A stretch of DNA of 64,000 bases from Agathobaculum massiliense (GTDB lineage Bacteria > Bacillota > Clostridia > Oscillospirales > Butyricicoccaceae). Shown piece after piece: positions 1 to 64,000 of the stretch. The notes under the pieces are model-generated. The model did not search any database. It was not told the origin of the DNA and saw only the letters and a list, made by a program, of their open reading frames with translations. Location of the stretch: NCBI RefSeq assembly GCF_900291975.1, contig NZ_OMPN01000001.1, positions 2,294,001 through 2,358,000 of the forward strand. Direction: 5' to 3'. The first letter of the stretch is position 1. Every line of letters starts with the position of its first letter. The translations under genes and the position numbers were made by a program.

Positions 1-1
1 C

Positions 2-3000
2 TTTGGCGCGGTGAGAACGCCGGTGCGCCCGCAAATACAAGGCGCACAAGCCGCGATCCGGCCGAACATCCAGCAGGCACCCGTGGATGCAAGCGCGGCT
101 CCGGTAAGGGCGGGTAAGGCGACAACGATACAAAGCCCGTACACAGGGAAAATGCCGCAGAACGCCGGCGCGGAAGCGCAGACGCGCCCGCTGCAGATCG
201 GCAAAGCCGACGTGGAGGGCGCACAGCAGGCGATCTTTGCCAGCCAGCAGGGCGGCACGTTTGCACGGACGATGAAAAGCGTTTTGCAGAACATATTCCA
301 GCAGAACGGCGGCGCGCGGACGGTAACGGTAAAAGGCGTGACGTTCGACGGACAGCCGTATGATGTAACATTAAATCCGAATATTGCCGGAAAAGTGGCC
401 TCTGATCCGCGAATGACATCTGAAAAATTGGCCGTTTTCAATATGATAGATCAGTTGGTGGCAAATGGTAAATATGTCGGAAGCGGAAATTATAATAAAA
501 ACAGGTCAAAAGCAGGGGATGTCACTCGGTACGACTATTTTGAAACGCCATTAACTATCGATAATCAACCTTTTATTACAACTTTTGATGTGGAGGTTCA
601 TCGAGATAGAAACAATTTCCGAACTTATCGAGTAATAGACGAAATAGACCTGAAACAAGTGGATGCTGTACACCAGTCATTCCCTGGCAGCGGAGTCCAA
701 ACAAGTTCAGGTCTATCTGATAATAGTATATCCCAAACAAACGGAAATAGCAATACCCCCGCTGCACAAAATGACCCTATCCGTCCCATCATCCAGCCCG
801 CGCAGGGCGTATCACCTGATTCGTCGGTGGGGGCGGCTGCGGCAAACTTTGACCCATATACCCGCATGGCAAACGAATACGGGACGATAGCGCAGGGCGA
901 AGCGCCGCGGGCGCGCGAGGTCGATGTTCCCCAATCGACGGACGGGAGCGACCGAGTGCGCCGGTTCGCGCGCACGGCGATGGAGGCGCAGGCCACGCCG
1001 GAGCAGATGATACCGGAGTTTGAAAAGAACGTGGCAAACGGCCTGTTCTCCTACAATCCGCGCAGCGATAAGAGCAGCCTGGACGCTGCGGCGCGCACCA
1101 TCGCCCAAAAAGGCTACGACGGCGCGCTGGCGCAATGGGAGGATGTAACGAGCGGGCGGCGCACGGCGGGAAAGGACGACATTGTTCTGGCGCAGGTGCT
1201 GTATTCCGAAGCGGCGGCGGCAGGCGATACGCGGCTTGCCATGCAGCTTGCGGCAGAGATCGCGGCCGAGGGAACGAGGGCAGGACAGAGCGTGCAGGCG
1301 CTCCGCCTGCTCAAGCGCACCACAAGCGAGGGGAAGCTGTACTACATCCAGAAAGCGGTCAACAACATTCAGGAGGGGCTGAACCAGAAACGGGGCGGCA
1401 AAGCGCCGCAGATCACCATTGACGAAGCGCTTGCACAAGGGCTTCTGGATGCGAAAACAGACGCAGATGCAAACGCGGCGATGGACGCGATATACAACGA
1501 CGTTGCCGCACAGATACCGGCGACCCTTGGGGACCGGCTGAATGCATGGCGGTATTTTGCGATGCTGGGCAACCCGCGCACGCACATCCGAAATGTAGTC
1601 GGGAACATTGTCTATCAAATCCCGACCCGCGCCAGCAACAAGGTCAGCGCAACGCTCCAAAAGGCTTTTGTAAAGGACCCGAACCAGCGCACGCGCTCCC
1701 TGACGCGGAACAGCGCGGCAAAGGAATTTGCGAAAGCGGACTATGCGGAAATGAAAGGCGTGATCTCGGGGGACGCTTATACCTCCGAAATGTCCGAGGT
1801 ACAGCGCAGGCAAAAGATATTCCCCAAGCCCCTGCAGGCGGTAATGGACACGGCAAACAAAGCGCTGGACGTGGAGGATCAGATTTTCAAGCGCATGACC
1901 TACATCAACAGCATGGCCGATTTTCTGACCGCGCGCGGCATCGACCCGAGCAGGGGGAATGTGCCGGCCGATATTTTGGAGCAGGCGCGGACGCACGCAA
2001 TACAGGACGCGAAGCGGGCGACCTTTCAGGACGCTTCCGCGCTGGCCGACGCGATTGCGCGCATCGAAAACAAAAACAAGGCGACCAGGCTGGCGATCGG
2101 CGGCCTGCTCCCGTTCAAGCGCACGCCGATCAATATTGCAAAGCGCGGCTTCGAGCTTTCTCCGGCTGGGTTGATAAAGGGACTGACCTATGACCTTGGG
2201 CAGGTGAGAAAGGGGACCATGACCGCGACGGATGCGATCGACCATATTTCGCAGGGGCTGACGGGTACGTCGCTGGCGCTGGTGGGTTACTTCCTTGCGT
2301 CCAACGGCCTGCTTTCCGCGAGCAGTCCGGAGAACGATAAGGAGCGCAATTTTGAGGCGGCGCAGGGCTCGCAGGAATATGCGCTGAATATCGGGCCGTA
2401 TTCCTATACGATCGACTGGGCGGCCCCCGCGGCGCTCCCGATGTTTGTCGGCGCGGAATTTTACAACGCACTGACACAGAAGTACGACGACGGGGAGCAG
2501 GTGTTCAAGCAGGCGACCGATGCGCTTTCCCGTCTGTTCGAGCCGATGATCAACATGACGATGCTTTCCGGCATCAGCAGCACGATCGAAAGCGCAACCT
2601 ACAGCCAGACAAACCCGCTCTTTGCGATTGCCGGAAACATAGCGCAGAACTATGCGGGGCAGGTCGTCCCGACGCTGTCCGGCCAGATCGCGCGCACGAT
2701 AGACGACACGCGGCGCACGACCTATGCGGATAAAGACAACTGGGTTCCTGACAGCGTGCAGACGTTTTTGCAGCGCCAGGCGAATAAAATCCCCGGCCTG
2801 TCACAGAACCAGCCGGCGTATACGGATGTATGGGGCAGGCCGGACAAGACGGAAAACTGGGTGCTGCGGGCGTTCGAGAACTTCCTTTCGCCTGGGTACA
2901 TCGGGAACAGGTCCGCTTCCGGCGCAGAAAACGCGCTGCGGGAACTGTACAATGCGACAGGGGATTCCGCAGTGCTGCCGAGCAAGCCGCAAAAGAGCTA

Positions 3001-3913
3001 TAAGGTCAATGGCGAGGAGCATAATTTTACTGCCGAACAGTGGCTGAAATATTCCAACCGTCGGGGACAGGCATCATTCGATATGTTGAACAAGATTGTT
3101 GATACGGATGCATACCAGAATATGAGCAATCAGGATAAAAAGGATCTGGTATCGAAAGTATATGACTATGCCGATGCGATGGGCAGGATGGATACGATCG
3201 ACGGCTATCAGCTTGAGGGCTGGATCGCAGGCGCGAAAGATGCGGAGCAGAATGGCGTGCCATCATGGGCGTATACCCTTTACCAAACGCAAAAATCTAT
3301 TTCGGACGCAAAGGCAGAAACCGACAAGAGTATCAAAAAATATGACTATATGACGGATATTGTCAGCGAGATCATGTCGGACGATAATCTGAACGACAGT
3401 CAGAAGCAGAAAACCATACAGAACCTTGTGATAAACGGCATCAGCGACAATCAGGAAGAAAAGTATGCCGCAATTGCGGACAAAGTACCGGCAGCGGATT
3501 ATGCGCGCGCTTATTATGAGTTCCAACGGATAGAGGACAACAATCCCGATCTGGGGGCAGGCGAACAGAATGCCCTGAAGCGTGACTACCTGATGCAGAG
3601 CGGGCTTTCCGCAGAGCAGAAACACCTGATCGATGAGAACATCATTAACGACGGGATGTATATTCCGAAAGACCTCGATGTGGACTACTCCAACCCGACG
3701 AGTTTTATCCTTACGCAAATGAGCGACGCGGCGCAGCGGAAATTCAGCCGATTCGGCATGTCCGCAGAAGATTACCGGAAGGTTTACCCGATCGCAACAG
3801 CGCAAGGGAAAAAGGCGCAGGTGATTGCAAATTTGCAGGCGGCAGGGATGACATACTCCGAGGCGGCCAGATTTTACCGGCTTGTAAAAAAGAAACGTAA
3901 ATTTCAAGGTTAA
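2..3913 (+). CDS. Phage-type large polyvalent protein, 5' partial
   Basis: The frame is open from the left window edge (first in-window start GTG at 11), so the N-terminus may be missing; about 1300 residues are visible. The first 100 residues are low-complexity Pro/Ala/Gln-rich. Residues about 115-245 form an AT-rich module containing RYDYFETP and an acidic VIDEIDL strand, resembling the LPD/PBECR-type domains of giant phage proteins. The middle holds a NPRTHIRN motif and hydrophobic stretches (about 755-775 and 800-820), typical of injected or tail-associated virion proteins. The Lys/Arg-rich C-terminus ends KKKRKFQG. I recognise the class, not a specific function. It probably marks a prophage fragment left of the Tn916-like relic. 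The GC-rich codon use changes sharply within the module. Confidence 0.6.
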   Translation, partial: FGAVRTPVRPQIQGAQAAIRPNIQQAPVDASAAPVRAGKATTIQSPYTGKMPQNAGAEAQTRPLQIGKADVEGAQQAIFASQQGGTFARTMKSVLQNIFQQNGGARTVTVKGVTFDGQPYDVTLNPNIAGKVASDPRMTSEKLAVFNMIDQLVANGKYVGSGNYNKNRSKAGDVTRYDYFETPLTIDNQPFITTFDVEVHRDRNNFRTYRVIDEIDLKQVDAVHQSFPGSGVQTSSGLSDNSISQTNGNSNTPAAQNDPIRPIIQPAQGVSPDSSVGAAAANFDPYTRMANEYGTIAQGEAPRAREVDVPQSTDGSDRVRRFARTAMEAQATPEQMIPEFEKNVANGLFSYNPRSDKSSLDAAARTIAQKGYDGALAQWEDVTSGRRTAGKDDIVLAQVLYSEAAAAGDTRLAMQLAAEIAAEGTRAGQSVQALRLLKRTTSEGKLYYIQKAVNNIQEGLNQKRGGKAPQITIDEALAQGLLDAKTDADANAAMDAIYNDVAAQIPATLGDRLNAWRYFAMLGNPRTHIRNVVGNIVYQIPTRASNKVSATLQKAFVKDPNQRTRSLTRNSAAKEFAKADYAEMKGVISGDAYTSEMSEVQRRQKIFPKPLQAVMDTANKALDVEDQIFKRMTYINSMADFLTARGIDPSRGNVPADILEQARTHAIQDAKRATFQDASALADAIARIENKNKATRLAIGGLLPFKRTPINIAKRGFELSPAGLIKGLTYDLGQVRKGTMTATDAIDHISQGLTGTSLALVGYFLASNGLLSASSPENDKERNFEAAQGSQEYALNIGPYSYTIDWAAPAALPMFVGAEFYNALTQKYDDGEQVFKQATDALSRLFEPMINMTMLSGISSTIESATYSQTNPLFAIAGNIAQNYAGQVVPTLSGQIARTIDDTRRTTYADKDNWVPDSVQTFLQRQANKIPGLSQNQPAYTDVWGRPDKTENWVLRAFENFLSPGYIGNRSASGAENALRELYNATGDSAVLPSKPQKSYKVNGEEHNFTAEQWLKYSNRRGQASFDMLNKIVDTDAYQNMSNQDKKDLVSKVYDYADAMGRMDTIDGYQLEGWIAGAKDAEQNGVPSWAYTLYQTQKSISDAKAETDKSIKKYDYMTDIVSEIMSDDNLNDSQKQKTIQNLVINGISDNQEEKYAAIADKVPAADYARAYYEFQRIEDNNPDLGAGEQNALKRDYLMQSGLSAEQKHLIDENIINDGMYIPKDLDVDYSNPTSFILTQMSDAAQRKFSRFGMSAEDYRKVYPIATAQGKKAQVIANLQAAGMTYSEAARFYRLVKKKRKFQG

Positions 3914-4020
3914 AGTTACCAAAGTTTCAAAAAAATTATATATATCTTTTTGACTATCTTTTTATATCTTCTTAAATGTCCGCAAAGCCTTATTTTATCG
4001 GCTCTACGGGCATTTTACTT

Positions 4021-4099
4021 TTGTGGTAAACCTCACATATCTAGGTCTATCTTCTTATATTTCCGCTATCAAACGTGGTTAAAATCGTGGTAAATACTT
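4021..4099. repeat. Arm-type integrase repeats, left end of Tn916-like relic
   Basis: Three copies of a GTGGTAAA-like motif occur near 4023 (TTGTGGTAAACC), 4072 (AACGTGGTTAAA) and 4086 (TCGTGGTAAATA), just beyond the 3' end of the integrase relic. Similar copies lie at 9606-9629. Tn916-family integrases bind short direct repeats of this kind inside both element ends with their N-terminal domain. The assignment is by resemblance and position. Confidence 0.45.
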
Positions 4100-4100
4100 C

Positions 4101-4712
4101 TTATGCAATTAGACGCTGAACCTCTGATTTTGCAGTATCTATGGACGCATGAGCGTACCAGTTCATTGTGATACTGATGTTTGAGTGCCCCATGATATAC
4201 TGTAAATCTTTTGGGTTCATGTTCTTGCTTGCCAACCTTGTGCAGAACGTATGTCGTAGCGTATGCGGTGTGATATGTGGCAAAGGATTGTCCTTGTGGT
4301 GTTTGTTGTATTTCTTTACCATACGGACAAATAAGGCATTATAATCAATGGCAACTTTCGGCTTGCCTTTGTGATTGACAAATAAGAAGTTGCTCCGTCC
4401 GTCTATCACAAATGGTTCTGCCTTTGGGCGTTTCTTCATAACCCGTTGAAAAGCCTGTATCGTTTCTCTGCTTAATGGCACTTGCCTTATTCCGCTTTTC
4501 GTCTTAGGCGTTTTAATGTAATAGCCTTGTTCCTTGCTCTTTAGTAACTGGTGGTCGATAATCACAACTTCATTCTTGAAATCAATATCGGCTACTGTCA
4601 ATCCGCACAGTTCCGAGATACGAAGTCCTGTTTTTAACAGTATCAGCACATCATCATAATACTTATGATACACGTTGTCCGTCTTGATGAATGATAATAA
4701 GGATTGATGTAA
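4101..4712 (-). pseudogene. Tn916-family tyrosine integrase, C-terminal half only
   Basis: The catalytic domain is nearly intact: TGLRISE carries the first Arg, HTLRHTFCTRL the His-x-x-Arg, LQYIMGHSNI the second His, and MNWYAHAS the nucleophilic Tyr. The N-terminal arm-binding and core-binding domains (about 200 residues in this family) are absent. The matching frame extends upstream only to about 4712, where in-frame TGA and TAA codons close it; a short ATG peptide with a good ribosome site (GAAAGGAG) precedes these. A fragment from the internal GTG at 4673 (190 residues) could still be translated, but it lacks arm-type DNA binding, so autonomous excision is unlikely. The sequence resembles integrases of Tn916/Tn1549-like elements. 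Confidence 0.8.
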
Positions 4713-5135
4713 TCAATCTTAACGGATAAATTTTTGTGTGTAGTTATAGTGCATTGCTCCTTTCGTATGCCCCCGTTTTTTTGCGGGGTAAAAATCGTGT
4801 TTTGTCCTTTATTTATCACAGTTTCTAGGTACTATGACATGTATGCGCAGTGCGGTGTTACATATACGCCCTTTACGAGCGCCTAAAGGCGTTCCCTTTC
4901 TTCCTGTGTCTGTTCCGTTCTTAACGCTCACGAGCCTTGAGAGGCTCGTGGCTAAACGAAACAGCCCCAGTCAGAAACCCTATTTTTAGTCTGATAGTCC
5001 ATGCTCATTCATGCTATCAAAGTGAAAACATCTCTTATATATGCTTACTCAAGTGTGTGATTGACCCTAGCGTGCTTAATCACTCTGTCTGATAAGATAA
5101 TAACGCCACTAGAATTACTTGTCAAGAAGTTTCGA
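4713..5135. other. Non-coding spacer with hairpins
   Basis: No convincing gene is visible. Two inverted repeats are present: CCCCG (4771-4775) with CGGGG (4784-4788) around a T-rich loop, and CACGAGCC (4929-4936) with GGCTCGTG (4943-4950). This resembles the regulatory spacer between integrase and regulator genes of Tn916-like elements, with the excisionase gene missing. Confidence 0.35.
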
Positions 5136-5164
5136 TTGACTTTTCGATATATATTAAGTATGAT
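5136..5164 (+). promoter_or_regulatory. Sigma-A promoter of the Xre regulator
   Basis: TTGACT at 5136-5141 and TATGAT at 5159-5164 are separated by 17 bases. The start codon of the next gene is 51 bases downstream. Confidence 0.55.
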
Positions 5165-5214
5165 ATGCTTATAAATGACAATAAAAGCAACGAAAGGAGC
5201 GGTTATACTAAGTT

Positions 5215-5886
5215 ATGGAGTATTATGAAAAGAAAATCAGTTTCTTAGGAGAAAACATACAAATCATAAGAAAACACAGGGGAATGAAACAACAGGAACT
5301 TGCCAATAAAATCGGTATCAATATGCAGAGCCTTTCCAAGATTGAACGAGGTGTGAATTATCCTACCTTTGATACATTGGAAAAGATAATGGACGTGCTG
5401 GGAGTAACACCGAATGAATTATTGTCGGGGGAATGGAAATATATTGACCACACCGAGCCATATATCATGGACGTTATCAAACGAGAACAGGATTTTAATG
5501 TTTCCTTAGATTATTTGTCTGAAAATGAATTTTTCAATGACGAAAAAGAATGTAGATTTTACATGGAAACTACATTGATTAGATACATTAGCAATTATCT
5601 TTCTAGTGAGGTAGTAGAGTTGGAAAAACTTATGGAAATCAAGCAGTTGATACAGCGTCAGAAATTGGAACGCATGATGAAAGTACATAAGGAAATGCGA
5701 GGGTTAGACCGATACAGAGAACAGCCCAAAGAGTATAAATATCACGACCCTTATGATGATTGGATATTCCGTCAGCTTGCAGATATAGACAACAGAAACA
5801 ACATTCCCAACACTTCGCCACAATTAGATTTTAATGAAACGGACTATGAAGATTATCTAAAAGAGAAATGGAATAGAGGACTTTAA
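5215..5886 (+). CDS. Xre-family HTH transcriptional regulator
   Basis: A 223-residue protein. The N-terminal Cro/C1-type helix-turn-helix spans about residues 10-65 (IRKHRGMKQQELANKIG ... LSKIERG ... PTFDTLEKI), followed by a charged helical domain without a recognisable fold. An AAAGGAG ribosome site at 5193-5199 lies rather far (15 bases) from this ATG; no better in-frame start is visible. Such regulators sit beside int/xis in Tn916-type elements and often control excision or cargo. AT-rich codon use matches the pantothenate cargo downstream and differs from the GC-rich blocks on both sides, so it probably belongs to the same inserted element. The regulatory target is inferred only from position. 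Confidence 0.8.
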   Translation: MEYYEKKISFLGENIQIIRKHRGMKQQELANKIGINMQSLSKIERGVNYPTFDTLEKIMDVLGVTPNELLSGEWKYIDHTEPYIMDVIKREQDFNVSLDYLSENEFFNDEKECRFYMETTLIRYISNYLSSEVVELEKLMEIKQLIQRQKLERMMKVHKEMRGLDRYREQPKEYKYHDPYDDWIFRQLADIDNRNNIPNTSPQLDFNETDYEDYLKEKWNRGL

Positions 5887-5898
5887 TTTTCCTCTTGC

Positions 5899-5997
5899 AT
5901 GAAAGATACAGCAAACAAAAAGCCCAATCAAGAGTGCAAAGCACCACCAATGGTGGTAAGGCTCTTTACAGGGTTCTTTCTTTTCTGTGGTGGGTAA
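5899..5997 (+). CDS. Candidate small membrane peptide (32 aa)
   Basis: A short frame begins with a Lys/Asn-rich segment, then a KAPPM motif, and ends in a hydrophobic segment (VVRLFTGFFLFCGG). An alternative 67-codon frame (5895-6098), also ending in a hydrophobic helix, overlaps it; at most one is likely real. Neither has a clear ribosome binding site. No function is recognised. Confidence 0.25.
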   Translation: MKDTANKKPNQECKAPPMVVRLFTGFFLFCGG

Positions 5998-6112
5998 TCA
6001 AGCGAAAAATGAAGAAGTGTTTTGTCATGCTTTATATTTTTATCCCGACTTTGATAATTCAGATTGTGAAAATGATTAAATACAGAAAAGCTAAATAACA
6101 CGATTTATATTA

Positions 6113-6159
6113 GCATCACTTTAATGATAAATTAGTTAGAGTGGTGCCTTATTTTTTTC
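6113..6159 (+). terminator. Terminator after the Xre gene
   Basis: GCATCACT (6113-6120) pairs with AGTGGTGC (6140-6147) with one mismatch, followed by CTTATTTTTTT. It separates the regulator from the pantothenate operon. Confidence 0.45.
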
Positions 6160-6161
6160 TC

Positions 6162-6190
6162 TGTACAATCACTTAAATAGGTGCTATAGT
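6162..6190 (+). promoter_or_regulatory. Candidate promoter of the pantothenate operon
   Basis: TGTACA (4 of 6 consensus positions) and TATAGT (5 of 6) are separated by 17 bases, in the gap upstream of the DUF2520 gene. No riboswitch-like structure was seen. Confidence 0.35.
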
Positions 6191-6326
6191 AATGGGTAGA
6201 TAGTATTCGAACAGAAACTATACCACATATTTTTTATTTTTAAACCATGAGGATTATATCAGTTTGAACGAGACCTCATCCATGCAGATTTTCATGATTG
6301 TCACTTCCCAGAAAGGAGTGATCGAT

Positions 6327-7220
6327 ATGAGAGCAGGATTTATCGGAGCGGGGAAAGTAGGATTTTCCCTTGGAAAATACCTGAAGGAAAACGGCGTAGA
6401 GATTACGGGTTACTTCAGCAAATCACCGGAATCAGCTAAATCAGCAGCAGATTTTACTAACACAAAACTATATAAGAGTATAGAGAATATCTTAAGTGAC
6501 AGTGATACCCTGTTTATTACTGTGCCTGATGGACAGATAAGCAAAGTATGGGATTATATGAAGAATCTGGATATTAAAAATAAAAATATTTGTCATTGCA
6601 GCGGTTCGATTTCATCAACCGTTTTTTTTGATGGTGAAAACCTCGGTGCAAATATCTATTCGGTACATCCCCTATATGCAATAAGTGATAAGTGCGAATC
6701 ATGGAAACACTTGAATAAGGCTTATTTTACTGTGGAGGGTTCGGCAGAGAATCTAGATGAGATTAAGAGTATCTTTGAGCGAGCAGGAAATAAGGTAATC
6801 GCAATGGGAGCGGAAAATAAATCTCTTTACCACTGCGGTGCAGTAGTTGTAAGCAATCTCGTAAACGGACTTTTTCAAGTGGGGGCTGAAATGCTTGTAA
6901 AATGCGGCTTTGATAAAAAAGATGCAAAGAAAGCCTTAGTGCCTTTGTTTACTGGAAATGCCGACACATTGGCAGAAAAAGGGGTTGCGGCTGCCCTCAC
7001 AGGTCCTGTTGAGCGAAATGATTTGTCGACTATCACAAAACACATTGAAGCTATTAAGGCAGCATGGATAAACGAGTCTGAGGAAAAGGTGGGATATGAG
7101 ATGATATATCTTTTGCTTTCAGAAAAGCTTCTCAGTATTGCACAGGAAAAACATTTAGACAGTGACTATTTGAAGATGACGGAGGTAATTAAAAATGAAA
7201 AACACAGTATCCACTTTTAA
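6327..7220 (+). CDS. Rossmann/DUF2520 dehydrogenase, candidate ketopantoate reductase
   Basis: A 297-residue protein. The start at 6327 is chosen because GAAAGGAG lies just upstream; a longer frame begins at 6264 without a ribosome site. The N-terminal NAD(P)-binding Rossmann motif is [16 protein letters not shown], followed by a C-terminal all-helical DUF2520-type domain ([25 protein letters not shown]). Proteins of this architecture neighbour panB/panC in clostridia. PanG, an alternative ketopantoate reductase, has been described in other bacteria and may be related; that link is from memory. The last 26 bases overlap panB, so translation is probably coupled. No classical panE is visible, so this gene would supply the ketopantoate-to-pantoate step. 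Confidence 0.75.
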
Positions 7221-8022
7221 AGAACAGAAGGTTAAGGGCGATAAGATTACAATGCTGACAGCCTATGACTATTCGACAGCTAAATTGATGGATCAGTCAG
7301 GTATTAACGGTATTCTCGTTGGAGATTCTCTTGGCATGGTTATGCTCGGATACGAAAATACTTTGCCGGTAACAATGGAAGATATGATTCACCATACAAG
7401 AGCAGTTACAAGAGGTGCCAAAGATGCCTTAGTAGTTGGAGATATGCCGTTTATGTCATATCAAGTTTCAGTTGAAGAGGCCATGTATAACGCAGGAAGA
7501 CTTATGAAAGAAGGAAGATGTCAAGCAGTAAAGCTAGAAGGTGGAGCCTCTGTTTGTCCACAGATTAAAGCTATTACAGCTGCTTCAATTCCTGTTATGG
7601 CACATATTGGACTTACACCTCAGTCAGTGAACGTTTTTGGAGGCTTTAAAGTTCAGGGAAAAAGTGAAGAGGGAGCAAAGAAACTCATTGAAGAGGCAAA
7701 AGCTGTTGAAGAAGCAGGAGCATTTGCGATTGTTTTGGAATGCGTACCTGCAAAATTAGCGGAAATTATTTCTGAAAGCATTAATATTCCTACAATAGGA
7801 ATAGGTGCAGGATCTGGCTGCGATGGACAGATTCTCGTTTATCAGGACATGCTTGGAATGGTCTCTGACTTTACACCTAAATTCGTAAAACAATTCGCAA
7901 AGGTAGGAGATGTAATGAAAGAAGCCTTTGCTGCATATATAGAAGAAACTAAACAGGGAAGCTTTCCAGCACCTGAACACACATTTAAAATTTCAGAAGA
8001 TGTAATTAACAAGTTATATTAG
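7195..8022 (+). CDS. panB: Ketopantoate hydroxymethyltransferase PanB
   Basis: A 275-residue protein of normal family length. It transfers a hydroxymethyl group from methylene-tetrahydrofolate to alpha-ketoisovalerate, giving ketopantoate, in the cytosol. Family signatures are visible: [22 protein letters not shown] (Mg/ketoacid binding), [25 protein letters not shown] and [21 protein letters not shown] ribosome site lies inside the end of the upstream gene, which it overlaps by 26 bases. It is followed by panC after 11 bases, so the four genes form one operon. Composition is AT-rich like its neighbours. The identification is secure. Confidence 0.95.
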
Positions 8023-8033
8023 GAGATAGAACG

Positions 8034-8879
8034 ATGAAAATAGTAAAAACCGTAGATGAAGTGAGAGTTATAGTCAAAGAATGGAAGAAAGAAGGTCTTA
8101 CAGTAGGTCTTGTTCCTACTATGGGATTTTTGCACGAAGGACATAAGAGTTTAATTACAAGGGCTGTTTCAGAAAACGATAGAGTTGTTGTCAGTGATTT
8201 TGTAAATCCGACTCAATTTGGAGTAGGGGAAGATTTGGAAAGCTATCCGAGGGATTTGGAAAGGGATACTATGCTATGTGAGGAGGCAGGTGCTAATTTA
8301 ATATTTAATCCTGAGCCGGAAAATATGTATTTTGACGATTTTTCAACATATGTAAACATAGAAAGTCTTTCAGAGGAACTTTGTGGAAAATCACGACCAA
8401 TACATTTCAGGGGTGTAGGCACAGTAGTATCTAAACTTTTTAATATTGTAAATCCCGACAGAGCTTACTTTGGTCAAAAGGATGCACAGCAGCTTGCGAT
8501 TATAAAAAGAATGGTTAGAGATTTGAACTTTGATATCGAAATTGTGGGCTGCCCTATAGTTAGAGAAGAGGATGGTCTTGCAAAGAGTTCAAGAAATACA
8601 TATCTAAGCAAAGATGAGAGAAAGGCGGCACTAATTTTAAGCAAAGCAGTTAAGCTCGGAGAAGATATGGCAAAAGCAGGAGAAAAAGATACAGATAAAA
8701 TTGTATCAGAAATGATTAAGCTTATTGAAACTGAGCCTATGGCGAAAATAGATTATGTTCAGGCTGTAGACGCTGTTTCAGTTAAACCGGTCAAGGAGAT
8801 GACAGCACCAGTACTAGTTGCCATGGCAGTTTATATCGGCAAAACCAGATTGATTGACAACTTTATTTACGAAGGTTAA
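8034..8879 (+). CDS. panC: Pantothenate synthetase PanC
   Basis: A 281-residue protein of normal length. It joins pantoate and beta-alanine using ATP, releasing AMP and pyrophosphate. Motifs are in order: [15 protein letters not shown] (the nucleotide-binding HxGH), [47 protein letters not shown] and the KMSKS-like [10 protein letters not shown]. An AGGAGAT ribosome site precedes the ATG. It lies 11 bases after panB and 13 before panD. Together with the DUF2520 reductase, panB and panD it gives a complete route from ketoisovalerate and aspartate to pantothenate. Confidence 0.95.
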
Positions 8880-8892
8880 ACGGGGGTTAAAT

Positions 8893-9273
8893 ATGACATT
8901 TGAAATGTTAAAGGGGAAGATACACAGAGCTACAGTAGTTCAAGCAGAACTTGATTATGTAGGAAGCATCACTGTAGACGAAGACTTACTTGACAGTGCC
9001 GGAATTTTGGAGTATGAAAAGGTAAGTATCGTAGATATAAATAATGGGAACAGATTTGAGACATACACAATTGCAGGAGAAAGAGGCAGCGGAATGATAT
9101 GTCTCAATGGAGCTGCTGCAAGATGTGTTCAGACAGGTGATAAGATAATCATAATGTGCTATGCACAGATGACTCCAGAAGAGGTAAAGAAAAATCCACC
9201 TAAAGTAGTATTTGTAGATGAGGATAACAAAATATCAAGAGTCGCAAGATACGAAAAACATGGTAAGCTATAA
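8893..9273 (+). CDS. panD: Aspartate 1-decarboxylase PanD
   Basis: A 126-residue protein that decarboxylates aspartate to beta-alanine for PanC. The proenzyme cleaves itself at Gly24-Ser25 (YVGSITVD) to create the N-terminal pyruvoyl cofactor. Other conserved stretches are [34 protein letters not shown] and KIIIMCYA. The start at 8893 follows a GGGGGT ribosome site and agrees with the family N-terminus; a longer frame from 8854 overlaps panC and is unlikely. It is the last gene of the operon. Confidence 0.95.
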
Positions 9274-9311
9274 GACATGTAATTTGCAAATAAAAAAGGG
9301 CATTTCGGTAA

Positions 9312-9473
9312 TTAAAAAATGTAAAAGGTGAAGAATATGTCATCTGCCCTCGTTGTGAGCAAGAAGTTTATAAAGAAGTAATAATTTATCCATTTTGTAA
9401 CTTTGGCATAATGGCATGGCTTGAAGGAGAAAATGATGAAAATAGCAAACCAGTGAAAGATAAATCTAAGTAA
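9312..9473 (+). pseudogene. Fragment of a zinc-ribbon-like small protein
   Basis: An open frame with no standard start codon reads ICPRCEQEVYKEV...YPFCNFG, with two Cys-x-x-Cys-like knuckles and a charged tail. It is closed upstream by TAA at 9309. It resembles the short cysteine-rich accessory proteins of Tn916-type elements and is probably a decayed remnant. Confidence 0.35.
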
Positions 9474-9507
9474 AATCTCAGCTTAACAATTTAATATCTA
9501 TATTTAC

Positions 9508-9571
9508 AAAGCAGTTGGTCTTATGATTGACTGCTTTTAAAAAGACACCGTTTAGGTGTGAGGTCTTTTTA
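9508..9571 (+). terminator. Tandem terminator hairpins after the pan operon
   Basis: The first hairpin pairs AAAGCAGT with ACTGCTTT and is followed by T residues. The second pairs AAAAAGAC with GTCTTTTT around an ACACC/GGTGT inner stem. Confidence 0.55.
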
Positions 9572-9605
9572 GTGTTATTTATAGTCATATCAAGGCTCGT
9601 TTAAT

Positions 9606-9629
9606 TATGGTAAATTCGTGGTAAAATGA
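9606..9629. repeat. Arm-type integrase repeats, right end of Tn916-like relic
   Basis: Two adjacent copies, TTATGGTAAATTC and TTCGTGGTAAAATG, share the ten bases TCGTGGTAAA with the left-end copy near 4085. They mark the probable right boundary of the pantothenate-carrying relic. Confidence 0.45.
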
Positions 9630-9850
9630 GTGCTTTTCTATACTTCAAAATATTTGAAAGTATAGTGTTTATACGGATAATCAAAAATTAGATATAAAAT
9701 TTATCTGAAATAATTATTTATTTTGCATGATACTATCATGCTGAAAAAACGCGGGTGCAGATGAAAACCAGACGCTATGATAGAAATGCAGGCATGGGAA
9801 ACAGGGGCAGCCCTCCCAGACTGTCCCTAACGCCAATATAGGCCGTTATA
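9630..9850. other. AT-rich junction spacer
   Basis: No gene is visible. CTATACTT (9637) pairs with AAGTATAG (ending 9664) as a hairpin, with an inner CAAA/TTTG stem. Composition changes from AT-rich to GC-rich near 9750, consistent with an element boundary beside the IS30 transposase. Confidence 0.3.
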
Positions 9851-10909
9851 TCAAAGCCGGTCCATGAAGAACCGGAACAGCATATTCGCTGTTTTCCAGT
9901 TCAGAATCCTGCGCGGATAGTTGTTAATCCACTCCTCAATCTCCGCTACCTGCTTCTGCGTCACCTTGGACAGGTCTGTCCCCTTGGGCAGATGGCGGCG
10001 GATCAGCTTATTTGCGTTCTCGTTGCTGCCGCGCTCGCAACTGCGATGGGCGTGACAGTAGTAGACCTTAGTCCGTGCCTTGCGCTTGCGCAGCGCGGAC
10101 TTTTCCATGCCGAGAAAGTCGGAAAATTCCATGCCATTGTCCACCGTGATCGTCCGGAACACCTTGGAGAATTTCTCAGCCCCCATGCTGCGCTCCAACA
10201 CATTCAGGGCACGGACTACGCTGGCGGCGGTGCGGTCGCGCATGAGCATGATGATCTCCTTGCGGGTCAGCCGTTCGGTCAGCACAAGCAGCGTCGGCGT
10301 GAGCTTTGCCTTTTTGGACTTCGAGGTATAGACCGTATCCATTTCCCAATGCCCGAAAGAGTTGCGGAGGTCAACTTCCGCAGGACGGTGCTCAATGCTG
10401 GTGCCAGCAGACGCGCGCTTCTGCTTCTTGTTTTTCTTGCCGCCCCTTATCCGGTAGCCTTTCTGGAACGGCAGATGCTTTGGCAAAATATTCAGTACGC
10501 TGCCCTTGATGTAACTGTAAAGCGTGACCGTGGAAATGGAAGCCGTGTACGGCTTGCCGCTTGCGCGGACCGCTGCAAGTGCCGCAGCGGGAGAAAAGTG
10601 CTTTTTCACGATCAGCGTTTCAAGGTCATTTGCGAGCTTGAAGTCGTTTCCAATTTTCAGCTGGGGGCCTTTTGCCGCCAGATTTTCACGGCAGCGGCGC
10701 TCCGCCTGCTCAGGCGAGTACCGCACTTCCGTGGTGAGGTCGGAGTTGGTATGGACATACTGCCCGCGCTTCAGTTCCTTCACAATGGTCACATGGCTGC
10801 ACCCAATGACGCCCGCAATTTCCCGCGTTGTTGCGCCGCGCAGCCGCATCCGTTCTATAATCAGCCGGTGGTCCCATTTCAGGTGCTGCCCCTTATGCCA
10901 CCGCCGCAT
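9851..10909 (-). mobile_element. IS30-family transposase
   Basis: A 352-residue protein. The start at 10909 follows AAAAAGGGG; a GTG at 10951 would add 14 residues. An N-terminal HTH_38 region (MRLRGATTREIAGVIGCSHVTIVKEL) is followed by an integrase-core DDE domain. The probable catalytic residues are Asp in GHWEMDTVYT, Asp in TVDNGMEF and Glu in RGSNENANKLIRRHLPKG. Length is normal for IS30 transposases and no frameshift is seen. I could not identify terminal inverted repeats by eye, so the IS boundaries are left open. It sits at the junction between the AT-rich relic and the GC-rich conjugation module, and its GC-rich codon use matches the latter. Confidence 0.9.
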
Positions 10910-11146
10910 TGAATTCCCCTTTTTGTTGTGCTTCACTATGTATCCCTCCACGGTATGTTGCGTATTCAGGATTATAGCATAAAAACAACAAAAACGCTTT
11001 ATCGCTTTAATAGATTATATTGCGAAAATACAATGAAATTCTTGTGAAGAATTACAAAAGGAAAAAAACGGCCGCTACCTTGACAGCCCCTGTATTATCT
11101 GATGTAATAGCAGCAGGAACTAAAAAAAGAACAAGGGAATGTGATG

Positions 11147-11488
11147 ATGATGCAGAAAAAAAGGAACATACCGGAGATGCTGCCCGGATACTATTTTGTG
11201 TATGAGCTGCGCCCAGATCAGGCATACGGCGTCAGCGGGATAGAGGTCGCTGTGCAGTATGTAAAAGACCCCGCAAACGGGAATATGCTCGGGGACGTTT
11301 GGATCAGGAACCTGGACACGCGCCCAGACATGAAAATCCTTGCCGCATATATCAGCACGGAGCGCGGCAGCACGCGCAGGGAGACAGAACTGAAACTGCT
11401 GCGTGAAGTGGAGCAGTCTGAGGAGTTTGCCGAAGCATTGGAAACCTATACGCAGATGCTTGGGGCGCTGCCGCTGTATGACGGGTAA
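11147..11488 (+). CDS. Hypothetical protein, ICE leading region
   Basis: A protein of about 113 residues. Four starts lie in a row (GTG 11141, ATG 11144, 11147, 11150); 11147 has the best spacing from AAGGGA. It has no signal peptide or membrane segment. The core reads GYYFVYELRPDQAYGVSGIEVAVQYV, then an acidic helical C-terminus (LLREVEQSEEFAEALETY). No family is recognised. It is followed by a strong terminator and precedes the replication/mobilisation genes, so it may be an ICE accessory protein. Confidence 0.55.
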   Translation: MMQKKRNIPEMLPGYYFVYELRPDQAYGVSGIEVAVQYVKDPANGNMLGDVWIRNLDTRPDMKILAAYISTERGSTRRETELKLLREVEQSEEFAEALETYTQMLGALPLYDG

Positions 11489-11518
11489 GCCCCCTCCAGA
11501 ATACCAGTTGAATACCGT

Positions 11519-11552
11519 CAACGCACCGGAAAACCGGTGCGTTTCTTTTTTG
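11519..11552 (+). terminator. Rho-independent terminator
   Basis: AACGCACCGG pairs with CCGGTGCGTT around AAAA, followed by TCTTTTTT. It lies 31 bases after the stop of the hypothetical gene. Confidence 0.8.
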
Positions 11553-11852
11553 CCCGCAGGCTGGAAGTTATCACACACTGTGTATGATAACGCCGTAATT
11601 TTGTGAACATTTTGTAAACAATGAAGAAAACCACCCTGACACACCCCCCTTATAGAGCTATATATAGAGGCTTTTTTACCGGCGCACTTTTTGGAAGCCT
11701 CTGCTGCACCTTGAAAACCGAACAGCATGGGCGTGCTCCTGAGAAGCAAGCACCGGGTAGTTGCAGACCGTTAGAGGATAGGAAGAGCAACAGCGGGCGA
11801 TGGCGGCTGAACACCATCGCAAAAAAATCCAAAGACAACGGAGGTGAACAGG
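11553..11852. other. Leader region of the mobilisation operon
   Basis: No convincing gene is visible. AGAGGCTT (11666-11673) pairs with AAGCCTCT (11695-11702) around a T-rich loop, and an alternating TATATATAG stretch precedes it. This is the probable promoter/leader of the downstream operon; no clear -35/-10 pair was identified. Confidence 0.35.
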
Positions 11853-12128
11853 GTGACAACCAATGAACAGCTGCACCGGATAGACAGCGATATTGCCCGG
11901 TATCAGGGGAAGGTCAAAGCGCTGCAAAATAAAATCGTGCAGCTTGGGGAAAAGAAAAAGAAACTGCAGGAGCGTGCGCTGTTGGAGCAGCTGAGCGAGC
12001 TTGCGCCGGACTATGCACAGGCGGAGCAGCTGCTGGTGCGGCTGAAAGCGGAGCAGAAAAGGAACAGCATGACAGACAGGGACGGCGGTGAGAGCCATGA
12101 CGGCGTCGGACAGCAGGATCACAGATGA
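11853..12128 (+). CDS. Small coiled-coil ICE protein (DUF3847/DUF4315-like)
   Basis: A 91-residue protein. The GTG at 11853 is preferred over the one at 11844 because GGAG lies nine bases upstream. The heptad-rich helix (RIDSDIARYQGKVKALQNK ... LGEKKKKLQERALLEQL) is strongly predicted to be a coiled coil, a form typical of short DUF3847/DUF4315-type proteins of Tn1549-like elements. Its end overlaps the toprim gene start by about 30 bases, so the two are probably co-translated. The function is unknown; a structural or relaxosome-associated role is only inferred from position. Confidence 0.65.
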   Translation: MTTNEQLHRIDSDIARYQGKVKALQNKIVQLGEKKKKLQERALLEQLSELAPDYAQAEQLLVRLKAEQKRNSMTDRDGGESHDGVGQQDHR

Positions 12129-13077
12129 GCAGCTGGAGCAGGCGCGCGGCGTGGACCTGTTATCGTTTTTGCAGCAGTACCAGCCCGGCGAACTGAAACG
12201 GGTCGGGCAGTCCTGGACGCTGCGTTCGCATGACAGTATGCGCATCTCAGCGGACGGGCGGTGGAACTGGTTTTCACAGGGCGTCGGCGGCGGCGACGCG
12301 ATCAGCTATCTTGAAAAAGTGCATGGCATGACCTTTCAGGAAGCGGTGCGGACGCTGGCGGGCAATGCATACCATACGCATCCCGGGACAGCCCCGGCAG
12401 CGCGCGAACCGCCGCCGCGTACACCGTTCGAACTGCCGCAGAAAAACAGGGACAGCCGCCGTGCGTTTGCATATTTGTGTGCGCGCGGCATAGACCCAGG
12501 GATCATCAGCCACTGCATGAAGCACGGGCTGATCTACGAGGACGCAGCGCATCACAACGCTGTGTTCGTAGGGCATGACGAAGCAGGCACAGCGCGGTAT
12601 GCAATGCTGCGCAGCACAGCATCAAACTCCGGTTTCAAAATTGAACAGGCCGGCAGTGATAAAAGCTGCGGTTTCTGCATGAAAGGCAGCGGGCAGACAC
12701 TCTATGTCTGCGAAGCCGCGATAGACGCGCTCTCGGTCGCAACGCTGCGTAAGCTGGGCGGCAGGGACTGGCAGAAAGATAGCTATCTGTCTTTGGGCGG
12801 CGTTACCGCATCCGAAGAAATACTGCCGCCCGCGTTGGAACGGCAGCTGAAGAATTTCCCTTTTAAGTGGGTCGTCCTTGCGCTGGACAACGACGATAAG
12901 GGGCGGCAGGCGTCGCAGAATATTTTCAGGCTGCTCAAAGAGCGGCGTCCGGAAATTGAACTGAAAGTCTGCGTGCCGCAGGAAAAGGATTTCAACGACC
13001 AGCTCCGCATTAAGCGCCAGCAGAACGAACAGCCGCCGCCTTCGCGCGCGGAGCGCGAAATTGCTTTACCTAACTAA
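12097..13077 (+). CDS. DUF3991 and toprim domain protein (primase-like)
   Basis: A 326-residue protein. Its N-terminus resembles the zinc-binding domain of DnaG/toprim proteins but without obvious Cys ligands (VDLLSFLQQY ... WNWFSQGVGGGDAISYLEKV), followed by a DUF3991-like segment around residues 115-165 (AFAYLCARGIDPGIISHCMK). The toprim core follows: LYVCEAAIDALSVATL supplies the conserved Glu and VVLALDNDDKGRQA the DxD. Such proteins accompany conjugation modules of Tn1549-like ICEs and may prime the transferred strand. The ATG at 12097 overlaps the upstream gene; a GTG at 12088 is possible. Confidence 0.85.
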   Translation: MTASDSRITDEQLEQARGVDLLSFLQQYQPGELKRVGQSWTLRSHDSMRISADGRWNWFSQGVGGGDAISYLEKVHGMTFQEAVRTLAGNAYHTHPGTAPAAREPPPRTPFELPQKNRDSRRAFAYLCARGIDPGIISHCMKHGLIYEDAAHHNAVFVGHDEAGTARYAMLRSTASNSGFKIEQAGSDKSCGFCMKGSGQTLYVCEAAIDALSVATLRKLGGRDWQKDSYLSLGGVTASEEILPPALERQLKNFPFKWVVLALDNDDKGRQASQNIFRLLKERRPEIELKVCVPQEKDFNDQLRIKRQQNEQPPPSRAEREIALPN

Positions 13078-13080
13078 AAA

Positions 13081-13155
13081 CTTGTGCATTCGCAAGCATA
13101 GCATTTGGCTATCCAAATGCAGCTTGTTAAGGGGCAAAGCCCCCTAAAACCCCCG
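13081..13155 (+). promoter_or_regulatory. Candidate oriT
   Basis: Three nested inverted repeats lie directly before the mobC start: CTTG/CAAG at 13081-13096, GCATTTGG (13101-13108) with CCAAATGC (13113-13120), and GGGGC (13131-13135) with GCCCC (13139-13143), followed by a C/A-rich tract (CCTAAAACCCCC). This layout and the GGGGCAAAGCCCC core resemble origins of transfer used by MobP-type relaxases of Firmicutes. The nick site is not assigned. Confidence 0.55.
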
Positions 13156-13182
13156 GACGGACGGAACGGAGAGAAAAACAAA

Positions 13183-13491
13183 ATGCGAAAGCGGTCAAAT
13201 CAAATCATTATCCGTTTGGATAGTGAGGAACGTGCTTTGTTAAAAGAAAAAATTGCAGGATGTCACCTGTCAATGTCGGAGTATTTTCGCCGGATGCTCA
13301 CCAGCTCCGAGGTGAAAACTATCCCGCTGGAAGTACTGCGGGATGTGCAGAAACAGGTGCGCGGCGTTGGCCGGAATGTAAACCAGATCGCCAAGCTGGC
13401 GCATATCTCCGGCAACGTGCCAAGGGAAGCGTTGGCGCAGCTCGCGGCAGAACAGGAAAAAATAGAAGAGCAGCTGGAGCGCCTGATGTAA
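13183..13491 (+). CDS. MobC-like relaxosome accessory protein
   Basis: A 102-residue protein. The ATG at 13183 follows GGAGAG; the frame extends upstream to 13105, but that part overlaps the candidate oriT. The N-terminus is ribbon-helix-helix-like (NQIIIRLDSEERALLKEKIAG), and the C-terminal half carries the VGRNVNQIAKLAH motif typical of bacterial mobilisation MobC proteins. These bind oriT and assist the relaxase. Its TAA shares bases with the ATG of the relaxase (ATGTAATGG), so translation is coupled. Confidence 0.85.
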   Translation: MRKRSNQIIIRLDSEERALLKEKIAGCHLSMSEYFRRMLTSSEVKTIPLEVLRDVQKQVRGVGRNVNQIAKLAHISGNVPREALAQLAAEQEKIEEQLERLM

Positions 13492-14975
13492 TGGCAGTGC
13501 TGAAGGTATACGCGATCCGTTCGCGTTTGGACGACCGAATTAAATATGCGCTCAATCCGCAGAAAACCTCCTGCATGGGATTCCCCAACCTCAACGGCCT
13601 GCCTGATACATTGACAGACGCTGTAAACTGCTTTTGCGATGACGCCTATGAGCAAATGACCCGCACAAAACAATATTTTGGGAAAGAAGATAACGTGCTG
13701 GGTTATCTTTTTATCCAGTCCTTCAAACCGGGAGAAGTAACGCCGCAGCAGGCGCATGAGATCGGGCTGCAATTCGCGGAGCGGTGCTTTGGCGAACGGT
13801 TTGAAGTAGTGATCGGGACGCATACGGATAAAGCCCATCTGCATAATCACATCATAGTCAATTCCGTGTCGTTTGTGGATGGCCGCAAGTACCGTTCCAC
13901 GCCGCAGACGTTCTATGAACTGCGCGGCATATCGGACGAAATCTGCCGCGCGCATGAATTGTCCGTAATCGATGCGCCCCGCGTCAAAGCCGGGAAGCAT
14001 TATGCGGAGTGGCGCGCGGAACAGGAGAACCGCCCCACAGTCCGTGGGATGATACGGGAGGACATTGATATTGTCATCGCGCAGGCGCATACGCTGAACG
14101 AATTTTGGGATATGCTGCGCGCACGCGGGTATGAGATCCGCATCAACGACCGGCGGAAATACATCACAGTCCGCCACCCGCAGGCGGCGCGGTTTATCCG
14201 CCTACGGTCGCTGGGGGAAGAATACATCCCCCGGCGCATTGCAGAGCGCATCGAGGCGCAGCGCGGCGTGGTAGACCGGAATATCCGGCAGCTCCGCACG
14301 CAGTGGCAGGACGGGCGGCAGCGGAAAAAATACCGCGTGCAGCCGCATACCCCCGCGCCCAGGAGCAGGAAAAAGCTGCGCGGTTTCCGGGCGCTGTACT
14401 GGCGGTACCTCTACATGCTGGGCAAAGTGAAAAAACGCAAAGCGCCGCGCTATGTACGCGGTGAGCTGATGGCGGAACTCAAAAAGCTGAACCGGTATGC
14501 CGCGCAGTACTATTTCCTGCGGGACAATAAACTGCAAACTGCAAAAGAGGTGTCCATGTATGCGGATGCACTGGCAAACGAAGTGGATATCCTGACAGAC
14601 CGGCGCGCACGGCTGTATGCAGACCTGCGCAGGCCGGGGGCGGAGGAAAAGCAGATCCGCAGCATGGCCGGGCAGATCACAAATACGCTGCGCGACCTGA
14701 GAAAGCAGCAGCGTATTTGTACCGCAATACAGAATGCCGCCCCGGCAATGGAAGCAAAGCTGGCGGCAGCGTTAAAAGAAGAAAAAACAATCCACGCGAA
14801 AACGATGGGAGGAAAGCAATATGAATCCAGAAAGCGCGGCGGCGGACCAGATGCTCCGCATGGAACTCATGGTGACCGAATTCGCAGTGAAACTCGCAGC
14901 GAAGGGCGCGGTCAATCTCGCGGCACTGCTCGTGGCGGTGCTCCGCAACGAGAAACAGATTGCAGGGAAAAGTGA
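13491..14975 (+). CDS. MobP-type relaxase
   Basis: A 494-residue protein that nicks oriT and pilots the single strand into the recipient. The start at 13491 overlaps the mobC stop; the open frame extends upstream but out of register with the family N-terminus (MAVLKVYAIRSRLDDRIKYA). The metal-binding triad HLHNH is at His116/118/120 in DKAHLHNHIIVNS. A helical region follows (HTLNEFWDMLRARGYEI), then a long Arg/Lys-rich C-terminal half. The last 155 bases overlap the PcfB-like gene in another frame, and the C-terminal tail there is Arg/Gly/Thr-rich and probably disordered. Confidence 0.9.
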   Translation: MAVLKVYAIRSRLDDRIKYALNPQKTSCMGFPNLNGLPDTLTDAVNCFCDDAYEQMTRTKQYFGKEDNVLGYLFIQSFKPGEVTPQQAHEIGLQFAERCFGERFEVVIGTHTDKAHLHNHIIVNSVSFVDGRKYRSTPQTFYELRGISDEICRAHELSVIDAPRVKAGKHYAEWRAEQENRPTVRGMIREDIDIVIAQAHTLNEFWDMLRARGYEIRINDRRKYITVRHPQAARFIRLRSLGEEYIPRRIAERIEAQRGVVDRNIRQLRTQWQDGRQRKKYRVQPHTPAPRSRKKLRGFRALYWRYLYMLGKVKKRKAPRYVRGELMAELKKLNRYAAQYYFLRDNKLQTAKEVSMYADALANEVDILTDRRARLYADLRRPGAEEKQIRSMAGQITNTLRDLRKQQRICTAIQNAAPAMEAKLAAALKEEKTIHAKTMGGKQYESRKRGGGPDAPHGTHGDRIRSETRSEGRGQSRGTARGGAPQRETDCREK

Positions 14976-15657
14976 TATTACCAAGCTGCTGCAGTCCGGC
15001 GCTGCTTTGACCACATTCCCCTTGCCTGCGGAAAAAATGAAAGCGTTTTCCGATCTGGCAAAAGAATATGGCGTAATGTTCTCCATTGTCCGGGACAAAG
15101 ACCACCCGGAAACTGTGGACATTATTGTCCGGCAAGATGATGTACCAAATGTAAACCTGATTCGCGAGAAGATTGGTGCAGAAGTGAGTGTGAGTGAAAA
15201 AAACGCGGAAACCGGTCCGTCCGAAAGCGCATTGCCGACATCCGGCAGTGGGACGCAGCACGGACCGGAATCAACGATGACGCAGATGATGCAGGGGACG
15301 CCGGCTCAGGCCGCGCCCCGGACGAGTACAGCTGCTACAATTGACCGCGCGCAGGCGGAGCGGATGCTGTCCAGCCTTACCGGCATCCGCTCCGCGATGG
15401 AGCAGGGTGCAAACACGGAAGAATGCCGGGCGGTGCTCCGCGCGGTGCAGGACGAGCTTGCCCGGGCGCTCGGCATGCCGGAGCGCAGCGGGGACAAAAC
15501 AGCGGACAGGCAGGCTGCGCCGCGCCGCGAAGGCAGGCAGTCTGTAAAAGAAAAAATCGCGGGGATCAGGGAGCGCGCCGCCCACGAACCGCAGCACTTA
15601 AAGCAGCCCGGCAAACACATTGCGAAGCCAAAACTGCCAAAGACACCGGACAGATAA
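14821..15657 (+). CDS. PcfB-like (DUF3801) conjugation protein
   Basis: A 278-residue protein. GGGAGGAAAG just upstream supports the ATG at 14821, although this lies 155 bases inside the relaxase gene. The N-terminal helical part (LAAKGAVNLAALLVAVLRNEKQIAGKSDITKLL) and AKEYGVMFSIVRDKD...VDIIVRQDD match PcfB/DUF3801 proteins, accessory factors thought to link relaxosome and coupling protein. A Pro/Thr/Ser-rich linker and a second helical segment (RAQAERMLSSLTGI...CRAVLRAVQDEL) follow, ending in a basic tail. The C-terminal extension is longer than I expect for the family. Confidence 0.75.
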   Translation: MNPESAAADQMLRMELMVTEFAVKLAAKGAVNLAALLVAVLRNEKQIAGKSDITKLLQSGAALTTFPLPAEKMKAFSDLAKEYGVMFSIVRDKDHPETVDIIVRQDDVPNVNLIREKIGAEVSVSEKNAETGPSESALPTSGSGTQHGPESTMTQMMQGTPAQAAPRTSTAATIDRAQAERMLSSLTGIRSAMEQGANTEECRAVLRAVQDELARALGMPERSGDKTADRQAAPRREGRQSVKEKIAGIRERAAHEPQHLKQPGKHIAKPKLPKTPDR

Positions 15658-15675
15658 CAGTAGGAGATGATGAAA

Positions 15676-17103
15676 ATGAAGTTCAGGATATTTTGCGCGT
15701 CCGCCGCCTTGCTGCTTGCCTGCGCATCGCCGGTGCAGGCGCTCGCGGCAGACGCCGCCCCCGCTGCACAGCCGGCAACGGTCGCTGCTGCCGAAAAAGG
15801 CATGGAAAAAACGGATGCAAAAACCGCCGAGGAAAAAACCACGGCGGAAATACAAACGGAGCCGGCTTACTATCCGGTAGACGTGCAGATGAGTTCGGAC
15901 GGCCTTACCTGCAAGAAGATCTACGATGTGCCGAAAACCGTATCACCGGACCAGATCCCGCAGGAGGAATTTGACCGCGGCGGGATGCACTATGTGCTGG
16001 AGGATATCCTGCGCATTGAAATGCCGGATATAGACCGTAAGATGCACTCGGAAAACGTGACAGTATCCTCTACCTCGGATAACTCCAACGATGTTATAGC
16101 GCTGCTGCCCAAAAGCAAGACGGTGACAACGGAGGACGGGTACAGCGGCACGGCCTATCTGGATGTTTCCAGTATTTCCACAAAAGCGGCGGGGACGGAA
16201 AGCGTGTCCGAGCCGTTATCCGCAACACGGGAATATCCCAATATGCCGGAAATGGATATGACGGATATCCCCAAAACGATTGAGGACAACGGGCATACGC
16301 TGACATTCAGTGATATCGAATGGACGCCTGAAACCGAGGAAACAGACAATCTCGGTACAATGGAAACTACCTATACAGCAGTTGTGACCTATACCGGCAC
16401 TGCTACCTCCAGCCGCACGACGGGCTATACTGTGACGGCCACCTATGCGGGCGAGGTATCGCACCGGAACAACGACTGTATGCGGTATATCGCGGTTTTC
16501 CGCGGCGAACCCATTGTGATTGAGCCGGAAGAGGATCTCACGCCGCCTGACCTGACCGGCATTCTGCCGCAGGGACAGGATACGCAGCCGATGGAGGAAG
16601 GCGCAGGAAGCGTGCCGGTCAGCTGGGTGCTGTGCGCCGTGTTTGGCGTATTGATGATCATTTTTGCGCTCCGTCCCCCTGCGTGCAGGCGCATGATGGC
16701 GCAGATGCAGGCCATGGCGGCGCAGGCGCGGGACAAAGCGCAGCAGACGATGAAGGAAACGGAGATGAAATTGCGTGAAAGGCAAAAACAGAAACGGACC
16801 GAAGAGGAAGAATTGCGGCAGGCACAGTACCTCTTTGGACCTTTGGAGAAGATCAAAGCCGCGATCCGCAGCCGCAGGCAGCGGAAAGCAGAGCAGGCTG
16901 CCATGCTTCTGGCTGCACCGCCGGAAGAGGAATGGGCTGATGCGGAGGAATGGGCGGGAGAGCCGGACGCCGCTGAACAGGCCGGACAAACCCAGCCGCC
17001 TTCGGAACCCGTGCAGGACGGGGATGCTGCACCCGCCGGTCCGCCGCGCGCTGTGCGGGATGATGGCGATGGCGATGATGAGTACCCCGGCCTGGGCGGC
17101 TAA
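15676..17103 (+). CDS. Secreted, membrane-anchored ICE surface protein
   Basis: A 475-residue protein. The ATG at 15676 has ideal spacing from AGGAG; earlier ATGs at 15667 and 15670 are too close. A signal peptide (CASAALLLACASPVQALAAD) is followed by an Ala/Glu/Lys linker and about 250 extracellular residues rich in Thr/Ser/Tyr. One membrane helix follows near residues 315-335 (VSWVLCAVFGVLMIIFAL), then a cytosolic Met/Gln/Arg-rich helix and an acidic tail. No enzymatic motif is seen. Proteins of this layout occur between mob and T4CP genes in Tn1549-like elements and may belong to the mating channel or surface complex. Its end overlaps the sortase gene by 80 bases. Confidence 0.7.
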   Translation: MKFRIFCASAALLLACASPVQALAADAAPAAQPATVAAAEKGMEKTDAKTAEEKTTAEIQTEPAYYPVDVQMSSDGLTCKKIYDVPKTVSPDQIPQEEFDRGGMHYVLEDILRIEMPDIDRKMHSENVTVSSTSDNSNDVIALLPKSKTVTTEDGYSGTAYLDVSSISTKAAGTESVSEPLSATREYPNMPEMDMTDIPKTIEDNGHTLTFSDIEWTPETEETDNLGTMETTYTAVVTYTGTATSSRTTGYTVTATYAGEVSHRNNDCMRYIAVFRGEPIVIEPEEDLTPPDLTGILPQGQDTQPMEEGAGSVPVSWVLCAVFGVLMIIFALRPPACRRMMAQMQAMAAQARDKAQQTMKETEMKLRERQKQKRTEEEELRQAQYLFGPLEKIKAAIRSRRQRKAEQAAMLLAAPPEEEWADAEEWAGEPDAAEQAGQTQPPSEPVQDGDAAPAGPPRAVRDDGDGDDEYPGLGG

Positions 17104-17920
17104 TCTTTCGTATACATACGATGCGCCATCCAGTGGCAACTTTGGCAAGCCGACATCAACCGAGCCAGTCACGGTGGTCGGTGATGATGAGGTCAATGTT
17201 AACATCAGCAAAGACAGCGCGTTTGTACCGCCCGCATTTGGATCGGCGTCTGCCGATGTGCTGGGAACAGGAGAGTTGCTGACGCCGGACATCTCCGGTG
17301 TGGAGCCGATGTTCCCGCACAGCACACAGGCCGGTTTTGCGCCGGGCGTGACGGAAAACGGCACAGTGGCAGGCGGCAGCGGCACGATCGTCATGCCGCC
17401 TGACGTTGAAGGCAACGCCGTGAGCAGCGAGCCGATTTACGACAATACCACAACCAGCGGTATGGGTGGCTATACGGGCGGCGGCGCGGATGCTGCCATT
17501 GGGTCGGGCTACACCCCAGTGGACGGTATGGCCTATGCAGACGGCAGTATCGGCACGCTGTCCATCCCTGCGCTCGGTGTGACAAAGAAAGTGTACGACG
17601 GCGAAACGGTAAGCAACCTGCGGCTGGGTGTGGCGCACTTTGAAGGCACCAGCGCATGGGATGGCAATGTTGGTTTTTGTAGCCACAACAGAGGTAGCTA
17701 CGGTTATTTCGCTGGAATTTGGAACCTGTCTGCCGGTTCAAAAATCACCTATACGACCGTGTATGGCACCCGCACCTACGAGGTTTACAGCGTGCGCAAG
17801 ATCTCCAAGTACGAGGTCGACGTCCTCAACCCCACGAATGAAAACATCCTGACGCTTGTCACCTGCGTACCCGATCAGGCGCAGACCTACCGCTGGTGCG
17901 TACAGGCGGCTGCGATGTGA
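17024..17920 (+). CDS. Sortase-family transpeptidase
   Basis: A 298-residue protein. A signal peptide from the ATG at 17024 (RALCGMMAMAMMSTPAWAAN) decides the start; the frame is open further upstream inside the preceding gene. About 130 residues of Gly/Thr/Pro-rich linker lead to the sortase domain, which begins IGTLSIPALGV. The probable triad is His221 (FCSHNRG), Cys281 (LTLVTCVPD) and Arg290 (TYRWC). Sortases cleave LPxTG-type motifs and join the Thr to an acceptor amine on the outside of the membrane. The LPQTGW terminus of the pilin-like protein 6.6 kb downstream is the obvious candidate substrate, though the link is by proximity only. Confidence 0.8.
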   Translation: MLHPPVRRALCGMMAMAMMSTPAWAANLSYTYDAPSSGNFGKPTSTEPVTVVGDDEVNVNISKDSAFVPPAFGSASADVLGTGELLTPDISGVEPMFPHSTQAGFAPGVTENGTVAGGSGTIVMPPDVEGNAVSSEPIYDNTTTSGMGGYTGGGADAAIGSGYTPVDGMAYADGSIGTLSIPALGVTKKVYDGETVSNLRLGVAHFEGTSAWDGNVGFCSHNRGSYGYFAGIWNLSAGSKITYTTVYGTRTYEVYSVRKISKYEVDVLNPTNENILTLVTCVPDQAQTYRWCVQAAAM

Positions 17921-18056
17921 CCGTGCGGCCGTGACGGGCAAAACCGCATCGGATTTTCAAAGTTATCAACAACCTGTGATTTGTTCAATATATCTGATAA
18001 AACACGCAAAAACAATTGTTAAAGCATAAATTTTGTTTTGATTAAGTGTGCTTCCA

Positions 18057-18085
18057 TTGACGGTTTCGCAAGCGTCTGCTATAAT
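18057..18085 (+). promoter_or_regulatory. Strong sigma-A promoter before the CAP gene
   Basis: TTGACG at 18057-18062 and a perfect TATAAT at 18080-18085 are separated by 17 bases, in the non-coding gap after the sortase gene. The CAP start lies 51 bases downstream. Confidence 0.75.
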
Positions 18086-18136
18086 AAAAATATCAAAAGA
18101 GAGATAAAAGCCAGACCGGAATGGAGGGCATCAGAT

Positions 18137-19363
18137 ATGAAAAAGAACATTATTGCAGCGACGCTCAGCGCGGCTATGGTAGCCGGCTTAGTACCGTTTG
18201 CTGGTGCTGCCTATGCGGTAGCAGCTGTTCCCACCCGTGATAAGGGGCAAATAGTTTACGTCGATAACACCCGCGTCTATCCTACGGGCTACAATATAGC
18301 GGACAACAATTATTTCAAACTGCGCGATATTGGCAAGCTTGTAGGCTTTGGCGTGGATTACGATGAAGCTACGCAGACCGTTGAGATCAGCACGACGCGC
18401 ACTGCACCCAGCACGGAGGGCATCACAGATACCTCGGTAAGCGGTGCGGTGGCCAAGGTCAGCAATCAGCGCATTGCGGTGGACGGCATTTATGTCAACA
18501 TGAAAGCCTACCAGATCGACGGCAACAACTATGTGAAGCTGCGCGATATCGGCAAGCAGGTGGACTTTGGTGTGGGCTATGACAATGCGACGGCAAGCGT
18601 CCGCATCGATACGGATGCGCCGTACACCGAAAGCACAACGTCTGCCAACGGCAGCGCCATCACGAAGTGGAACAAAACCATGGCGGAGTTTAATCAGGCC
18701 ATGATTAAATGCAACTGGGATAAGAGCAAATACCTCACGACCGCTAAGCAGTATGCGCCGGTCATCACGGGCAAAGCAGACGGCACGGTAGAGGATGTTA
18801 TCGCTGCGCTGGATGCCATGAAAGGCGCGCCGGTGGACGCGGTTTCGTTCGAAGATGACCGCACGGTAAACCATTTCTGGGCAGATGAGCTGCGCAAGGC
18901 GCTGGGACAAGACATTAGCGGTGAAAACAGTGATACTGGTAACGAAACTAACATCTCCAGTGTAAGCGATGAAACCCTGCGTGCATGGGAAGATGAGATG
19001 CTGAACTTGGTCAATGAAGAACGAACAGTACGCGGACTGGAGTCTGTGGTTTTTAATGAAAAACTTCAAGAAATGGCACGAGTTCGTGCAGAAGAAATAA
19101 CAGTAAGGTTTTCGCATGATCGTCCTTCAGGAACCCCATATGATTTATTAGACGAAGTTGGAATACCTGTGAAAAACTTCAAGACAGAAAATATCATTCA
19201 AGGTACAACATCTTCTACGCCAAGTTCACTTATGAACACCTTTATGCAATCACAGGGACATCGTGCATGGATTTTAAGCGACGAGGTTAATGCTATTGGA
19301 ATTGCATTAACCCAAAATCAGTATGGACAAATATATGGTGTCCAAATCTTTGGTATGTTCTAA
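18137..19363 (+). CDS. Secreted CAP-domain protein with stalk domain
   Basis: A 408-residue protein. The ATG at 18137 follows GGAGGG; an upstream extension to 18038 crosses the promoter and is rejected. A signal peptide (AATLSAAMVAGLVPFAGAAYA) precedes a pair of copper-amine-oxidase-N-type stalk repeats (YNIADNNYFKLRDIGKLVGFGVDYDE and a second YQIDGNNYVKLRDIGKQVDF copy), a linker, and a C-terminal CAP/SCP domain. The domain runs from LNLVNEERTVRGLESV, with His in RFSHDRP and in SQGHRAWIL. The role of bacterial CAP proteins is poorly defined. It sits in its own transcript (promoter before, terminator after) within the surface block. The CAP part is more AT-rich than the stalk part, suggesting domain joining. 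Confidence 0.85.
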   Translation: MKKNIIAATLSAAMVAGLVPFAGAAYAVAAVPTRDKGQIVYVDNTRVYPTGYNIADNNYFKLRDIGKLVGFGVDYDEATQTVEISTTRTAPSTEGITDTSVSGAVAKVSNQRIAVDGIYVNMKAYQIDGNNYVKLRDIGKQVDFGVGYDNATASVRIDTDAPYTESTTSANGSAITKWNKTMAEFNQAMIKCNWDKSKYLTTAKQYAPVITGKADGTVEDVIAALDAMKGAPVDAVSFEDDRTVNHFWADELRKALGQDISGENSDTGNETNISSVSDETLRAWEDEMLNLVNEERTVRGLESVVFNEKLQEMARVRAEEITVRFSHDRPSGTPYDLLDEVGIPVKNFKTENIIQGTTSSTPSSLMNTFMQSQGHRAWILSDEVNAIGIALTQNQYGQIYGVQIFGMF

Positions 19364-19379
19364 ACATATAAAGTTTACG

Positions 19380-19412
19380 AGCGGTTAGTTGATCAACCTA
19401 ATCGCTCTTTTC
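19380..19412 (+). terminator. Terminator after the CAP gene
   Basis: GAGCGGTTAG pairs with CTAATCGCTC around TTGATCAAC, with one G-T pair, followed by TTTTCTTTT. Confidence 0.65.
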
Positions 19413-19447
19413 TTTTACCTGTAGAAAATGAATACTTTACAGAGAGC

Positions 19448-19478
19448 GCCGCCTTCCTTTCCCGAAGGCGGCTTTTTT
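19448..19478 (+). terminator. Terminator or attenuator upstream of the pilin gene
   Basis: GCCGCCTTC (19448-19456) pairs exactly with GAAGGCGGC (19464-19472), followed by six T. It ends 24 bases before the pilin ATG, so it may be a leader attenuator rather than a second terminator of the CAP gene. Confidence 0.6.
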
Positions 19479-19502
19479 ATTCCAGACAAAAGGAGAGGAA
19501 AA

Positions 19503-22500
19503 ATGCTAAAGAATATTTTCAAACGGACAACGGCGGGCGTTTTGTCCGCGCTCACATTGGCTGCAAGCGTGCCGCTTGCCGGTGCGGCAGACGGCATTAT
19601 GCCGCTGGCAGAGGAGGACAACGAAGCGTCCAGCATTGAAATTAACGTGGGTGAGGTATATAACATTGCGGATAAGGGCGTGCAAAAGGCTTGGTTCCAG
19701 CAAAACGGCGCGCCGCGCAACGTCTGGCCTATGTTCACCAAAGCGTCAGACGGCACAGAGATCCGCGCATACTGCGCGGACCACAGCAAGGGCAACCCCG
19801 GCACATCGGGAATGCCGTACACGGTGACAAGCCGCGTATCGGATATGCATGTGTATGGCGTCGCGGCGCGCAGCGATGCGCGTATGACGCTCAATGAATT
19901 TATTTCCAGTGTAGGAAGCCCGCTTTCCAAAGAAAATTTTACAGAAGATATGTACTTCAGCGCCAGTCAGGCCGCGATCTGGTGTGCGCTGGGCGATGCG
20001 CAGATTGCTGCAAACAGCAGCTATGGCGTAAGCTATGGCAGCTCCACGTCGCTCGGTTATCGCACTGCCGGCAAGACGCTTAGCGCCAGTTCCACGTCGG
20101 AAGCGCTGACGTTGTTTGCCGCTATAAAAATGCTGGAGTATGGCAATGAGTTCTATAACACTTGGGGGCCAAGCGGCAAAGGCCATGCGCCGTGGGTAGG
20201 CGCTACCATCAATTACACGCCCGGCAACACCGAGTACACTCCCGCAGCGCAAAAGACCGGTACGATCGATGTAGGCGGCAGTATCGTATCCGGCGGCACC
20301 TTTGCGGAGAAGCAGATAGAGGGGCAGCAGTACATGGTACTGCCTATGGCGGCGGCAAGCGCAACCTTTGTGCGCGGCGAGGGCGAATATGGGCAGATTT
20401 TTGTCCGTGCAGACAATGTCCCGGACGGTGCTTTCCTCATGGACAGCGAGGGCAACAAGAGCTATGATGACGATGGTTCGCAGCGGCTTGCGCTGGCCCA
20501 TGTGGACAAAAACAATGACCTGTACAAAAACGGCAACGGTATGGCTTATGGTGAAACCTTCCTGTTCTGTATCCCCAAGGCCACAGCGGAGCAGATGGAT
20601 GAAGCCAGCACACCCTTGAAAACCCAATTCTTTGCCAGCATGAATGTAGACCGTTACAACGTATATGCAGCCAGCACAACCAGTTCGGGCGTACAGCCGG
20701 TTATCATGGTGGAGCCTGCTGTAAGGAAGATGAGTGTAAATGTCGGCTTCTCTACAAATGAGACGCCGGAAGATCTTACTCAGCTTAAAGTATTGAAGAC
20801 TGATGAAAATGGTGCGCCGTTGGAGGGCTGCACATTCCAGATCAGTTACCAAAAAGACGGTACCCCTAAAACAGATGAGCAAACTACGGACGGCAACGGT
20901 GAAGCACTTTTTATTTACTTGCCCCTTAACACCGACGTCACCATCAAGGAAACCGCAGCGCCAGAGGGCTATACCCTGCTGCCGGATAAGGTTGTGAACA
21001 CTGGCACGGGCGGCAAGACCGTTGAAGTCAAGCTGGCAAACTCGGATGACCACGTTTTCAAGATGCATAAGACCTCCAGCGCGGACGGGCGCAACCTGAT
21101 GGGCGCGAAGTTCGAGGTCAAGGGCATAGACAACGACTTTGTCAACACTTATGTAACGGACGCGCTGGGCGAGTTCACGATCCAGGGCCGCGACCTGCCC
21201 ACCGGTTCTTTTGAAGTATACGAGATCGCCGCACCGGAGGGGTATGCAATAGACGGCAGTGATATCCAGACCTTCAGCTGGGATAATACCCGTGATGTGA
21301 CGCTTACTTTCAAGAATGCGCCGCTGCCCGGTATCCAGATCTACAAGTACGACAAGGACAGCAAGGAGCCGCTGGCGGGCGCGACCTTTGAGATCCGCCG
21401 CGACGGTCAGGTGCTGCAGACGGTCAAGACCGACGTCAACGGCTATGCCAAGGTCTACAATCTTCCCAAGGGCTTCTATCAGGTGGTCGAGGTAGAACCG
21501 CCGCAGGGCTACTTAAAGGACGAAGTAGAGCATGAGGTTTACATTGACCCGTCCGCAGACCCCACGCAGATCATCCGCGAAGTCAATGTACCGAACACGA
21601 AGAAGCTGTCCATCCGTATCATCAAGCAGGACAAGGACACCAGGATCCCCCTGCAGGGCTGGAAATTCGATGTGTACTACAACGACGCGAAACTTACCTC
21701 CGTCACCACGGATCAGGACGGCGAAGCGATGATCGAAAACCTGCAGCCCGGTACATACCGCGTTGTTGAGGTAGACGGTGATAAAGAACACTACAATCTG
21801 GATGCTCCGGAGCAGACTGTAGAGCTGATCAAAGATCAGGCCGAGATCCCGACCCTGATTTTCCAGAACACCATCAAGAAACACTTCGGTATCTACAAGA
21901 TCGATGAGGAAACACGGGAGCCGATCCAAGGCGTCACCTTTGAGATCTGGAAGGACGGCAGGCTGCTGGGCAACTACACCACGGACGAGCATGGCCGCAT
22001 CTGGCTGCCCTATGCAGAGCCGGGTACTTATCAGGCAAAGGAAGTCGTAACCGATCCGCGGTATGTCATCAACGAAAAGACATTTACGATTGAGAACAAT
22101 TCGGAGTACCCCACGTTCTTCACTATCCCCAATACCCGCAAAAAGGATATTATCGTAAAGAAAATAGACCTTGACACCGGCAGACCAATGCAGGGCGTTG
22201 TATTTGAGGGCTTCAAGGACGGCAGGAGCATCGGTATGTTCACGACCGGACCGGACGGCACGTTCACCATTGACTATGCAGACCCCGGCACCTATAAATT
22301 TGTGGAACGACACACCCTTGCGGGTTATGAACTGAGTACACAGGTGCTGGAGGGCGAGCACACGACAGACCGCGATCTGGTGCTGACGCTGGATAACGTC
22401 GAGCAGAAATCTTTCATTGTGAAAAAGATCGACAGCGAAACGAAAGAGCCGCTGGCAGGCGTACAATTCAAAATCTGGCGGGATGGCGTACTGCTGGGCG

Positions 22501-24584
22501 ATTACACGACCGATGAAAATGGCCGCATTGAGATCAAAAATGCGCCTGCGGGTACTTATAAGGTGCAGGAGATTGCCACCCTCAAGGAGTACATCCTGAA
22601 CGATGAGGTGCTGGAGATCGAGCACACCACGGTCAAGGACACCGAGCTTACCGTGGAGAACACCAAAAAGCCCGGTCTGCTTATCAAAAAGATAGACAGC
22701 CAGACGAAGAAGCCGCTGCAGGGCGCTACCTTCAAAATCACCCGCGGGGACGGCTCGGTCGTGCGTGAGAGCGTCACGACCGATGCGGACGGTGTAATCC
22801 ATCTGCCGGAGTTGGATACCGGCACATACATCATCACAGAGATCTCCGCGCCGGACGGCTATGCCATCGACGAGACGCCTAAGACCGTGGAAATCCGCGC
22901 GGGGCAGACCTATGAGGTGACCTTTACCAATACGAAAAAGGGCGGTTTCACCATTAAGAAGATAGACGAGGATACCCGCCAGCCGCTGAAAAACGCGGTA
23001 TTCAAGATCACTAAGTCTAATGGCGAGTTCGTGAAGGAGGCCGAAAGCGACGCAAACGGCGTTATCACACTGGACGGCCTGCCGGAGGGCAGCTACATCG
23101 TAACCGAGGTAAAAGCCCCAACAGGCTATATCCTGCAGGATACGCCCAAAACCTTTGAGATCAAGGACGGCGGCAGCATGGAACTGGTATTCACCAATAA
23201 AAAGGCATACGGTTTGCAGATCCGCAAAATTGTAAAGGACACCGGTGAAGCCTTGCCGGGCGCGAAATTCCGTGTGGAAAAAGCCACGGGCGAATTGGTC
23301 GGCGAATATACGAGCAATTCCTCCGGTCTGGTCAACATTTCCGGTCTGGAGGACGGCGTGTATGTTGTGACCGAGATCAAAGCGCCGGACGGCTACCGGT
23401 TAGACAGCACATCCAAAAATGTTATTGTGAAAGCCGGGGAGCTGGCCACGGTTGAATTTGAGAATGCGAAGATGTCCAGTGTGCGCATTAAGAAAATTGA
23501 TGCGGTGACGAAAAAAGGCATCCCCGACGTGCGGTTTATCATCAAAGACGCGCACAAGAACCTGATCGGCGAGTACACCACGGATGCAGACGGCTATATC
23601 GAACTGGAAAAGGAGCTGGAGGAAGGAAAATACTACGCCGAAGAGGTGCAGGCGGCTCCCGGTTACATCCGCGATGAGCAGGAACGCACATTCCGTGTGA
23701 CCAAGGGCGAAACGACGGAAATCGTGTGGGAAAATACGCCGCAGCAAGGTCAGATTCAGATCACAAAGAAGTCCAAGGACGATAACCCGATCAACGGCCT
23801 GCCTGCCGGCACGCTCCTGCAGGGCGCGACCTTTGAAATCTATGATAAAGCAGGCAACGTCGTGGATACCATCGTAAGTAATGAACGCGGCGTCGCAGTA
23901 TCGGGGCTGCTGCCGCTGGGGCGTTACACAATTCGTGAAACGAAAGCCCCCGTGTATTACGGGGCGTCCGGTGAAACCTTTGAAGCCGAGATCGAGTTCT
24001 CCGGCCAGATCGTGCGCCTTGAGGTATTGAACGAGAGCGTATACACCAATGTTTCTATTGCCAAGTCCGGCCCGAAACAGGTCGTACCCGGCCAGCCGAT
24101 CCGGTGGACGGTATCGCACATCGCCAACAACTCCACCGTTCCGCTCCAGTCGTTCTACTGGCGCGATACGTTACCGTATCAGGCGGTGACGCTGGACAAG
24201 ATCGTGACCGGCACATACAATGCGCGGCTGAGTTACAAGATCGTATACCGCACCAATTATAACCAGAACTACCGCACGCTCGCGGATAACCTGTCCACGG
24301 CGCAGAACCGCACCATTCAGGCCAATCCCACCGCGCTCGGCCTCAAGTCCGGCGAGGTTGTCACCGACTTTATGTTCGTGTTTGGTAATGTTCCCGCAGG
24401 CTTCCGCTGCGTAGAAACCCCGTATGTATACGGCAATGTGCGTTCGTCTGTCGCAGGCACAGCATTTGTCAATAAGGCAGATGTGGGCGGCTTGCATAAC
24501 CAGCAGTGGATCATGTCCAACGATGCGTGGACAACGACCATTTACCGCGTAACAAAGCCGGTTCTGCCGCAGACGGGCTGGTAA
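19503..24584 (+). CDS. Thioester-domain SpaA/Cna-B repeat pilin-like adhesin
   Basis: A 1693-residue protein. The ATG at 19503 follows AAAGGAGAGG. Order of parts: signal peptide (VLSALTLAASVPLAGAAD); a thioester domain in which Cys91 (RAYCADHS) and Gln156 (SASQAAIW) would form the covalent Cys-Gln bond; a beta-rich linker; about 12 SpaA/Cna-B repeats (residues about 425-1520), each with a KxD/E start such as IKKIDSQTKKPLQGATF and a xNTK-type end able to form Lys-Asn isopeptides; a DUF11-like C-terminal domain; and LPQTGW as the last six residues. It would present a covalent adhesin arm on the cell. Oddly, nothing follows the LPQTG motif: there is no membrane helix and no basic tail. Confidence 0.9.
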   Translation: MLKNIFKRTTAGVLSALTLAASVPLAGAADGIMPLAEEDNEASSIEINVGEVYNIADKGVQKAWFQQNGAPRNVWPMFTKASDGTEIRAYCADHSKGNPGTSGMPYTVTSRVSDMHVYGVAARSDARMTLNEFISSVGSPLSKENFTEDMYFSASQAAIWCALGDAQIAANSSYGVSYGSSTSLGYRTAGKTLSASSTSEALTLFAAIKMLEYGNEFYNTWGPSGKGHAPWVGATINYTPGNTEYTPAAQKTGTIDVGGSIVSGGTFAEKQIEGQQYMVLPMAAASATFVRGEGEYGQIFVRADNVPDGAFLMDSEGNKSYDDDGSQRLALAHVDKNNDLYKNGNGMAYGETFLFCIPKATAEQMDEASTPLKTQFFASMNVDRYNVYAASTTSSGVQPVIMVEPAVRKMSVNVGFSTNETPEDLTQLKVLKTDENGAPLEGCTFQISYQKDGTPKTDEQTTDGNGEALFIYLPLNTDVTIKETAAPEGYTLLPDKVVNTGTGGKTVEVKLANSDDHVFKMHKTSSADGRNLMGAKFEVKGIDNDFVNTYVTDALGEFTIQGRDLPTGSFEVYEIAAPEGYAIDGSDIQTFSWDNTRDVTLTFKNAPLPGIQIYKYDKDSKEPLAGATFEIRRDGQVLQTVKTDVNGYAKVYNLPKGFYQVVEVEPPQGYLKDEVEHEVYIDPSADPTQIIREVNVPNTKKLSIRIIKQDKDTRIPLQGWKFDVYYNDAKLTSVTTDQDGEAMIENLQPGTYRVVEVDGDKEHYNLDAPEQTVELIKDQAEIPTLIFQNTIKKHFGIYKIDEETREPIQGVTFEIWKDGRLLGNYTTDEHGRIWLPYAEPGTYQAKEVVTDPRYVINEKTFTIENNSEYPTFFTIPNTRKKDIIVKKIDLDTGRPMQGVVFEGFKDGRSIGMFTTGPDGTFTIDYADPGTYKFVERHTLAGYELSTQVLEGEHTTDRDLVLTLDNVEQKSFIVKKIDSETKEPLAGVQFKIWRDGVLLGDYTTDENGRIEIKNAPAGTYKVQEIATLKEYILNDEVLEIEHTTVKDTELTVENTKKPGLLIKKIDSQTKKPLQGATFKITRGDGSVVRESVTTDADGVIHLPELDTGTYIITEISAPDGYAIDETPKTVEIRAGQTYEVTFTNTKKGGFTIKKIDEDTRQPLKNAVFKITKSNGEFVKEAESDANGVITLDGLPEGSYIVTEVKAPTGYILQDTPKTFEIKDGGSMELVFTNKKAYGLQIRKIVKDTGEALPGAKFRVEKATGELVGEYTSNSSGLVNISGLEDGVYVVTEIKAPDGYRLDSTSKNVIVKAGELATVEFENAKMSSVRIKKIDAVTKKGIPDVRFIIKDAHKNLIGEYTTDADGYIELEKELEEGKYYAEEVQAAPGYIRDEQERTFRVTKGETTEIVWENTPQQGQIQITKKSKDDNPINGLPAGTLLQGATFEIYDKAGNVVDTIVSNERGVAVSGLLPLGRYTIRETKAPVYYGASGETFEAEIEFSGQIVRLEVLNESVYTNVSIAKSGPKQVVPGQPIRWTVSHIANNSTVPLQSFYWRDTLPYQAVTLDKIVTGTYNARLSYKIVYRTNYNQNYRTLADNLSTAQNRTIQANPTALGLKSGEVVTDFMFVFGNVPAGFRCVETPYVYGNVRSSVAGTAFVNKADVGGLHNQQWIMSNDAWTTTIYRVTKPVLPQTGW

Positions 24585-24607
24585 ACAACAATGGAGGTTG
24601 AGATATT

Positions 24608-26836
24608 ATGAAAGCACGGCGAATTATCAGCGCGGCCATGGCCGCAATGCTGGCGCTCGGCTCCACCGCATTTGCGGCGGACGGGCAGCCCAAGACTGAG
24701 AGAATCGTCACCACACAGAACGGCACGGGTTACACCGTGTCGTCCGTGGGGCGGCATGTGATTGCAGTGGATGACAGCAGCCAGTCCTTTGCCTTTGCAC
24801 CAACGGATGGATACGATCTGAGCCAGCTCATGATTACAGACGGTCAGTTTACAGATCGGGCCGACGTGGCCAGTCTGGATAAAGACCTGACCATGAACGG
24901 CACAACCTATCCCATCCGCTATGAATCCAAGATCGATGCACAGGGAACAAGCGTGATCCGCGCGACGGTTTCCATTCCTGCAGCACAGGATGACATTACC
25001 TTGTCTGCGGAAGCCGTCAGCTCGGAATACACGGTTACGGCCACATCACAGAGCGGCGCAGCCTTATCGTCTGGTTTGACCAAGCTGGGCAAGGGCGAAG
25101 CCTACACCATGACGGCCAAGCCGGACGGCAATCTGTATTGCATTACCAGAGCAGACCTGACGATTGGCCAAAACAAGACCAGCGTCGCGCTTTCCAAAGG
25201 CTGCGATGAGATCTCACAGGGATACCGCTTCACAATGGACGCTGAGGGTGTGCTGACTGTGTACTGCGGCGGCGTCACCAGCTCGGCTACAATCGAGCTG
25301 AAAACAGCCGAACGTGAGCCGGGCAGTGATGAAGTGCTGGTTACGGTTCACACCGGACGTGGAATCAGCAGCGAGGTGTCCAAGGATATTGTGAAAAAAG
25401 GGAGCAATTACACGGTGTCTTTTTCCGCAAACCGGGGCTATGCCATCGACGCGCTGACCCTTGAAGCGGATGGAAAGACAGCATACAGCACTCCGAATAC
25501 CAACACGGTATTTATCGGCACAAACGCATACCGCGTATCCGGGAATGACAGCGGCTGCACGGTATACCTGACCGATCTGCAGAGCAACATCACCGTGAGC
25601 GCAGAGAGCGTCTATGACAGTGATAATCTGCTGGTGACAACCTCTGCGGGTACTGGGGTGAAGATCGACAAGAATTGCGGCAGCAGCGTAGAGGTTGGCA
25701 CGGATGTAGATTTTGATATCTACGTCACGGATGAAGATAAATACGAGCTTGACCGTATCACACTGCAGATTGGCGATAGCAGCCAAACCGTAGATGCAGA
25801 CGAGACTTCGATCCGTGTCAGCGGCGAAACATACCGTATGACCACCGATCAGGATGGCGTTACGCATCTGTATGTGACGGATATTGATAAGCCGGTGCGC
25901 GTATCTGCGACGGCAAGTCGTGTAAGTACCAGCCACAGTGTAACAATCCAAAAGTCGAACAATTTGACAATCAGCAAAAATACCGGCTCGACCGTATCTC
26001 ATGGCAAGGATGTGAAATTTACAATCAAGCCGGATAGCGGTTATACGGTTGATACTGTGACGCTGAAAATCGGCTCCAAATCCGAAACGGCCTATGCGGG
26101 CGCATCTATCATCGCCGTTGATGGAACCAGTTATGACATGGAGCGCAGCAGCGACGGCACGGTGACTGTCTATGTAAACAATGTTCGTGCAAATGTTTCT
26201 ATCTCGGCAGAAGCGGAAAAAATCGCAACCGGAAGTGGCTCGAATGGGAAAATCTATATTGATCGTTCTGTAAAATCTCCATTCTTCGTTGGGTACAATT
26301 CGCAATTCTATCCAGAGGATAATATGACACGCGCAGAAGCCGTGCAGATGCTTGTCCGTATGACAAATGCAGATCCGAACGCAAGTTATCCGATGGCTGG
26401 GTTCAGCGATGTGCAGTCAGATGCTTATTATGCAAATGCACTGGATGCCTTTGCGTATGGCGGCGTCGTTGACGTGGATACCTCGTACTTCCGGCCTTAT
26501 GCGCCGATCACCCGTGCGGAGTTTGTGGAAATGATGTATCGGCTCGACACGACCGGCAGTTATACCGGCTCGACACGGTTTTACGACGTATCCTCTGTGA
26601 TGCGTGAAGCGAGTGCCATTGCATACTGCGCAGATCGTGGATGGGTGAATGGATACCCGGATGGCAGCTTCCAGCCCAGTGCGTATATTACCCGCGCGGA
26701 AGCGGCAGCAGTAGTCAACCGGACGATGGGACGCACACTTTCGTCCAGTAATGTTTCCGGCGTCAATTATACGGATGTACCGCAGAGCCATTGGGCATAC
26801 AATGACATACTCATCGCGTCCAGCTATCAGTGGTGA
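24608..26836 (+). CDS. S-layer homology (SLH) surface protein
   Basis: A 742-residue protein. GGAGG precedes the ATG. A signal peptide (ISAAMAAMLALGSTAFAADG) is followed by about four to five imperfect beta repeats, each pairing a TITLQIGxxxxTxxAxxTSI-like strand with a YRMTTDxDGVTHLYV-like strand. Three SLH motifs lie at the C-terminus (from about residue 560; NMTRAEAVQMLVRM, PITRAEFVEMMYRL, YITRAEAAAVVNRT), which bind secondary cell-wall polymers. It starts 24 bases after the pilin stop and ends 7 bases before the T4CP, so it is co-transcribed with both. It may supply non-covalent wall anchoring for the surface complex; that role is inferred from context. Confidence 0.85.
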   Translation: MKARRIISAAMAAMLALGSTAFAADGQPKTERIVTTQNGTGYTVSSVGRHVIAVDDSSQSFAFAPTDGYDLSQLMITDGQFTDRADVASLDKDLTMNGTTYPIRYESKIDAQGTSVIRATVSIPAAQDDITLSAEAVSSEYTVTATSQSGAALSSGLTKLGKGEAYTMTAKPDGNLYCITRADLTIGQNKTSVALSKGCDEISQGYRFTMDAEGVLTVYCGGVTSSATIELKTAEREPGSDEVLVTVHTGRGISSEVSKDIVKKGSNYTVSFSANRGYAIDALTLEADGKTAYSTPNTNTVFIGTNAYRVSGNDSGCTVYLTDLQSNITVSAESVYDSDNLLVTTSAGTGVKIDKNCGSSVEVGTDVDFDIYVTDEDKYELDRITLQIGDSSQTVDADETSIRVSGETYRMTTDQDGVTHLYVTDIDKPVRVSATASRVSTSHSVTIQKSNNLTISKNTGSTVSHGKDVKFTIKPDSGYTVDTVTLKIGSKSETAYAGASIIAVDGTSYDMERSSDGTVTVYVNNVRANVSISAEAEKIATGSGSNGKIYIDRSVKSPFFVGYNSQFYPEDNMTRAEAVQMLVRMTNADPNASYPMAGFSDVQSDAYYANALDAFAYGGVVDVDTSYFRPYAPITRAEFVEMMYRLDTTGSYTGSTRFYDVSSVMREASAIAYCADRGWVNGYPDGSFQPSAYITRAEAAAVVNRTMGRTLSSSNVSGVNYTDVPQSHWAYNDILIASSYQW

Positions 26837-26842
26837 GTTCCT

Positions 26843-28741
26843 ATGAGGCCAGACAAAAATAATATGCCAAGCGCCGCCCTCTGGGCGGCGCTTGCTATCC
26901 CTGTGATATGGTTCGGCCTGCTGTGCGGTGGTGCAGCTGCACCGGGCAGGACAGTTTCGGAATGGTTTGACACCGTATCCCTGTCCATGGAATATCCCCT
27001 GCACATTACGATAACGGAATACAGCGTCAAGGCAGTGCTGATCATCCTGCTGGTTTATGTGCTTTGTGTCATGCTGTTTATTGACAGCCAAGGTAAGCGC
27101 CGTCCGGGCGAAGAACATGGCTCGGCAAGATGGGGCAAGGCAAAACAGGTTTGCGCAAAGTACCGGTATCAGCCCAAATTCATGGAGCGGTTGAAAGCAC
27201 GGATATCGAAGATCGCCGCTTTCTTCCGGTCGCTCCCTGTGCATTTGCATATAAAACGGCTGACGCCGGAGGAACAGGAAAAGATGCAGGCGGAAAAGGC
27301 ACTGCGTCTGCCGTGCGATATGAATTTCCCCTTGACGCAGAATGTCTGCATCGGGCTGGATGTTTACCGCCATCAACGCAATTTGAACATCTGTGTAGTG
27401 GGCGGTTCGGGCGCGGGCAAGTCGCGTTCGCTCGCAAAGCCAGGACTGATGCAGGCAAACTGTTCTTACATCGTGTGCGACCCTGCGGGCGAACTGCTGC
27501 GGGACTGTGCGCCGCTGCTCTTGAAGCGCGGATATGACGTTAAGGTGTTCAACCTCTCAGACAGGCGGCGCTCGGATTGTTATAACCCGTTTGATTATAT
27601 CCATTCCGATGCGGACGTGATCCGGCTCGTGACGCTGCTGGTGCGGAACACAACGCCGAAAAACGCAAACAGCAGCGACCCCTTCTGGGAGAAGGCGGAG
27701 ACTGCGCTTGTTACGGCGCTGATCCTGTACCTGTATCATGAGGGCGCGGAGGAAGATAAAAACTTCGGTACGGTCATGTACCTGCTCAACAATGCGGAAG
27801 CTGTGGAAAACGGGCCGAAAAGCCCCACAGACCAGCTGTTCCTGCAGCTGGAAGCAGAAAAAGGTGACAGTCATATTGCGGTGCAGTACTATAAATCGTT
27901 CCTTACCAGCCCGGAAAAGACGCGCGATACGATCCGGCAGATGGCAACGTCCCGCCTGGCATATTTCCTGCTGGACGAAATGCAGGACATTACGGGTACA
28001 GACGAAATGGATTTCGCATCCCTTGGCGAACGCAAGCGCGCGATCTTTGTTATCACGCCGGTCAACGACAAGTCCTTTAATTATCTGGTGAGCATGATGT
28101 ATATGCAGGCGTTCCAAGAGTTGTACGACTGTGCAGAGCGGAAACACCACGGCACGCTGCCTGTCCATGTGCGTTTTCTCATGGATGAATATGCGAATGT
28201 GCCGCTGCCGGAGGATTTTGAGCAGACGCTTTCCACCTGCCGGAAATACAACATTTCCTGCACGATCATCCTGCAAAACATCGCGCAGCTCAAGGGGATG
28301 TATAAGGACACATGGGAGAACATCACAGGCAACTGTGACACGTTCCTTTATTTGGGCGGCAACGAACAGGTGACCCACAAGTATGTCTCGGAGCTGCTGG
28401 GCAAGGCCACCATCGACACGCGGACAAGTGGACAGACCAGGGGCAGCCATGGCTCTTACACGCGAAATTTTCAACAGACGGGCCGCGAACTGCTGACGCC
28501 GGATGAGGTGCGGGAACTGGACAACAAGTTTGCACTGCTGTTTATCCGCGGCGAACATCCCGTGTGCGATCTGAAATACGACCTGCTGCGCCACCCCGCG
28601 CTGGCGCTCACCGCGGACGGCAAGGCGGAGCCGTATACGCCGCCGCTGCGTCACCCGATCCGTCCATCTGCACGGGCAGAGGAATGGAAAGCAATGAAGG
28701 AAATGATAGACGGCATCGAATTTGAATATTTTTCTATCTGA
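26843..28741 (+). CDS. VirD4/TraG-type coupling protein (T4CP)
   Basis: A 632-residue protein. Two N-terminal membrane helices (about 12-35 and 65-88) anchor the cytosolic ATPase. Walker A is VVGGSGAGKSRSLAKP (about 185-200), Walker B-like LMDEYANVPLP. Conserved T4CP stretches YIVCDPAGELLRD and ILQNIAQLKGMY are present. It delivers the relaxase-DNA complex to the channel. The ribosome site before 26843 is weak; ATG at 26864 is an alternative. A perfect 11-base hairpin spans codons 9-17. It lies directly after the SLH gene and 19 bases before the VirB2-like gene, confirming that the surface genes are embedded in the transfer operon. Confidence 0.92.
   Translation: MRPDKNNMPSAALWAALAIPVIWFGLLCGGAAAPGRTVSEWFDTVSLSMEYPLHITITEYSVKAVLIILLVYVLCVMLFIDSQGKRRPGEEHGSARWGKAKQVCAKYRYQPKFMERLKARISKIAAFFRSLPVHLHIKRLTPEEQEKMQAEKALRLPCDMNFPLTQNVCIGLDVYRHQRNLNICVVGGSGAGKSRSLAKPGLMQANCSYIVCDPAGELLRDCAPLLLKRGYDVKVFNLSDRRRSDCYNPFDYIHSDADVIRLVTLLVRNTTPKNANSSDPFWEKAETALVTALILYLYHEGAEEDKNFGTVMYLLNNAEAVENGPKSPTDQLFLQLEAEKGDSHIAVQYYKSFLTSPEKTRDTIRQMATSRLAYFLLDEMQDITGTDEMDFASLGERKRAIFVITPVNDKSFNYLVSMMYMQAFQELYDCAERKHHGTLPVHVRFLMDEYANVPLPEDFEQTLSTCRKYNISCTIILQNIAQLKGMYKDTWENITGNCDTFLYLGGNEQVTHKYVSELLGKATIDTRTSGQTRGSHGSYTRNFQQTGRELLTPDEVRELDNKFALLFIRGEHPVCDLKYDLLRHPALALTADGKAEPYTPPLRHPIRPSARAEEWKAMKEMIDGIEFEYFSI
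26869..26893. repeat. Perfect hairpin at the start of the T4CP gene
   Basis: AAGCGCCGCCC (26869-26879) pairs exactly with GGGCGGCGCTT (26883-26893) around TCT. There is no T-tract downstream on the plus strand. Confidence 0.6.
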
Positions 28742-28760
28742 AACAAAGGAGAAAACTGTT

Positions 28761-29108
28761 ATGAAAAACCGTATGAAGAAACTAACCATGCTCCTCACAA
28801 ACAAAAAGGCATATGAGCGTACGCGCAGCCTGTACCGAAAAGGGGTTTTGGCTGCGTCTGTTGCCTGTTTCGCCGTAGTCCCCGCGTTCGCCGCCGATCC
28901 GCTGAGCGCGATCACGCAGCTTTCGGATTTCATCTTTGCCCTCATCAAGGCGGTTGGCCTGATGGTATCCGGCTGGGGCGTGCTGCAGGTCGGTATGTCG
29001 ATCCAGTCGCACGACCCGTCCCAGCGCACACAGGGTATCCTGTGTCTGGTAGGCGGGCTGCTGATCATGTTCGCAAAGGACATCCTGGACCTTATCACCG
29101 GCGGCTGA
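28761..29108 (+). CDS. VirB2/Maff2-like pilin subunit
   Basis: A 115-residue protein. The ATG at 28761 follows AAAGGAG; a 13-residue upstream extension overlaps the T4CP and is unlikely. A basic N-terminus and a signal-like helix (GVLAASVACFAVVPAFAAD) precede two hydrophobic helices, IFALIKAVGLMVSGWGVLQV and GILCLVGGLLIMFAKDIL, linked by a short polar SHDPSQ loop. This is the form of VirB2/TrbC or Maff2-type small membrane proteins in Tn1549-like elements, which probably form the extracellular or channel filament. It belongs to the T4CP-VirB4 operon. Confidence 0.75.
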   Translation: MKNRMKKLTMLLTNKKAYERTRSLYRKGVLAASVACFAVVPAFAADPLSAITQLSDFIFALIKAVGLMVSGWGVLQVGMSIQSHDPSQRTQGILCLVGGLLIMFAKDILDLITGG

Positions 29109-29135
29109 CAGCAGGAATGGAGTTGAAGAAAAACT

Positions 29136-29969
29136 ATGTGGGCGTTAGATGTACTGGAGGGCGCGCTGGGAACATGGAACAGCTACATGGCACAAATCTG
29201 GGATATTGTCACGCAGTCGCCCAAAGAATTTATGGGCGGCGCGATATGGCCTGCTATCGAGCAGATTTTTTCTGTGCTGCAGGGCATCGGATATGGCCTG
29301 CTCATCCTGTTCTTTGCGATGTCCTTCTTTAAGCAGTCCACCTCGTTCCGGGAGCTCCGGCACCCGGAACAGGTGTTCCGCCTGTTCCTGCGCTTTGTCC
29401 TCGCGCAGGCGGCAATCACCTATGGGCTGGAAATTATCAATTTTATATTCGAGGTCACCGGCGGGATCACTTCTTCCATAGCAACAAGCCTTGGCAGCCT
29501 GCATGAAGTAGCCGCTACGCTGCCGGATGAAATACGGACGGCGGCGGAAGACGCCAACATCATCCAGAGTGTGATTTCAGGGGTCGTAGGGCTGGTTTTT
29601 ACCGGCATTGTTATCTGCCTGTCCATGATGATGCTGACAAAGGTATACGGGCGGTTTTTCCGCGTATACCTGTATGTCGCGCTGGCGCCCTTGCCGCTTT
29701 CCGCGTTTGGCGGCGAACTGACCAGCCGGCACGGGCGCACCTTTATCCAGAGCTTTATCGGTGTTTGCCTGGAAGCTGCTGTTGTTGTGCTGGCGTGTAT
29801 CGTGTATTCCGCTTTTATATCAAGCAACGAACTGCCATCGGTCGATTTTGGTGAGGGCAGCATCGGTATGATGGTGGGTTACATGGCCGGCGTGATATTC
29901 CAGATGCTGATTTTGCTGGGTATTGTCAGCACGGCGGACCGTGTTGTGAAAGATATGCTGGCATTGTAA
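29136..29969 (+). CDS. TrbL/VirB6-like channel protein
   Basis: A 277-residue polytopic membrane protein with about six hydrophobic segments, including IGYGLLILFFAMSFF, FVLAQAAITYGLEIINFIF, VGLVFTGIVICLSMMML, VCLEAAVVVLACIVYSAFI and YMAGVIFQMLILLGIVST. Size, topology and position between VirB2-like and PrgI genes match the TrbL/VirB6-type inner-membrane component of Gram-positive conjugation channels. A GGAG-like site (AATGGAGTTGAAG) lies upstream. It has no catalytic motifs. Its place in the operon supports the call more than its sequence does. Confidence 0.8.
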   Translation: MWALDVLEGALGTWNSYMAQIWDIVTQSPKEFMGGAIWPAIEQIFSVLQGIGYGLLILFFAMSFFKQSTSFRELRHPEQVFRLFLRFVLAQAAITYGLEIINFIFEVTGGITSSIATSLGSLHEVAATLPDEIRTAAEDANIIQSVISGVVGLVFTGIVICLSMMMLTKVYGRFFRVYLYVALAPLPLSAFGGELTSRHGRTFIQSFIGVCLEAAVVVLACIVYSAFISSNELPSVDFGEGSIGMMVGYMAGVIFQMLILLGIVSTADRVVKDMLAL

Positions 29970-29995
29970 AGAAAAGAAAAGGAGGTTGAAACGGC

Positions 29996-30409
29996 ATGGA
30001 ATGCCCGGTTAATAAAGAAATACGGAACTACCGCGAGGGCGTGTTCATGGGGCTGAGCATGCGCCAGACGATATGGGGCTTTGTAGCTTTGGTGGTTGCA
30101 GGCGCAGCGAATTTTGGGCTGCGCCCATTCATTGGCAAGGAAACGGCAAGCGTGCTGTGCATACTGCTCGCCGCGCTGCCGGCAGCAGTTGGCTTTATGA
30201 GTTATCATGGGCTGAATTTTGAACAAATTGCGCGGGCGTGGCTCCGTACCATGTTTAGACATAACGGCTGGTATGTATACCGCGCAGTGTGCCTCTATGA
30301 CACACTGCACTGCGCCGCTATTAAGGAGCGCCAGCGCGCAACGAAAACGAGGAAAAAACATATGGGAAAGGGGCAGAAAAGCAATGCTCAAAAGAAAAAA
30401 ACAGTCTAA
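29996..30409 (+). CDS. PrgI/VirB3-like membrane protein
   Basis: A 137-residue protein with an excellent AAAGGAGG ribosome site. The N-terminus (VNKEIRNYREGVFMGLSMRQTIWGF) and two membrane helices (TIWGFVALVVAGAANFGL and SVLCILLAALPAAVGFM) match PrgI-family proteins, VirB3-like parts of the conjugation channel. A Lys-rich cytosolic tail follows. The last 26 bases overlap the VirB4 ATPase start, an arrangement typical of VirB3-VirB4 pairs, which work together at the membrane. Confidence 0.85.
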   Translation: MECPVNKEIRNYREGVFMGLSMRQTIWGFVALVVAGAANFGLRPFIGKETASVLCILLAALPAAVGFMSYHGLNFEQIARAWLRTMFRHNGWYVYRAVCLYDTLHCAAIKERQRATKTRKKHMGKGQKSNAQKKKTV

Positions 30410-32717
30410 AGCGCAGCCGCCTGTCCGGCCGGTGCGCCTGCCGCGCAGCGTGCAGCAGATCGTACCGGTGCAGCGCGTTTATCCGGACGCAGTCTGGCAG
30501 GTAGGCGCAACCGAATACAGCAAGACATGGTCTTTTACGGATATCAACTATGCGGTGGCAAGCCCGGAGGATCAGACCTCTATTTTGGATTCCTGGGGGC
30601 GCGTCCTCAACGGCCTTGCTGCGGACAGCCGGCTGAAGATCACACTGGCAAACAGGCTGTTTAACAAGGACAGCCTGAGCGGCTCGGTTTTCTACAAAAA
30701 GAAGGACGATGGGCTGGACAGGTACCGGGGCGAGATGAACCGTGTATTGATGGATAAGGCGAAGGGCAGCAACGGCATTGTGCAGGAGAAATTCCTGACG
30801 CTGACCGCAAACCGCAAAAACGAGAACGAAGCGCGGATGTTTTTCAGCCGCGCCGGGAAAAGCCTGTCGTTTGGGATGCAGCGGCTTTCCTCTACGGTAA
30901 AGCCGCTGAACAACACGGAACGGTTCCGCGTGCTGCATGACTTTTTCCGTCCGGACCATCGTATGAAAAACGCCGACGTCGCGGCTATGATGCGCAGCGG
31001 CAAGCATTTTGCAGATGTGTTCTGCCCGCTGGCAATGCGCTACCATGCAGATTATATCGAACTGGACCGAGGCTTCGCCCGTGTGCTGTTCATTGAAGAG
31101 TATGCGTCCATGCTGCCCGATAAAATGGTGCATGACCTGATGGAGCTGCCGCGCCAGATGATGCTCTCCATTGACATCACGCCGGTACACCCGCAGGAAG
31201 CGGTAAAGATGCTCAACCGGCTGGATATGCGCGTGGAATCCGATATCACCCGCTGGCAGCAGCGCCAGAACAACAATAATAACTTTTCCGCCGAAATCCC
31301 CTATGAGTACAAGCAGATGCGCGAAGTGGTAGAGAATTATAAGGATGAAACCACGCAGAACGACCAGCGGATCATGATGACTACAACGACGGTCGTGCAT
31401 ATGGCGGATACGCTGGAGCAGCTGAACGCGGATACCGAGACGCTGAAAACAACGGCAAGCGGATATGGCTGCGAGCTGGCGGCGCTGAAATGGCAGCAGG
31501 ATATCGGGCTGGACACGGTGCTGCCGTATGGGCTGCGCCGCGTGGTACAGCAGCGCACGCTGCTTACCAAATCCGCGAGCATTTTGACGCCGTTTTCCGC
31601 GCAGGAAATCCAGCAGACAGGCGGTATCTGCTATGGCAACAACGCGGTATCCGGCAATATGATTCTGGCAAACCGCGCGCTGCTCAAAAACGGCAACTGC
31701 ATCCGTCTGGGCGTGCCGGGCGCAGGAAAGTCCATGAGCGCAAAGTGGGAGATAGGCCAAGTCCTCCTGTCTACGAACGATGATGTGCTCATCCTTGACC
31801 CCGAAAATGAGTTTACGCCCATGGTGGGCGCGTTCGGCGGAACGATGATCGACGTATCCGGCTCGTCCGCAGTGCGGATCAATGCAATGGACATGGAAAA
31901 AGGCTATGCGGATAATGATAAAAACCCGCTGGCGGATAAGTCCGAATTTATCATGTCCCTGTTCGAACAGATCATGGGGGACGACGTCAATGCCAGACAC
32001 CGGTCTATCATAGACCGGTGCATCAAGGATTTGTATGCAGGCTATATTGCCGGAGGCTATCACGGGAAGTCCCCGACCTTAACCGATTTGTACAATATGC
32101 TGCGGGAGCAGGACGAGGACGAAGCAAGGGAGCTGGCGCTTTCCGCAGAACTGTTTATCACCGGTTCGCTCGGCATTTTTTCTCAGGAAACGAATGTAGA
32201 CCAGCACAACCGCCTGACCTCGTACAACATCCTCGATCTGGGCGAGCAGCTCATGCCGCTGGGCATGCTGGTCATTCTGGAATCCGTCTACAACCGCGTG
32301 CTGCAGAACTGGCGGGCCGGAAAGCGGACATGGGTATTTGTGGACGAGTTTTCAATCTTTTTCCGATATCCGTTTGCAACCAGTTACTTCCTGCGTATGT
32401 GGAAACGGCTGCGCAAGCGCAACGCCTATATGACAGGCATCACGCAGAATGTGGGCGAAATGCTGCGGAGCAAGGATGCGCGATGGCTGTTCGCCAACAG
32501 TGAATTTATTATCATGCTGTCCCAGTCCGCGTCCGACCGCGCCGATCTGGCGGAACTGTTGCACATTTCCGACGCCCAGCTTTCTTATGTGGAAAACGCG
32601 GACCCCGGCTGCGGGCTGATGAAGTTCGGCAGCGCATTCATCCCTTTCCAGAACGATATCCCGAAGCACACCGAGTTATACCGCCTGATGACCACCAAGG
32701 CTGGCGAATGGGAGTGA
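30384..32717 (+). CDS. VirB4-family conjugation ATPase
   Basis: A 777-residue protein that powers the transfer channel from the cytosolic face of the membrane. The ATG at 30384 follows AAAGGGGCAG; a longer frame from 30219 lies inside PrgI. Walker A is GVPGAGKSMSAKW (about 442-454), Walker B-like TWVFVDEFSIFFRY, preceded by VLILDPENEFTPM. The long N-terminal region has the CagE/TrbE-like LFIEEYASMLPDKMVHDLM stretch. Length and motif spacing are normal for VirB4/TcpF-type ATPases of Tn1549-like ICEs. No frameshift or missing motif is visible. Confidence 0.93.
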   Translation: MLKRKKQSKAQPPVRPVRLPRSVQQIVPVQRVYPDAVWQVGATEYSKTWSFTDINYAVASPEDQTSILDSWGRVLNGLAADSRLKITLANRLFNKDSLSGSVFYKKKDDGLDRYRGEMNRVLMDKAKGSNGIVQEKFLTLTANRKNENEARMFFSRAGKSLSFGMQRLSSTVKPLNNTERFRVLHDFFRPDHRMKNADVAAMMRSGKHFADVFCPLAMRYHADYIELDRGFARVLFIEEYASMLPDKMVHDLMELPRQMMLSIDITPVHPQEAVKMLNRLDMRVESDITRWQQRQNNNNNFSAEIPYEYKQMREVVENYKDETTQNDQRIMMTTTTVVHMADTLEQLNADTETLKTTASGYGCELAALKWQQDIGLDTVLPYGLRRVVQQRTLLTKSASILTPFSAQEIQQTGGICYGNNAVSGNMILANRALLKNGNCIRLGVPGAGKSMSAKWEIGQVLLSTNDDVLILDPENEFTPMVGAFGGTMIDVSGSSAVRINAMDMEKGYADNDKNPLADKSEFIMSLFEQIMGDDVNARHRSIIDRCIKDLYAGYIAGGYHGKSPTLTDLYNMLREQDEDEARELALSAELFITGSLGIFSQETNVDQHNRLTSYNILDLGEQLMPLGMLVILESVYNRVLQNWRAGKRTWVFVDEFSIFFRYPFATSYFLRMWKRLRKRNAYMTGITQNVGEMLRSKDARWLFANSEFIIMLSQSASDRADLAELLHISDAQLSYVENADPGCGLMKFGSAFIPFQNDIPKHTELYRLMTTKAGEWE

Positions 32718-32724
32718 TATCCCT

Positions 32725-35136
32725 ATGGCTACATACAGATACAAAACGCCGGAGGACAGGAAAAAGTTGTCGTATGGCGCTGCGCGGGCGCAGTGCGGAA
32801 AAGCGGTAAGCGGCGCGGCCAGCACGCAGTACGGCAGCAGGACGCGGCAGGGCGCGGAGCAGCAGGTATACGCGGCGAAAAGCGCGCCGCCGCAGGCAAA
32901 GCACAAAAAGCGGACCATGAAAGCATACATGGTTCGCATAGCTGTGCGGAAAATGCAGGAGCGCAGGGATGGGAAACGCCGTGCGGAACAGGATGGCCAG
33001 CGTGCGGATGCTGCGGCGGTAAACAGGGCGTCTGACCGGATGGCGGACAGCGCAAAACGCGTGGCAGGCGTCACCACGCGCACCACTGCAAAATACGGCG
33101 GCATTGCAGCGAAAAAGGTTTACGGCGCGGCGCGGGACAAGGCGCGGCAATACGCGGTAAAAAAGTCCGTCCGGCGTGTGGCGCGCCGTTACCGCGGCGC
33201 GGATGGGAAAGCACGGTACGCATTCCGCTATGCCGCGGAACAGAAAAATCGTGCGGTACGCAGCGTCCGGTTAAAAAAAGGGCAGCGGTACCGGCTTGCC
33301 CGCGGGCGTTTGCTGGCGCTGCGCCGGCAGGGAATCCAGAAGGGCCGGCGCAGCGCGGCGGCGGTATACGGTACGGCGCGCGACCGCGCGGCAAAAAACG
33401 CAGTGTCTACCGTATATGGCAAAGCGGCAAAGGGCGCGGAAAGCGTTTATGGCGGTACGGTAAGGCAGGGCGCGCTGATGCGCCGTGCGCACGCGCAGAA
33501 GGCGGCGGATATGGCATACCAAAGCAGCGCTGCCGCACAGCGCAGCCGGACGGCTGCGCACGGCTTGAAAAAATACCAGCTGCGCGCACGGAAAGCCGGC
33601 GTCCGCAAATTGAAGCTGCGTCTTGGGGAAAAAGGCGGTGCTGGCGGGGCGGCGAAAAAGGGCGTGCGCAAGATCGTCACGGAGCTGATGCATAAGGCTG
33701 CCGCTGCGGCAAAGAGCAAAATTTTGTTGGCCGGTGTGGCGGTGGTTCTGGTGGTAAGCCTTGTTGCCGCGCCGCTTACCATTATTGCATCGCCGCTTGG
33801 GCTATTGTTTGCGGACGAGAATATTGGTGTGGACGGGCAGAGCGTCCAGCAGGCGTACATGGCGGCGCAGACGGCATGGACGTCCGCAGCGTTGGCAGGT
33901 GAAAGCTATGACCGCGTGGAATATGAAGGTACTTATGCAGACAGCGTGGAAGTATTAGCTGTGTTTGCGGTAAAGGTGACAGAGCAGGACGGCTTCGACG
34001 CGATGACGATGGGACCCGACCAGCGTGAGATTTTAGCTGGGGTGTATATGGATATGAACCCGTATACAAAATGGTACACGAAAACAGAGGACGGGGACAG
34101 AATCCTGCATATACGGGTGGACGGTTTATCCGCCGACCAGGCGGCGGACAAGTACCATTTCACGAAATCCCAGCGCGTGATGCTGCACGAACTGCTGGAG
34201 GATTACCGCGATGAACTGGTCCAGCTGCTGGGCAGTGCGACCGGCGGCAAGGGCTTTTCCACTGCGGTACTGGCGCTCCGGGAACTGGTGGAAAAATACG
34301 CCGCAATGTACGGCATATCCCACTATGTGGACACGCTGCTTGCGATCATTGAGGTAGAAAGCGGCGGGCGGCTGGAAGATGTAATGCAGTCCTCCGAATC
34401 TATGGGTCTGCCGCCGAACTCGCTCAGCAAGGAAGCGTCTATCAATCAGGGCTGCAAATATTTCTCCCAGCTGGTGCGCAAGGCGAAAAATCTCGGCTGC
34501 GATGAGGATTCCGTGATTCAGGCGTATAACTACGGCAGCGGGTTCCTTGATTTTGTTGCATCGCACGGGAAGAAATACAGCTTCGAACTGGCGGAGGAAT
34601 TTTCGCGGCAGCATTCCGGCGGCGTGAAGGTGACGTACAAGAACGAGATATCCATCCCGAAAAACGGCGGCTGGCGCTATAACTACGGCAATATGTTTTA
34701 TGTCCTGTTGGTGCGGCAGTACCATGCCGCGCTGGGCAGCGATGTACAGAACCGCATTGTGCTGATCGCGCAGAACTACCAGAATTACGGCATCACGGCC
34801 CCTGCCGGGTATTGCGAAATGTGGGCGGAGCAGGTATACCGTGCTGCAGGCGTGCAGGTGGCCAACTGGTGCTGTGCCGGACGAAACAGGGTAACGAACG
34901 TTGTAAGCACGGATAGCTCCAATATCCCAGTGGGTGCGATGGTTTATAACGACCCTGCGGTATATAATTCGCGCACTACATGCGGCTGCGGGCTGAATGC
35001 CGGCCATGTCGGCGTCTACCTTGGCAACGGGCAGATCATGTCCAACATAGGCGGCAGCGCGATAGATACGCTGGAATCCTGGACCAGCTACTACGGCTTC
35101 GGCGGCTGGGGCTGGGGCGGCGCTGCGGTTAACTGA
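32725..35136 (+). CDS. CwlT-like peptidoglycan hydrolase (lysozyme plus CHAP)
   Basis: An 803-residue protein. The first 330 residues are strikingly Ala/Lys/Arg/Gln-rich and cytosolic, then a membrane helix (ILLAGVAVVLVVSLVAAPLTI) begins near residue 333. The exported part contains a stalk, a lysozyme-like domain with the probable catalytic Glu in LLAIIEVESGG (about 543), and a C-terminal CHAP-like domain with Cys about 697 (AGYCEMWAEQVY) and His about 760 (AGHVGVYLGNG). Two-domain wall hydrolases of this type open the cell wall locally for conjugation channels. It is the last gene before a strong terminator. The ribosome site is weak (GAGTGATATC), so translation may depend on VirB4. Confidence 0.88.
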   Translation: MATYRYKTPEDRKKLSYGAARAQCGKAVSGAASTQYGSRTRQGAEQQVYAAKSAPPQAKHKKRTMKAYMVRIAVRKMQERRDGKRRAEQDGQRADAAAVNRASDRMADSAKRVAGVTTRTTAKYGGIAAKKVYGAARDKARQYAVKKSVRRVARRYRGADGKARYAFRYAAEQKNRAVRSVRLKKGQRYRLARGRLLALRRQGIQKGRRSAAAVYGTARDRAAKNAVSTVYGKAAKGAESVYGGTVRQGALMRRAHAQKAADMAYQSSAAAQRSRTAAHGLKKYQLRARKAGVRKLKLRLGEKGGAGGAAKKGVRKIVTELMHKAAAAAKSKILLAGVAVVLVVSLVAAPLTIIASPLGLLFADENIGVDGQSVQQAYMAAQTAWTSAALAGESYDRVEYEGTYADSVEVLAVFAVKVTEQDGFDAMTMGPDQREILAGVYMDMNPYTKWYTKTEDGDRILHIRVDGLSADQAADKYHFTKSQRVMLHELLEDYRDELVQLLGSATGGKGFSTAVLALRELVEKYAAMYGISHYVDTLLAIIEVESGGRLEDVMQSSESMGLPPNSLSKEASINQGCKYFSQLVRKAKNLGCDEDSVIQAYNYGSGFLDFVASHGKKYSFELAEEFSRQHSGGVKVTYKNEISIPKNGGWRYNYGNMFYVLLVRQYHAALGSDVQNRIVLIAQNYQNYGITAPAGYCEMWAEQVYRAAGVQVANWCCAGRNRVTNVVSTDSSNIPVGAMVYNDPAVYNSRTTCGCGLNAGHVGVYLGNGQIMSNIGGSAIDTLESWTSYYGFGGWGWGGAAVN

Positions 35137-35156
35137 TAATTATACGAAGCTATAAA

Positions 35157-35177
35157 ATGTGTTCCAATGGAACATGT
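35157..35177. repeat. Palindromic site, copy 1 (TGTTCCANTGGAACA)
   Basis: The core TGTTCCA-A-TGGAACA lies 21 bases after the transfer-operon stop. The same core with a perfect longer palindrome occurs at 63622-63642 in the helicase gene. Confidence 0.5.
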
Positions 35178-35191
35178 ATACCCCAAGAGGA

Positions 35192-35237
35192 AAACCGGCC
35201 TGAACGTAGTGCGTTCAGGCCGGTTTCTTTATTTTTT
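35192..35237 (+). terminator. Terminator of the conjugation operon
   Basis: AAACCGGCCTGAAC pairs exactly with GTTCAGGCCGGTTT around a seven-base loop, followed by CTTTATTTTTTT. Confidence 0.9.
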
Positions 35238-35316
35238 TGTTTATCATTAAAAGTTGTAGTTGCCAACAGAAATATTCACATTGCCCCAGCCTTCATGTAA
35301 GGCGCTTCCCACAGAT

Positions 35317-35366
35317 GGAATCCCGGCTGATGTCGGGAGAAATCAGCTTTAGTCGGGGTAATTCAT
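35317..35366. repeat. Dispersed hairpin repeat, copy 1
   Basis: It begins AATCCCGGCTGATGTCGG and ends AGTCGGGGTAATTCAT; CCCGGCT pairs with AGTCGGG, with an inner GCTGAT/ATCAGC stem. A second, better-formed copy is at 37754-37804. Confidence 0.55.
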
Positions 35367-35393
35367 ACTTTGCAAAAATGCTGGAGGAAAAAA

Positions 35394-35425
35394 GAAAAAG
35401 CAATTGCAAAAGCAATTGCTTTTTC
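35394..35425. terminator. Bidirectional terminator
   Basis: GAAAAAGCAATTGC pairs exactly with GCAATTGCTTTTTC around AAAA. It sits between convergent transcripts, the conjugation operon and the minus-strand secreted-protein genes. Confidence 0.75.
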
Positions 35426-35450
35426 AGAATGATTATTTACGTTGGATGGT

Positions 35451-36089
35451 TTAAAGCCCCGAGAATATGTCACTCAAGTAATATTTGCCATTGATTTCTT
35501 TGCATATCACGAAATAAGATGTCTGCCGCTGATCCGGTCCAAAGGTGCTCATTTCTGCTGGGATCATATCGAATGTACATTGAAACACCAGCCTCCCCTC
35601 TTGCTGAGAATTTTCAGCATCATATTCACATGAAACAACGGTCGCCTCTGCCATTCCGGCCACACCCTGTACGCCGCTGTAATCATATTGGATCGTTCCT
35701 TCAGTTGTTAAAGCATACATGGCATCATAGTCTTTTTTCGAAAAACTCTCAAAGAACTGGTAAATTGTATCTTTTGCGCCTGCCACATCTTCATCACTGA
35801 AAATCGGATCGTTAATCAAAACGGTGTTGGTGTCTCCATCCCAATCGACAAATTTACCATTTAACTCTTCTATGGCCCGTAGAGGGACATAAGTTGTTCC
35901 ATTGTAGAGAATGGGCTGCACCACGACACCATCCTCATCCTTGGCTATAAATTCTTCTCCGTTCACCAAAATTGTGATATCCGGCAGATCTATCGTAATT
36001 CGATTGTTGACTGCAAGAGCGCCAATACAACATATAATTGAGCTTATCACAACACAAATTAAAGTCTTACTCCATTTGGGCTTATTCAT
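35451..36089 (-). CDS. Secreted protein with copper-amine-oxidase-N stalk and NTF2-like domain
   Basis: A 212-residue protein. AAGGAG precedes the ATG. An N-terminal signal or anchor helix (LICVVISSIICCIGALAV) is followed by a stalk domain (ITILVNGEEF ... YNGTTYVPLRAIEELNGKFVDWDG) of the type used as wall-binding spacers in Clostridia. The C-terminal part (AGAKDTIYQFFESFSKKDYDAMYALTTEG ... YFVICKEINGKYYLSDIF) looks like a small NTF2-like fold. No catalytic role is evident. It ends 18 bases upstream of nothing but a terminator and lies 18 bases after the amidase-like gene, so the two are probably co-transcribed. Confidence 0.75.
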   Translation of the reverse strand: MNKPKWSKTLICVVISSIICCIGALAVNNRITIDLPDITILVNGEEFIAKDEDGVVVQPILYNGTTYVPLRAIEELNGKFVDWDGDTNTVLINDPIFSDEDVAGAKDTIYQFFESFSKKDYDAMYALTTEGTIQYDYSGVQGVAGMAEATVVSCEYDAENSQQEGRLVFQCTFDMIPAEMSTFGPDQRQTSYFVICKEINGKYYLSDIFSGL

Positions 36090-36107
36090 GATAAGACTCC
36101 TTCCTGT

Positions 36108-37295
36108 TTACTGTGGGGTCCAACGATTATCATAAGAGTCCCAGCATGGAATAAGGAAATCGCAGTTTTCACTAAACCATTCTTGATTCATGGTCTCATC
36201 ACAATGATCATTGGTATGAGCACTATATTTCATTGTACGTCCATCATTACTTGTAACGATTCCGACATGCCCTTCCGGTGTCCCGCTCTGATAATAGATA
36301 ATGCTGCCCGCAATAGCTCGATCAATATCGGTATCTCCCTTTACCCAAAAGACAATGTCGTACTCCTGCATGTAGTCAGACAAACCATAATATGTGGAGC
36401 GAGAACCACCGGTATTTATCCAAGGAATAGTATATCTCTTCCATATGTTATCTTCTGACAATCCACCCTCATAATAGCACTGAGAAACAAAATTTGCACA
36501 ATCTTCGGACGTGTAATAATTATAATCGGGATTACGAGGGAAGTTGGCAGGATCTTGTGCATAATCACGGGCTGCTACACGATCCAATTCTTGCGCACGG
36601 GATGATCCAGATGCCTTTGTTCCGTTGTTTACAAGGCGTATAACGGTGTTATAGGCTTTTTCATACACTTCAGAATCTGTCTCTAATTCAAAAGCGTCAA
36701 TAGGCTTATCAGTAAATTCCTGTTCTGTGTCAGCAATTCCGTTATTCAACGTTGTTACATTGTCATTTGTGATAAAGTTATAATCACGATACATTATGCT
36801 GGAATTCGCTAAAAGTTGATCAACAGATACAGACTGCTTTGCATTTATGAGTGATGGTTGAATTGAAAATGCAATATTGAATGTCGCTTCATTAGAAATT
36901 GTTTTGTTGATATGATTCCGATTTAATTCATTTTTCCACATTTCAAGATAATCGGTTGCTTCACTGATTTGAGCTTCATCTGTCAAATCTTCAATTGCCC
37001 CCTCAATTCCTTGAATGTATGGAGAATCTTCCGGAGTAGATGCTTTTATTATGGTATCATATTCGACACGAGCAATAACATTTACTTTATTTGATGCATA
37101 TTCGATGCTTTCAATTTGCGTAGACAGATTGGAAACATCATAATAATCTTCACGGTATTCCTTAACCGTGTCTTCAGCAAGAGTTACGGCTCCATCTGCT
37201 ACAACCGTATCTAAAGAATTATATGAGGCAGATGCACATACTGCACATACACTACAGGCTAAAAATGCTGTAATCAATAGTTTACTCTTTTTCAT
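36108..37295 (-). CDS. Secreted amidase_6-type cysteine hydrolase
   Basis: A 395-residue protein. GGAGGAG lies just before the ATG. A signal peptide (LLITAFLACSVCAVCASA) is followed by about 240 residues of uncharacterised sequence and a C-terminal putative amidase domain. The domain begins ARDYAQDPANFPRNPDYNYY, with the likely nucleophile in SEDCANFVSQCYYEGG, the His in TPEGHVGIVTS, and YSAHTND. Amidase_6 proteins resemble NlpC/P60 and are presumed to act on wall peptides or other amides. It lies upstream of the stalk protein in the same direction. AT-rich codon use separates both from the conjugation operon. Confidence 0.8.
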   Translation of the reverse strand: MKKSKLLITAFLACSVCAVCASASYNSLDTVVADGAVTLAEDTVKEYREDYYDVSNLSTQIESIEYASNKVNVIARVEYDTIIKASTPEDSPYIQGIEGAIEDLTDEAQISEATDYLEMWKNELNRNHINKTISNEATFNIAFSIQPSLINAKQSVSVDQLLANSSIMYRDYNFITNDNVTTLNNGIADTEQEFTDKPIDAFELETDSEVYEKAYNTVIRLVNNGTKASGSSRAQELDRVAARDYAQDPANFPRNPDYNYYTSEDCANFVSQCYYEGGLSEDNIWKRYTIPWINTGGSRSTYYGLSDYMQEYDIVFWVKGDTDIDRAIAGSIIYYQSGTPEGHVGIVTSNDGRTMKYSAHTNDHCDETMNQEWFSENCDFLIPCWDSYDNRWTPQ

Positions 37296-37551
37296 TTTTC
37301 TCCTCCAGTTCTTTAAAACAGTTTCGGGATCTTACGACAACATCATAGTATTATATCGTAACGAATTCAATTAGAATTTTAAACAGGAAAAATTTATATT
37401 CTTGTGGAATTAACTTGTAACATAAAGAACATTTTTTTCGTACAAACGCATATTTGATTTTCACTAAATTTCTGATTACCTTTTCATAAGCTGGCATTTG
37501 CCAGCATGAAAATGCAACAAAAAGTAGTAAATGAGTAGTACAACCACCGAT
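37296..37551. other. AT-rich intergenic region
   Basis: No gene is visible. It contains the promoter region of the minus-strand amidase gene and the approach to an integrase relic; AGCTGGCATTTGCCAGCAT near 37490 is a short palindrome. Confidence 0.3.
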
Positions 37552-37671
37552 TTAAGAAGCAAGAGCCAGTCTTTCAAGTTCCGCTTTCGCTGAATTGAAA
37601 GTACCGTGTGCATAGTACCCTAATGTCATGGTAATGCTTGAATGTCCCATGATGTATTGCAAGGCTGGCTT
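37552..37671 (-). pseudogene. C-terminal fragment of a second Tn916-type integrase
   Basis: The minus strand reads ALQYIMGHSSITMTLGYYAH followed by GTFNSAKAELERLALAS and a stop, i.e. the last His and the nucleophilic Tyr of the catalytic domain. An in-frame TGA closes it at about 37672. It differs in sequence from the relic at 4101-4712, so it derives from another element. Confidence 0.8.
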
Positions 37672-37753
37672 TCATGGGCTGTATGCAGCAAAAGATGGTA
37701 CTGTGATCAATTCGGATCCATGAATGAGCCATTAAAGCTGCGACTGTAGAAGG

Positions 37754-37804
37754 AAATCCCGACTGGTGTCGTGGGAAACCGGCATCAGTCGGGGGTAATT
37801 CATT
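37754..37804. repeat. Dispersed hairpin repeat, copy 2
   Basis: It begins AAATCCCGACTGGTGTCG and ends CAGTCGGGGGTAATTCAT; CCCGACTGGTG pairs with CATCAGTCGGG. Like copy 1 it lies at the 3' side of a minus-strand gene, and here it overlaps the stop of the next gene. Confidence 0.55.
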
Positions 37805-38930
37805 GAATAATTATCTGCATGGTTGTGGGAGTTACAGATTTGTTGCCTGAAAAGTCTTTTAATACTTCGTTTATATCAAAAAGTTTTTTCAATTCTTGTG
37901 TTTGTATATTATATGAAAATACACCCTGCGTTCCATCCTGCAGTTGAAGATTTGCAAAGATGGTCTGTTGATCGGGACTAACAACAAATGAATAATAGGT
38001 TGCCACTCCGGGGATTTGAATTTCACTGGTGGTTTTATCGGTGATATTTAGCATCATAAGTTTTGCCTGCTGGTCAAGGACGCTTTCACGACCAATGAAA
38101 AGAAGTATGTCATCATTTAGGCGGGAAACATTCGATACTTCAAGATTATTTGCTGTCTCCCATACTTCGGAGCTGTCGGCATCTGCACCATAGTTGTCAA
38201 ATAGCGATGAATATGGCGTATCCGAGAAAGTATATATCACTGACTGCAGGCTGAAATCCGATGTATCGACAGACGAAATAAAAAATGGACATGGGGTTAT
38301 TTTTCCGTTTTCTTGATTTACGTCCATGCGTCGCCGAGCAAAGTCAGAATACCAAGTCGTAATAATCTCACCAGTATTGTGATCGATTGAAAAGTCGAGA
38401 TAAACTGAATCTGTATTATTAGAGAAAATTGGTTGTATCTCACCTGTTGTTGGGTCTATCTTCGCCAGCTGGACGACACCATTGCTTTCTTTTCCGCCCA
38501 CAATTCCATACAGCGCATTGTTATACCAATCCAGTTCATTGAATACATGGTGATAATTAGTTATGTCATTGATTTTCCCTGTTTTGATGTCGTAGACCTG
38601 CAGCTTGTCACCGGCAGAAGCATCTGAGGGATCACCCCAGACTGAATAATATACTTTTGCATTTTTATAATCCACGACGCCTACAGGATATTCACAGGCA
38701 CCAACATACGTGTATATCTCTTTGAGTTTGTTTGTCTTGAGATCATACAAATAAAACGATGTTGTGCGCTGCTCGTTGAAGTTCGTCGCCTCGGAATTTA
38801 GACTCGTATAGGTTAATGAAAGATAAGCGTAGTCGGACTCATCCATAATTGACTTATCATTTGTTTGTATTTCTGACGAAGTCGTAGCGCCTAAAGAAAG
38901 CATAAGCAGCCAGACAATAATTTTTTTCAT
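37800..38930 (-). CDS. Secreted beta-propeller-like protein
   Basis: A 376-residue protein. The ATG at 38930 follows GAAGGT; an upstream in-frame start at 38966 lies inside a palindrome and is not preferred. A short signal peptide (IIVWLLMLSLGATTSS) is followed by repeats of about 45 residues with the pattern YDLKTNKLKEI, YDIKTGKINDI, IDPTTGEIQPI, NTGEIITT and YNIQTQELKKL, as in TolB/WD40-like propellers. No enzymatic residues are evident, so it may be a periplasm-facing binding or scaffold protein. Its 3' end runs into a hairpin repeat copy, and its promoter region is shared with the divergent helicase gene. Confidence 0.65.
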   Translation of the reverse strand: MKKIIVWLLMLSLGATTSSEIQTNDKSIMDESDYAYLSLTYTSLNSEATNFNEQRTTSFYLYDLKTNKLKEIYTYVGACEYPVGVVDYKNAKVYYSVWGDPSDASAGDKLQVYDIKTGKINDITNYHHVFNELDWYNNALYGIVGGKESNGVVQLAKIDPTTGEIQPIFSNNTDSVYLDFSIDHNTGEIITTWYSDFARRRMDVNQENGKITPCPFFISSVDTSDFSLQSVIYTFSDTPYSSLFDNYGADADSSEVWETANNLEVSNVSRLNDDILLFIGRESVLDQQAKLMMLNITDKTTSEIQIPGVATYYSFVVSPDQQTIFANLQLQDGTQGVFSYNIQTQELKKLFDINEVLKDFSGNKSVTPTTMQIIIQ

Positions 38931-38950
38931 GATGATACCTTCTTGATATA

Positions 38951-38985
38951 CAGTAAGACCTATCATGTTTTGATAGGTCTTACTG
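38951..38985. repeat. Perfect 15-base palindrome in a divergent promoter region
   Basis: CAGTAAGACCTATCA (38951-38965) pairs exactly with TGATAGGTCTTACTG (38971-38985) around TGTTT. It sits between the divergent propeller and helicase genes; it could be an operator or a leader hairpin. Confidence 0.6.
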
Positions 38986-39064
38986 TTAAAAGATAAATTG
39001 ATTTACTGATACAAAACCTTATACGAGATACCTAAATTTAAAATGCTGTAGGGGGTATCTCTTT

Positions 39065-40336
39065 ATGAAAATGAATGATAGTTGGAAGCCGGTTATAAAA
39101 AGTCTTGGGATCGAGCATTTAAGACGACATCAGATTTTGCCCATCCAGTCGGTTTTAAACGGGTATGATACGATGGTTATGGCTGCTACCGGGTCTGGTA
39201 AATCAAATATGTTTTGTATTCCTGCATTGCTGCATCGTACAAAACTGACGCTGGTGATTGAGCCGACCTTATCGCTGCTGTATAGTCAGGTACACGAGCT
39301 GCAAGTTTGCGGTGTTGCAGCGGATTACATCGATCATTACCGTACAAAAAAGGAGACCGAAGCGATCCTGCACAAAGTGCGGAAGGCGAAGCTGACGTTT
39401 TTGTATGTCACACCGGAGCGGCTGCAAAGTGAGAAGTTTCAGCAAGCGATTCGGCAAACAGGGCTGTATATGCTGGTTGTGGATGAGTGTCACTGCGTAA
39501 CGGAGTGGGGATATTCTTTCCGGGAGAGCTATCTACAAATAGGAACCTTTATTGATTGCTTACCGGAACGTCCTGTGATATTTGCCTGCTCCGCCACGAT
39601 ATTGGAGGACAGGGAAAAGGAAATTGCCAAGTTGCTTCATATGAGACAACCTCAGCTATTTCAAAGCGATTTGAAGCGGAAGAATTTGATTCTATTAAAA
39701 AAAGACGTGACAAGCGAAAAGCGTTCGTTGGATGGACGTTTGGCGGATCGCTTTCAAGCGTTGGAGCGGTGCATAAGGAAATATCATGGGACAGGTTCCG
39801 TGTTGATTTACGCGCTGACAACGGGGTGTGTGGACGCAATCTATAATGCTTTATCGGAACGATATCCGGGACAGGTGAGCCGCTTTCATGCGAAGATGAA
39901 ATCAGACAAGCTCCGTCATCGTATGGAACTCGACTTCCTGCAGGGAAAAACAAAAATCATGGTAGCGACATCGGCGTTCGGCATGGGCATTGATGTACCG
40001 AATGTGGAACTTATCATTCATTTTAATATGCCGATCAGCATGACGGATTATATTCAGCAGATCGGCCGAGCGGGACGGAATGGCCAAAAGGCGCATTGCG
40101 TCTTATTTTTTGACCAAAATGGCGATGACGAAAAAATAGCAATTGTCTTTCAGAAAAAAGCGAAGACGGATTCGCCGATGGCAGGGAAACTGCTCAAAGC
40201 AAACGCGCAGGAAATGCGCCGATTTGCAGGCAGTGAAGATTGTATGGTACGCGAAATCCTACGGTTTCAGGGACAACAGGAAGTGAAAAACTGCAAATGC
40301 TGCACCAATTGCGCGAAAAAGAGAAGGGGGGAATGA
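39065..40336 (+). CDS. RecQ-like ATP-dependent DNA helicase, minimal form
   Basis: A 423-residue superfamily 2 helicase. Motif I is MAATGSGKSNMF, motif II VVDECHCV (DECH, RecQ-like), with the RecQ-specific EWGYSFRESYLQIG loop, motif III SATILED and motif VI QQIGRAGRNGQ. A C-terminal Cys cluster (EDCMVREILRFQG ... NCKCCTNCAKK) would bind zinc as in RecQ. RQC winged-helix and HRDC domains are absent, so it is shorter than chromosomal RecQ (about 600 residues). GGGGG lies before the ATG. The stop overlaps the next start (ATGA), so it is co-translated with the Rep-like protein, suggesting that the helicase serves that protein. Confidence 0.85.
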   Translation: MKMNDSWKPVIKSLGIEHLRRHQILPIQSVLNGYDTMVMAATGSGKSNMFCIPALLHRTKLTLVIEPTLSLLYSQVHELQVCGVAADYIDHYRTKKETEAILHKVRKAKLTFLYVTPERLQSEKFQQAIRQTGLYMLVVDECHCVTEWGYSFRESYLQIGTFIDCLPERPVIFACSATILEDREKEIAKLLHMRQPQLFQSDLKRKNLILLKKDVTSEKRSLDGRLADRFQALERCIRKYHGTGSVLIYALTTGCVDAIYNALSERYPGQVSRFHAKMKSDKLRHRMELDFLQGKTKIMVATSAFGMGIDVPNVELIIHFNMPISMTDYIQQIGRAGRNGQKAHCVLFFDQNGDDEKIAIVFQKKAKTDSPMAGKLLKANAQEMRRFAGSEDCMVREILRFQGQQEVKNCKCCTNCAKKRRGE

Positions 40337-41325
40337 ATGTGAAATCACAATATGGGATTCATACCTTTTCCATCATGGCGAAAAGCAGTTATCACGAGAT
40401 TCAGGAACTGTGGGAGGAAAACTGCTGTCAAGTCATGAACAGAGATCCGTATTTTCTGAATACTACCCTGCAAATAACAGAATACAAGGAACGCGGCGTC
40501 GAAATCGTACTGAACCAGTCGCTGACACATCCTTCATGGATCACGGTGATTGTCAATCCGTCGTCCCTTCTGGCAGGTAAGTATTGTCCGACCGCGCTTT
40601 TTATTGGGGAGAAAACGCAGATTAATGCCGTATCAAAGGTCTTGCAGAAGACTTTAGCGAAAATAGGCATCGAACAAAAGAAATTCATTTTGTCGCGGGT
40701 GGATTTGACCTGCAACCAGTATTATGAAAGCAAACGGGAGCTGCTAAACCAGTTGTATATTTGGAAGAAAACACGGCTGCCGTCTCGATACGAGGTAAGC
40801 CCGTTTGGGAAAGGGAAGGGCAGTGCGAAGCAATACAGGGAAGTGAATGAACACGCTTGGACGATTGAATCCAAAAGCTGCGCCTTTTCTGTGTATGACA
40901 AAACCTATGAACTGAAGAAGCGTCACAAAATGCAGATCGCAGAGCAAATTTTGCGACTGGAGCTGCGGCTCAAAAGGAAACGCATCCATCGGCTGACAGA
41001 TGCGAAGACTTGGGAAAAGCAATTACAGGTGCTTGCTAAACGACACAACGAGCTGTTCTGCAAATTTCTGCACCGCCTGTATCAGGACTTTCCGGAAGCA
41101 GTAACCATGCAGCAAGCTGAGCAGTGGATTGAAGCATCGGGTTTTCAGAAAAAGGCCAAAAATACAATGCGGAAGCTGATCAAGACAACTCGCCGCTGTA
41201 AATCATTAACTGCGGCACAAAAGAAACTGGAGCTCAGCAATCAAGCGATGGCACGTCTATATAAAAAGTTTCAGAAGCTGAAACTCAACCCGATTGTCCT
41301 TCCCGAGAATGGTAAGCATCATTGA
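40333..41325 (+). CDS. Unknown, replication-initiator-like protein
   Basis: A 330-residue protein. The ATG at 40333 follows GAAGGGGGG and overlaps the helicase stop. No family is firmly recognised. The order of motifs recalls rolling-circle initiators of phage and plasmid type (Rep_trans-like): SRVDLTCNQYYESK in the middle, then FSVYDKTYELKKRHKM and LRLELRLKRKRIHRL. The C-terminal third is helical and very basic (KNTMRKLIKTTRRCKSLTAAQKKLEL). Coupling to a helicase fits a replication or strand-transfer role. This is inference; there is no clear HUH motif and the catalytic Tyr is not assigned. Confidence 0.5.
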   Translation: MNVKSQYGIHTFSIMAKSSYHEIQELWEENCCQVMNRDPYFLNTTLQITEYKERGVEIVLNQSLTHPSWITVIVNPSSLLAGKYCPTALFIGEKTQINAVSKVLQKTLAKIGIEQKKFILSRVDLTCNQYYESKRELLNQLYIWKKTRLPSRYEVSPFGKGKGSAKQYREVNEHAWTIESKSCAFSVYDKTYELKKRHKMQIAEQILRLELRLKRKRIHRLTDAKTWEKQLQVLAKRHNELFCKFLHRLYQDFPEAVTMQQAEQWIEASGFQKKAKNTMRKLIKTTRRCKSLTAAQKKLELSNQAMARLYKKFQKLKLNPIVLPENGKHH

Positions 41326-41366
41326 ATTTTTCAGTGTCAGAAAACCAGTATCCATACAATAAATGA

Positions 41367-41406
41367 TAAAAAGCTGTCAAAAGGTGTACCTTTTGACAGC
41401 TTTTTT
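41367..41406 (+). terminator. Perfect hairpin: terminator and possible recombinase site
   Basis: AAAAAGCTGTCAAAAGGT pairs exactly with ACCTTTTGACAGCTTTTT around GT, with T-tracts. As a terminator it closes the helicase/Rep operon. It also contains two inverted TGTCAAAAGGT half-sites, the form of a serine-resolvase binding site. Confidence 0.7.
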
Positions 41407-41516
41407 GCCTTATCAAGTATATCGCAAAAACAGCCTAAAAGCAATAGTTAATTGCCACAACATTTCCAAATATCGAAAGCGGTGTATATCTGCTGGAAGT
41501 TTTTGCGCACATTCAG

Positions 41517-41531
41517 AAGGTACACCTTTTG
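41517..41531. repeat. Inverted copy of the hairpin core upstream of the recombinase gene
   Basis: AAGGTACACCTTTTG is the exact reverse complement of 41377-41391 within the hairpin. It lies 73 bases before the recombinase start. Confidence 0.5.
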
Positions 41532-41603
41532 AAGGTGAAAGAGCGGATTTGAGGATAAAGCTTCGAAACGATGCGAGCAGGATGAGATGGTATGGAGTGA
41601 CGG

Positions 41604-42200
41604 ATGATGACACACAAAACATTTTATTATGCGCGTATACCGGAAGGGAAACAGAGCTTTTATAGCCAATTGGATGCGTTTCAGCAGCTTGGCGCGCAGG
41701 AGCATGAGGTCTTTATCGACCAGCAATCGGAAAAGAATGCTGGTCAAAACAGCTATCAACTGCTGAAAAAAGTAGCGCTGCGTGAAGGCGACACACTGGT
41801 TATTCCGTCGTTGGATCATTTGAGCGATCACAAGGAAACCGTACAAAAAGAACTCCAGTGGCTGCGGGACAGCGATATTCGCTTGAAAGTGCTCGATATG
41901 CCGACTACTATGGTCGATTTCCCAGAGGATCAGGCGTGGGCCGCCCGTTTGATAAACGACGTGCTCATTGAGACCTTCAACGCGACCGTAGCCCAGGAAT
42001 ACACCGAGCACAAGCAAAAGCAGCGGGAAGGCATCGACGCGGCCAAAGCAAAAGGCATCCGCTTCGGTCGCCCGCCAATCGAAAAGAACCAAAAGTTCTA
42101 CGAGCTCAAGGGCCGCTGGGAGACCGGAGAAATCTCAACCCGGGAAGCCGCAAAGATTTTGGGCGTTTCGCATCAGACGTTTTGGAAGTGGGTTCGGTGA
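41604..42200 (+). CDS. Serine recombinase homologue lacking catalytic residues
   Basis: A 198-residue protein of resolvase/invertase layout: N-terminal fold (KTFYYARIPEGKQSFYSQLDAF ... LREGDTLVIPSLDHLSD), a long E helix (FNATVAQEYTEHKQKQREGIDAAKAKGIRFGRPP) and a C-terminal Hin-type HTH (ISTREAAKILGVSHQTFWKWV). Compared with gamma-delta resolvase, YARVS reads YARIP, so the nucleophilic Ser is Pro. LDRLGR reads LDHLSD, losing both active-site Arg, and the upstream Arg45 region also has no Arg. It should bind DNA without cutting it, perhaps as a repressor of the helicase/Rep operon. The frame is intact, so the losses are not simple decay. Confidence 0.8.
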   Translation: MMTHKTFYYARIPEGKQSFYSQLDAFQQLGAQEHEVFIDQQSEKNAGQNSYQLLKKVALREGDTLVIPSLDHLSDHKETVQKELQWLRDSDIRLKVLDMPTTMVDFPEDQAWAARLINDVLIETFNATVAQEYTEHKQKQREGIDAAKAKGIRFGRPPIEKNQKFYELKGRWETGEISTREAAKILGVSHQTFWKWVR

Positions 42201-42248
42201 GGACACTGACCTTCCTTATATAAAGAGAACAACCAGGAGGAGCGGTAC

Positions 42249-43127
42249 ATGAAGGGAATTGTACTGGCAGGCGGAAGCGGAACGAGATTGTATCCGCTGA
42301 CCATGGTGACGAGCAAGCTGCTGCTGCCGATTTATGACAAGCCAATGATCTATTATCCGCTGTCCACGCTGATGCTGGCGGGTATTCGCGACATTATGAT
42401 CATTTCCACGCCGCAGGACCTGCCGAATTTTGAGCGCTTGCTCGGTAACGGCAGCCGGTACGGCATTTATCTGTCCTATAAAGTGCAGCCTTCGCCGGAC
42501 GGCTTGGCGCAGGCGTTTATTTTAGGTGAAGAATTTATTGCGGGTGATCGCTGCGCGATGATTTTGGGCGACAACATCTTTTACGGCGCCGGCTTGAGTG
42601 CGCATTTAAGGGAAGCGGCGGGCCGAGAGCATGGTGCTACTGTGTTTGGCTATTATGTCGATGATCCAGAACGGTTTGGCGTTGTTGAGTTTAATAAAGA
42701 AGGTCAAGCGGTGTCGATTGAGGAAAAACCCTTGTCACCACACTCCAACTATGCGGTTACTGGTCTATATTTTTATGATGAAAAAGTGTGTGCTTACGCT
42801 AAAATATTGAAACCTTCTTCACGCGGTGAATTGGAGATCACGGATTTAAACCGTATTTATTTAGAAGATAACGCTTTAAATGTTGTAACTCTTGGCCGCG
42901 GCTATGCCTGGCTGGACACCGGCACGGTGGATTCGATGAACGAAGCGACCGACTTTGTCCGCGTGGTAGAAGGCCGCACCGGCATTCAAATCGCTTCCTT
43001 GGAAGAGATCGCATATCGAAACGGCTGGATCACTTGTGAGGAACTAAATGCAGCAGCCAATACATATGGAAAAGCGCCCTATGGCGCCTATCTGCGCAAG
43101 GTGGCCGAAGGAAAGATACAGTATTAA
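42249..43127 (+). CDS. rfbA: Glucose-1-phosphate thymidylyltransferase RfbA
   Basis: A 292-residue protein of normal length that makes dTDP-glucose, the first step of dTDP-L-rhamnose synthesis for cell-surface glycans. The nucleotidyltransferase signature [16 protein letters not shown] and the [16 protein letters not shown] stretch are clear, as are [21 protein letters not shown] and AWLDTGT. AGGAGG precedes the ATG. It is followed by rfbC after 12 bases. Bases about 42640-42900 are more AT-rich than the rest of the gene, which may reflect a recombination patch. Confidence 0.95.
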
Positions 43128-43139
43128 GGAGTCATCCAC

Positions 43140-43685
43140 ATGAAATTGACAGAAACAAAGCTGGCGGGCGTTGTGATTCTGGAACCGGATGTATTCGGTG
43201 ACCACCGCGGCTTTTTTATGGAGAGCTGGTCCAAGCGGAAAATGGATGAGCTGGGGCTGCACTATGACTTTGTGCAGGACAACCATTCCTCTTCGACCGT
43301 CAAAGGCACCCTTCGCGGCATCCACTTTCAGCGCGGGGACAAGGCGCAGGCCAAGCTGGTACGGTGCACACGCGGCGCGGTGTATGATGTGGCGGTCGAT
43401 TTGCGGCCGTACAGCCCGACCTACAAGCAATGGGTAGGCGTCGAGCTGTCAGCGGAGAACAAGAAGCAGTTTTTGATCCCGCGCGGCTTTGGCCATGGGG
43501 TTGTGACGCTGACCGACGACGTGGAGTTCCTTTATAAAGCGGATAACTATTATGCGCCCGAAGCGGACGGCGGCATCCGGTGGAACGATCCGGAGCTTGC
43601 CATCGATTGGGGTGTGGACGAGCCGGTCTTATCGGATAAAGACGACAAATCGCCATTTTTGTGTGATGCCGTGACCGGATTTTGA
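43140..43685 (+). CDS. rfbC: dTDP-4-dehydrorhamnose 3,5-epimerase RfbC
   Basis: A 181-residue cupin-fold epimerase for the third step of dTDP-L-rhamnose synthesis. Conserved stretches are DHRGFFMESW, FVQDNHSSSTVKGTLRGIHFQ (with the catalytic His) , AVYDVAVDLR, FLIPRGFGHGVVTL and LYKADNYYAPEADGGIRWNDP. GGAG lies ahead of the ATG. It is followed 11 bases later by the start of rfbB, which is cut off; rfbD is absent. The operon therefore cannot complete rhamnose synthesis from this locus. Confidence 0.95.
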   Translation: MKLTETKLAGVVILEPDVFGDHRGFFMESWSKRKMDELGLHYDFVQDNHSSSTVKGTLRGIHFQRGDKAQAKLVRCTRGAVYDVAVDLRPYSPTYKQWVGVELSAENKKQFLIPRGFGHGVVTLTDDVEFLYKADNYYAPEADGGIRWNDPELAIDWGVDEPVLSDKDDKSPFLCDAVTGF

Positions 43686-43696
43686 GGAGGACGGAT

Positions 43697-43858
43697 ATGA
43701 AGCTACTCATAACGGGCGGCGCCGGGTTTATCGGCGGCAATTTCGTCCACTACATGATGAACAAATACCCGGATTATCAGCTTGTCTTACACTGTAAATG
43801 CAGGGACGATTTGCCGATAAAGGGGGCGGCGTCTTTTACAAATAGAAACAAATGTTGA
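43697..43858 (+). pseudogene. rfbB: 5' stub of rfbB (dTDP-glucose 4,6-dehydratase)
   Basis: The first 30 codons read MKLLITGGAGFIGGNFVHYM and on to YQLV, the NAD-binding start of RfbB, with AGGAGG upstream. After about 43786 the sequence no longer matches and runs 23 unrelated codons to a TGA. The full gene has about 340 codons. The break marks the left junction of the AT-rich sugar island. Confidence 0.85.
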
Positions 43859-43897
43859 AAAACACATAAGACATTCTATTAAATCTCTTAAGTTCTC

Positions 43898-44866
43898 TTA
43901 TTTGAATCGATTATATGTACCAGATAGAATGATATGGTAGTTTTGCTGATTAGGATTGTCAATTAAACACATAATCTGTTCTGCTGCGGTTTTTCCGAGT
44001 TCATAAGAAGGTTGCGAAATAGTAGCAAAACAAGGAGCCATATCCAATTTATAATCATCATCGAAGTATACAGCAGGAACTGTTTTTTTCATACGGTACA
44101 AATAGTTAGCCACATCCAAAGACATTACACCATTCGAGATAATAAGTGCAGTACAGTTTTCTTGAAGCAATTTTTGAACACAGCCCTCCGCGCTGGTTTT
44201 CATAGAATTACCGTAAGTAATCCAAGATTCCTGAACTTCAATACCGGCATCGCGCATTGCGCTAAGATACCCATTGATACGCCCTTTTGTAGTAGACAAA
44301 TGAGGAATGCCCGCAACATATCCAATTTTTGTGTGCCCACTTTGAATTAAATCACTGGTTGCACAATAGGTAGCGTCTGTGTTGGTAATCGTAGCAGAAC
44401 ACCAAGGCATGTTATCAAATTTGCGGTCAACAAAAAGAACTGGTAGATTGGGATTTAAGTATTTACTGATATCACTATAATTTTTAAATGTGGATGCGAT
44501 CAATAACCCATCTACAACACCAGAGCAAAAATAAGAAAGGTGTTCCAACTCTCGAGTTCCAGTTTCTTTTGTATTTGCAACAATCAACTTGTAATTATAT
44601 TGAGATAACGTTGTTTCTACTGCCTCAATAATGGTAGCAAAAAATCTGTTGGAAATATCAGGCACAATAAATCCGATCAGATTTTTTTTGCCTGTACGAA
44701 AGCTTTTTGCGTAGGCGTTTGGAGTATAATTAAGCTCCTTTGCCGCTTTTAACACTTGTTCGGTTTTTTCTGGTGAAACAAAACGAGTTTTATTAAAAAC
44801 ATGTGAAACTGTTGCAGAAGAAACATTTGCAAGTCGCGCCACATCCCGAATTGTCACGGTACCCAT
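43898..44866 (-). CDS. LacI-family transcriptional regulator
   Basis: A 322-residue protein. The ATG at 44866 follows GGAGG with eight-base spacing; the frame extends to a TTG at 44881. The N-terminal HTH is TVTIRDVARLANVSSATVSHVF with hinge region, followed by a periplasmic-binding-protein-like sensor domain (LIGFIVPDISNRFFATIIEAV, LLIASTF, YCATSDLIQSGHTKIGYV). It is divergent from the transporter operon and probably represses it until a sugar ligand binds. Two matching operator sequences lie in the divergent gap (44940-44954 and 45055-45080), consistent with control of both directions. Confidence 0.93.
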   Translation of the reverse strand: MGTVTIRDVARLANVSSATVSHVFNKTRFVSPEKTEQVLKAAKELNYTPNAYAKSFRTGKKNLIGFIVPDISNRFFATIIEAVETTLSQYNYKLIVANTKETGTRELEHLSYFCSGVVDGLLIASTFKNYSDISKYLNPNLPVLFVDRKFDNMPWCSATITNTDATYCATSDLIQSGHTKIGYVAGIPHLSTTKGRINGYLSAMRDAGIEVQESWITYGNSMKTSAEGCVQKLLQENCTALIISNGVMSLDVANYLYRMKKTVPAVYFDDDYKLDMAPCFATISQPSYELGKTAAEQIMCLIDNPNQQNYHIILSGTYNRFK

Positions 44867-44939
44867 CCAAGAAACCTCCAATTACATTTACATATTCATT
44901 AGGATAATATCATAAATGAAAATAAAAGTCACCAGCTAA

Positions 44940-44954
44940 TTTAATCGATTACGC
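44940..44954. promoter_or_regulatory. LacI-type operator, single half
   Basis: TTTAATCGATTACGC is identical to the left part of the full operator at 45055-45080. It lies 74 bases upstream of the regulator's own start, suggesting autoregulation or looping. Confidence 0.6.
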
Positions 44955-45015
44955 GAAACCAAAAAAAAAGGTGTTTTGTACAAATAACACTTTAATATTT
45001 CTGTTAAACGGCTAA

Positions 45016-45044
45016 TTGTCAAGCGAACTTTTTGTAGATATAAT
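45016..45044 (+). promoter_or_regulatory. Promoter of the sugar operon
   Basis: TTGTCA (45016-45021) and a perfect TATAAT (45039-45044) are separated by 17 bases, directly before the operator palindrome. Confidence 0.8.
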
Positions 45045-45054
45045 AACACCATCA

Positions 45055-45080
45055 TTTAATCGATTACGCAATCGATTAAA
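45055..45080. promoter_or_regulatory. LacI-type operator palindrome
   Basis: TTTAATCGATT and AATCGATTAAA form exact 11-base arms around ACGC. The site covers the predicted transcription start, so a bound LacI protein would block initiation. AATAAAGGAGG for the first gene follows. Confidence 0.8.
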
Positions 45081-45100
45081 AATAAAGGAGGAACATATCA

Positions 45101-46111
45101 ATGAAGAAGCTCTTAGCACTTGTCGCAATTTTTGCAATGGTCTTGAGTTTGGTCGCCTGTGGCGGCAACACAAGCACTAGCAATGCCGGCACCGACACCA
45201 GCAACAACAGTAATAATCAGCAGGACGACCAGGGTACCGAATCATTTAAAGTTGGTTTCGTTTGCCCTGAGGCTACTAATGAGGGTTGGCAGGTGACTGC
45301 AGCTGCCATCGAAGATACCGCGAAGGATCTTGATATCGAGATCTCTAAGCTTTATCTTGATCCTAGTGATTACGAAGGTTCTTTCGCCCTTGCCGTGGAT
45401 ACTTTTATTCAGCAGAAGGTTGATGCCATCATTTATGGCGGTGCAGATGAATCATATGCTGCGTCTGTCCATAAGGCACAGGACGAAGGCATCAAGTGTG
45501 TAGAAATCGACAATCCTACCAACGCTGGCAACCTGTGGCATATTGCTGTTGATTCCTATGCTGCTGCCGCTGTCGCTGGCGAATGGATGGCAGAAGAGCT
45601 TGAGAGTGGCGTTGTTTTGGTGATTAATGGCGATATGGCAAGAACTAATGCACAGCAGCGCCATGATGGTTTTGTTGATACAATCAAAAAGTCGCGTAAT
45701 GACATTGAAATTCATGAGATTTACGCCAACTGGGATTCCACAACTGCTCTTTCCGGTGTTGAGGATGCCATTACTCGGTATGGGGACAAAATTGTAGGCG
45801 CTTTCTCCGCGTGGGATGGTGGTGCATTGTCCGCAGTTTCTGCTCTGGAAGTTGCTGGTCTTACTGAGAATGTTGTTGTTTGTGGTTTTGACGGCACCCC
45901 CACTTCTATGACTTATGTCCGTGAAGGTAAGCTCCAGGCTGTAGTTGGCCAGCCCCTGTATGAACTTGGCAAGGTTGGTATGCAGACCGTACATACTGTT
46001 TTGACTGGTGGTACTGCAGAGGAAGAGACTCTTCTTGATTGCTCCATTGTTATGGCTGACAATGTTGAGGAGTTTATCAAGAGTGCCGGTCTCGAAAAGT
46101 TTGTGAACTAA
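45101..46111 (+). CDS. Sugar-binding lipoprotein of an ABC transporter (RbsB-like)
   Basis: A 336-residue protein. A lipoprotein signal (LLALVAIFAMVLSLVACGG) places the Cys near residue 21, followed by an Asn/Ser/Thr linker and a type 1 periplasmic-binding fold: FKVGFVCPEATNEGWQVTAA, VDAIIYGGADESY, CVEIDNPTNAGNLWHI and VVVCGFDGTPTSM. It would capture a sugar outside the membrane for the ATPase and permease encoded downstream. GGAGG precedes the ATG. A MITE separates it from the ATPase gene. The ligand is unknown; the family covers ribose, galactose, xylose and related sugars. Confidence 0.92.
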   Translation: MKKLLALVAIFAMVLSLVACGGNTSTSNAGTDTSNNSNNQQDDQGTESFKVGFVCPEATNEGWQVTAAAIEDTAKDLDIEISKLYLDPSDYEGSFALAVDTFIQQKVDAIIYGGADESYAASVHKAQDEGIKCVEIDNPTNAGNLWHIAVDSYAAAAVAGEWMAEELESGVVLVINGDMARTNAQQRHDGFVDTIKKSRNDIEIHEIYANWDSTTALSGVEDAITRYGDKIVGAFSAWDGGALSAVSALEVAGLTENVVVCGFDGTPTSMTYVREGKLQAVVGQPLYELGKVGMQTVHTVLTGGTAEEETLLDCSIVMADNVEEFIKSAGLEKFVN

Positions 46112-46195
46112 CATTTGTGCTGTAGGTTTTAAAGTAAACAATATATCGCTGCCCCATTTTGCCAATATATATTAGCGGAAAGGAGCGATATCTAA

Positions 46196-46356
46196 GGCAA
46201 TACCGCACAATTAAAGCTGCGGCGCTTTACGGAAATTTTGCGCCCTAACTTCGTTGTGATTTTGCGGTGATACATCAAGTATTACCGCAAAACCACTCCT
46301 CGTCAGTATGCAAAATTTACTCGTAAATCGCTCTTGTTCAATTATGCGGTATTACC
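46196..46356. mobile_element. MITE-like element (161 bp) between transporter genes
   Basis: Terminal inverted repeats are GGCAATACCGCACAATTAA at the left and its near-complement TTCAATTATGCGGTATTACC at the right. The direct repeat CTAA flanks both sides (46192-46195 and 46357-46360), consistent with a four-base target duplication. Inside, TTTTGCGGTGATAC and GTATTACCGCAAAA form a further hairpin at about 46260-46294. It has no coding capacity for a transposase. Confidence 0.75.
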
Positions 46357-46385
46357 CTAACATAAGTGGGGAGGGACATCCCAAA

Positions 46386-47927
46386 TTGAAGCAGAACATT
46401 AAAATGAATGATATTGCGTTAGAAGTAACTGGCGCCACAAAAATGTTTGGCGGCGTTACAGTGTTAGACCATGTCGATTTCACGCTGCGTAAAGGCGAAG
46501 TTCATATTCTCATGGGTGAGAATGGCGCTGGTAAATCAACATTGATTAAAATTATTGCAGGCGCTTATATCCCGAATGCAGGAAGTATTAAGTTGAATGG
46601 TGAACCCATCTTGACGAACAGCCCCATAGAAGCACTGGAAAAAGGAATCAGTGTTGTATATCAGGAACTGAACTTAGTGGAACCGTTGAGTGCGTATGAA
46701 AATATTTTTGCTGTCAATCAAATTGTAAAAAAACACGGCCCATTGCAAATACTGGATCGCCAAGCAATGATTCAACGTAGCAGAGAGCTGTTGGAAATGA
46801 TCGGTGCGAATATTGATGTTACCGTTCCTGTAAATGAACTTAGTGTCGCACAGAGACAAATGGTTGAAATAGCGAAAGCTCTTCGCATGAATTCTAAGGT
46901 CATTATTTTTGATGAACCTTCAGCTGTTCTAACTGATATTGAAGTGGAAAAACTATTTACAGTTATTCGCAAACTTAAGGAAAATGGGATGGCAATCTGT
47001 TACATCTCACACCGTATGGATGAAATTATGCAGATTGGTGATCGAGTAACGGTGTTGAGAGATGGCAAGCTTGTTGGTTGCAGGGATTTCCATGAAGAAG
47101 AAATAACCATTGATGACATCATCAGCATGATGGTTGGACATCCAATGGATCAGCAATTCCCGAAACAGTTTTTTGAGCGCGGTGAAGAAATTTTACGCGT
47201 TGAAAACCTTTCTTGTGGCAAGTATTTTCAAAATGTGAGTTTCTCTTTGCACAAAGGAGAGGTTTTGGGTTTTTCAGGACTTGTAGGTGCGGGTCGTACG
47301 GAAGTGGCAAAGACAATATTTGGAGCACTTCCTAAAACAGAAGGTAAGATTTATTTCTTTGGCAAAGAAATTTCAGTAAAAAACCCATCCGATGCTATCA
47401 AATTGGGCATATCTTTGGTGCCAGAGGACCGAAAAGAAGAGGGACTGTTTCTCTCTCACTCGCTATATTCTAATTTGATGATTGCTGCTGTAGACAACTT
47501 TACAAAGCATGGTGTCTTTGAGAAGTCTAAAATTGAAACCATTTGCCACAATATTAGTCGCAAACTTCATCTGAATACAGACAACTTAGATTTGAATGCC
47601 GAGAATCTATCTGGCGGAAATCAACAAAAAATATCCTTAGGAAAATGGTTGGTTGCGAATTCCAAACTGGTTATTTTTGATGAGCCGACTCGCGGCGTTG
47701 ATGTAGGAGCGAAAGTTGAAGTCTATAATCTAATTAACAAATTGATTGAGGATGGTATAGGCGTCATTATGATTTCTTCGGATTTGCCAGAGGTTCTTGG
47801 CATGAGCGACCGAATTTTGGTAATGCACGAAGGCAGACCGACCGGCGAGCTGCTTCGTGCGGACGCAACACAAGAGAAAATAATGAAATTGGCAACACAG
47901 CGAGGAGAAAAGGAATATGAACAATAA
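46386..47927 (+). CDS. Sugar ABC transporter ATPase, RbsA/MglA type
   Basis: A 513-residue protein with two fused ATPase domains. The TTG at 46386 is preferred because GGGAGGG lies ten bases upstream; the ATG at 46404 is an alternative. Domain 1 has Walker A GENGAGKSTLIK, signature LSVAQRQMVEIAKAL and Walker B VIIFDEPSAVL. Domain 2 has a degenerate Walker A (GLVGAGRTEVAKTIF), as is normal for this family, signature LSGGNQQKISLGKWL and Walker B LVIFDEPTRGVDVGA. Its end overlaps the permease start by 11 bases. The upstream MITE may have replaced its original leader. Confidence 0.93.
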   Translation: MKQNIKMNDIALEVTGATKMFGGVTVLDHVDFTLRKGEVHILMGENGAGKSTLIKIIAGAYIPNAGSIKLNGEPILTNSPIEALEKGISVVYQELNLVEPLSAYENIFAVNQIVKKHGPLQILDRQAMIQRSRELLEMIGANIDVTVPVNELSVAQRQMVEIAKALRMNSKVIIFDEPSAVLTDIEVEKLFTVIRKLKENGMAICYISHRMDEIMQIGDRVTVLRDGKLVGCRDFHEEEITIDDIISMMVGHPMDQQFPKQFFERGEEILRVENLSCGKYFQNVSFSLHKGEVLGFSGLVGAGRTEVAKTIFGALPKTEGKIYFFGKEISVKNPSDAIKLGISLVPEDRKEEGLFLSHSLYSNLMIAAVDNFTKHGVFEKSKIETICHNISRKLHLNTDNLDLNAENLSGGNQQKISLGKWLVANSKLVIFDEPTRGVDVGAKVEVYNLINKLIEDGIGVIMISSDLPEVLGMSDRILVMHEGRPTGELLRADATQEKIMKLATQRGEKEYEQ

Positions 47928-48900
47928 AGCACAAGGGTTGAAACTTACAAACAAATATAGTTCCCAAATTAGCGCTTTTTTAGCACTGATTATTCTTTGC
48001 GTCGTTCTGTCTTTCCTTTCGAAAGACTTTATGACAGTTGGGAATTTACTGACAGTGACAAACCAAGTTGTATATATTGCGCTCATGGCCATCGGCATGA
48101 CGGTTCTCTTCATGCTTGGCGCGATAGATCTTTCAGTAGGTGCCATTTTGGCGTTAAGCGCATGTGTTATGGGATTGCTTACAAATAAATATGGAATGGC
48201 GCCTATGCCGGCTATTTTGATTGCCCTGGCAATAGCCCTTCTTTGCGGGATAATCAACGGCCTGCTTGTCACAAAGGTTATGTTACCTCCGTTTGTTGCG
48301 ACTCTTGGCACTAGCTACATTTTCCGAGGTATGGCAGCTATCATTACAGATGCGAAAAACTCCTTGATTATGCCAGACGGCCTCCGTTGGATTGCTGCTG
48401 GAAAAATCAAGAATGTTTTTCCTATTGGTATTATCGTATTGCTTGCTCTGTTTGCAATGGCATGGTTTCTGCTAGAAAAAACTCCTTTTGGAATCAAGAT
48501 CAAGTGCATTGGTGGTAACGAAAAAGCAGCGCGGCTTTCAGGCGTTGAAATCGACAAAATGAAGCTTAAGGCCTATGCTATGACCGGCATTCTGTGCGGC
48601 ATTTCCGCTATGATGCTCGCCGGTAGATTGAATTTCACAAATTCTACCATGGCAACTGGTGCCGAACTTAACTGCATCGTTGCGGGCGTTGTCGGTGGCA
48701 CTTCCATGAATGGCGGCTCCGGTAGCATCTGGGGTACCCTGATCGGATCTCTACTCATGGGTGTGATAAACAATGGCTTGAATCTGTTGCATGTCAGTCA
48801 GTTCTGGCAGGATGTTGCTATGGGCGCGCTCGTGATTTTGGCAGTTACAATTGATTGTTTCCGTCAGGCAAGCAAAGATAGAGTTAAAAAGGTTGCATAA
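47917..48900 (+). CDS. Sugar ABC transporter permease, RbsC type
   Basis: A 327-residue polytopic membrane protein with eight to ten hydrophobic segments. The RbsC-family signature GAIDLSVGAILALSACV is near residue 65, followed by LCGIINGLLVTKVMLPPFVATLGTSYI and the ATPase-contacting NEKAARLSGVEIDKMKLKAYAMTGI. AGGAGAAAAGG lies before the ATG inside the ATPase gene. With the lipoprotein and ATPase genes it forms a complete importer. Confidence 0.93.
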   Translation: MNNKAQGLKLTNKYSSQISAFLALIILCVVLSFLSKDFMTVGNLLTVTNQVVYIALMAIGMTVLFMLGAIDLSVGAILALSACVMGLLTNKYGMAPMPAILIALAIALLCGIINGLLVTKVMLPPFVATLGTSYIFRGMAAIITDAKNSLIMPDGLRWIAAGKIKNVFPIGIIVLLALFAMAWFLLEKTPFGIKIKCIGGNEKAARLSGVEIDKMKLKAYAMTGILCGISAMMLAGRLNFTNSTMATGAELNCIVAGVVGGTSMNGGSGSIWGTLIGSLLMGVINNGLNLLHVSQFWQDVAMGALVILAVTIDCFRQASKDRVKKVA

Positions 48901-48914
48901 TAGGAGGTGGTTTT

Positions 48915-49739
48915 GTGAATAGACCTGCTGCGATCGTCACTGGTGGAAATAGAGGTGTCGGTGAAGGAATCTGTAATGCACTCGCCAGCAAAGGATATAA
49001 CATCTTTATGGCGCACTGCGGGGAGGGCGACAAAGCTATACGTGTTGCACAGCGACTGCAAGACAACTACGGTGTCAGGGTCGAAACATTTGATTGCGAC
49101 CAGCGAGATCACAATATTGGTGAAAGCCTTATGGCACATGCTTTAGACGCATTTCCTTCTATATCTCTTGTGATGTGCAATGCTGGTGTTGGTCTTGAAA
49201 AATACATGCGTCTTATCCATCCGGAAGAAATTGATTTTGTTTATGAGGTCAATTTTCGCGGAAGCCTTTTAATTGCTAATGCCGCGGCCAAATATATGAT
49301 GAAAAGCGGTATTAAAGGCACGATTTTATTTACTTCGTCTATCCGTTCCAAAACACCCACTCCGATGGACGCAATTTATGGCGGACTGAAAGCGGGACTC
49401 AATCGAGCCGCCCAATCTATGGCTCGTGAATACGGAAGATACGGTATCCGTGTTTCTACTATTTCTCCTGGGTGTATGTGTGTATATCCGGAAGGCTATG
49501 AAGATCGAGACTATACGGAGGAAATTTCACGAATCCCGCTGCGAATTGGTGGAGATGGTAACGATATTGGTTACACAGCGGCTTTTCTTGCTTCGGACGA
49601 AGCAAAATTTATCACTGGCGTGAATATATTTGTAGATGGTGGTGTTAATTGCGGCGAGGACTACTGGTCAGAAGCTGATGAATACACCGCTAGCCACGGA
49701 CGTGGAACATTTGTAATCCGTGAACAGACATGCGAATGA
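48915..49739 (+). CDS. Short-chain dehydrogenase/reductase
   Basis: A 274-residue protein with a GTG start after AGGAGG. The Rossmann motif is VTGGNRGVGEGI; the NAG motif is MCNAGV; the catalytic Ser is in LFTSSIRS and the YxxxK in IYGGLKAGLNRAA; ISPGC follows, and the C-terminal TGVNIFVDGG is typical of classical SDRs. In this operon it could oxidise the imported sugar, or a sugar released from it, to a lactone or keto-sugar for the lactonase encoded downstream. The substrate is not determinable here. Confidence 0.88.
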   Translation: MNRPAAIVTGGNRGVGEGICNALASKGYNIFMAHCGEGDKAIRVAQRLQDNYGVRVETFDCDQRDHNIGESLMAHALDAFPSISLVMCNAGVGLEKYMRLIHPEEIDFVYEVNFRGSLLIANAAAKYMMKSGIKGTILFTSSIRSKTPTPMDAIYGGLKAGLNRAAQSMAREYGRYGIRVSTISPGCMCVYPEGYEDRDYTEEISRIPLRIGGDGNDIGYTAAFLASDEAKFITGVNIFVDGGVNCGEDYWSEADEYTASHGRGTFVIREQTCE

Positions 49740-49748
49740 GGTGGAAAA

Positions 49749-50894
49749 ATGATATCACTGGAAGCAAATGAAGTAACATTGAAAGAAAAGGATATGGCGC
49801 TTATGCCAGTCCGGATTAACACAAATCCCGGCGAGAAGTATCATCGCAAAAACCGGCTTTGGCAAGGCATACCTGGAATTGATAGAACTCGGGGCGGCCG
49901 TTTTTGGAGATGTTTTTTCAGCGGAGGCAATGATGAAGGTCCAGACAACTATGTCGCAATTGAAATCAGCGATGACAACTGTGAAACATGGTCTGAGCCC
50001 ATTATGGTAGTTGACCCAGCTGGTAATGTTCGAGCATTTGATCCTTGTCTATGGCGCACTCCTACTAATGAATTGTTTTTCTTCTGGTCGCAGAGTTATG
50101 GTGGCTTTGATGGTCGAGCTGGTTGTTGGTATTCAGTATGCCGAAATCCTGATGAGTCTCCTCTTATTTGGACGGAGCCACATAGAATTGCAGATGGTGT
50201 GATGCTCAACAAACCAACGGTACTGTCCAATGGGGATTGGGCTCTTCCGATTTGCCTGTGGGGGCATGTTAAATCGGATTTGAATCCTGATGTCCCTGAT
50301 TGTCTCGCAAAAATGTATGTATCTAAGGATAACGGTGAGACATTTGAATATCGTGGTGGAGTCGATATGCCGAATCGATGGTTCGACGAGAGTATGATCA
50401 TTGAGAAGAATGATGGTACTATTCAAATGCTGACACGCAGAAAAGATGGCATTGGTGAAGCTTTTTCCAATGATGGGGGGCGAACTTGGGAGAATGTTGG
50501 AAAATTCTGCTTTGGCGGTCCTAATTCCAGATTCCATATTCGAAAAATCCATTCCGGTAATATCCTGTTGATCAATCACTGGAGTCCTGATAACTGTTTT
50601 GACAAGCCACGTGGGGACGACCCGGACTATATGGCAAGAAATAACTTAGCTGCATTTTTGTCAACAGATGATGGAGAGACTTGGAGTGGTCCTCTTTTGT
50701 TGGACGAGCGGGAACTTGTGTCTTACCCAGATGCAGTGCAAACACCGGATGACCAAATTTATATTATCTATGATCGCGAGCGTAATGTAGAAAAGGAACT
50801 TTTGTTAGCTCGGATTACCGAGGAAGACATTTTGCAGGGCCGTTTTGTTTCTGACGGTTCCTTTACCAAGCGTGTTATCAGTAAATTGGATTGA
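49749..50894 (+). CDS. Sialidase-fold (BNR repeat) protein
   Basis: A 381-residue protein of six-bladed propeller type. Three Asp-box motifs are visible: SKDNGETFEY, SNDGGRTWEN and STDDGETWSG, plus SDDNCETWSEP. It lacks a signal peptide, so it acts in the cytosol on an imported molecule. The usual sialidase Arg triad cannot be assigned with certainty, so it may be another retaining or lyase-type glycosidase of this fold. AGGTGG lies before the ATG. It is part of the tightly packed operon (9 bases after the dehydrogenase). Confidence 0.8.
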   Translation: MISLEANEVTLKEKDMALMPVRINTNPGEKYHRKNRLWQGIPGIDRTRGGRFWRCFFSGGNDEGPDNYVAIEISDDNCETWSEPIMVVDPAGNVRAFDPCLWRTPTNELFFFWSQSYGGFDGRAGCWYSVCRNPDESPLIWTEPHRIADGVMLNKPTVLSNGDWALPICLWGHVKSDLNPDVPDCLAKMYVSKDNGETFEYRGGVDMPNRWFDESMIIEKNDGTIQMLTRRKDGIGEAFSNDGGRTWENVGKFCFGGPNSRFHIRKIHSGNILLINHWSPDNCFDKPRGDDPDYMARNNLAAFLSTDDGETWSGPLLLDERELVSYPDAVQTPDDQIYIIYDRERNVEKELLLARITEEDILQGRFVSDGSFTKRVISKLD

Positions 50895-50904
50895 GGTGTC
50901 GACT

Positions 50905-51876
50905 ATGAAATATAGAAAACTTGAAGGAACAGATCTTACTGTGCCGCAGTATGTGCTGGGCACAGGTGATTATGCAAGCAATGTTCCAGAGCATATTTCC
51001 CGAGAATTGCTCAAATCTTATATCGATTACGGTGGGACAATGATTGATACATCCCATTATTACGGGAGCTTCATTGTAGGCGGACGTTCCTTGAGTGAAT
51101 GTCTTGTAGGTGATTTTCTTAAAGAGAATCATTTGCGCGATAAAGTGCTGATTAGCACAAAAGGTTGCTGCTATGCTACGAATAAACCTTATGAAAAGCG
51201 GATGACTCCAAAGTATTTGCGCGAAGATCTGAACGACAGCTTGAAGAACCTACACACAGACTATATAGACTTCTATTGGCTACACCAGGATGACCCTAGT
51301 CAGCCAGTCATTCCTATTATCGAGGAATTAAATAAGTGCGTTGATGAAGGGAAAATCCGTTATTTTGGTTGTTCTAATTGGAAAATCGAGCGAATACTGG
51401 AAGCAGATTCCTATGCAAAGGCACACGGTTTGCGTACATTCAGCGCAAATCAGGTCATGTTTAATATGGCTTTCCCCAATATGACAGCTGTCGATGAGCT
51501 GATTCAAACATGGCTCACTAACGGTATGCGAAAGTATCATATTGAAACCCAGCGACCAGTGTTCGCCTATTGTTCACAGGCTAGTGGATTCTTTTATAAT
51601 TGCTTCAAAGAAGATTATATGGAGAATCTGGGCTACGCATATTCTCGCAAATATTTCTATAATAGCGAATCCCTTCGACGAGCACGCCAAGCAGTAAAGC
51701 TTGCGAAGGAGACTAATATGACTTTGCAAGATATTGTTTTAGGATACACTCTCTCCCAGCCTTTCCCGGTTGTATCTATCGTTGGCCCGCAGCGGCCAAA
51801 TGAGATGAAAACAACTCTGGAAAGTGCACAGATTCCTCTTACACAAGAACAGATTGATTTTATTTTCGATATATAA
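50905..51876 (+). CDS. Aldo/keto reductase
   Basis: A 323-residue protein. The ATG at 50905 follows GAGGTG. The catalytic tetrad of the family is visible: Asp in GTMIDTSHYYG, Tyr in the same stretch, Lys in VLISTKGC and His in FYWLHQDDP. The NADPH-binding C-terminal part has SIVGPQRPNEMKTTLESAQ. It probably reduces or oxidises a sugar carbonyl in the same pathway as the dehydrogenase; direction and substrate are unknown. Confidence 0.88.
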   Translation: MKYRKLEGTDLTVPQYVLGTGDYASNVPEHISRELLKSYIDYGGTMIDTSHYYGSFIVGGRSLSECLVGDFLKENHLRDKVLISTKGCCYATNKPYEKRMTPKYLREDLNDSLKNLHTDYIDFYWLHQDDPSQPVIPIIEELNKCVDEGKIRYFGCSNWKIERILEADSYAKAHGLRTFSANQVMFNMAFPNMTAVDELIQTWLTNGMRKYHIETQRPVFAYCSQASGFFYNCFKEDYMENLGYAYSRKYFYNSESLRRARQAVKLAKETNMTLQDIVLGYTLSQPFPVVSIVGPQRPNEMKTTLESAQIPLTQEQIDFIFDI

Positions 51877-51883
51877 TATTTAA

Positions 51884-53458
51884 ATGATATTACATAATGG
51901 AATTGTATCCCCTGACAATGTCGAAACTTTACTCCCGACTTCTCATGTACATCACCCTTCCTTTCAGGTAAAGCCGCAAATGCCGGATTACCTGAAAAGA
52001 AGGCCCGATGTTATTCCTATCGATTGCGGCAGACAGCTTTTTGTGGACGATTTTTTAATAGAAGAATGTGATATGCAGCGGGAGTTCTATTCTCCTCAGA
52101 TCAAGGGGCCAGTGTTGCTTCCCACAACTCCTTTGGAAATGGATAATGGTAATTGCCCAGTTGCTGCACCGTTTAAAGATGGCGCATTTTATGATCCTTT
52201 TGACGGTAAATTCAAATTGTGGTATCAAGCCGGTTGGTTTGGAGCGACTGCTTATGCTGAAAGTAGTGATGGATTTCATTGGGAAAGGATAAACACCAGA
52301 GCAGGTAACGGCACAAATCGAGTGTTACCCTATTCCGAAGGACGTATACGAGATGGATGTAGCGTTTGGTTGGATCTTAATAGCATAGATGAGCGATATA
52401 AAATGTTTCTCTTTACTCGAGATCCCCAAAAACGCGAGTATGCAGAACTACGAACATCCGCAGACGGAATGACTTGGAGTACACCAACGCCTATTATGCG
52501 ATGCGGAGATACTACATCGTTGTTCTATAACCCATTTAGAGACAAATGGGTGCTGAGTGTTCGCAGTTTATATAATAGAGAACAATACTTATATCGATAC
52601 CGTTCTTATCGGGAAGCAAGTACTTTTTATGAACTTGCAGCTTGTCAAAAGGAATACTTTTGGCAGACTGCAGATGTAGATGATGCTCGCGATGACATAT
52701 ATGATTGTGACACACAGTTATATAGCTTGGATTGTGTGGCGTACGAAAGCATTGTCATCGGCCTATATCAAATTTTTAAAGGCCCCCATAATACGATTGC
52801 AGAAAAACTGAAAACCCCCAAAAAATGTGATCTATACATTGGCTTTAGTCGTGATGGCTTACAATTTTCCAGATTGAATAGAAATGAATTTATTGCTGGA
52901 ACCGGAGCTTGTGGAGCGTGGAACGAAGGTTACATTCATCCTGCAACTGGCATCTGTATTATAAACGGTCACGAGCTTCTCTTCTATTTTGGTGCCTGGT
53001 CTGGGAATTCGCCTCATCTTGGGCGGCATATGTATGCTGGTGGTAGTACAGGAGTTGCTGCACTCCGTAGAGACGGATTTGCGGCACTGGTAACGGATAA
53101 TGTCGGTCGAATTGTAACGCCGTTAGTGTGTTTTGAAGGTGAAGGTCTTTGGGTTAATGCACAATGCAAGTCATTGAAGGCAGAATTGCGCGACATTAAC
53201 AATCGTCCTATTAAAGGTCTTACATTTAATGATTGCGTTTGTAGAAACATCGATTCTACAAAGCAACAAATTATATGGAAAAACCCTTCACGGCTAAAAG
53301 AACTTACACATGTACCAGTCCACATCGTATTTGAGATAGAACAAGGCAAATTGTTTGCTTTTTGGATTTCAAAAAGCAAATCCGGTGCAAGTGGCGGCTA
53401 TCTGGCGGCCGGCAGTGTGCAACATCGTGGAATAAAGGATGACCCGTATGAATACTAA
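51884..53458 (+). CDS. Putative five-bladed-propeller glycoside hydrolase
   Basis: A 524-residue protein, cytosolic (no signal peptide). The stretch IPIDCGRQLFVDDFLIEECD and later FKLWYQAGWFGATAYAESSDG, YKMFLFTRDP, LYIGFSRDGLQF are typical of GH32/GH43-like propeller proteins found in carbohydrate-utilisation loci. The catalytic acids cannot be assigned. The start is uncertain: no good ribosome site precedes 51884, and ATG at 51980 is an alternative. Its 3' end overlaps the lactonase start. With the sialidase-fold protein it gives two propeller glycosidase candidates in one operon. Confidence 0.7.
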   Translation: MILHNGIVSPDNVETLLPTSHVHHPSFQVKPQMPDYLKRRPDVIPIDCGRQLFVDDFLIEECDMQREFYSPQIKGPVLLPTTPLEMDNGNCPVAAPFKDGAFYDPFDGKFKLWYQAGWFGATAYAESSDGFHWERINTRAGNGTNRVLPYSEGRIRDGCSVWLDLNSIDERYKMFLFTRDPQKREYAELRTSADGMTWSTPTPIMRCGDTTSLFYNPFRDKWVLSVRSLYNREQYLYRYRSYREASTFYELAACQKEYFWQTADVDDARDDIYDCDTQLYSLDCVAYESIVIGLYQIFKGPHNTIAEKLKTPKKCDLYIGFSRDGLQFSRLNRNEFIAGTGACGAWNEGYIHPATGICIINGHELLFYFGAWSGNSPHLGRHMYAGGSTGVAALRRDGFAALVTDNVGRIVTPLVCFEGEGLWVNAQCKSLKAELRDINNRPIKGLTFNDCVCRNIDSTKQQIIWKNPSRLKELTHVPVHIVFEIEQGKLFAFWISKSKSGASGGYLAAGSVQHRGIKDDPYEY

Positions 53459-54539
53459 TATGATTTGGTTATATGCTTGTATCAGAAATTACGAAGGAAA
53501 GTTGATCCGTTATACCTTTGATCCTACATCTTGTGTACTAAATAAAAAAGGTACTGAGGACATATTGAGAGACGTAGCCTGCATTACGATCGACGATGGA
53601 GTTCTGTATACTTCTTCTTTGGACAGCGGAAGAAACAATCTTTTTAGTTCTTATTCAATTCAAAGTGATGGCACATTACGATTGATTAACCGAGAATCTG
53701 CATTTGGTTTTGATGCAACGCATATTTCTGTAAATCATGAGAAAAAAGTCTTTATTGCCTCGGACTTCCTAGCCAACTCATTGTTGCTGTATAACATTCG
53801 AGAGGACGGCGGAATAGGAAGATGTCTTCAAATTCAGCAATTTAATGACACTGGCACCAATATCGGTCCTAGACAGGATTCTCCCCATCCACATGGCACT
53901 ATAGTTGTTGCTGATGGTGATTATATGGTAACAGCTGATTTGGGTTGTGACAAATTGCGACTGTTCGACGGCAATATTCCATCAAAAAGCTTGTTTGAAT
54001 TAAATCTGTCTCCAGGCGCTGGTCCACGGCACCTCGTTGCTCATCCTACTCTGGATTACATTTATGTAGTTTCAGAAATAAGTTCTGAGGTTTTTTCTTG
54101 CTATTTAGATCGCAACAGAAACTTCTTGGTGCTGAAGCAAATACTAAACAATCTTAAATATAGCGAGAAAGATGAAAGTATAGGCGGCGATATTGCCATT
54201 TCCCCTGACGGGAAATGGTTAACAGTATCAAATCGTGGAGAGAACACCATCGTTGTATACCAGGTGGATCATCATGGATTATTAAAATTCCATAGTACGG
54301 TTAAAACAGACGGGTGGGCAAGAGTTCTCCGATTTGACTCTACATCAAAGTTTCTCTTTGCTGCATTGGAGGAATTCTTGGATGTTGGTGCTTACAAAAT
54401 ACCCAAGGAACGTTGTTCCAGCGTTGGCGGGATACAGATTTTCTATTTAGATGAAACTCATCAGTATTTTAAAGATACCGGAGTAAGAGAGAAGATCCCC
54501 CAAACTTATGCATTTGCAATTTTTGAAGGGAGGCAATAA
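53448..54539 (+). CDS. Lactonase-family seven-bladed propeller (YbhE/PGL-like)
   Basis: A 363-residue protein. The ATG at 53448 is preferred for spacing from AAAGG; 53439 is also possible. The lactonase/6-phosphogluconolactonase propeller signature is present: SPHPHGTIVVADGDYMVTADLG, GAGPRHLVAHPTLDYIYVVSE, ISPDGKWLTVSNRGENTIVVY and the C-terminal GWARVLRFDSTSKFLFAA. It would hydrolyse a sugar lactone made by a dehydrogenase, which fits the SDR upstream. Cytosolic; overlaps the propeller hydrolase by 11 bases. Confidence 0.85.
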   Translation: MNTNMIWLYACIRNYEGKLIRYTFDPTSCVLNKKGTEDILRDVACITIDDGVLYTSSLDSGRNNLFSSYSIQSDGTLRLINRESAFGFDATHISVNHEKKVFIASDFLANSLLLYNIREDGGIGRCLQIQQFNDTGTNIGPRQDSPHPHGTIVVADGDYMVTADLGCDKLRLFDGNIPSKSLFELNLSPGAGPRHLVAHPTLDYIYVVSEISSEVFSCYLDRNRNFLVLKQILNNLKYSEKDESIGGDIAISPDGKWLTVSNRGENTIVVYQVDHHGLLKFHSTVKTDGWARVLRFDSTSKFLFAALEEFLDVGAYKIPKERCSSVGGIQIFYLDETHQYFKDTGVREKIPQTYAFAIFEGRQ

Positions 54540-54540
54540 A

Positions 54541-54924
54541 TTGGAGGCAAAAAATTTAATTTTAGGATTACAACATTTAGGGCTCCCAACAAACTGTTAT
54601 GAGGAAACGCTCAAATTTTATCAACTTCTTGGGTTTGGAGTTCAAACTCAAGAAGACAACCGTGGTAAACGGGTTTGCTTTTTGAAGTTGCAAGACATGG
54701 TTCTTGAAGTATATGAGAGTGAGGATTGCACACTACAAACAGGTGCATGGGACCACATTGCAATTAATGTCAATGATGTCGAAGCCACATTTCGGTTTAT
54801 AACTTCAACAATGTCGATAGAAAACGTAACGATCCAAACTTTGCCATTTTTCGAAAAAGGTGTACGCTTCTTCACGATTACGGGTCCAAATGGAGAACGT
54901 GTGGAATTCAATCAGTATTTATAA
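54541..54924 (+). CDS. VOC-family (glyoxalase-like) protein
   Basis: A 127-residue protein with a TTG start at 54541 after GGGAGG, immediately following the lactonase stop. The vicinal-oxygen-chelate fold is indicated by LGLQHLGLPTNCYEETLKFYQLLGF, WDHIAINVNDVEATFRF and TGPNGERVEFNQ, with His in QHLG and DHIA and the C-terminal Glu as likely metal ligands. VOC proteins include isomerases, dioxygenases and epimerases. It could process a keto-sugar in this pathway. Confidence 0.82.
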   Translation: MEAKNLILGLQHLGLPTNCYEETLKFYQLLGFGVQTQEDNRGKRVCFLKLQDMVLEVYESEDCTLQTGAWDHIAINVNDVEATFRFITSTMSIENVTIQTLPFFEKGVRFFTITGPNGERVEFNQYL

Positions 54925-54938
54925 TAGGGAGAAGAACT

Positions 54939-55928
54939 GTGTTTGATATTGTTGCGCTTGGAGAGTTGTTGATTGATTTTACTGATGGTGGGTATTCTCA
55001 ATCCGGGATGAAACTGTTTGAACGGAATGCTGGCGGAGCGCCTTGTAACATGCTAACTGCTGCAACTCGAATGGGACGGTCAACTGCATTTATTGGCAAG
55101 GTCGGAAACGATATGCATGGTCAATTTCTGAGACAGGTGATTGAATCTGAAGGGATATGTACCAAGGGCCTCGTTATGGATTCGAATGTATTTACCACGC
55201 TTGCATTCGTGGCATTAGACGCAAGGGGAGAACGAGAATTTTCTTTTGCTAGAAAGCCAGGTGCGGATATTTGCCTTAAGAGTGATGAAGTTTCCCGTGA
55301 GTTGCTTCAAAATTGCAAAGTTTTTCACTTTGGATCACTCTCTCTTACTAACGAACCAACGAGGACGGCTTCTTTTGTGGCGGTAAACACAGCAAAAGAA
55401 GCCGGCGCCGTGATTTCATACGATCCAAATTATCGAGAAAAATTATGGCCCGATCAAGAATCGGCTAGATTTCACATGCAATCAGTGTTGCAGTACGTGG
55501 ACATGATAAAGGTCTCTGATGAAGAACTAGAGATTGTCACCGGTGAACAAAGTTTAGAGAATGCATGCGCATTTCTTCATAGCAAAGGAGTTACATGCGT
55601 AGCTATTACTCTTGGTAAAAAGGGGGCATATGTTAGTCTCAACGAAAAAGGCGGAGGCTTTTCAGACAGCGTAGAACTCGGAAAAACCATTGACAAAACT
55701 GGAGCTGGAGATGCTTTCTGGGGCGCCTTCATTTCATACTTTATAAAAGAGGGGAAGTCGCTTGTACAATTGTCCATTGCTGATGTCATTAGGTATGCAG
55801 ATCAAGCAAATATCGTTGCAGCACTTAGTATTTCAAAGCGTGGAGGAATTCCGTCAATGCCTTATTTGAAAGAAGTAGAACACATTTTACAGCATCAAGA
55901 AAAGGAGAGCAACTATGAATCGCAGTGA
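54939..55928 (+). CDS. PfkB-family carbohydrate kinase (fructokinase-like)
   Basis: A 329-residue protein with a GTG start after GGGAGAAG. PfkB signatures are clear: the N-terminal NAGGAPCNMLTAATRMG with GKVGNDMHG, and the C-terminal DKTGAGDAFWGAFIS containing the catalytic Asp. FAFVALD/GEREFSFAR-type strands resemble fructokinases and 2-keto-3-deoxygluconate kinases. It would phosphorylate the product of the pathway so that it enters central metabolism. It overlaps the cupin gene by 14 bases. Confidence 0.92.
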   Translation: MFDIVALGELLIDFTDGGYSQSGMKLFERNAGGAPCNMLTAATRMGRSTAFIGKVGNDMHGQFLRQVIESEGICTKGLVMDSNVFTTLAFVALDARGEREFSFARKPGADICLKSDEVSRELLQNCKVFHFGSLSLTNEPTRTASFVAVNTAKEAGAVISYDPNYREKLWPDQESARFHMQSVLQYVDMIKVSDEELEIVTGEQSLENACAFLHSKGVTCVAITLGKKGAYVSLNEKGGGFSDSVELGKTIDKTGAGDAFWGAFISYFIKEGKSLVQLSIADVIRYADQANIVAALSISKRGGIPSMPYLKEVEHILQHQEKESNYESQ

Positions 55929-56340
55929 ATTCAAGATTGCAGAAACCCAAGATAGAGAACAATACATTGTTCGTCCAACAGAGAGTGTCCCCATGACATT
56001 GCTAGTCCCTGGTTCAGAAAGTCATCTTATTTCAACAAAAGAACTTACCGTGAGTTTTCTTACTATGAAGGCAAACTCTGTTTTTGATGTTCATACTCAT
56101 GAAAATGCACAATGTATGATTGTGACTGAAGGATATTGTGACGAAATTATCGACGGAAAGATTTACCGTGTTGAAGCAGGAGATGTGATTTATCTTCCCG
56201 CTAATATACCTCATGGTGCGTTTATTCTTGATGTCGACTGCAAGGCGATTGATATTTTCTGTCCAGTTCGTGAAGATTACATGGAGAAATTCCGAACACA
56301 AAATCCTGATTGTAACGAAAAATTTCCAATTGCGCCTTAA
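55915..56340 (+). CDS. Cupin-domain protein
   Basis: A 141-residue single-domain cupin. Motif 1 is DVHTHENAQCMIVTEGYCDEII (His, His, Glu ligands) and motif 2 GDVIYLPANIPHGAF. AAAGGAG lies before the ATG inside the kinase gene. Such proteins serve as sugar isomerases, KduI-like enzymes or sensors. It is the last gene of the operon; about 95 bases of non-coding DNA then lead to an IS110 relic. Confidence 0.85.
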   Translation: MNRSEFKIAETQDREQYIVRPTESVPMTLLVPGSESHLISTKELTVSFLTMKANSVFDVHTHENAQCMIVTEGYCDEIIDGKIYRVEAGDVIYLPANIPHGAFILDVDCKAIDIFCPVREDYMEKFRTQNPDCNEKFPIAP

Positions 56341-56433
56341 ACTATAATCTCAAGTTTGGTTTAGATCAAATAAATATTTCAATTGAAGTGTGCCTGTTTA
56401 TCCAGTCAGCATGCACCATCCAGGTCGGTGCAG

Positions 56434-56685
56434 TCAGCAGTCTTGCTGTTGACATTTACCAAAGAACAATTTAGAAAGGTTGTAGCTGTAATGCCCGGTT
56501 GCCTCAAGCCCTACTTTCATTTTGTCTTGCGGTGTGGTGCAGTCTTGGATTCTCTGCAACAGGTAGTTAAACCCATCCATCGTATTGGGGATAGTGAACG
56601 CATCTGCCAGGACTTCGCCCTCCGAACTGAGAATGAAGCAATCATGCTTATCCTTTGAGACATCAATACCAACAGAAATTACCAT
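56434..56685 (-). pseudogene. IS110-family transposase, N-terminal fragment
   Basis: Start at 56685 after GGAGGG. The protein begins VISVGIDVSKDKHDCFIL, the RuvC-like DEDD start of IS110 transposases, and continues to GLEATGHYSYNLSKLFF before losing similarity and stopping at 56434. About 75 of the usual 400 or so residues remain; the DEDD domain is incomplete and the serine-containing Tnp_IS110 C-terminal domain is gone. Confidence 0.85.
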
Positions 56686-56880
56686 AACCAATCCCTCCAA
56701 CGGTAAATATGTGATGCTGCATCCACAGTGCGCCTTACTTTTGTAGCCTTGTTCCACATAAACCGTCTGGCGGTATTTAACTGATTAACAAAATTGTAAG
56801 GGGCTGTGGTTGGAACCTTTCTAAAACCATCTTCTGGTAGGGTCGAAACACCAATCCACAGCATCCCCTACAGTGTAGCA
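56686..56880 (-). ncRNA. Possible IS110 left-end non-coding (bridge RNA) region
   Basis: About 195 bases upstream of the transposase start carry no supported gene. In the IS110 family the segment between left end and transposase gene encodes the bridge RNA. Length and position fit, but the structure was not folded, and a relic element may no longer use it. Confidence 0.35.
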
Positions 56881-56940
56881 CAGCCCTTGGAGAGGGGCTT
56901 TAATAACTACTAACTTTATAATACAAGGGCGGGAAGTTCA

Positions 56941-57309
56941 ATGCAGCTGTGTCATACTCTCAAAAAAAAGACGATATTTTTGTTAATCATGCTTGCATGT
57001 TGCATAGTAATCATATTTGCCATCCGCTTTGTTTACTTAAATTATTTGAGAGAAGGCACGACATATAGCTATGGTATAGTAGTTGAATCAAATTACAACA
57101 GCTTTGTTATGAAAGACGATTCGGATAATTATTATGTTTTTTCCGCAGATTCGGGAACACAAATTACCGATCCTGCGGGAGAAGAGATATCATTACACGA
57201 ACTCAAAGCTGGAATGGAGGTGGTAGTAGAATGTGACATTCGTGGACGATACCAGCCATATGAATTTGCTGTACCGTCTGACCGAATCCATGTATCAGCC
57301 GTTTCGTGA
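56941..57309 (+). CDS. Small membrane-anchored protein of unknown function
   Basis: A 122-residue protein. The N-terminal helix IFLLIMLACCIVIIFAIRFVY is a signal anchor; the extracellular part is a compact beta domain (YGIVVESNYNSFVMKDDSDN, LHELKAGMEVVVECDIRGRY) resembling OB-like small exported domains. No family is recognised. The ATG has a GGGAAG-type site. It is followed 12 bases later by another small secreted protein, so the two form a pair. Confidence 0.65.
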   Translation: MQLCHTLKKKTIFLLIMLACCIVIIFAIRFVYLNYLREGTTYSYGIVVESNYNSFVMKDDSDNYYVFSADSGTQITDPAGEEISLHELKAGMEVVVECDIRGRYQPYEFAVPSDRIHVSAVS

Positions 57310-57321
57310 GGAGGAAAGAAA

Positions 57322-57702
57322 ATGAATATCAAGAAGCTGTTTAAACGAATTGTTCCACTTGTGCTGTGTGTGGCAACACTATCGATTACGCCGGCTTTCG
57401 CCGCCGACATCACTGCTGATGCATCGGTAGGAGTAGAAGATCGCATGACCCTTTATTTCGAAGAAGATGTTACTTTTAACTGTGGTGCAGAGGTTCATGT
57501 AAAGTATACCATTCTGGACAGCACGGGAGATATAACTGGGGTGCAAAGTCTCAAAGTAACATACTATCCGAACACGATACATTCTGTCACAGCATTTGTC
57601 TCGGCGATTCGTGATAACGAAATCGTCATTACTGTGTCATACTATAATAAAGTGACAGAAAAATGGGAGAGTGAAGTCGGTTCGTTCGGACATGAATGGT
57701 AA
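57322..57702 (+). CDS. Small secreted protein of unknown function
   Basis: A 126-residue protein. GAGGAGG precedes the ATG. A classic signal peptide with an AFAAD cleavage site (VPLVLCVATLSITPAFAAD) gives a mature protein of about 98 residues, mostly beta-strand, with an acidic start and one Cys. Nothing identifies its function. It is followed by a strong terminator, closing the two-gene unit. Confidence 0.7.
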   Translation: MNIKKLFKRIVPLVLCVATLSITPAFAADITADASVGVEDRMTLYFEEDVTFNCGAEVHVKYTILDSTGDITGVQSLKVTYYPNTIHSVTAFVSAIRDNEIVITVSYYNKVTEKWESEVGSFGHEW

Positions 57703-57751
57703 ACTCATAACCCCGGAGGTCGTTGGTTCAAAACAAGTATATATACCAGAG

Positions 57752-57789
57752 CAGGGTTGGAGCATAACTGCTCCAACCCTGTTGTTTTG
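57752..57789 (+). terminator. Rho-independent terminator
   Basis: CAGGGTTGGAG pairs exactly with CTCCAACCCTG, followed by TTGTTTTG. Confidence 0.8.
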
Positions 57790-58025
57790 TAAATAATTCA
57801 TGTAATATCAAGCTATTTAAATTCGTTATATAAAGTACACAAGTTCCCCAAACAAATAATTTTACATCTTATTTTAACACTATTTTTTAAATTAAATATG
57901 TATTCTGATAATTACATATATGTGCTTATTTTTTGTGCAATGTTATTCTTTTCCCTCTTGATTACTTTGTGATATACTGGTTTTGCCTTTCACAAAGATA
58001 TTAGCGGCATTGGAGGGGGATAACC
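57790..58025. other. AT-rich upstream region of the sigma factor gene
   Basis: No gene is visible. The region is strongly AT-rich and presumably holds the sigma/anti-sigma promoter; no unambiguous -35/-10 pair or ECF-type repeat was identified. Confidence 0.3.
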
Positions 58026-58580
58026 ATGCTGTCTTATACGGTTTTGATTGATGATAAAGATAATGAAATCTTATTCGATCAAATATATAATAGTTACCGT
58101 CAAGGTATGTATCAGATCGCATACAGTATATTGCATGATGTACAGTTGGCTGAAGACATGACTGCTGAGACTTTCGTCAGAGTTGCAGCTAACATGAAAA
58201 AAATCTCAACAATGACAGAACAGAAGCGCCGTGACTACATTGCCATTATCATCAGGAATATCAGTATTGACGAATACAGAAAAAGACGTAAAAATCCTGA
58301 GGTCTTTTTTGATAATGAAAATTTTGTGATAGATCAGAATAATCCTGAAGATTCTGCTATTGGAAAGGTTCGATATATGGATCTCGTCACGACAATTGAT
58401 CAATTACCGGATATATATCGGGATGCTTTAAAACTCCGGTTTTTATATCAGTTAACGGCGGAAGAAACGGGAAAACTTCTCGGTATTTCGGCAAACAACG
58501 TCAACCAGAGATTGCTTCGTGCCAAATCGAAGCTGGAAAAACTTTTGAGAGAGGAGCATTACTTTGATGAAAAACGATGA
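58026..58580 (+). CDS. ECF-type RNA polymerase sigma factor
   Basis: A 184-residue protein. GGAGGGGG lies before the ATG. Region 2 is FDQIYNSYRQGMYQIAYSIL ... DMTAETFVRVAANM; region 4 is LPDIYRDALKLRFLYQLTAEETGKLLGISANNVNQRLLRAKSKL, as in extracytoplasmic-function sigma factors. Its stop overlaps the start of the anti-sigma-like gene, a usual arrangement in which the membrane protein holds the sigma factor until a surface signal arrives. Likely targets are the nearby genes for small secreted proteins; that is inferred from position. Confidence 0.9.
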   Translation: MLSYTVLIDDKDNEILFDQIYNSYRQGMYQIAYSILHDVQLAEDMTAETFVRVAANMKKISTMTEQKRRDYIAIIIRNISIDEYRKRRKNPEVFFDNENFVIDQNNPEDSAIGKVRYMDLVTTIDQLPDIYRDALKLRFLYQLTAEETGKLLGISANNVNQRLLRAKSKLEKLLREEHYFDEKR

Positions 58581-59268
58581 TAAGTATATCGAACAGCTCC
58601 TTGGCGTTGCGCTGGATGATTCCGTTGAATCTTCGCCTCCGGAATTAAAAACCGAGGAAGAATTGGCGGCAGAGGGTATTGAGCCGCATGAATTTTCAAA
58701 GGGATTCGAGCAGAGAATGAACCGTGTCAGGCGGAAAGAACGCCGCAAAGAATGGATATCTGCGTATAAGAAGACAATGAAACATATAGCAGCAGGATTT
58801 GCCGTATTCATTGGAATCGGTGGAATTCTGATAGGTTCTGTTGACGCTATTCGGGTCCCTGTGTTATCCTTTATCCTTAACATTGGAAAGGAAAGCTCCC
58901 AGATACTGACTCATGATGACCTCAATGTTCCTATTTCCGATTTCATGTCGAAATATCTGCCAACTTATTCTCCAGACGGCTTTGTAGTAACATCATTTTC
59001 AGAATTCGAAAATGGATATAGTATTGCATATCAGCGGGAGGATGGAAGCTCGTATCAAATTGAATTTAATATGAATACGGATACCTTTTACTTCAACTCA
59101 GAAGACAGTGTTTTGAGTGAAATTGAAGTTGATGGCTCTCCTGCTGTGGTTTCATCACATGAAGACTACATTATCGTTTCGTGGCCTACAAATGGACATA
59201 TGTATTGTATTACTGGGACGATCACACAAGAAGAATGTGTAAAGATACTGGAAAGTGTAGATATTTAA
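58567..59268 (+). CDS. Anti-sigma-like membrane protein with DUF4367 domain
   Basis: A 233-residue protein. The ATG at 58567 overlaps the sigma gene. The acidic cytosolic N-terminus and basic RRKERRKEW stretch precede one membrane helix (HIAAGFAVFIGIGGILIGSV, about residues 75-95). The exterior part has the DUF4367 pattern YLPTYSPDGFVVTSFSEFENGYSIAYQREDGSSYQIEF ending in GTITQEECVKILES. Such proteins pair with ECF sigma factors in Clostridia. A ZAS zinc motif is not visible. Confidence 0.82.
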   Translation: MKNDDKYIEQLLGVALDDSVESSPPELKTEEELAAEGIEPHEFSKGFEQRMNRVRRKERRKEWISAYKKTMKHIAAGFAVFIGIGGILIGSVDAIRVPVLSFILNIGKESSQILTHDDLNVPISDFMSKYLPTYSPDGFVVTSFSEFENGYSIAYQREDGSSYQIEFNMNTDTFYFNSEDSVLSEIEVDGSPAVVSSHEDYIIVSWPTNGHMYCITGTITQEECVKILESVDI

Positions 59269-59282
59269 AATATTTGTAATAT

Positions 59283-59332
59283 ATCCTCCTTTGATTTCGT
59301 TATATTATCTGAACGACTTTTCAAAGGAGGAT
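59283..59332. promoter_or_regulatory. Inverted repeat overlapping the ribosome binding site
   Basis: ATCCTCCTTTGA (59283-59294) is the exact complement of TCAAAGGAGGAT (59321-59332), which contains the ribosome site of the next gene. The loop holds a TATATTAT sequence that could be a -10 element. Confidence 0.6.
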
Positions 59333-59336
59333 TTTT

Positions 59337-59762
59337 GTGAAAAAAATTAAATTGATGAAAACTGTTGTTGCTATCACCCTTGTTTTCTCCGCTCTCTTTT
59401 GTTCGTCCGGGGCAACAGATCTTCAAGCTCAACCAAGATGGACCCATATCGTTTACATTACTGGAAATCTTGATATTTCAAGTTCAGGAATAGCAACAGC
59501 TTATGGTTCTGGTTCGGCACTATCTACGCAAGTCAACAAATGTAAAATAACCGTAGAGTTGCAACAGTTTAAAAACAATAAATGGAATACCTTATACACA
59601 TGGGATACGACATCATCTTCATTTTCTGTTGCAACCCCCACAAAAAGTTATGCTGTTTATCATGGATATTCATACCAATTAAAGATAACATTAGAAGTTT
59701 ATAAAAATAATACCTTATTGGAAACTGGCACAAAAATGATATCATATGGATATTTTGCTTGA
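59337..59762 (+). CDS. Small secreted protein of unknown function
   Basis: A 141-residue protein with a GTG start six bases after AAAGGAGG. The signal peptide (VVAITLVFSALFCSSGATDL) yields a mature beta-rich domain of about 110 residues (HIVYITGNLDISSSGIATAY, CKITVELQQFKNNKWNTLYTW, YQLKITLEVYKNNTLLETG), a pattern seen in small DUF-type secreted proteins of Clostridia. It follows the sigma/anti-sigma pair and is a candidate target of it. No function is recognised. Confidence 0.72.
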   Translation: MKKIKLMKTVVAITLVFSALFCSSGATDLQAQPRWTHIVYITGNLDISSSGIATAYGSGSALSTQVNKCKITVELQQFKNNKWNTLYTWDTTSSSFSVATPTKSYAVYHGYSYQLKITLEVYKNNTLLETGTKMISYGYFA

Positions 59763-59780
59763 CGAGTGATACAAATTATA

Positions 59781-59822
59781 AACTCTCAAAAGATTACGAA
59801 CTGGTCTTTTGGGAGTTTTTTG
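59781..59822 (+). terminator. Rho-independent terminator
   Basis: AACTCTCAAAAGA pairs with TCTTTTGGGAGTT with one G-T pair, followed by TTTTT. Confidence 0.7.
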
Positions 59823-59857
59823 TAAAAACGCGCAATTAAAATGTTTTTGTTAAGAAT

Positions 59858-59895
59858 AAAGGCGTGCCTAAACCACGAGGTTCAAGCACGCCTTT
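59858..59895 (-). terminator. Terminator of the minus-strand helicase gene
   Basis: AAAGGCGTGC (59858-59867) pairs exactly with GCACGCCTTT (59886-59895); read on the minus strand it is followed by ATTCTT. Confidence 0.65.
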
Positions 59896-59926
59896 CCTAA
59901 TTTCCCGCGTAAACGTACGGCTCATG

Positions 59927-62900
59927 TTATAGGGTCAACTCCGGCTGAGGCTGGTCTAAGCCAAACTGAGGCTGGTCATTTTTTTTGCTTAAAAGGAAAT
60001 TCAGCTCGCCCAGCCGCGCTACCTTGATCTGGTACTCATCCTCCTGCGGCCACGGTTTATCCAGTTCCGCTTTCGCTGTTTTAAGCTGCTCTTTCAAGAG
60101 AGATATCCGCTTTTCACAGTCGGGAATATGTTCTTCAATGCCGGACAGGGCATTTCCCAGCCGCTGCATCATGCCCTGCGGCGTCATGCCGGCATCCACC
60201 TGACGCTTGGTCTCCCCCCGTCCCCACAGGATACAGTTTTGCAGCGGGTCGCGCGTCAGGTATAGTTCAAAACCGCAGTAATGCCCGATAGAAAGGGACT
60301 TTTCCCACGCCAGGGCATCGTCCGCCCCAGCCTTGATCTTTGCCGTTTCGCTTTCGATGCGCTGCAGCAAAGCGTTTCCGGCGTCCTCTTTCTGCGTGTA
60401 TACCGTACCGGAGATCTCCGCGCGGAATGTATCGCCCACGCTTTCTGCATGGTGCGCTGCAAAGGTCCTGCCGTCCTGCTGCAATGCGGCAAGCAGGCGC
60501 TCCTTATCCGTTATTTTGTCCGGTATTATGCGTATTTCATCCTGCAGATGGTACTGCTCGTTCTTGTATGCGGTGCGAAGCACATTCAGCTTGTTGACCT
60601 CAACCTCCAGTTCCATTCGCTCTTTGATGCGCGGATCGCTGGCAGACAGCGCCTTGATCTCTGCATAGGACAGTGCGGCGGCGTCTACATCCTCACAAGT
60701 ACGCGCAGGGGATTTCCCAGTCACAATTTGCGCGATAAACTTCTGCTTATTCTCCACAGTCTGCCAGTTATAGCTGTCAAAGGTGCTTTTGGTCGCATAA
60801 CGGTAAATGTCAACATGGTCATACATATTGCCCTGACGCAGGATGCGCCCCTCGCGCTGTTCAATATCGCGCGGACGCCACGGGCAGTCTATCTCGTGTT
60901 CCGCGGCTAAGCGTTTCTGCACATTGAATCCGGCGCCCATTTTGCTGGTGGAGCCGATCAGGATGCGGACTTTGCCTGCGTTCATCTGCTGCCGCAGCGT
61001 GCGCTTTTTCGGTGTAGTATCCGCATGATGGATATACGCAATTTCCTCCGCAGGCACGCCGCGCGCGATCAGCTTGTCCCGTATATCGTCATAGGCGCAA
61101 AAGCTGTTTTTACGCGCGCCTTTGCCGCCGGGTGTCGCAAGGTCGCAGAAAATGAGCTGCGTGCCTTTTTCCGGCGCGGTACGCTCCCAGATTTCAAAAA
61201 CGTTCTGCACAACCTTGTTCAGCTTGCTTTCCGGCGTATCGGGCAGCGAGGGGTCGGAAAGCCGCTGGTCCAGCGCCAGCTTGCGCCCGTCGTTTGTGAT
61301 CGCAAGCATGTTGTCCTCATACGGCGCGACAGCGCCGGCACGCACCGCGTCCGCGCGTTTTCCCAGCTGCTGCACCATTGCCTCCTGCTCTGGGGTGGGC
61401 GCGGTGAGTTCATTATGATACGTCCCTTCCGGGCGCGGCAGATGCAGCATATCCGCCGTTTGGATGTCTGCGGCAAGCTTCCACATCGTAACCAGCTCAG
61501 GCAGGTTGACAAACTTTGCAAAGCGGGTTTTGCTGCGGTAGCCGCTGCCCTCGGGGGACAGTTCCATAGCGGTCACGGTTTCGCCGAAGGCGGATGCCCA
61601 GCTGTCAAAATCGGATAAGCCCGCCTGCTCCAGTACATCATGTTGCAGATAGCGCATCATGGTATATAATTCCGTCATACTGTTTGAGATCGGCGTACCC
61701 GTGGCAAATACCACGCTGTTATAGCCGCTGCGCCCATTCAGGTATTCACATTTTGCTGCCATATCCTCGCTTTTCTGCGCAGCCGTGGTCTGGATGCCTG
61801 CAACATTCCGCATTTTTGTAAACAGGCCGAGGTTCTTAAATTCGTCCGCTTCGTCTACAAAAATACGGTCCACGCCAAGCTGTTCAAAGCTTACGGCAGT
61901 ATCCTTTTCCTTGGCGTTCATCAGCTGCTCCAGCCGCGCTTCCAGCTTCTTTTTCGAGCTTTCCAGCTGCTTGATCGTAAAACTCTGCCCTTTATCTTTT
62001 TTCGCTTCGGACAGGCTGAGTTCCAGCGTGTCAAGCTGCTTTTCGATATGCGCCCGGGCGTGCTCCGGGGAAAGCGGGATTTTTTCAAACTGGCTATGCC
62101 CGATGATCACCGCGTCATAATCCCCTGTGGCGATCCGCGCACAAAATGCAGGGCGGTTCTGTTTGGACAGGTCATCTTCCCGCGCCACAAGGATATGTGC
62201 GCCGGGATATAATTGCTGGAATTCCGCGCCCCACTGCTCGGTCAGGCTGTTTGGCACAACGAACATCGGCTTGTGGGCAAGCCCCAGCCGCCGCAGTTCC
62301 ATCGCGCCCGCTGCCATCGTCCATGTTTTCCCCGCGCCAACACAATGCGCCAGCAGGGTATTGCCGCCGTAGAGGATGCGGGCAACCGCGTTGCGCTGGT
62401 GTTCTTTCAAGGTAATGTTCGGGTTCATGCCGGGGAAAGAGAGGTAATCCCCGTTATAGGTGCGCGGGCGGGTGTGGTTAAAATGCTCGTTGTAGTAGCG
62501 GACCAGACGCTCGCGCCGTTCCGGGTCTGCAAAAATCCAGTCTTTGAACGCCTGCCGCAGCGCGTCCTGCTTCCCGCGCGCCTTGATGGTCTCCTGTTGG
62601 TTGGGGATACGCTTTTCCTTGCCGTCTACGATTTTCACATCGAATATCTGCACATCCCGCAGGTTGAGCGCCCGTTCCAGCAGTTCATAGCCGTTCGCGC
62701 GGCTTGTCCCGAATTTGGTGTGGGCAAAGGAATTGCGGTCGTTGTCCGCGCCCTTGTTGGATACATACCAGCTTTTGATTGCATCCGAGTAAGATACGGT
62801 TATCTTATTTGCAGCATAGAACGGCGGGTGCAGGACTTCACGCACAAACTGCGTAATATCTTCGGGCGGAATCCACGCAGTGCCGAGCCGCACGCTGATA

Positions 62901-64000
62901 TCCGAAGCGGTGAGCGGTTCGGGCAGGACGCTTTCCAGCATTTTCACGTTAAATGAGAAAGCGGGGTCTTTTTCCGCGTATGCCTGCGCGGTTTTCAGCT
63001 TTGCGCGGATATTGCCGGAAAGGTACTCGTCCGCCGGCTGCCAGACGCCGCTTACCGGTTCGCGGAAAATCTGCCCGTGCAGCGCGGAAATGATCTGCCC
63101 CTCCGGCGTCCCGCCCAGCAGGCGGGACATATAAGCAAAGTCGATTTCCCCGCGTTCCGCAAGGGATAAACCCAGCGCATCCTGCGGCGTATCCGCGCTG
63201 GTCACGGCAATATGCGGCCGGATCGTGCGCAGGGTGAAGATATCGCTTTTGCCTTTGACGTTCTGCTCATCGTCCAGCTCCTCCAATGCCAGCAGCAGCG
63301 GATAGCCTGCGTCCCGTGAAAAGGCGCGGCGGTTGGCGGTATCGTGGAGATAGCCGTGCTTTTTGACAAAGGCGTCGTACTGCCCGTTCAGCGTACGCTG
63401 CAGCCCGTGCAGCGTGTCATCATCACAACCTTCGGTCTGTGCTATGATCAAATCGCGCACGGTTTTTCGCAGGCCGATCATGCCGCGGGCGCGCTGCGAT
63501 GCGGTTTCCTTATATCCTGTAGGCTCATCCCTGCCAGCGGCGCGGAAAAACACCGCCCCGTCCTTGATGAAATAGCTATAATCTTCAACCTCTTCATCCG
63601 GGGTACTTCCTGTATTTTGCGATGTGTTCCACTGGAACACATCCGCAGCGCCGCGCACCGGCAGCTTCTCCAGCGCCCCGATATGCCGTACCGCTTCTGC
63701 AAGCTGCCCCTTCAGGTCTGCACCCGGAATCGGCGCGCAGGTGGTATCATAGCCGTATCTGGTGCTTTCCATCTTCATTTCACCCAAGACCATTTCCGGG
63801 TGGGAGATGAAATAACGGTTCATGGAAAGCCCGTCTGGATTTTGCCCCAGCTGTACCCACTCAGTCTCGGTCTCCGGCGGCGTTTCCCGCTTTTGCAGGA
63901 ACAGGATATCCGTTGTCACCTCTGCGCCGGCATTGGCTTTGAACGCATTGTTTGGCAGACGGATAGCGCCCAGCAAATCCGCCTTCTGCGCAAGCAGGCG
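59927..64000 (-). CDS. ICE methylase/SNF2-helicase mega-protein, C-terminal part
   Basis: At least 1357 codons; the frame is open through the right window edge, so the N-terminus is outside. The first visible part (LLGAIRLPNNAFKANAGAEVTTDILFLQKR) is the tail of an N6-adenine methylase-like domain. A linker region follows, then an SNF2-type helicase: motif I LLAHCVGAGKTWTMAAG (near residue 545), motif II IFVDEADEFKNLG, ATGTPISNSMTELY, and motif VI DIEQREGRILRQGNMYDHVDIYR. The C-terminus is a coiled coil. Such methylase-helicase fusions are found in Tn1549-like ICEs, where they may protect or process transferred DNA. It is oriented against the conjugation operon and lies 25 kb from it, unlike the usual collinear order. 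Confidence 0.88.
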   Translation of the reverse strand, partial: RLLAQKADLLGAIRLPNNAFKANAGAEVTTDILFLQKRETPPETETEWVQLGQNPDGLSMNRYFISHPEMVLGEMKMESTRYGYDTTCAPIPGADLKGQLAEAVRHIGALEKLPVRGAADVFQWNTSQNTGSTPDEEVEDYSYFIKDGAVFFRAAGRDEPTGYKETASQRARGMIGLRKTVRDLIIAQTEGCDDDTLHGLQRTLNGQYDAFVKKHGYLHDTANRRAFSRDAGYPLLLALEELDDEQNVKGKSDIFTLRTIRPHIAVTSADTPQDALGLSLAERGEIDFAYMSRLLGGTPEGQIISALHGQIFREPVSGVWQPADEYLSGNIRAKLKTAQAYAEKDPAFSFNVKMLESVLPEPLTASDISVRLGTAWIPPEDITQFVREVLHPPFYAANKITVSYSDAIKSWYVSNKGADNDRNSFAHTKFGTSRANGYELLERALNLRDVQIFDVKIVDGKEKRIPNQQETIKARGKQDALRQAFKDWIFADPERRERLVRYYNEHFNHTRPRTYNGDYLSFPGMNPNITLKEHQRNAVARILYGGNTLLAHCVGAGKTWTMAAGAMELRRLGLAHKPMFVVPNSLTEQWGAEFQQLYPGAHILVAREDDLSKQNRPAFCARIATGDYDAVIIGHSQFEKIPLSPEHARAHIEKQLDTLELSLSEAKKDKGQSFTIKQLESSKKKLEARLEQLMNAKEKDTAVSFEQLGVDRIFVDEADEFKNLGLFTKMRNVAGIQTTAAQKSEDMAAKCEYLNGRSGYNSVVFATGTPISNSMTELYTMMRYLQHDVLEQAGLSDFDSWASAFGETVTAMELSPEGSGYRSKTRFAKFVNLPELVTMWKLAADIQTADMLHLPRPEGTYHNELTAPTPEQEAMVQQLGKRADAVRAGAVAPYEDNMLAITNDGRKLALDQRLSDPSLPDTPESKLNKVVQNVFEIWERTAPEKGTQLIFCDLATPGGKGARKNSFCAYDDIRDKLIARGVPAEEIAYIHHADTTPKKRTLRQQMNAGKVRILIGSTSKMGAGFNVQKRLAAEHEIDCPWRPRDIEQREGRILRQGNMYDHVDIYRYATKSTFDSYNWQTVENKQKFIAQIVTGKSPARTCEDVDAAALSYAEIKALSASDPRIKERMELEVEVNKLNVLRTAYKNEQYHLQDEIRIIPDKITDKERLLAALQQDGRTFAAHHAESVGDTFRAEISGTVYTQKEDAGNALLQRIESETAKIKAGADDALAWEKSLSIGHYCGFELYLTRDPLQNCILWGRGETKRQVDAGMTPQGMMQRLGNALSGIEEHIPDCEKRISLLKEQLKTAKAELDKPWPQEDEYQIKVARLGELNFLLSKKNDQPQFGLDQPQPELTL
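63622..63642. repeat. Palindromic site, copy 2
   Basis: A perfect palindrome, ATGTGTTCCA and TGGAACACAT around a central C, inside the helicase gene. The core matches 35157-35177. Confidence 0.5.

Follow-up and report, generated by a model that had tools for sequence, protein, structure and literature searches.

We consider it likely that the RecQ, Rep and serine-recombinase genes studied here belong to two abutting modules: a RecQ-Rep replication/mobilisation module (module A, 39065–41325) and an invertible promoter heading an operon of the serine-recombinase gene, rmlA and rmlC (module B, 41377–43685). They lie in a stretch of 64,000 nt, hereafter the window, from Agathobaculum massiliense (GCF_900291975.1, contig NZ_OMPN01000001.1, positions 2,294,001–2,358,000, forward strand). 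The first-pass annotation had read the three genes as one unit, whereas our analyses indicate that the recombinase goes together with glycan genes and a switch bounded by inverted repeats. All three open reading frames that it described are present, on the plus strand (Table 1), as is the ATGA overlap between the first two, the RecQ TGA (40334–40336) lying over the Rep ATG (40333–40335), so that RecQ and Rep would be coupled in translation. No Rfam family reached its gathering score in the window.

Table 1. Features of the RecQ-Rep and switch region, in window coordinates.
Feature	Position	Strand	Remarks
Terminator-like long-stem hairpin	38949–38990		Between divergent lipoprotein-like gene and RecQ
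Minimal RecQ-type SF2 helicase, 423 aa	39065–40336	+	No RQC/HRDC match
Rep_trans-type rolling-circle initiator (predicted), 330 aa counted from ATG	40333–41325	+	
Hairpin terminator in the window's switch orientation	41368–41405	-	Includes left inverted repeat
Left inverted repeat, TCAAAAGGTGTACCTTTTGA	41377–41396	+	
Invertible segment (putative), 116 bp	41397–41512		
Putative promoter, TTGCTT, 17 nt, TATACT	41416–41444	-	Points away from recombinase gene (presumed OFF)
Right inverted repeat, reverse complement TCAAAAGGTGTACCTTCTGA	41513–41532	-	
Serine-recombinase homologue without catalytic residues, 198 aa	41604–42200	+	Start 41604 or 41607; first gene downstream of the switch
rmlA, glucose-1-phosphate thymidylyltransferase	42249–43127	+	
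rmlC, dTDP-4-dehydrorhamnose 3,5-epimerase	43140–43685	+	

The middle protein had been likened to rolling-circle initiators from the order of its motifs, and comparison of its predicted structure with HUH and Rep_trans folds bears this out. Its AlphaFold model (pLDDT 91.9) was compared with the PDB by Foldseek, and the four best matches were chains of Rep_trans initiators (4cwe, 4cij, 4cwc and 4cij; E from 3.4e-6 to 5.4e-6, prob 1.00), with moderate TM-scores to initiators (0.36–0.47 by query length). TBP ranked next, the predicted fold being a curved beta-sheet of Rep_trans/TBP-like type, and the best viral fold match was Inoviridae G2P. An HUH reading was rejected: none of the 10 structures matched at E <= 0.001 was an HUH chain, the homologue alignment holds a single nearly invariant His position, and neither the metal motif nor the fold of HUH proteins was found. 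The predicted structure places the middle protein with plasmid initiators of Rep_trans type, not with HUH ones, and site-specific nicking and joining of DNA are its predicted activities.

The predicted active site comprises R122, D124, Y188, K190, E193, R208 and E210, all of which except E193 are invariant in the 23 homologues aligned. These six correspond to published Rep_trans residues (PMC4797284 and PMC5714925). R122 and D124 (23/23) form motif I, RxD, which the latter source names together with motif II (T/SxY/ExG) and the Asp of motif N'. Motif III (YxKxxE) reads Y188-D-K190-T-Y-E193 in the window; its Tyr and Lys occur in every homologue and its Glu position is often Gln, the residue (Q184) that RepSTK1 has there (PMC4797284). 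Motif IV (W/LxRxE) keeps its Arg and Glu throughout, with Ile in place of Trp or Leu two residues before the Arg in the window. RepD has an Arg two positions ahead of its catalytic Tyr (PMC4797284); this Arg is not conserved in the homologues aligned here. Since the window protein scores below the gathering cut-off of Pfam Rep_trans PF02486 (20.6 bits, E 3.7e-4, against 29.6), we call it Rep_trans-type and not a Pfam member; 9 of the 23 homologues match this family at E <= 0.1.

The upstream gene encodes a minimal RecQ-type helicase, as had been proposed: its translation contains a TGSGKS motif, a DECH box and, toward the C-terminus, a cluster of Cys residues, and neither RQC nor HRDC found a Pfam match. 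The core model TIGR00614 (recQ_fam) was passed at 260.7 bits (cut-off 219.8), whereas the full-length recQ model TIGR01389 stayed below its cut-off (302.4 against 640.2 bits). A longer RecQ is present at G000:C2:1416545. Scanning genome contigs with the RecQ alignment gave 14 loci, eight of them Butyricicoccaceae-type RecQs at 47–58%, and viral contigs gave two distant relatives (32%); relatives of the window Rep were absent from the scan of genome contigs. A role in defence, also raised by the first-pass annotation, drew no support from PADLOC, compared with the three genes only. RecQ matched helicase models alone (DpdF/PsyrT, E down to 1.2e-84), which looks like general RecQ similarity, and the matches of Rep (0.0019) and the recombinase (0.029) were marginal.

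RecQ and Rep form a pair across loci. In a tree of 23 Reps, one branch (support 100/99) separates the 15 RecQ-linked from the 8 RecQ-less proteins, and the Rep start lies at most 3 nt from the RecQ stop in 15/15 cases. RecQ and Rep identities correlate across loci (r = 0.95; 0 of 5000 permutations), and two contexts within one genome carry 2550-bp RecQ-Rep units that are 93.8% identical. Judged by these comparisons, RecQ is a stable partner of Rep.

Some related units are accompanied by large serine recombinases, by an orphan protein of about 550 aa, or by a MerR-like and an Xis-like gene. As raw counts, 14 of 41 loci have a large serine recombinase no more than 5 kb away, and 13 of the 41 have a MerR-like gene in the 500 nt downstream. 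Six of these loci had themselves supplied the recombinase queries; L154, a profile match without tblastn support, was left out, and second or fragmentary Reps of L034 and L042 were not counted. The orphan protein (six sequences) gave a low-confidence model (pLDDT 66.6) with no solved fold matching at E <= 0.001; the 553-aa protein of L043, a query itself, falls outside this family, although the locus table labels it so. Because related units are partly accompanied by such genes, RecQ-Rep is most likely the replication/mobilisation module of integrative elements of Butyricicoccaceae, and to that extent the earlier idea of a replication or mobilisation cassette stands for these two genes; the recombinase probably belongs to a separate switch. 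Rep would nick one strand at the element origin through Tyr188 and keep the 5' end bound, and RecQ would unwind from this nick, the element being replicated or mobilised as a single strand.

The window copy is itself reduced to RecQ-Rep, with no MerR, Xis or large serine recombinase neighbour within 9–10 kb on either side. This state, the lack of a recognisable left end, the broken copies L041, L055 and L056, and a fold shared with plasmid and filamentous-phage initiators would suit a decayed replication region of an integrated plasmid or phage without present mobility. We regard such an origin as unlikely: both window reading frames are intact, RecQ and Rep co-diverge across loci, and a tblastn search (E <= 1e-3) of 72,556 plasmid and 50,697 phage records returned nothing related to the window Rep, for which reason residence on a plasmid or phage was set aside.

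Alternatively, RecQ and Rep could move a small rolling-circle transposon. Rep would nick it at a conserved left end, some 200 nt ahead of RecQ, and at a right end that varies; RecQ would unwind it, and insertion would occur without target duplication at certain preferred intergenic sites. In four loci other than the query, the left boundary of homology is indeed sharp and falls at the very same base; these four have two different upstream flanks in addition to the query's own (L032, L034 and L164 share one), and right ends vary. The motif C[CT]TAT[CT][TG]A lies 199–202 nt upstream of RecQ in 7/18 RecQ loci and 206–213 nt upstream of Rep in 3/21 Rep-only loci, not all of them independent. Furthermore, Butyricicoccus pullicaecorum carries four Rep-only copies, 88–91% identical, at different sites, plus fragments. 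However, 11 of the 18 RecQ loci, among them that of the window, gave no match to the motif, and a partial copy (G023, L165) shares 84 nt more, upstream of the left end. Flanks diverge and no clean empty site was seen at L031 or at one B. pullicaecorum copy, and the large serine recombinases mentioned above also argue against transposition of this kind, which we hold to be quite unlikely. Four 5' regions were folded as single-strand DNA (z -0.8, -2.8, -3.9 and, for the window, -6.3, the last mostly due to the hairpin between the lipoprotein-like gene and RecQ). Each of the four shows a dyad at the ribosome-binding site of RecQ; it was set aside as an origin hairpin at the left end, as it may equally be an operator or serve translation control.

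An initiator-type endonuclease is common to RecQ-Rep and IS91/Helitron elements, and Helitrons carry a helicase too. As to defined ends and empty sites, the RecQ-Rep units have a recurrent left end and a variable right end, and no empty site was found. IS91 and Helitrons, however, use HUH nucleases (PMC5714925), whereas the window Rep has a predicted non-HUH fold. The units also resemble Rep_2-type elements, chromosomal elements of Firmicutes with an initiator of rolling-circle type and a helicase partner, but have a Rep_trans-type initiator and a separate RecQ-type helicase, and lie partly near large serine recombinases and the orphan protein. In predicted fold and in active-site residues (RxD, YxKxxE, RxE), the window protein resembles the Rep_trans initiators of PF02486 (RepSTK1 and, from the pT181 family, RepD/RepC) and the MobT relaxases of Tn916/ICEBs1, from which it differs by its score below the Pfam threshold and by the RecQ-type (SF2) helicase in the same operon.

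Downstream of Rep, the proposed terminator is a real hairpin with a 17-pair stem, and a surrounding stretch of 61 nt has a folding energy of -24.5 kcal/mol (z -7.1), but the hairpin includes the left arm of an inverted repeat. The two 20-nt arms are the only such pair in the 64 kb (at most 1 mismatch, spacing 60–400 nt), and 0 of 20 shuffles yielded a qualifying pair. No further repeat site was found in the genome; as a control pattern gave three matches, the sites are no more numerous than chance would allow, and their position alone is telling. Comparison between related species and paralogous loci revealed both orientations: a 156-bp segment is inverted, with outer flanks exchanged, between L045 and L046 (99.4% identical) and between the rml loci of G011 and G024 (96.8% identical). 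We infer from these alignments that the segment between the arms is an invertible promoter heading the recombinase gene, rmlA and rmlC.

With a count of 8 of 12, the putative promoter is a weak one, and it is absent from the promoter scan, being below its threshold. In the window it faces Rep and would run into the terminator partly built by the left repeat, which would be the OFF state; inversion would turn it toward the recombinase and rml genes and break up the strong terminator, giving the ON state. In the inverted copy L045, the promoter-like site that the scan listed is a different one and faces the opposite way, and a hairpin of 8–9 pairs remains. In G021, the better of the promoter-like sites (11 of 12) is directed away from the recombinase. 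The operon of relatives opens with a gene for an intact serine recombinase, which is presumably the invertase; any inversion in the window would need another recombinase.

The window homologue has a resolvase domain (PF00239, 1.3e-11), and the description of it as dead was accurate: Pro replaces the catalytic Ser, and D-R-x-x-R has become D-H-x-x-D, with His and Asp for both Arg. All five catalytic residues are kept in 33 of 35 full-length distinct recombinases, the window protein being one of the 35. Identical proteins were counted once, the tree excludes L063, which is truncated, and the small recombinase of L044 (frame error) was left out of the alignment. Among 36 recombinases examined, only those of the window and G021 have lost the catalytic Ser; they group together (100/96), though the long branch of the G021 protein makes this grouping unsure. 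The six cassettes comprise four with an intact recombinase and two, that of the window and one from another species (G021), in which the catalytic Ser and two Arg were lost while the reading frame stayed intact.

The loss of Ser and two Arg might mean that the window switch is dying, its recombinase inactivated under relaxed selection and its promoter locked OFF. This is possible, if on balance doubtful. The recombinase is only 66% identical to intact ones, against 90–93% for the adjoining RmlA and RmlC, as such decay would predict; yet its frame is intact despite saturated or nearly saturated synonymous change, and dN/dS is about 0.13 in the only comparison with a finite dS (1.71). The inverted repeats match better in the window than in copies with an intact recombinase, and G021 keeps an intact repeat pair beside its own dead recombinase. 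Because the reading frame and the DNA-binding domain are intact, the dead window recombinase may instead be a binding protein or regulator at the repeats.

The first-pass annotation further suggested that the dead recombinase may regulate or position the complex. If the three acted together, the recombinase might hold or direct this complex, for example at the inverted repeats, and RecQ-Rep units of two different lineages do lie directly upstream of the same switch in two species (window and G024:C36), with Rep within 1.5 kb upstream in 3/5 rmlAC loci. However, all six cassettes head glycan-type genes and four of them (two in G011, G024:C1 and G021) have no directly adjoining RecQ-Rep. The unit of G024:C36 adjoins an intact recombinase, a Rep-only element of G018 (interrupted by a stop) sits at rmlA without such a recombinase gene, and a close recombinase homologue (66%) occurs near only L045 and L046 among 26 wide loci. 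No evidence of a RecQ-Rep-recombinase complex was found, and joint action appears very unlikely. With units of two lineages beside one switch, we read the region upstream of rmlAC as probably an insertion hotspot for Rep elements, while leaving room for a functional link. It is very unlikely, in our estimation, that the units are autonomous rolling-circle transposons (Rep_trans nuclease + own RecQ), equivalents of IS91/Helitrons without an HUH nuclease, inserting repeatedly upstream of phase-variable glycan operons where a clade of dead invertases became DNA-binding regulators of a former switch.

Module B has a parallel in Bacteroides, whose Mpi is a serine recombinase. The polysaccharide invertons with Mpi (PMC11892184 and PMC11868660) likewise have an inverted-repeat segment before glycan genes and a recombinase nearby; here, by contrast, in Butyricicoccaceae, the operon under the switch begins with the recombinase gene, whose product in the window is catalytically dead. 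A literature search of titles and the beginnings of abstracts, with subscription journals mostly outside its coverage, returned no RecQ-Rep_trans pair, no invertible promoter studied in Agathobaculum and no dead serine invertase beside a switch. The pT181-type proteins need a helicase, a need that RecQ-Rep would share, and the best-studied Rep_trans initiators use PcrA of the host (PMC4797284). A stably co-inherited RecQ-type partner, if true, would be an exception to this use, and RecQ-Rep would reveal a replication/mobilisation module that is not annotated in these butyrate-producing bacteria of the gut. For Butyricicoccaceae, this locus contributes a dTDP-rhamnose operon that is probably phase-variable, and its first gene, which in the window has lost catalysis and kept its frame, would offer a natural test of whether a dead invertase regulates a DNA switch.

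RecQ, Rep and the recombinase are present where the first-pass annotation had placed them: RecQ is joined to the following open frame by an ATGA overlap, and the recombinase has lost its catalytic Ser to Pro and two Arg to His and Asp. However, the proposal that the three genes form one unit was not sustained, since the recombinase goes with an invertible switch and glycan genes, and RecQ-Rep probably with an element of its own. RecQ scores above the cut-off of the RecQ-family model TIGR00614 (260.7 versus 219.8 bits) and below that of the full-length model TIGR01389 (302.4 versus 640.2), and a domain search gave no RQC or HRDC match. A second, longer RecQ is encoded elsewhere in the host (445.7 bits, open frame of 688 aa). 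The low-GC stretch beside RecQ (35451-38966) carries minus-strand copper-amine-oxidase-N-like, amidase_6/CHAP-like and lipoprotein-like genes.

Features of the RecQ-Rep and recombinase region (window coordinates)
Feature	Position	Remarks
Very stable hairpin	38949-38990	between RecQ and divergent lipoprotein-like gene; single-strand DNA fold of 38940-39075, z -6.3
RecQ	39065-40336	
Rep (middle ORF)	40333-41325	
Hairpin, 17 pairs	41368-41405	contains left arm of 20-nt inverted repeat
Right arm of inverted repeat	41513-41532	one mismatch to left arm
Recombinase	41604-42200	PF00239 homologue, 1.3e-11

The AlphaFold2 model of Rep, based on an alignment of 23 homologues, had a pLDDT of 91.9 and a pTM of 0.88. 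Its top four PDB matches were rolling-circle initiators, RepDE (4cwe, 4cwc) and the Geobacillus initiator (4cij, twice), with E values of 3.4e-6 to 5.4e-6, probability 1.00 and TM-scores of 0.36-0.47 by query length. TBP ranked after these initiators, whose sheet is likened to that of TBP in the RepDE paper (PMC4797284). The top viral fold match was the Inoviridae G2P. A sequence search found no relatives of Rep among PDB sequences, and its Pfam matches to Rep_trans (3.7e-4) and Phage_CRI (1.3e-3) both fall below the gathering score; these families are matched by 9/23 and 11/23 homologues, respectively (E <= 0.1), the sequence support for a Rep_trans-type assignment being weak but concordant. 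Residues R122, D124, Y188, K190, R208 and E210 are invariant in all 23 homologues and correspond, by motif and not by superposition, to R140, D142, Y191, K193, R212 and E214 of RepD as numbered in extracts of PMC4797284; the position equivalent to RepD R189 is not conserved in the same alignment. Rep is thus predicted to be of the Rep_trans type, and not the HUH protein that had also been considered.

Relatives of Rep were found in 16 of 149 genomes, and the Rep profile matched 15/87 genomes of the family, Butyricicoccaceae (E <= 1e-8), and 21 of a sample of 394 genomes of the order (E <= 1e-15). RecQ lies directly upstream of Rep at 19 of 41 loci, including partial ones (L039, contig end; L041, truncated; L145, partial match), and is not seen in this position at 22; L142, whose upstream side is missing from its sequence, is counted among the 41. 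In the Rep tree, which carries several long branches (tool warning), a single branch divides 15 RecQ-linked from 8 RecQ-less Reps with a support of 100/99. Pairwise identities of RecQ and Rep show a correlation of 0.95 over 15 loci, equalled in 0/5000 permutations, and a Rep start codon is located -3 to +3 nt from the RecQ stop in 15/15 loci (at L046 this start is a TTG, with the next ATG at +6). Tree, correlation and start/stop spacing provide the strongest evidence that RecQ is a dedicated partner of Rep, and, with the predicted fold, they bear out the earlier suggestion of a Rep-like protein with its own helicase. At L043:10375-14865, RecQ-Rep is immediately preceded by a 553-aa orphan and by another, different RecQ-like helicase with 31% identity to the window RecQ.

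Two RecQ-Rep units of genome G024 have 2550 bp in common at 93.8% in different surroundings, and Butyricicoccus pullicaecorum (G053) harbours four Rep-only copies (88-91% identity) and fragments. The motif C[CT]TAT[CT][TG]A occurs 199-202 nt upstream of RecQ in 7/18 RecQ loci and at 206-213 nt in 3/21 Rep-only loci, orthologous loci being counted separately; L036 has an additional match at 328 nt. In four loci other than L031, this site is the exact start of homology to the L031 unit. Three of them (L032, L034, L164) have one common upstream flank, and the left boundary is therefore backed by two different flanks besides that of L031 itself; in one partial copy the match to the L031 unit extends 84 nt upstream of this boundary. 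No such left end was found for the window copy. In 13/41 loci, a MerR-like gene (~90 aa) starts the region downstream of Rep at a distance of at most 500 nt, and an excisionase-like HTH gene mostly comes next. A large serine recombinase is found up to 5 kb away in 14/41. Six of the 41 loci gave the recombinase queries, flank lengths are unequal, the neighbour counts are raw, and gene types come from Pfam on examples. An orphan family of ~550 aa, which matched neither Pfam nor a solved fold nor an informative PHROG, lies near Rep in six loci (L044, L045, L053, L144, L147, L150), in 4/6 between the large serine recombinase and Rep or RecQ. Extracts of PMC5704250 describe IMEs with Rep_trans initiators and others in which a Rep_2 initiator is associated with a helicase domain. 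Given the copies, the neighbouring genes and these known IMEs, we favour RecQ-Rep as a putative replication/mobilisation module of integrative elements. As flank comparisons yielded no clean empty site, we keep as a rival the possibility that RecQ-Rep is a transposon.

In feoB-like genes (named by eye; L031, L033, L157-L162), alignments end at the same point in several genomes and continue differently. The break point is a common ~25-nt motif, CGCATCCACTTTT-ACCCAAGCA-like, which by eye recurs near Rep elements at other genes; L165, L042 and L048 belong to the same observation. An integrative element might have this motif as its att-like core. At L038:10584-12610, L039:1205-1825 and L041:10757-10800, a RecQ-Rep unit or remnant has its end near CRISPR-like repeats with a ~61-nt period, which by eye look type I-E-like.

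The terminator noted downstream of Rep does exist as a 17-pair hairpin (fold of 41360-41420, -24.5 kcal/mol, z -7.1), but it is not a plain one, as it holds an arm of the inverted repeat of an invertible switch. No further pair of this kind was found in the 64 kb or in 20 shuffles. In the genome, the arm consensus matches only the two arm places (a near-palindrome, each on both strands); a reversed-pattern control gave 3 hits, so that the count is not above chance and position is the telling part. Resembling cassettes occur twice in G024 and twice in G011. By alignment, G024:C36 and one G011 copy carry the segment in the window's orientation and the remaining two, G024:C1 and the other copy of G011, carry it inverted, with 99.4% identity of the inverted segment within G024 and 96.8% between the G011 and G024 rml loci. 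The outer flanks are swapped between orientations, and an inverted segment with exchanged outer flanks is the alignment signature of site-specific inversion. Both hexamers of a putative promoter, TTGCTT-17-TATACT, are unchanged in 5/5 copies, and of these only the two inverted ones have it directed at the recombinase. Since this promoter is weak and absent from the promoter scan output, and scanning one inverted copy gave another site instead, we only infer that switch orientation may turn expression ON or OFF. The repeat end makes a strong terminator when the segment is oriented as in the window, and in the one inverted copy scanned only a stem of 8-9 pairs is left of it.

Glycan-type genes follow all six cassettes examined. 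For the window, G024:C36 and G011 these are rmlA-rmlC; the second G011 copy, G024:C1 and G021 have glycosyltransferases, an ABC transporter or a sugar-kinase-like gene (names from protein beginnings and similarity, profile-tested in the window only). The RecQ-Rep units of the window and G024:C36 belong to different lineages (RecQ 48%, Rep 23% identical) and both stop 50-60 nt upstream of the same switch. That two lineages adjoin it gives a functional link between RecQ-Rep and switch a small probability. In G018, a Rep-only element with an interrupting stop lies upstream of rmlA in the opposite direction, without such a recombinase gene. rmlA was placed at 31 sites, of which 30 gave a locus for examination. 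Within 1.5 kb upstream of rmlA, three of these 30 have a Rep and three a related recombinase, all among the five with rmlC found beside rmlA. We read this pattern, the two lineages at one switch included, as a probable insertion hotspot for Rep elements upstream of rmlA-rmlC.

All four copies of G011 and G024 have an intact recombinase, and those of the window and G021:C64 are dead. In G021:C64, 91 nt separate the arms of a 19-nt inverted repeat that is situated about 58 nt upstream of the recombinase ATG; this second dead copy (L097:9747-10535), from another species of the genus, likewise heads glycan-type genes. The catalytic Ser is missing in only 2/36 distinct homologues (one truncated), these two; they group at 100/96, with G021 on a long branch, and have P12, GKQS, VIPSL and LSD in common. 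Compared with the intact copies, the window recombinase is 66% identical, versus 90-93% for RmlA and RmlC, and its dN/dS is about 0.13 (single comparison with finite dS, 1.71), versus 0.04 for rmlA. From these values the dead gene seems to be under weaker but real constraint, which would fit a role in DNA binding; the gene may also be decaying slowly. More unexpected than the pairing of Rep with a helicase is this invertible switch, with an adjoining recombinase that has lost catalysis.
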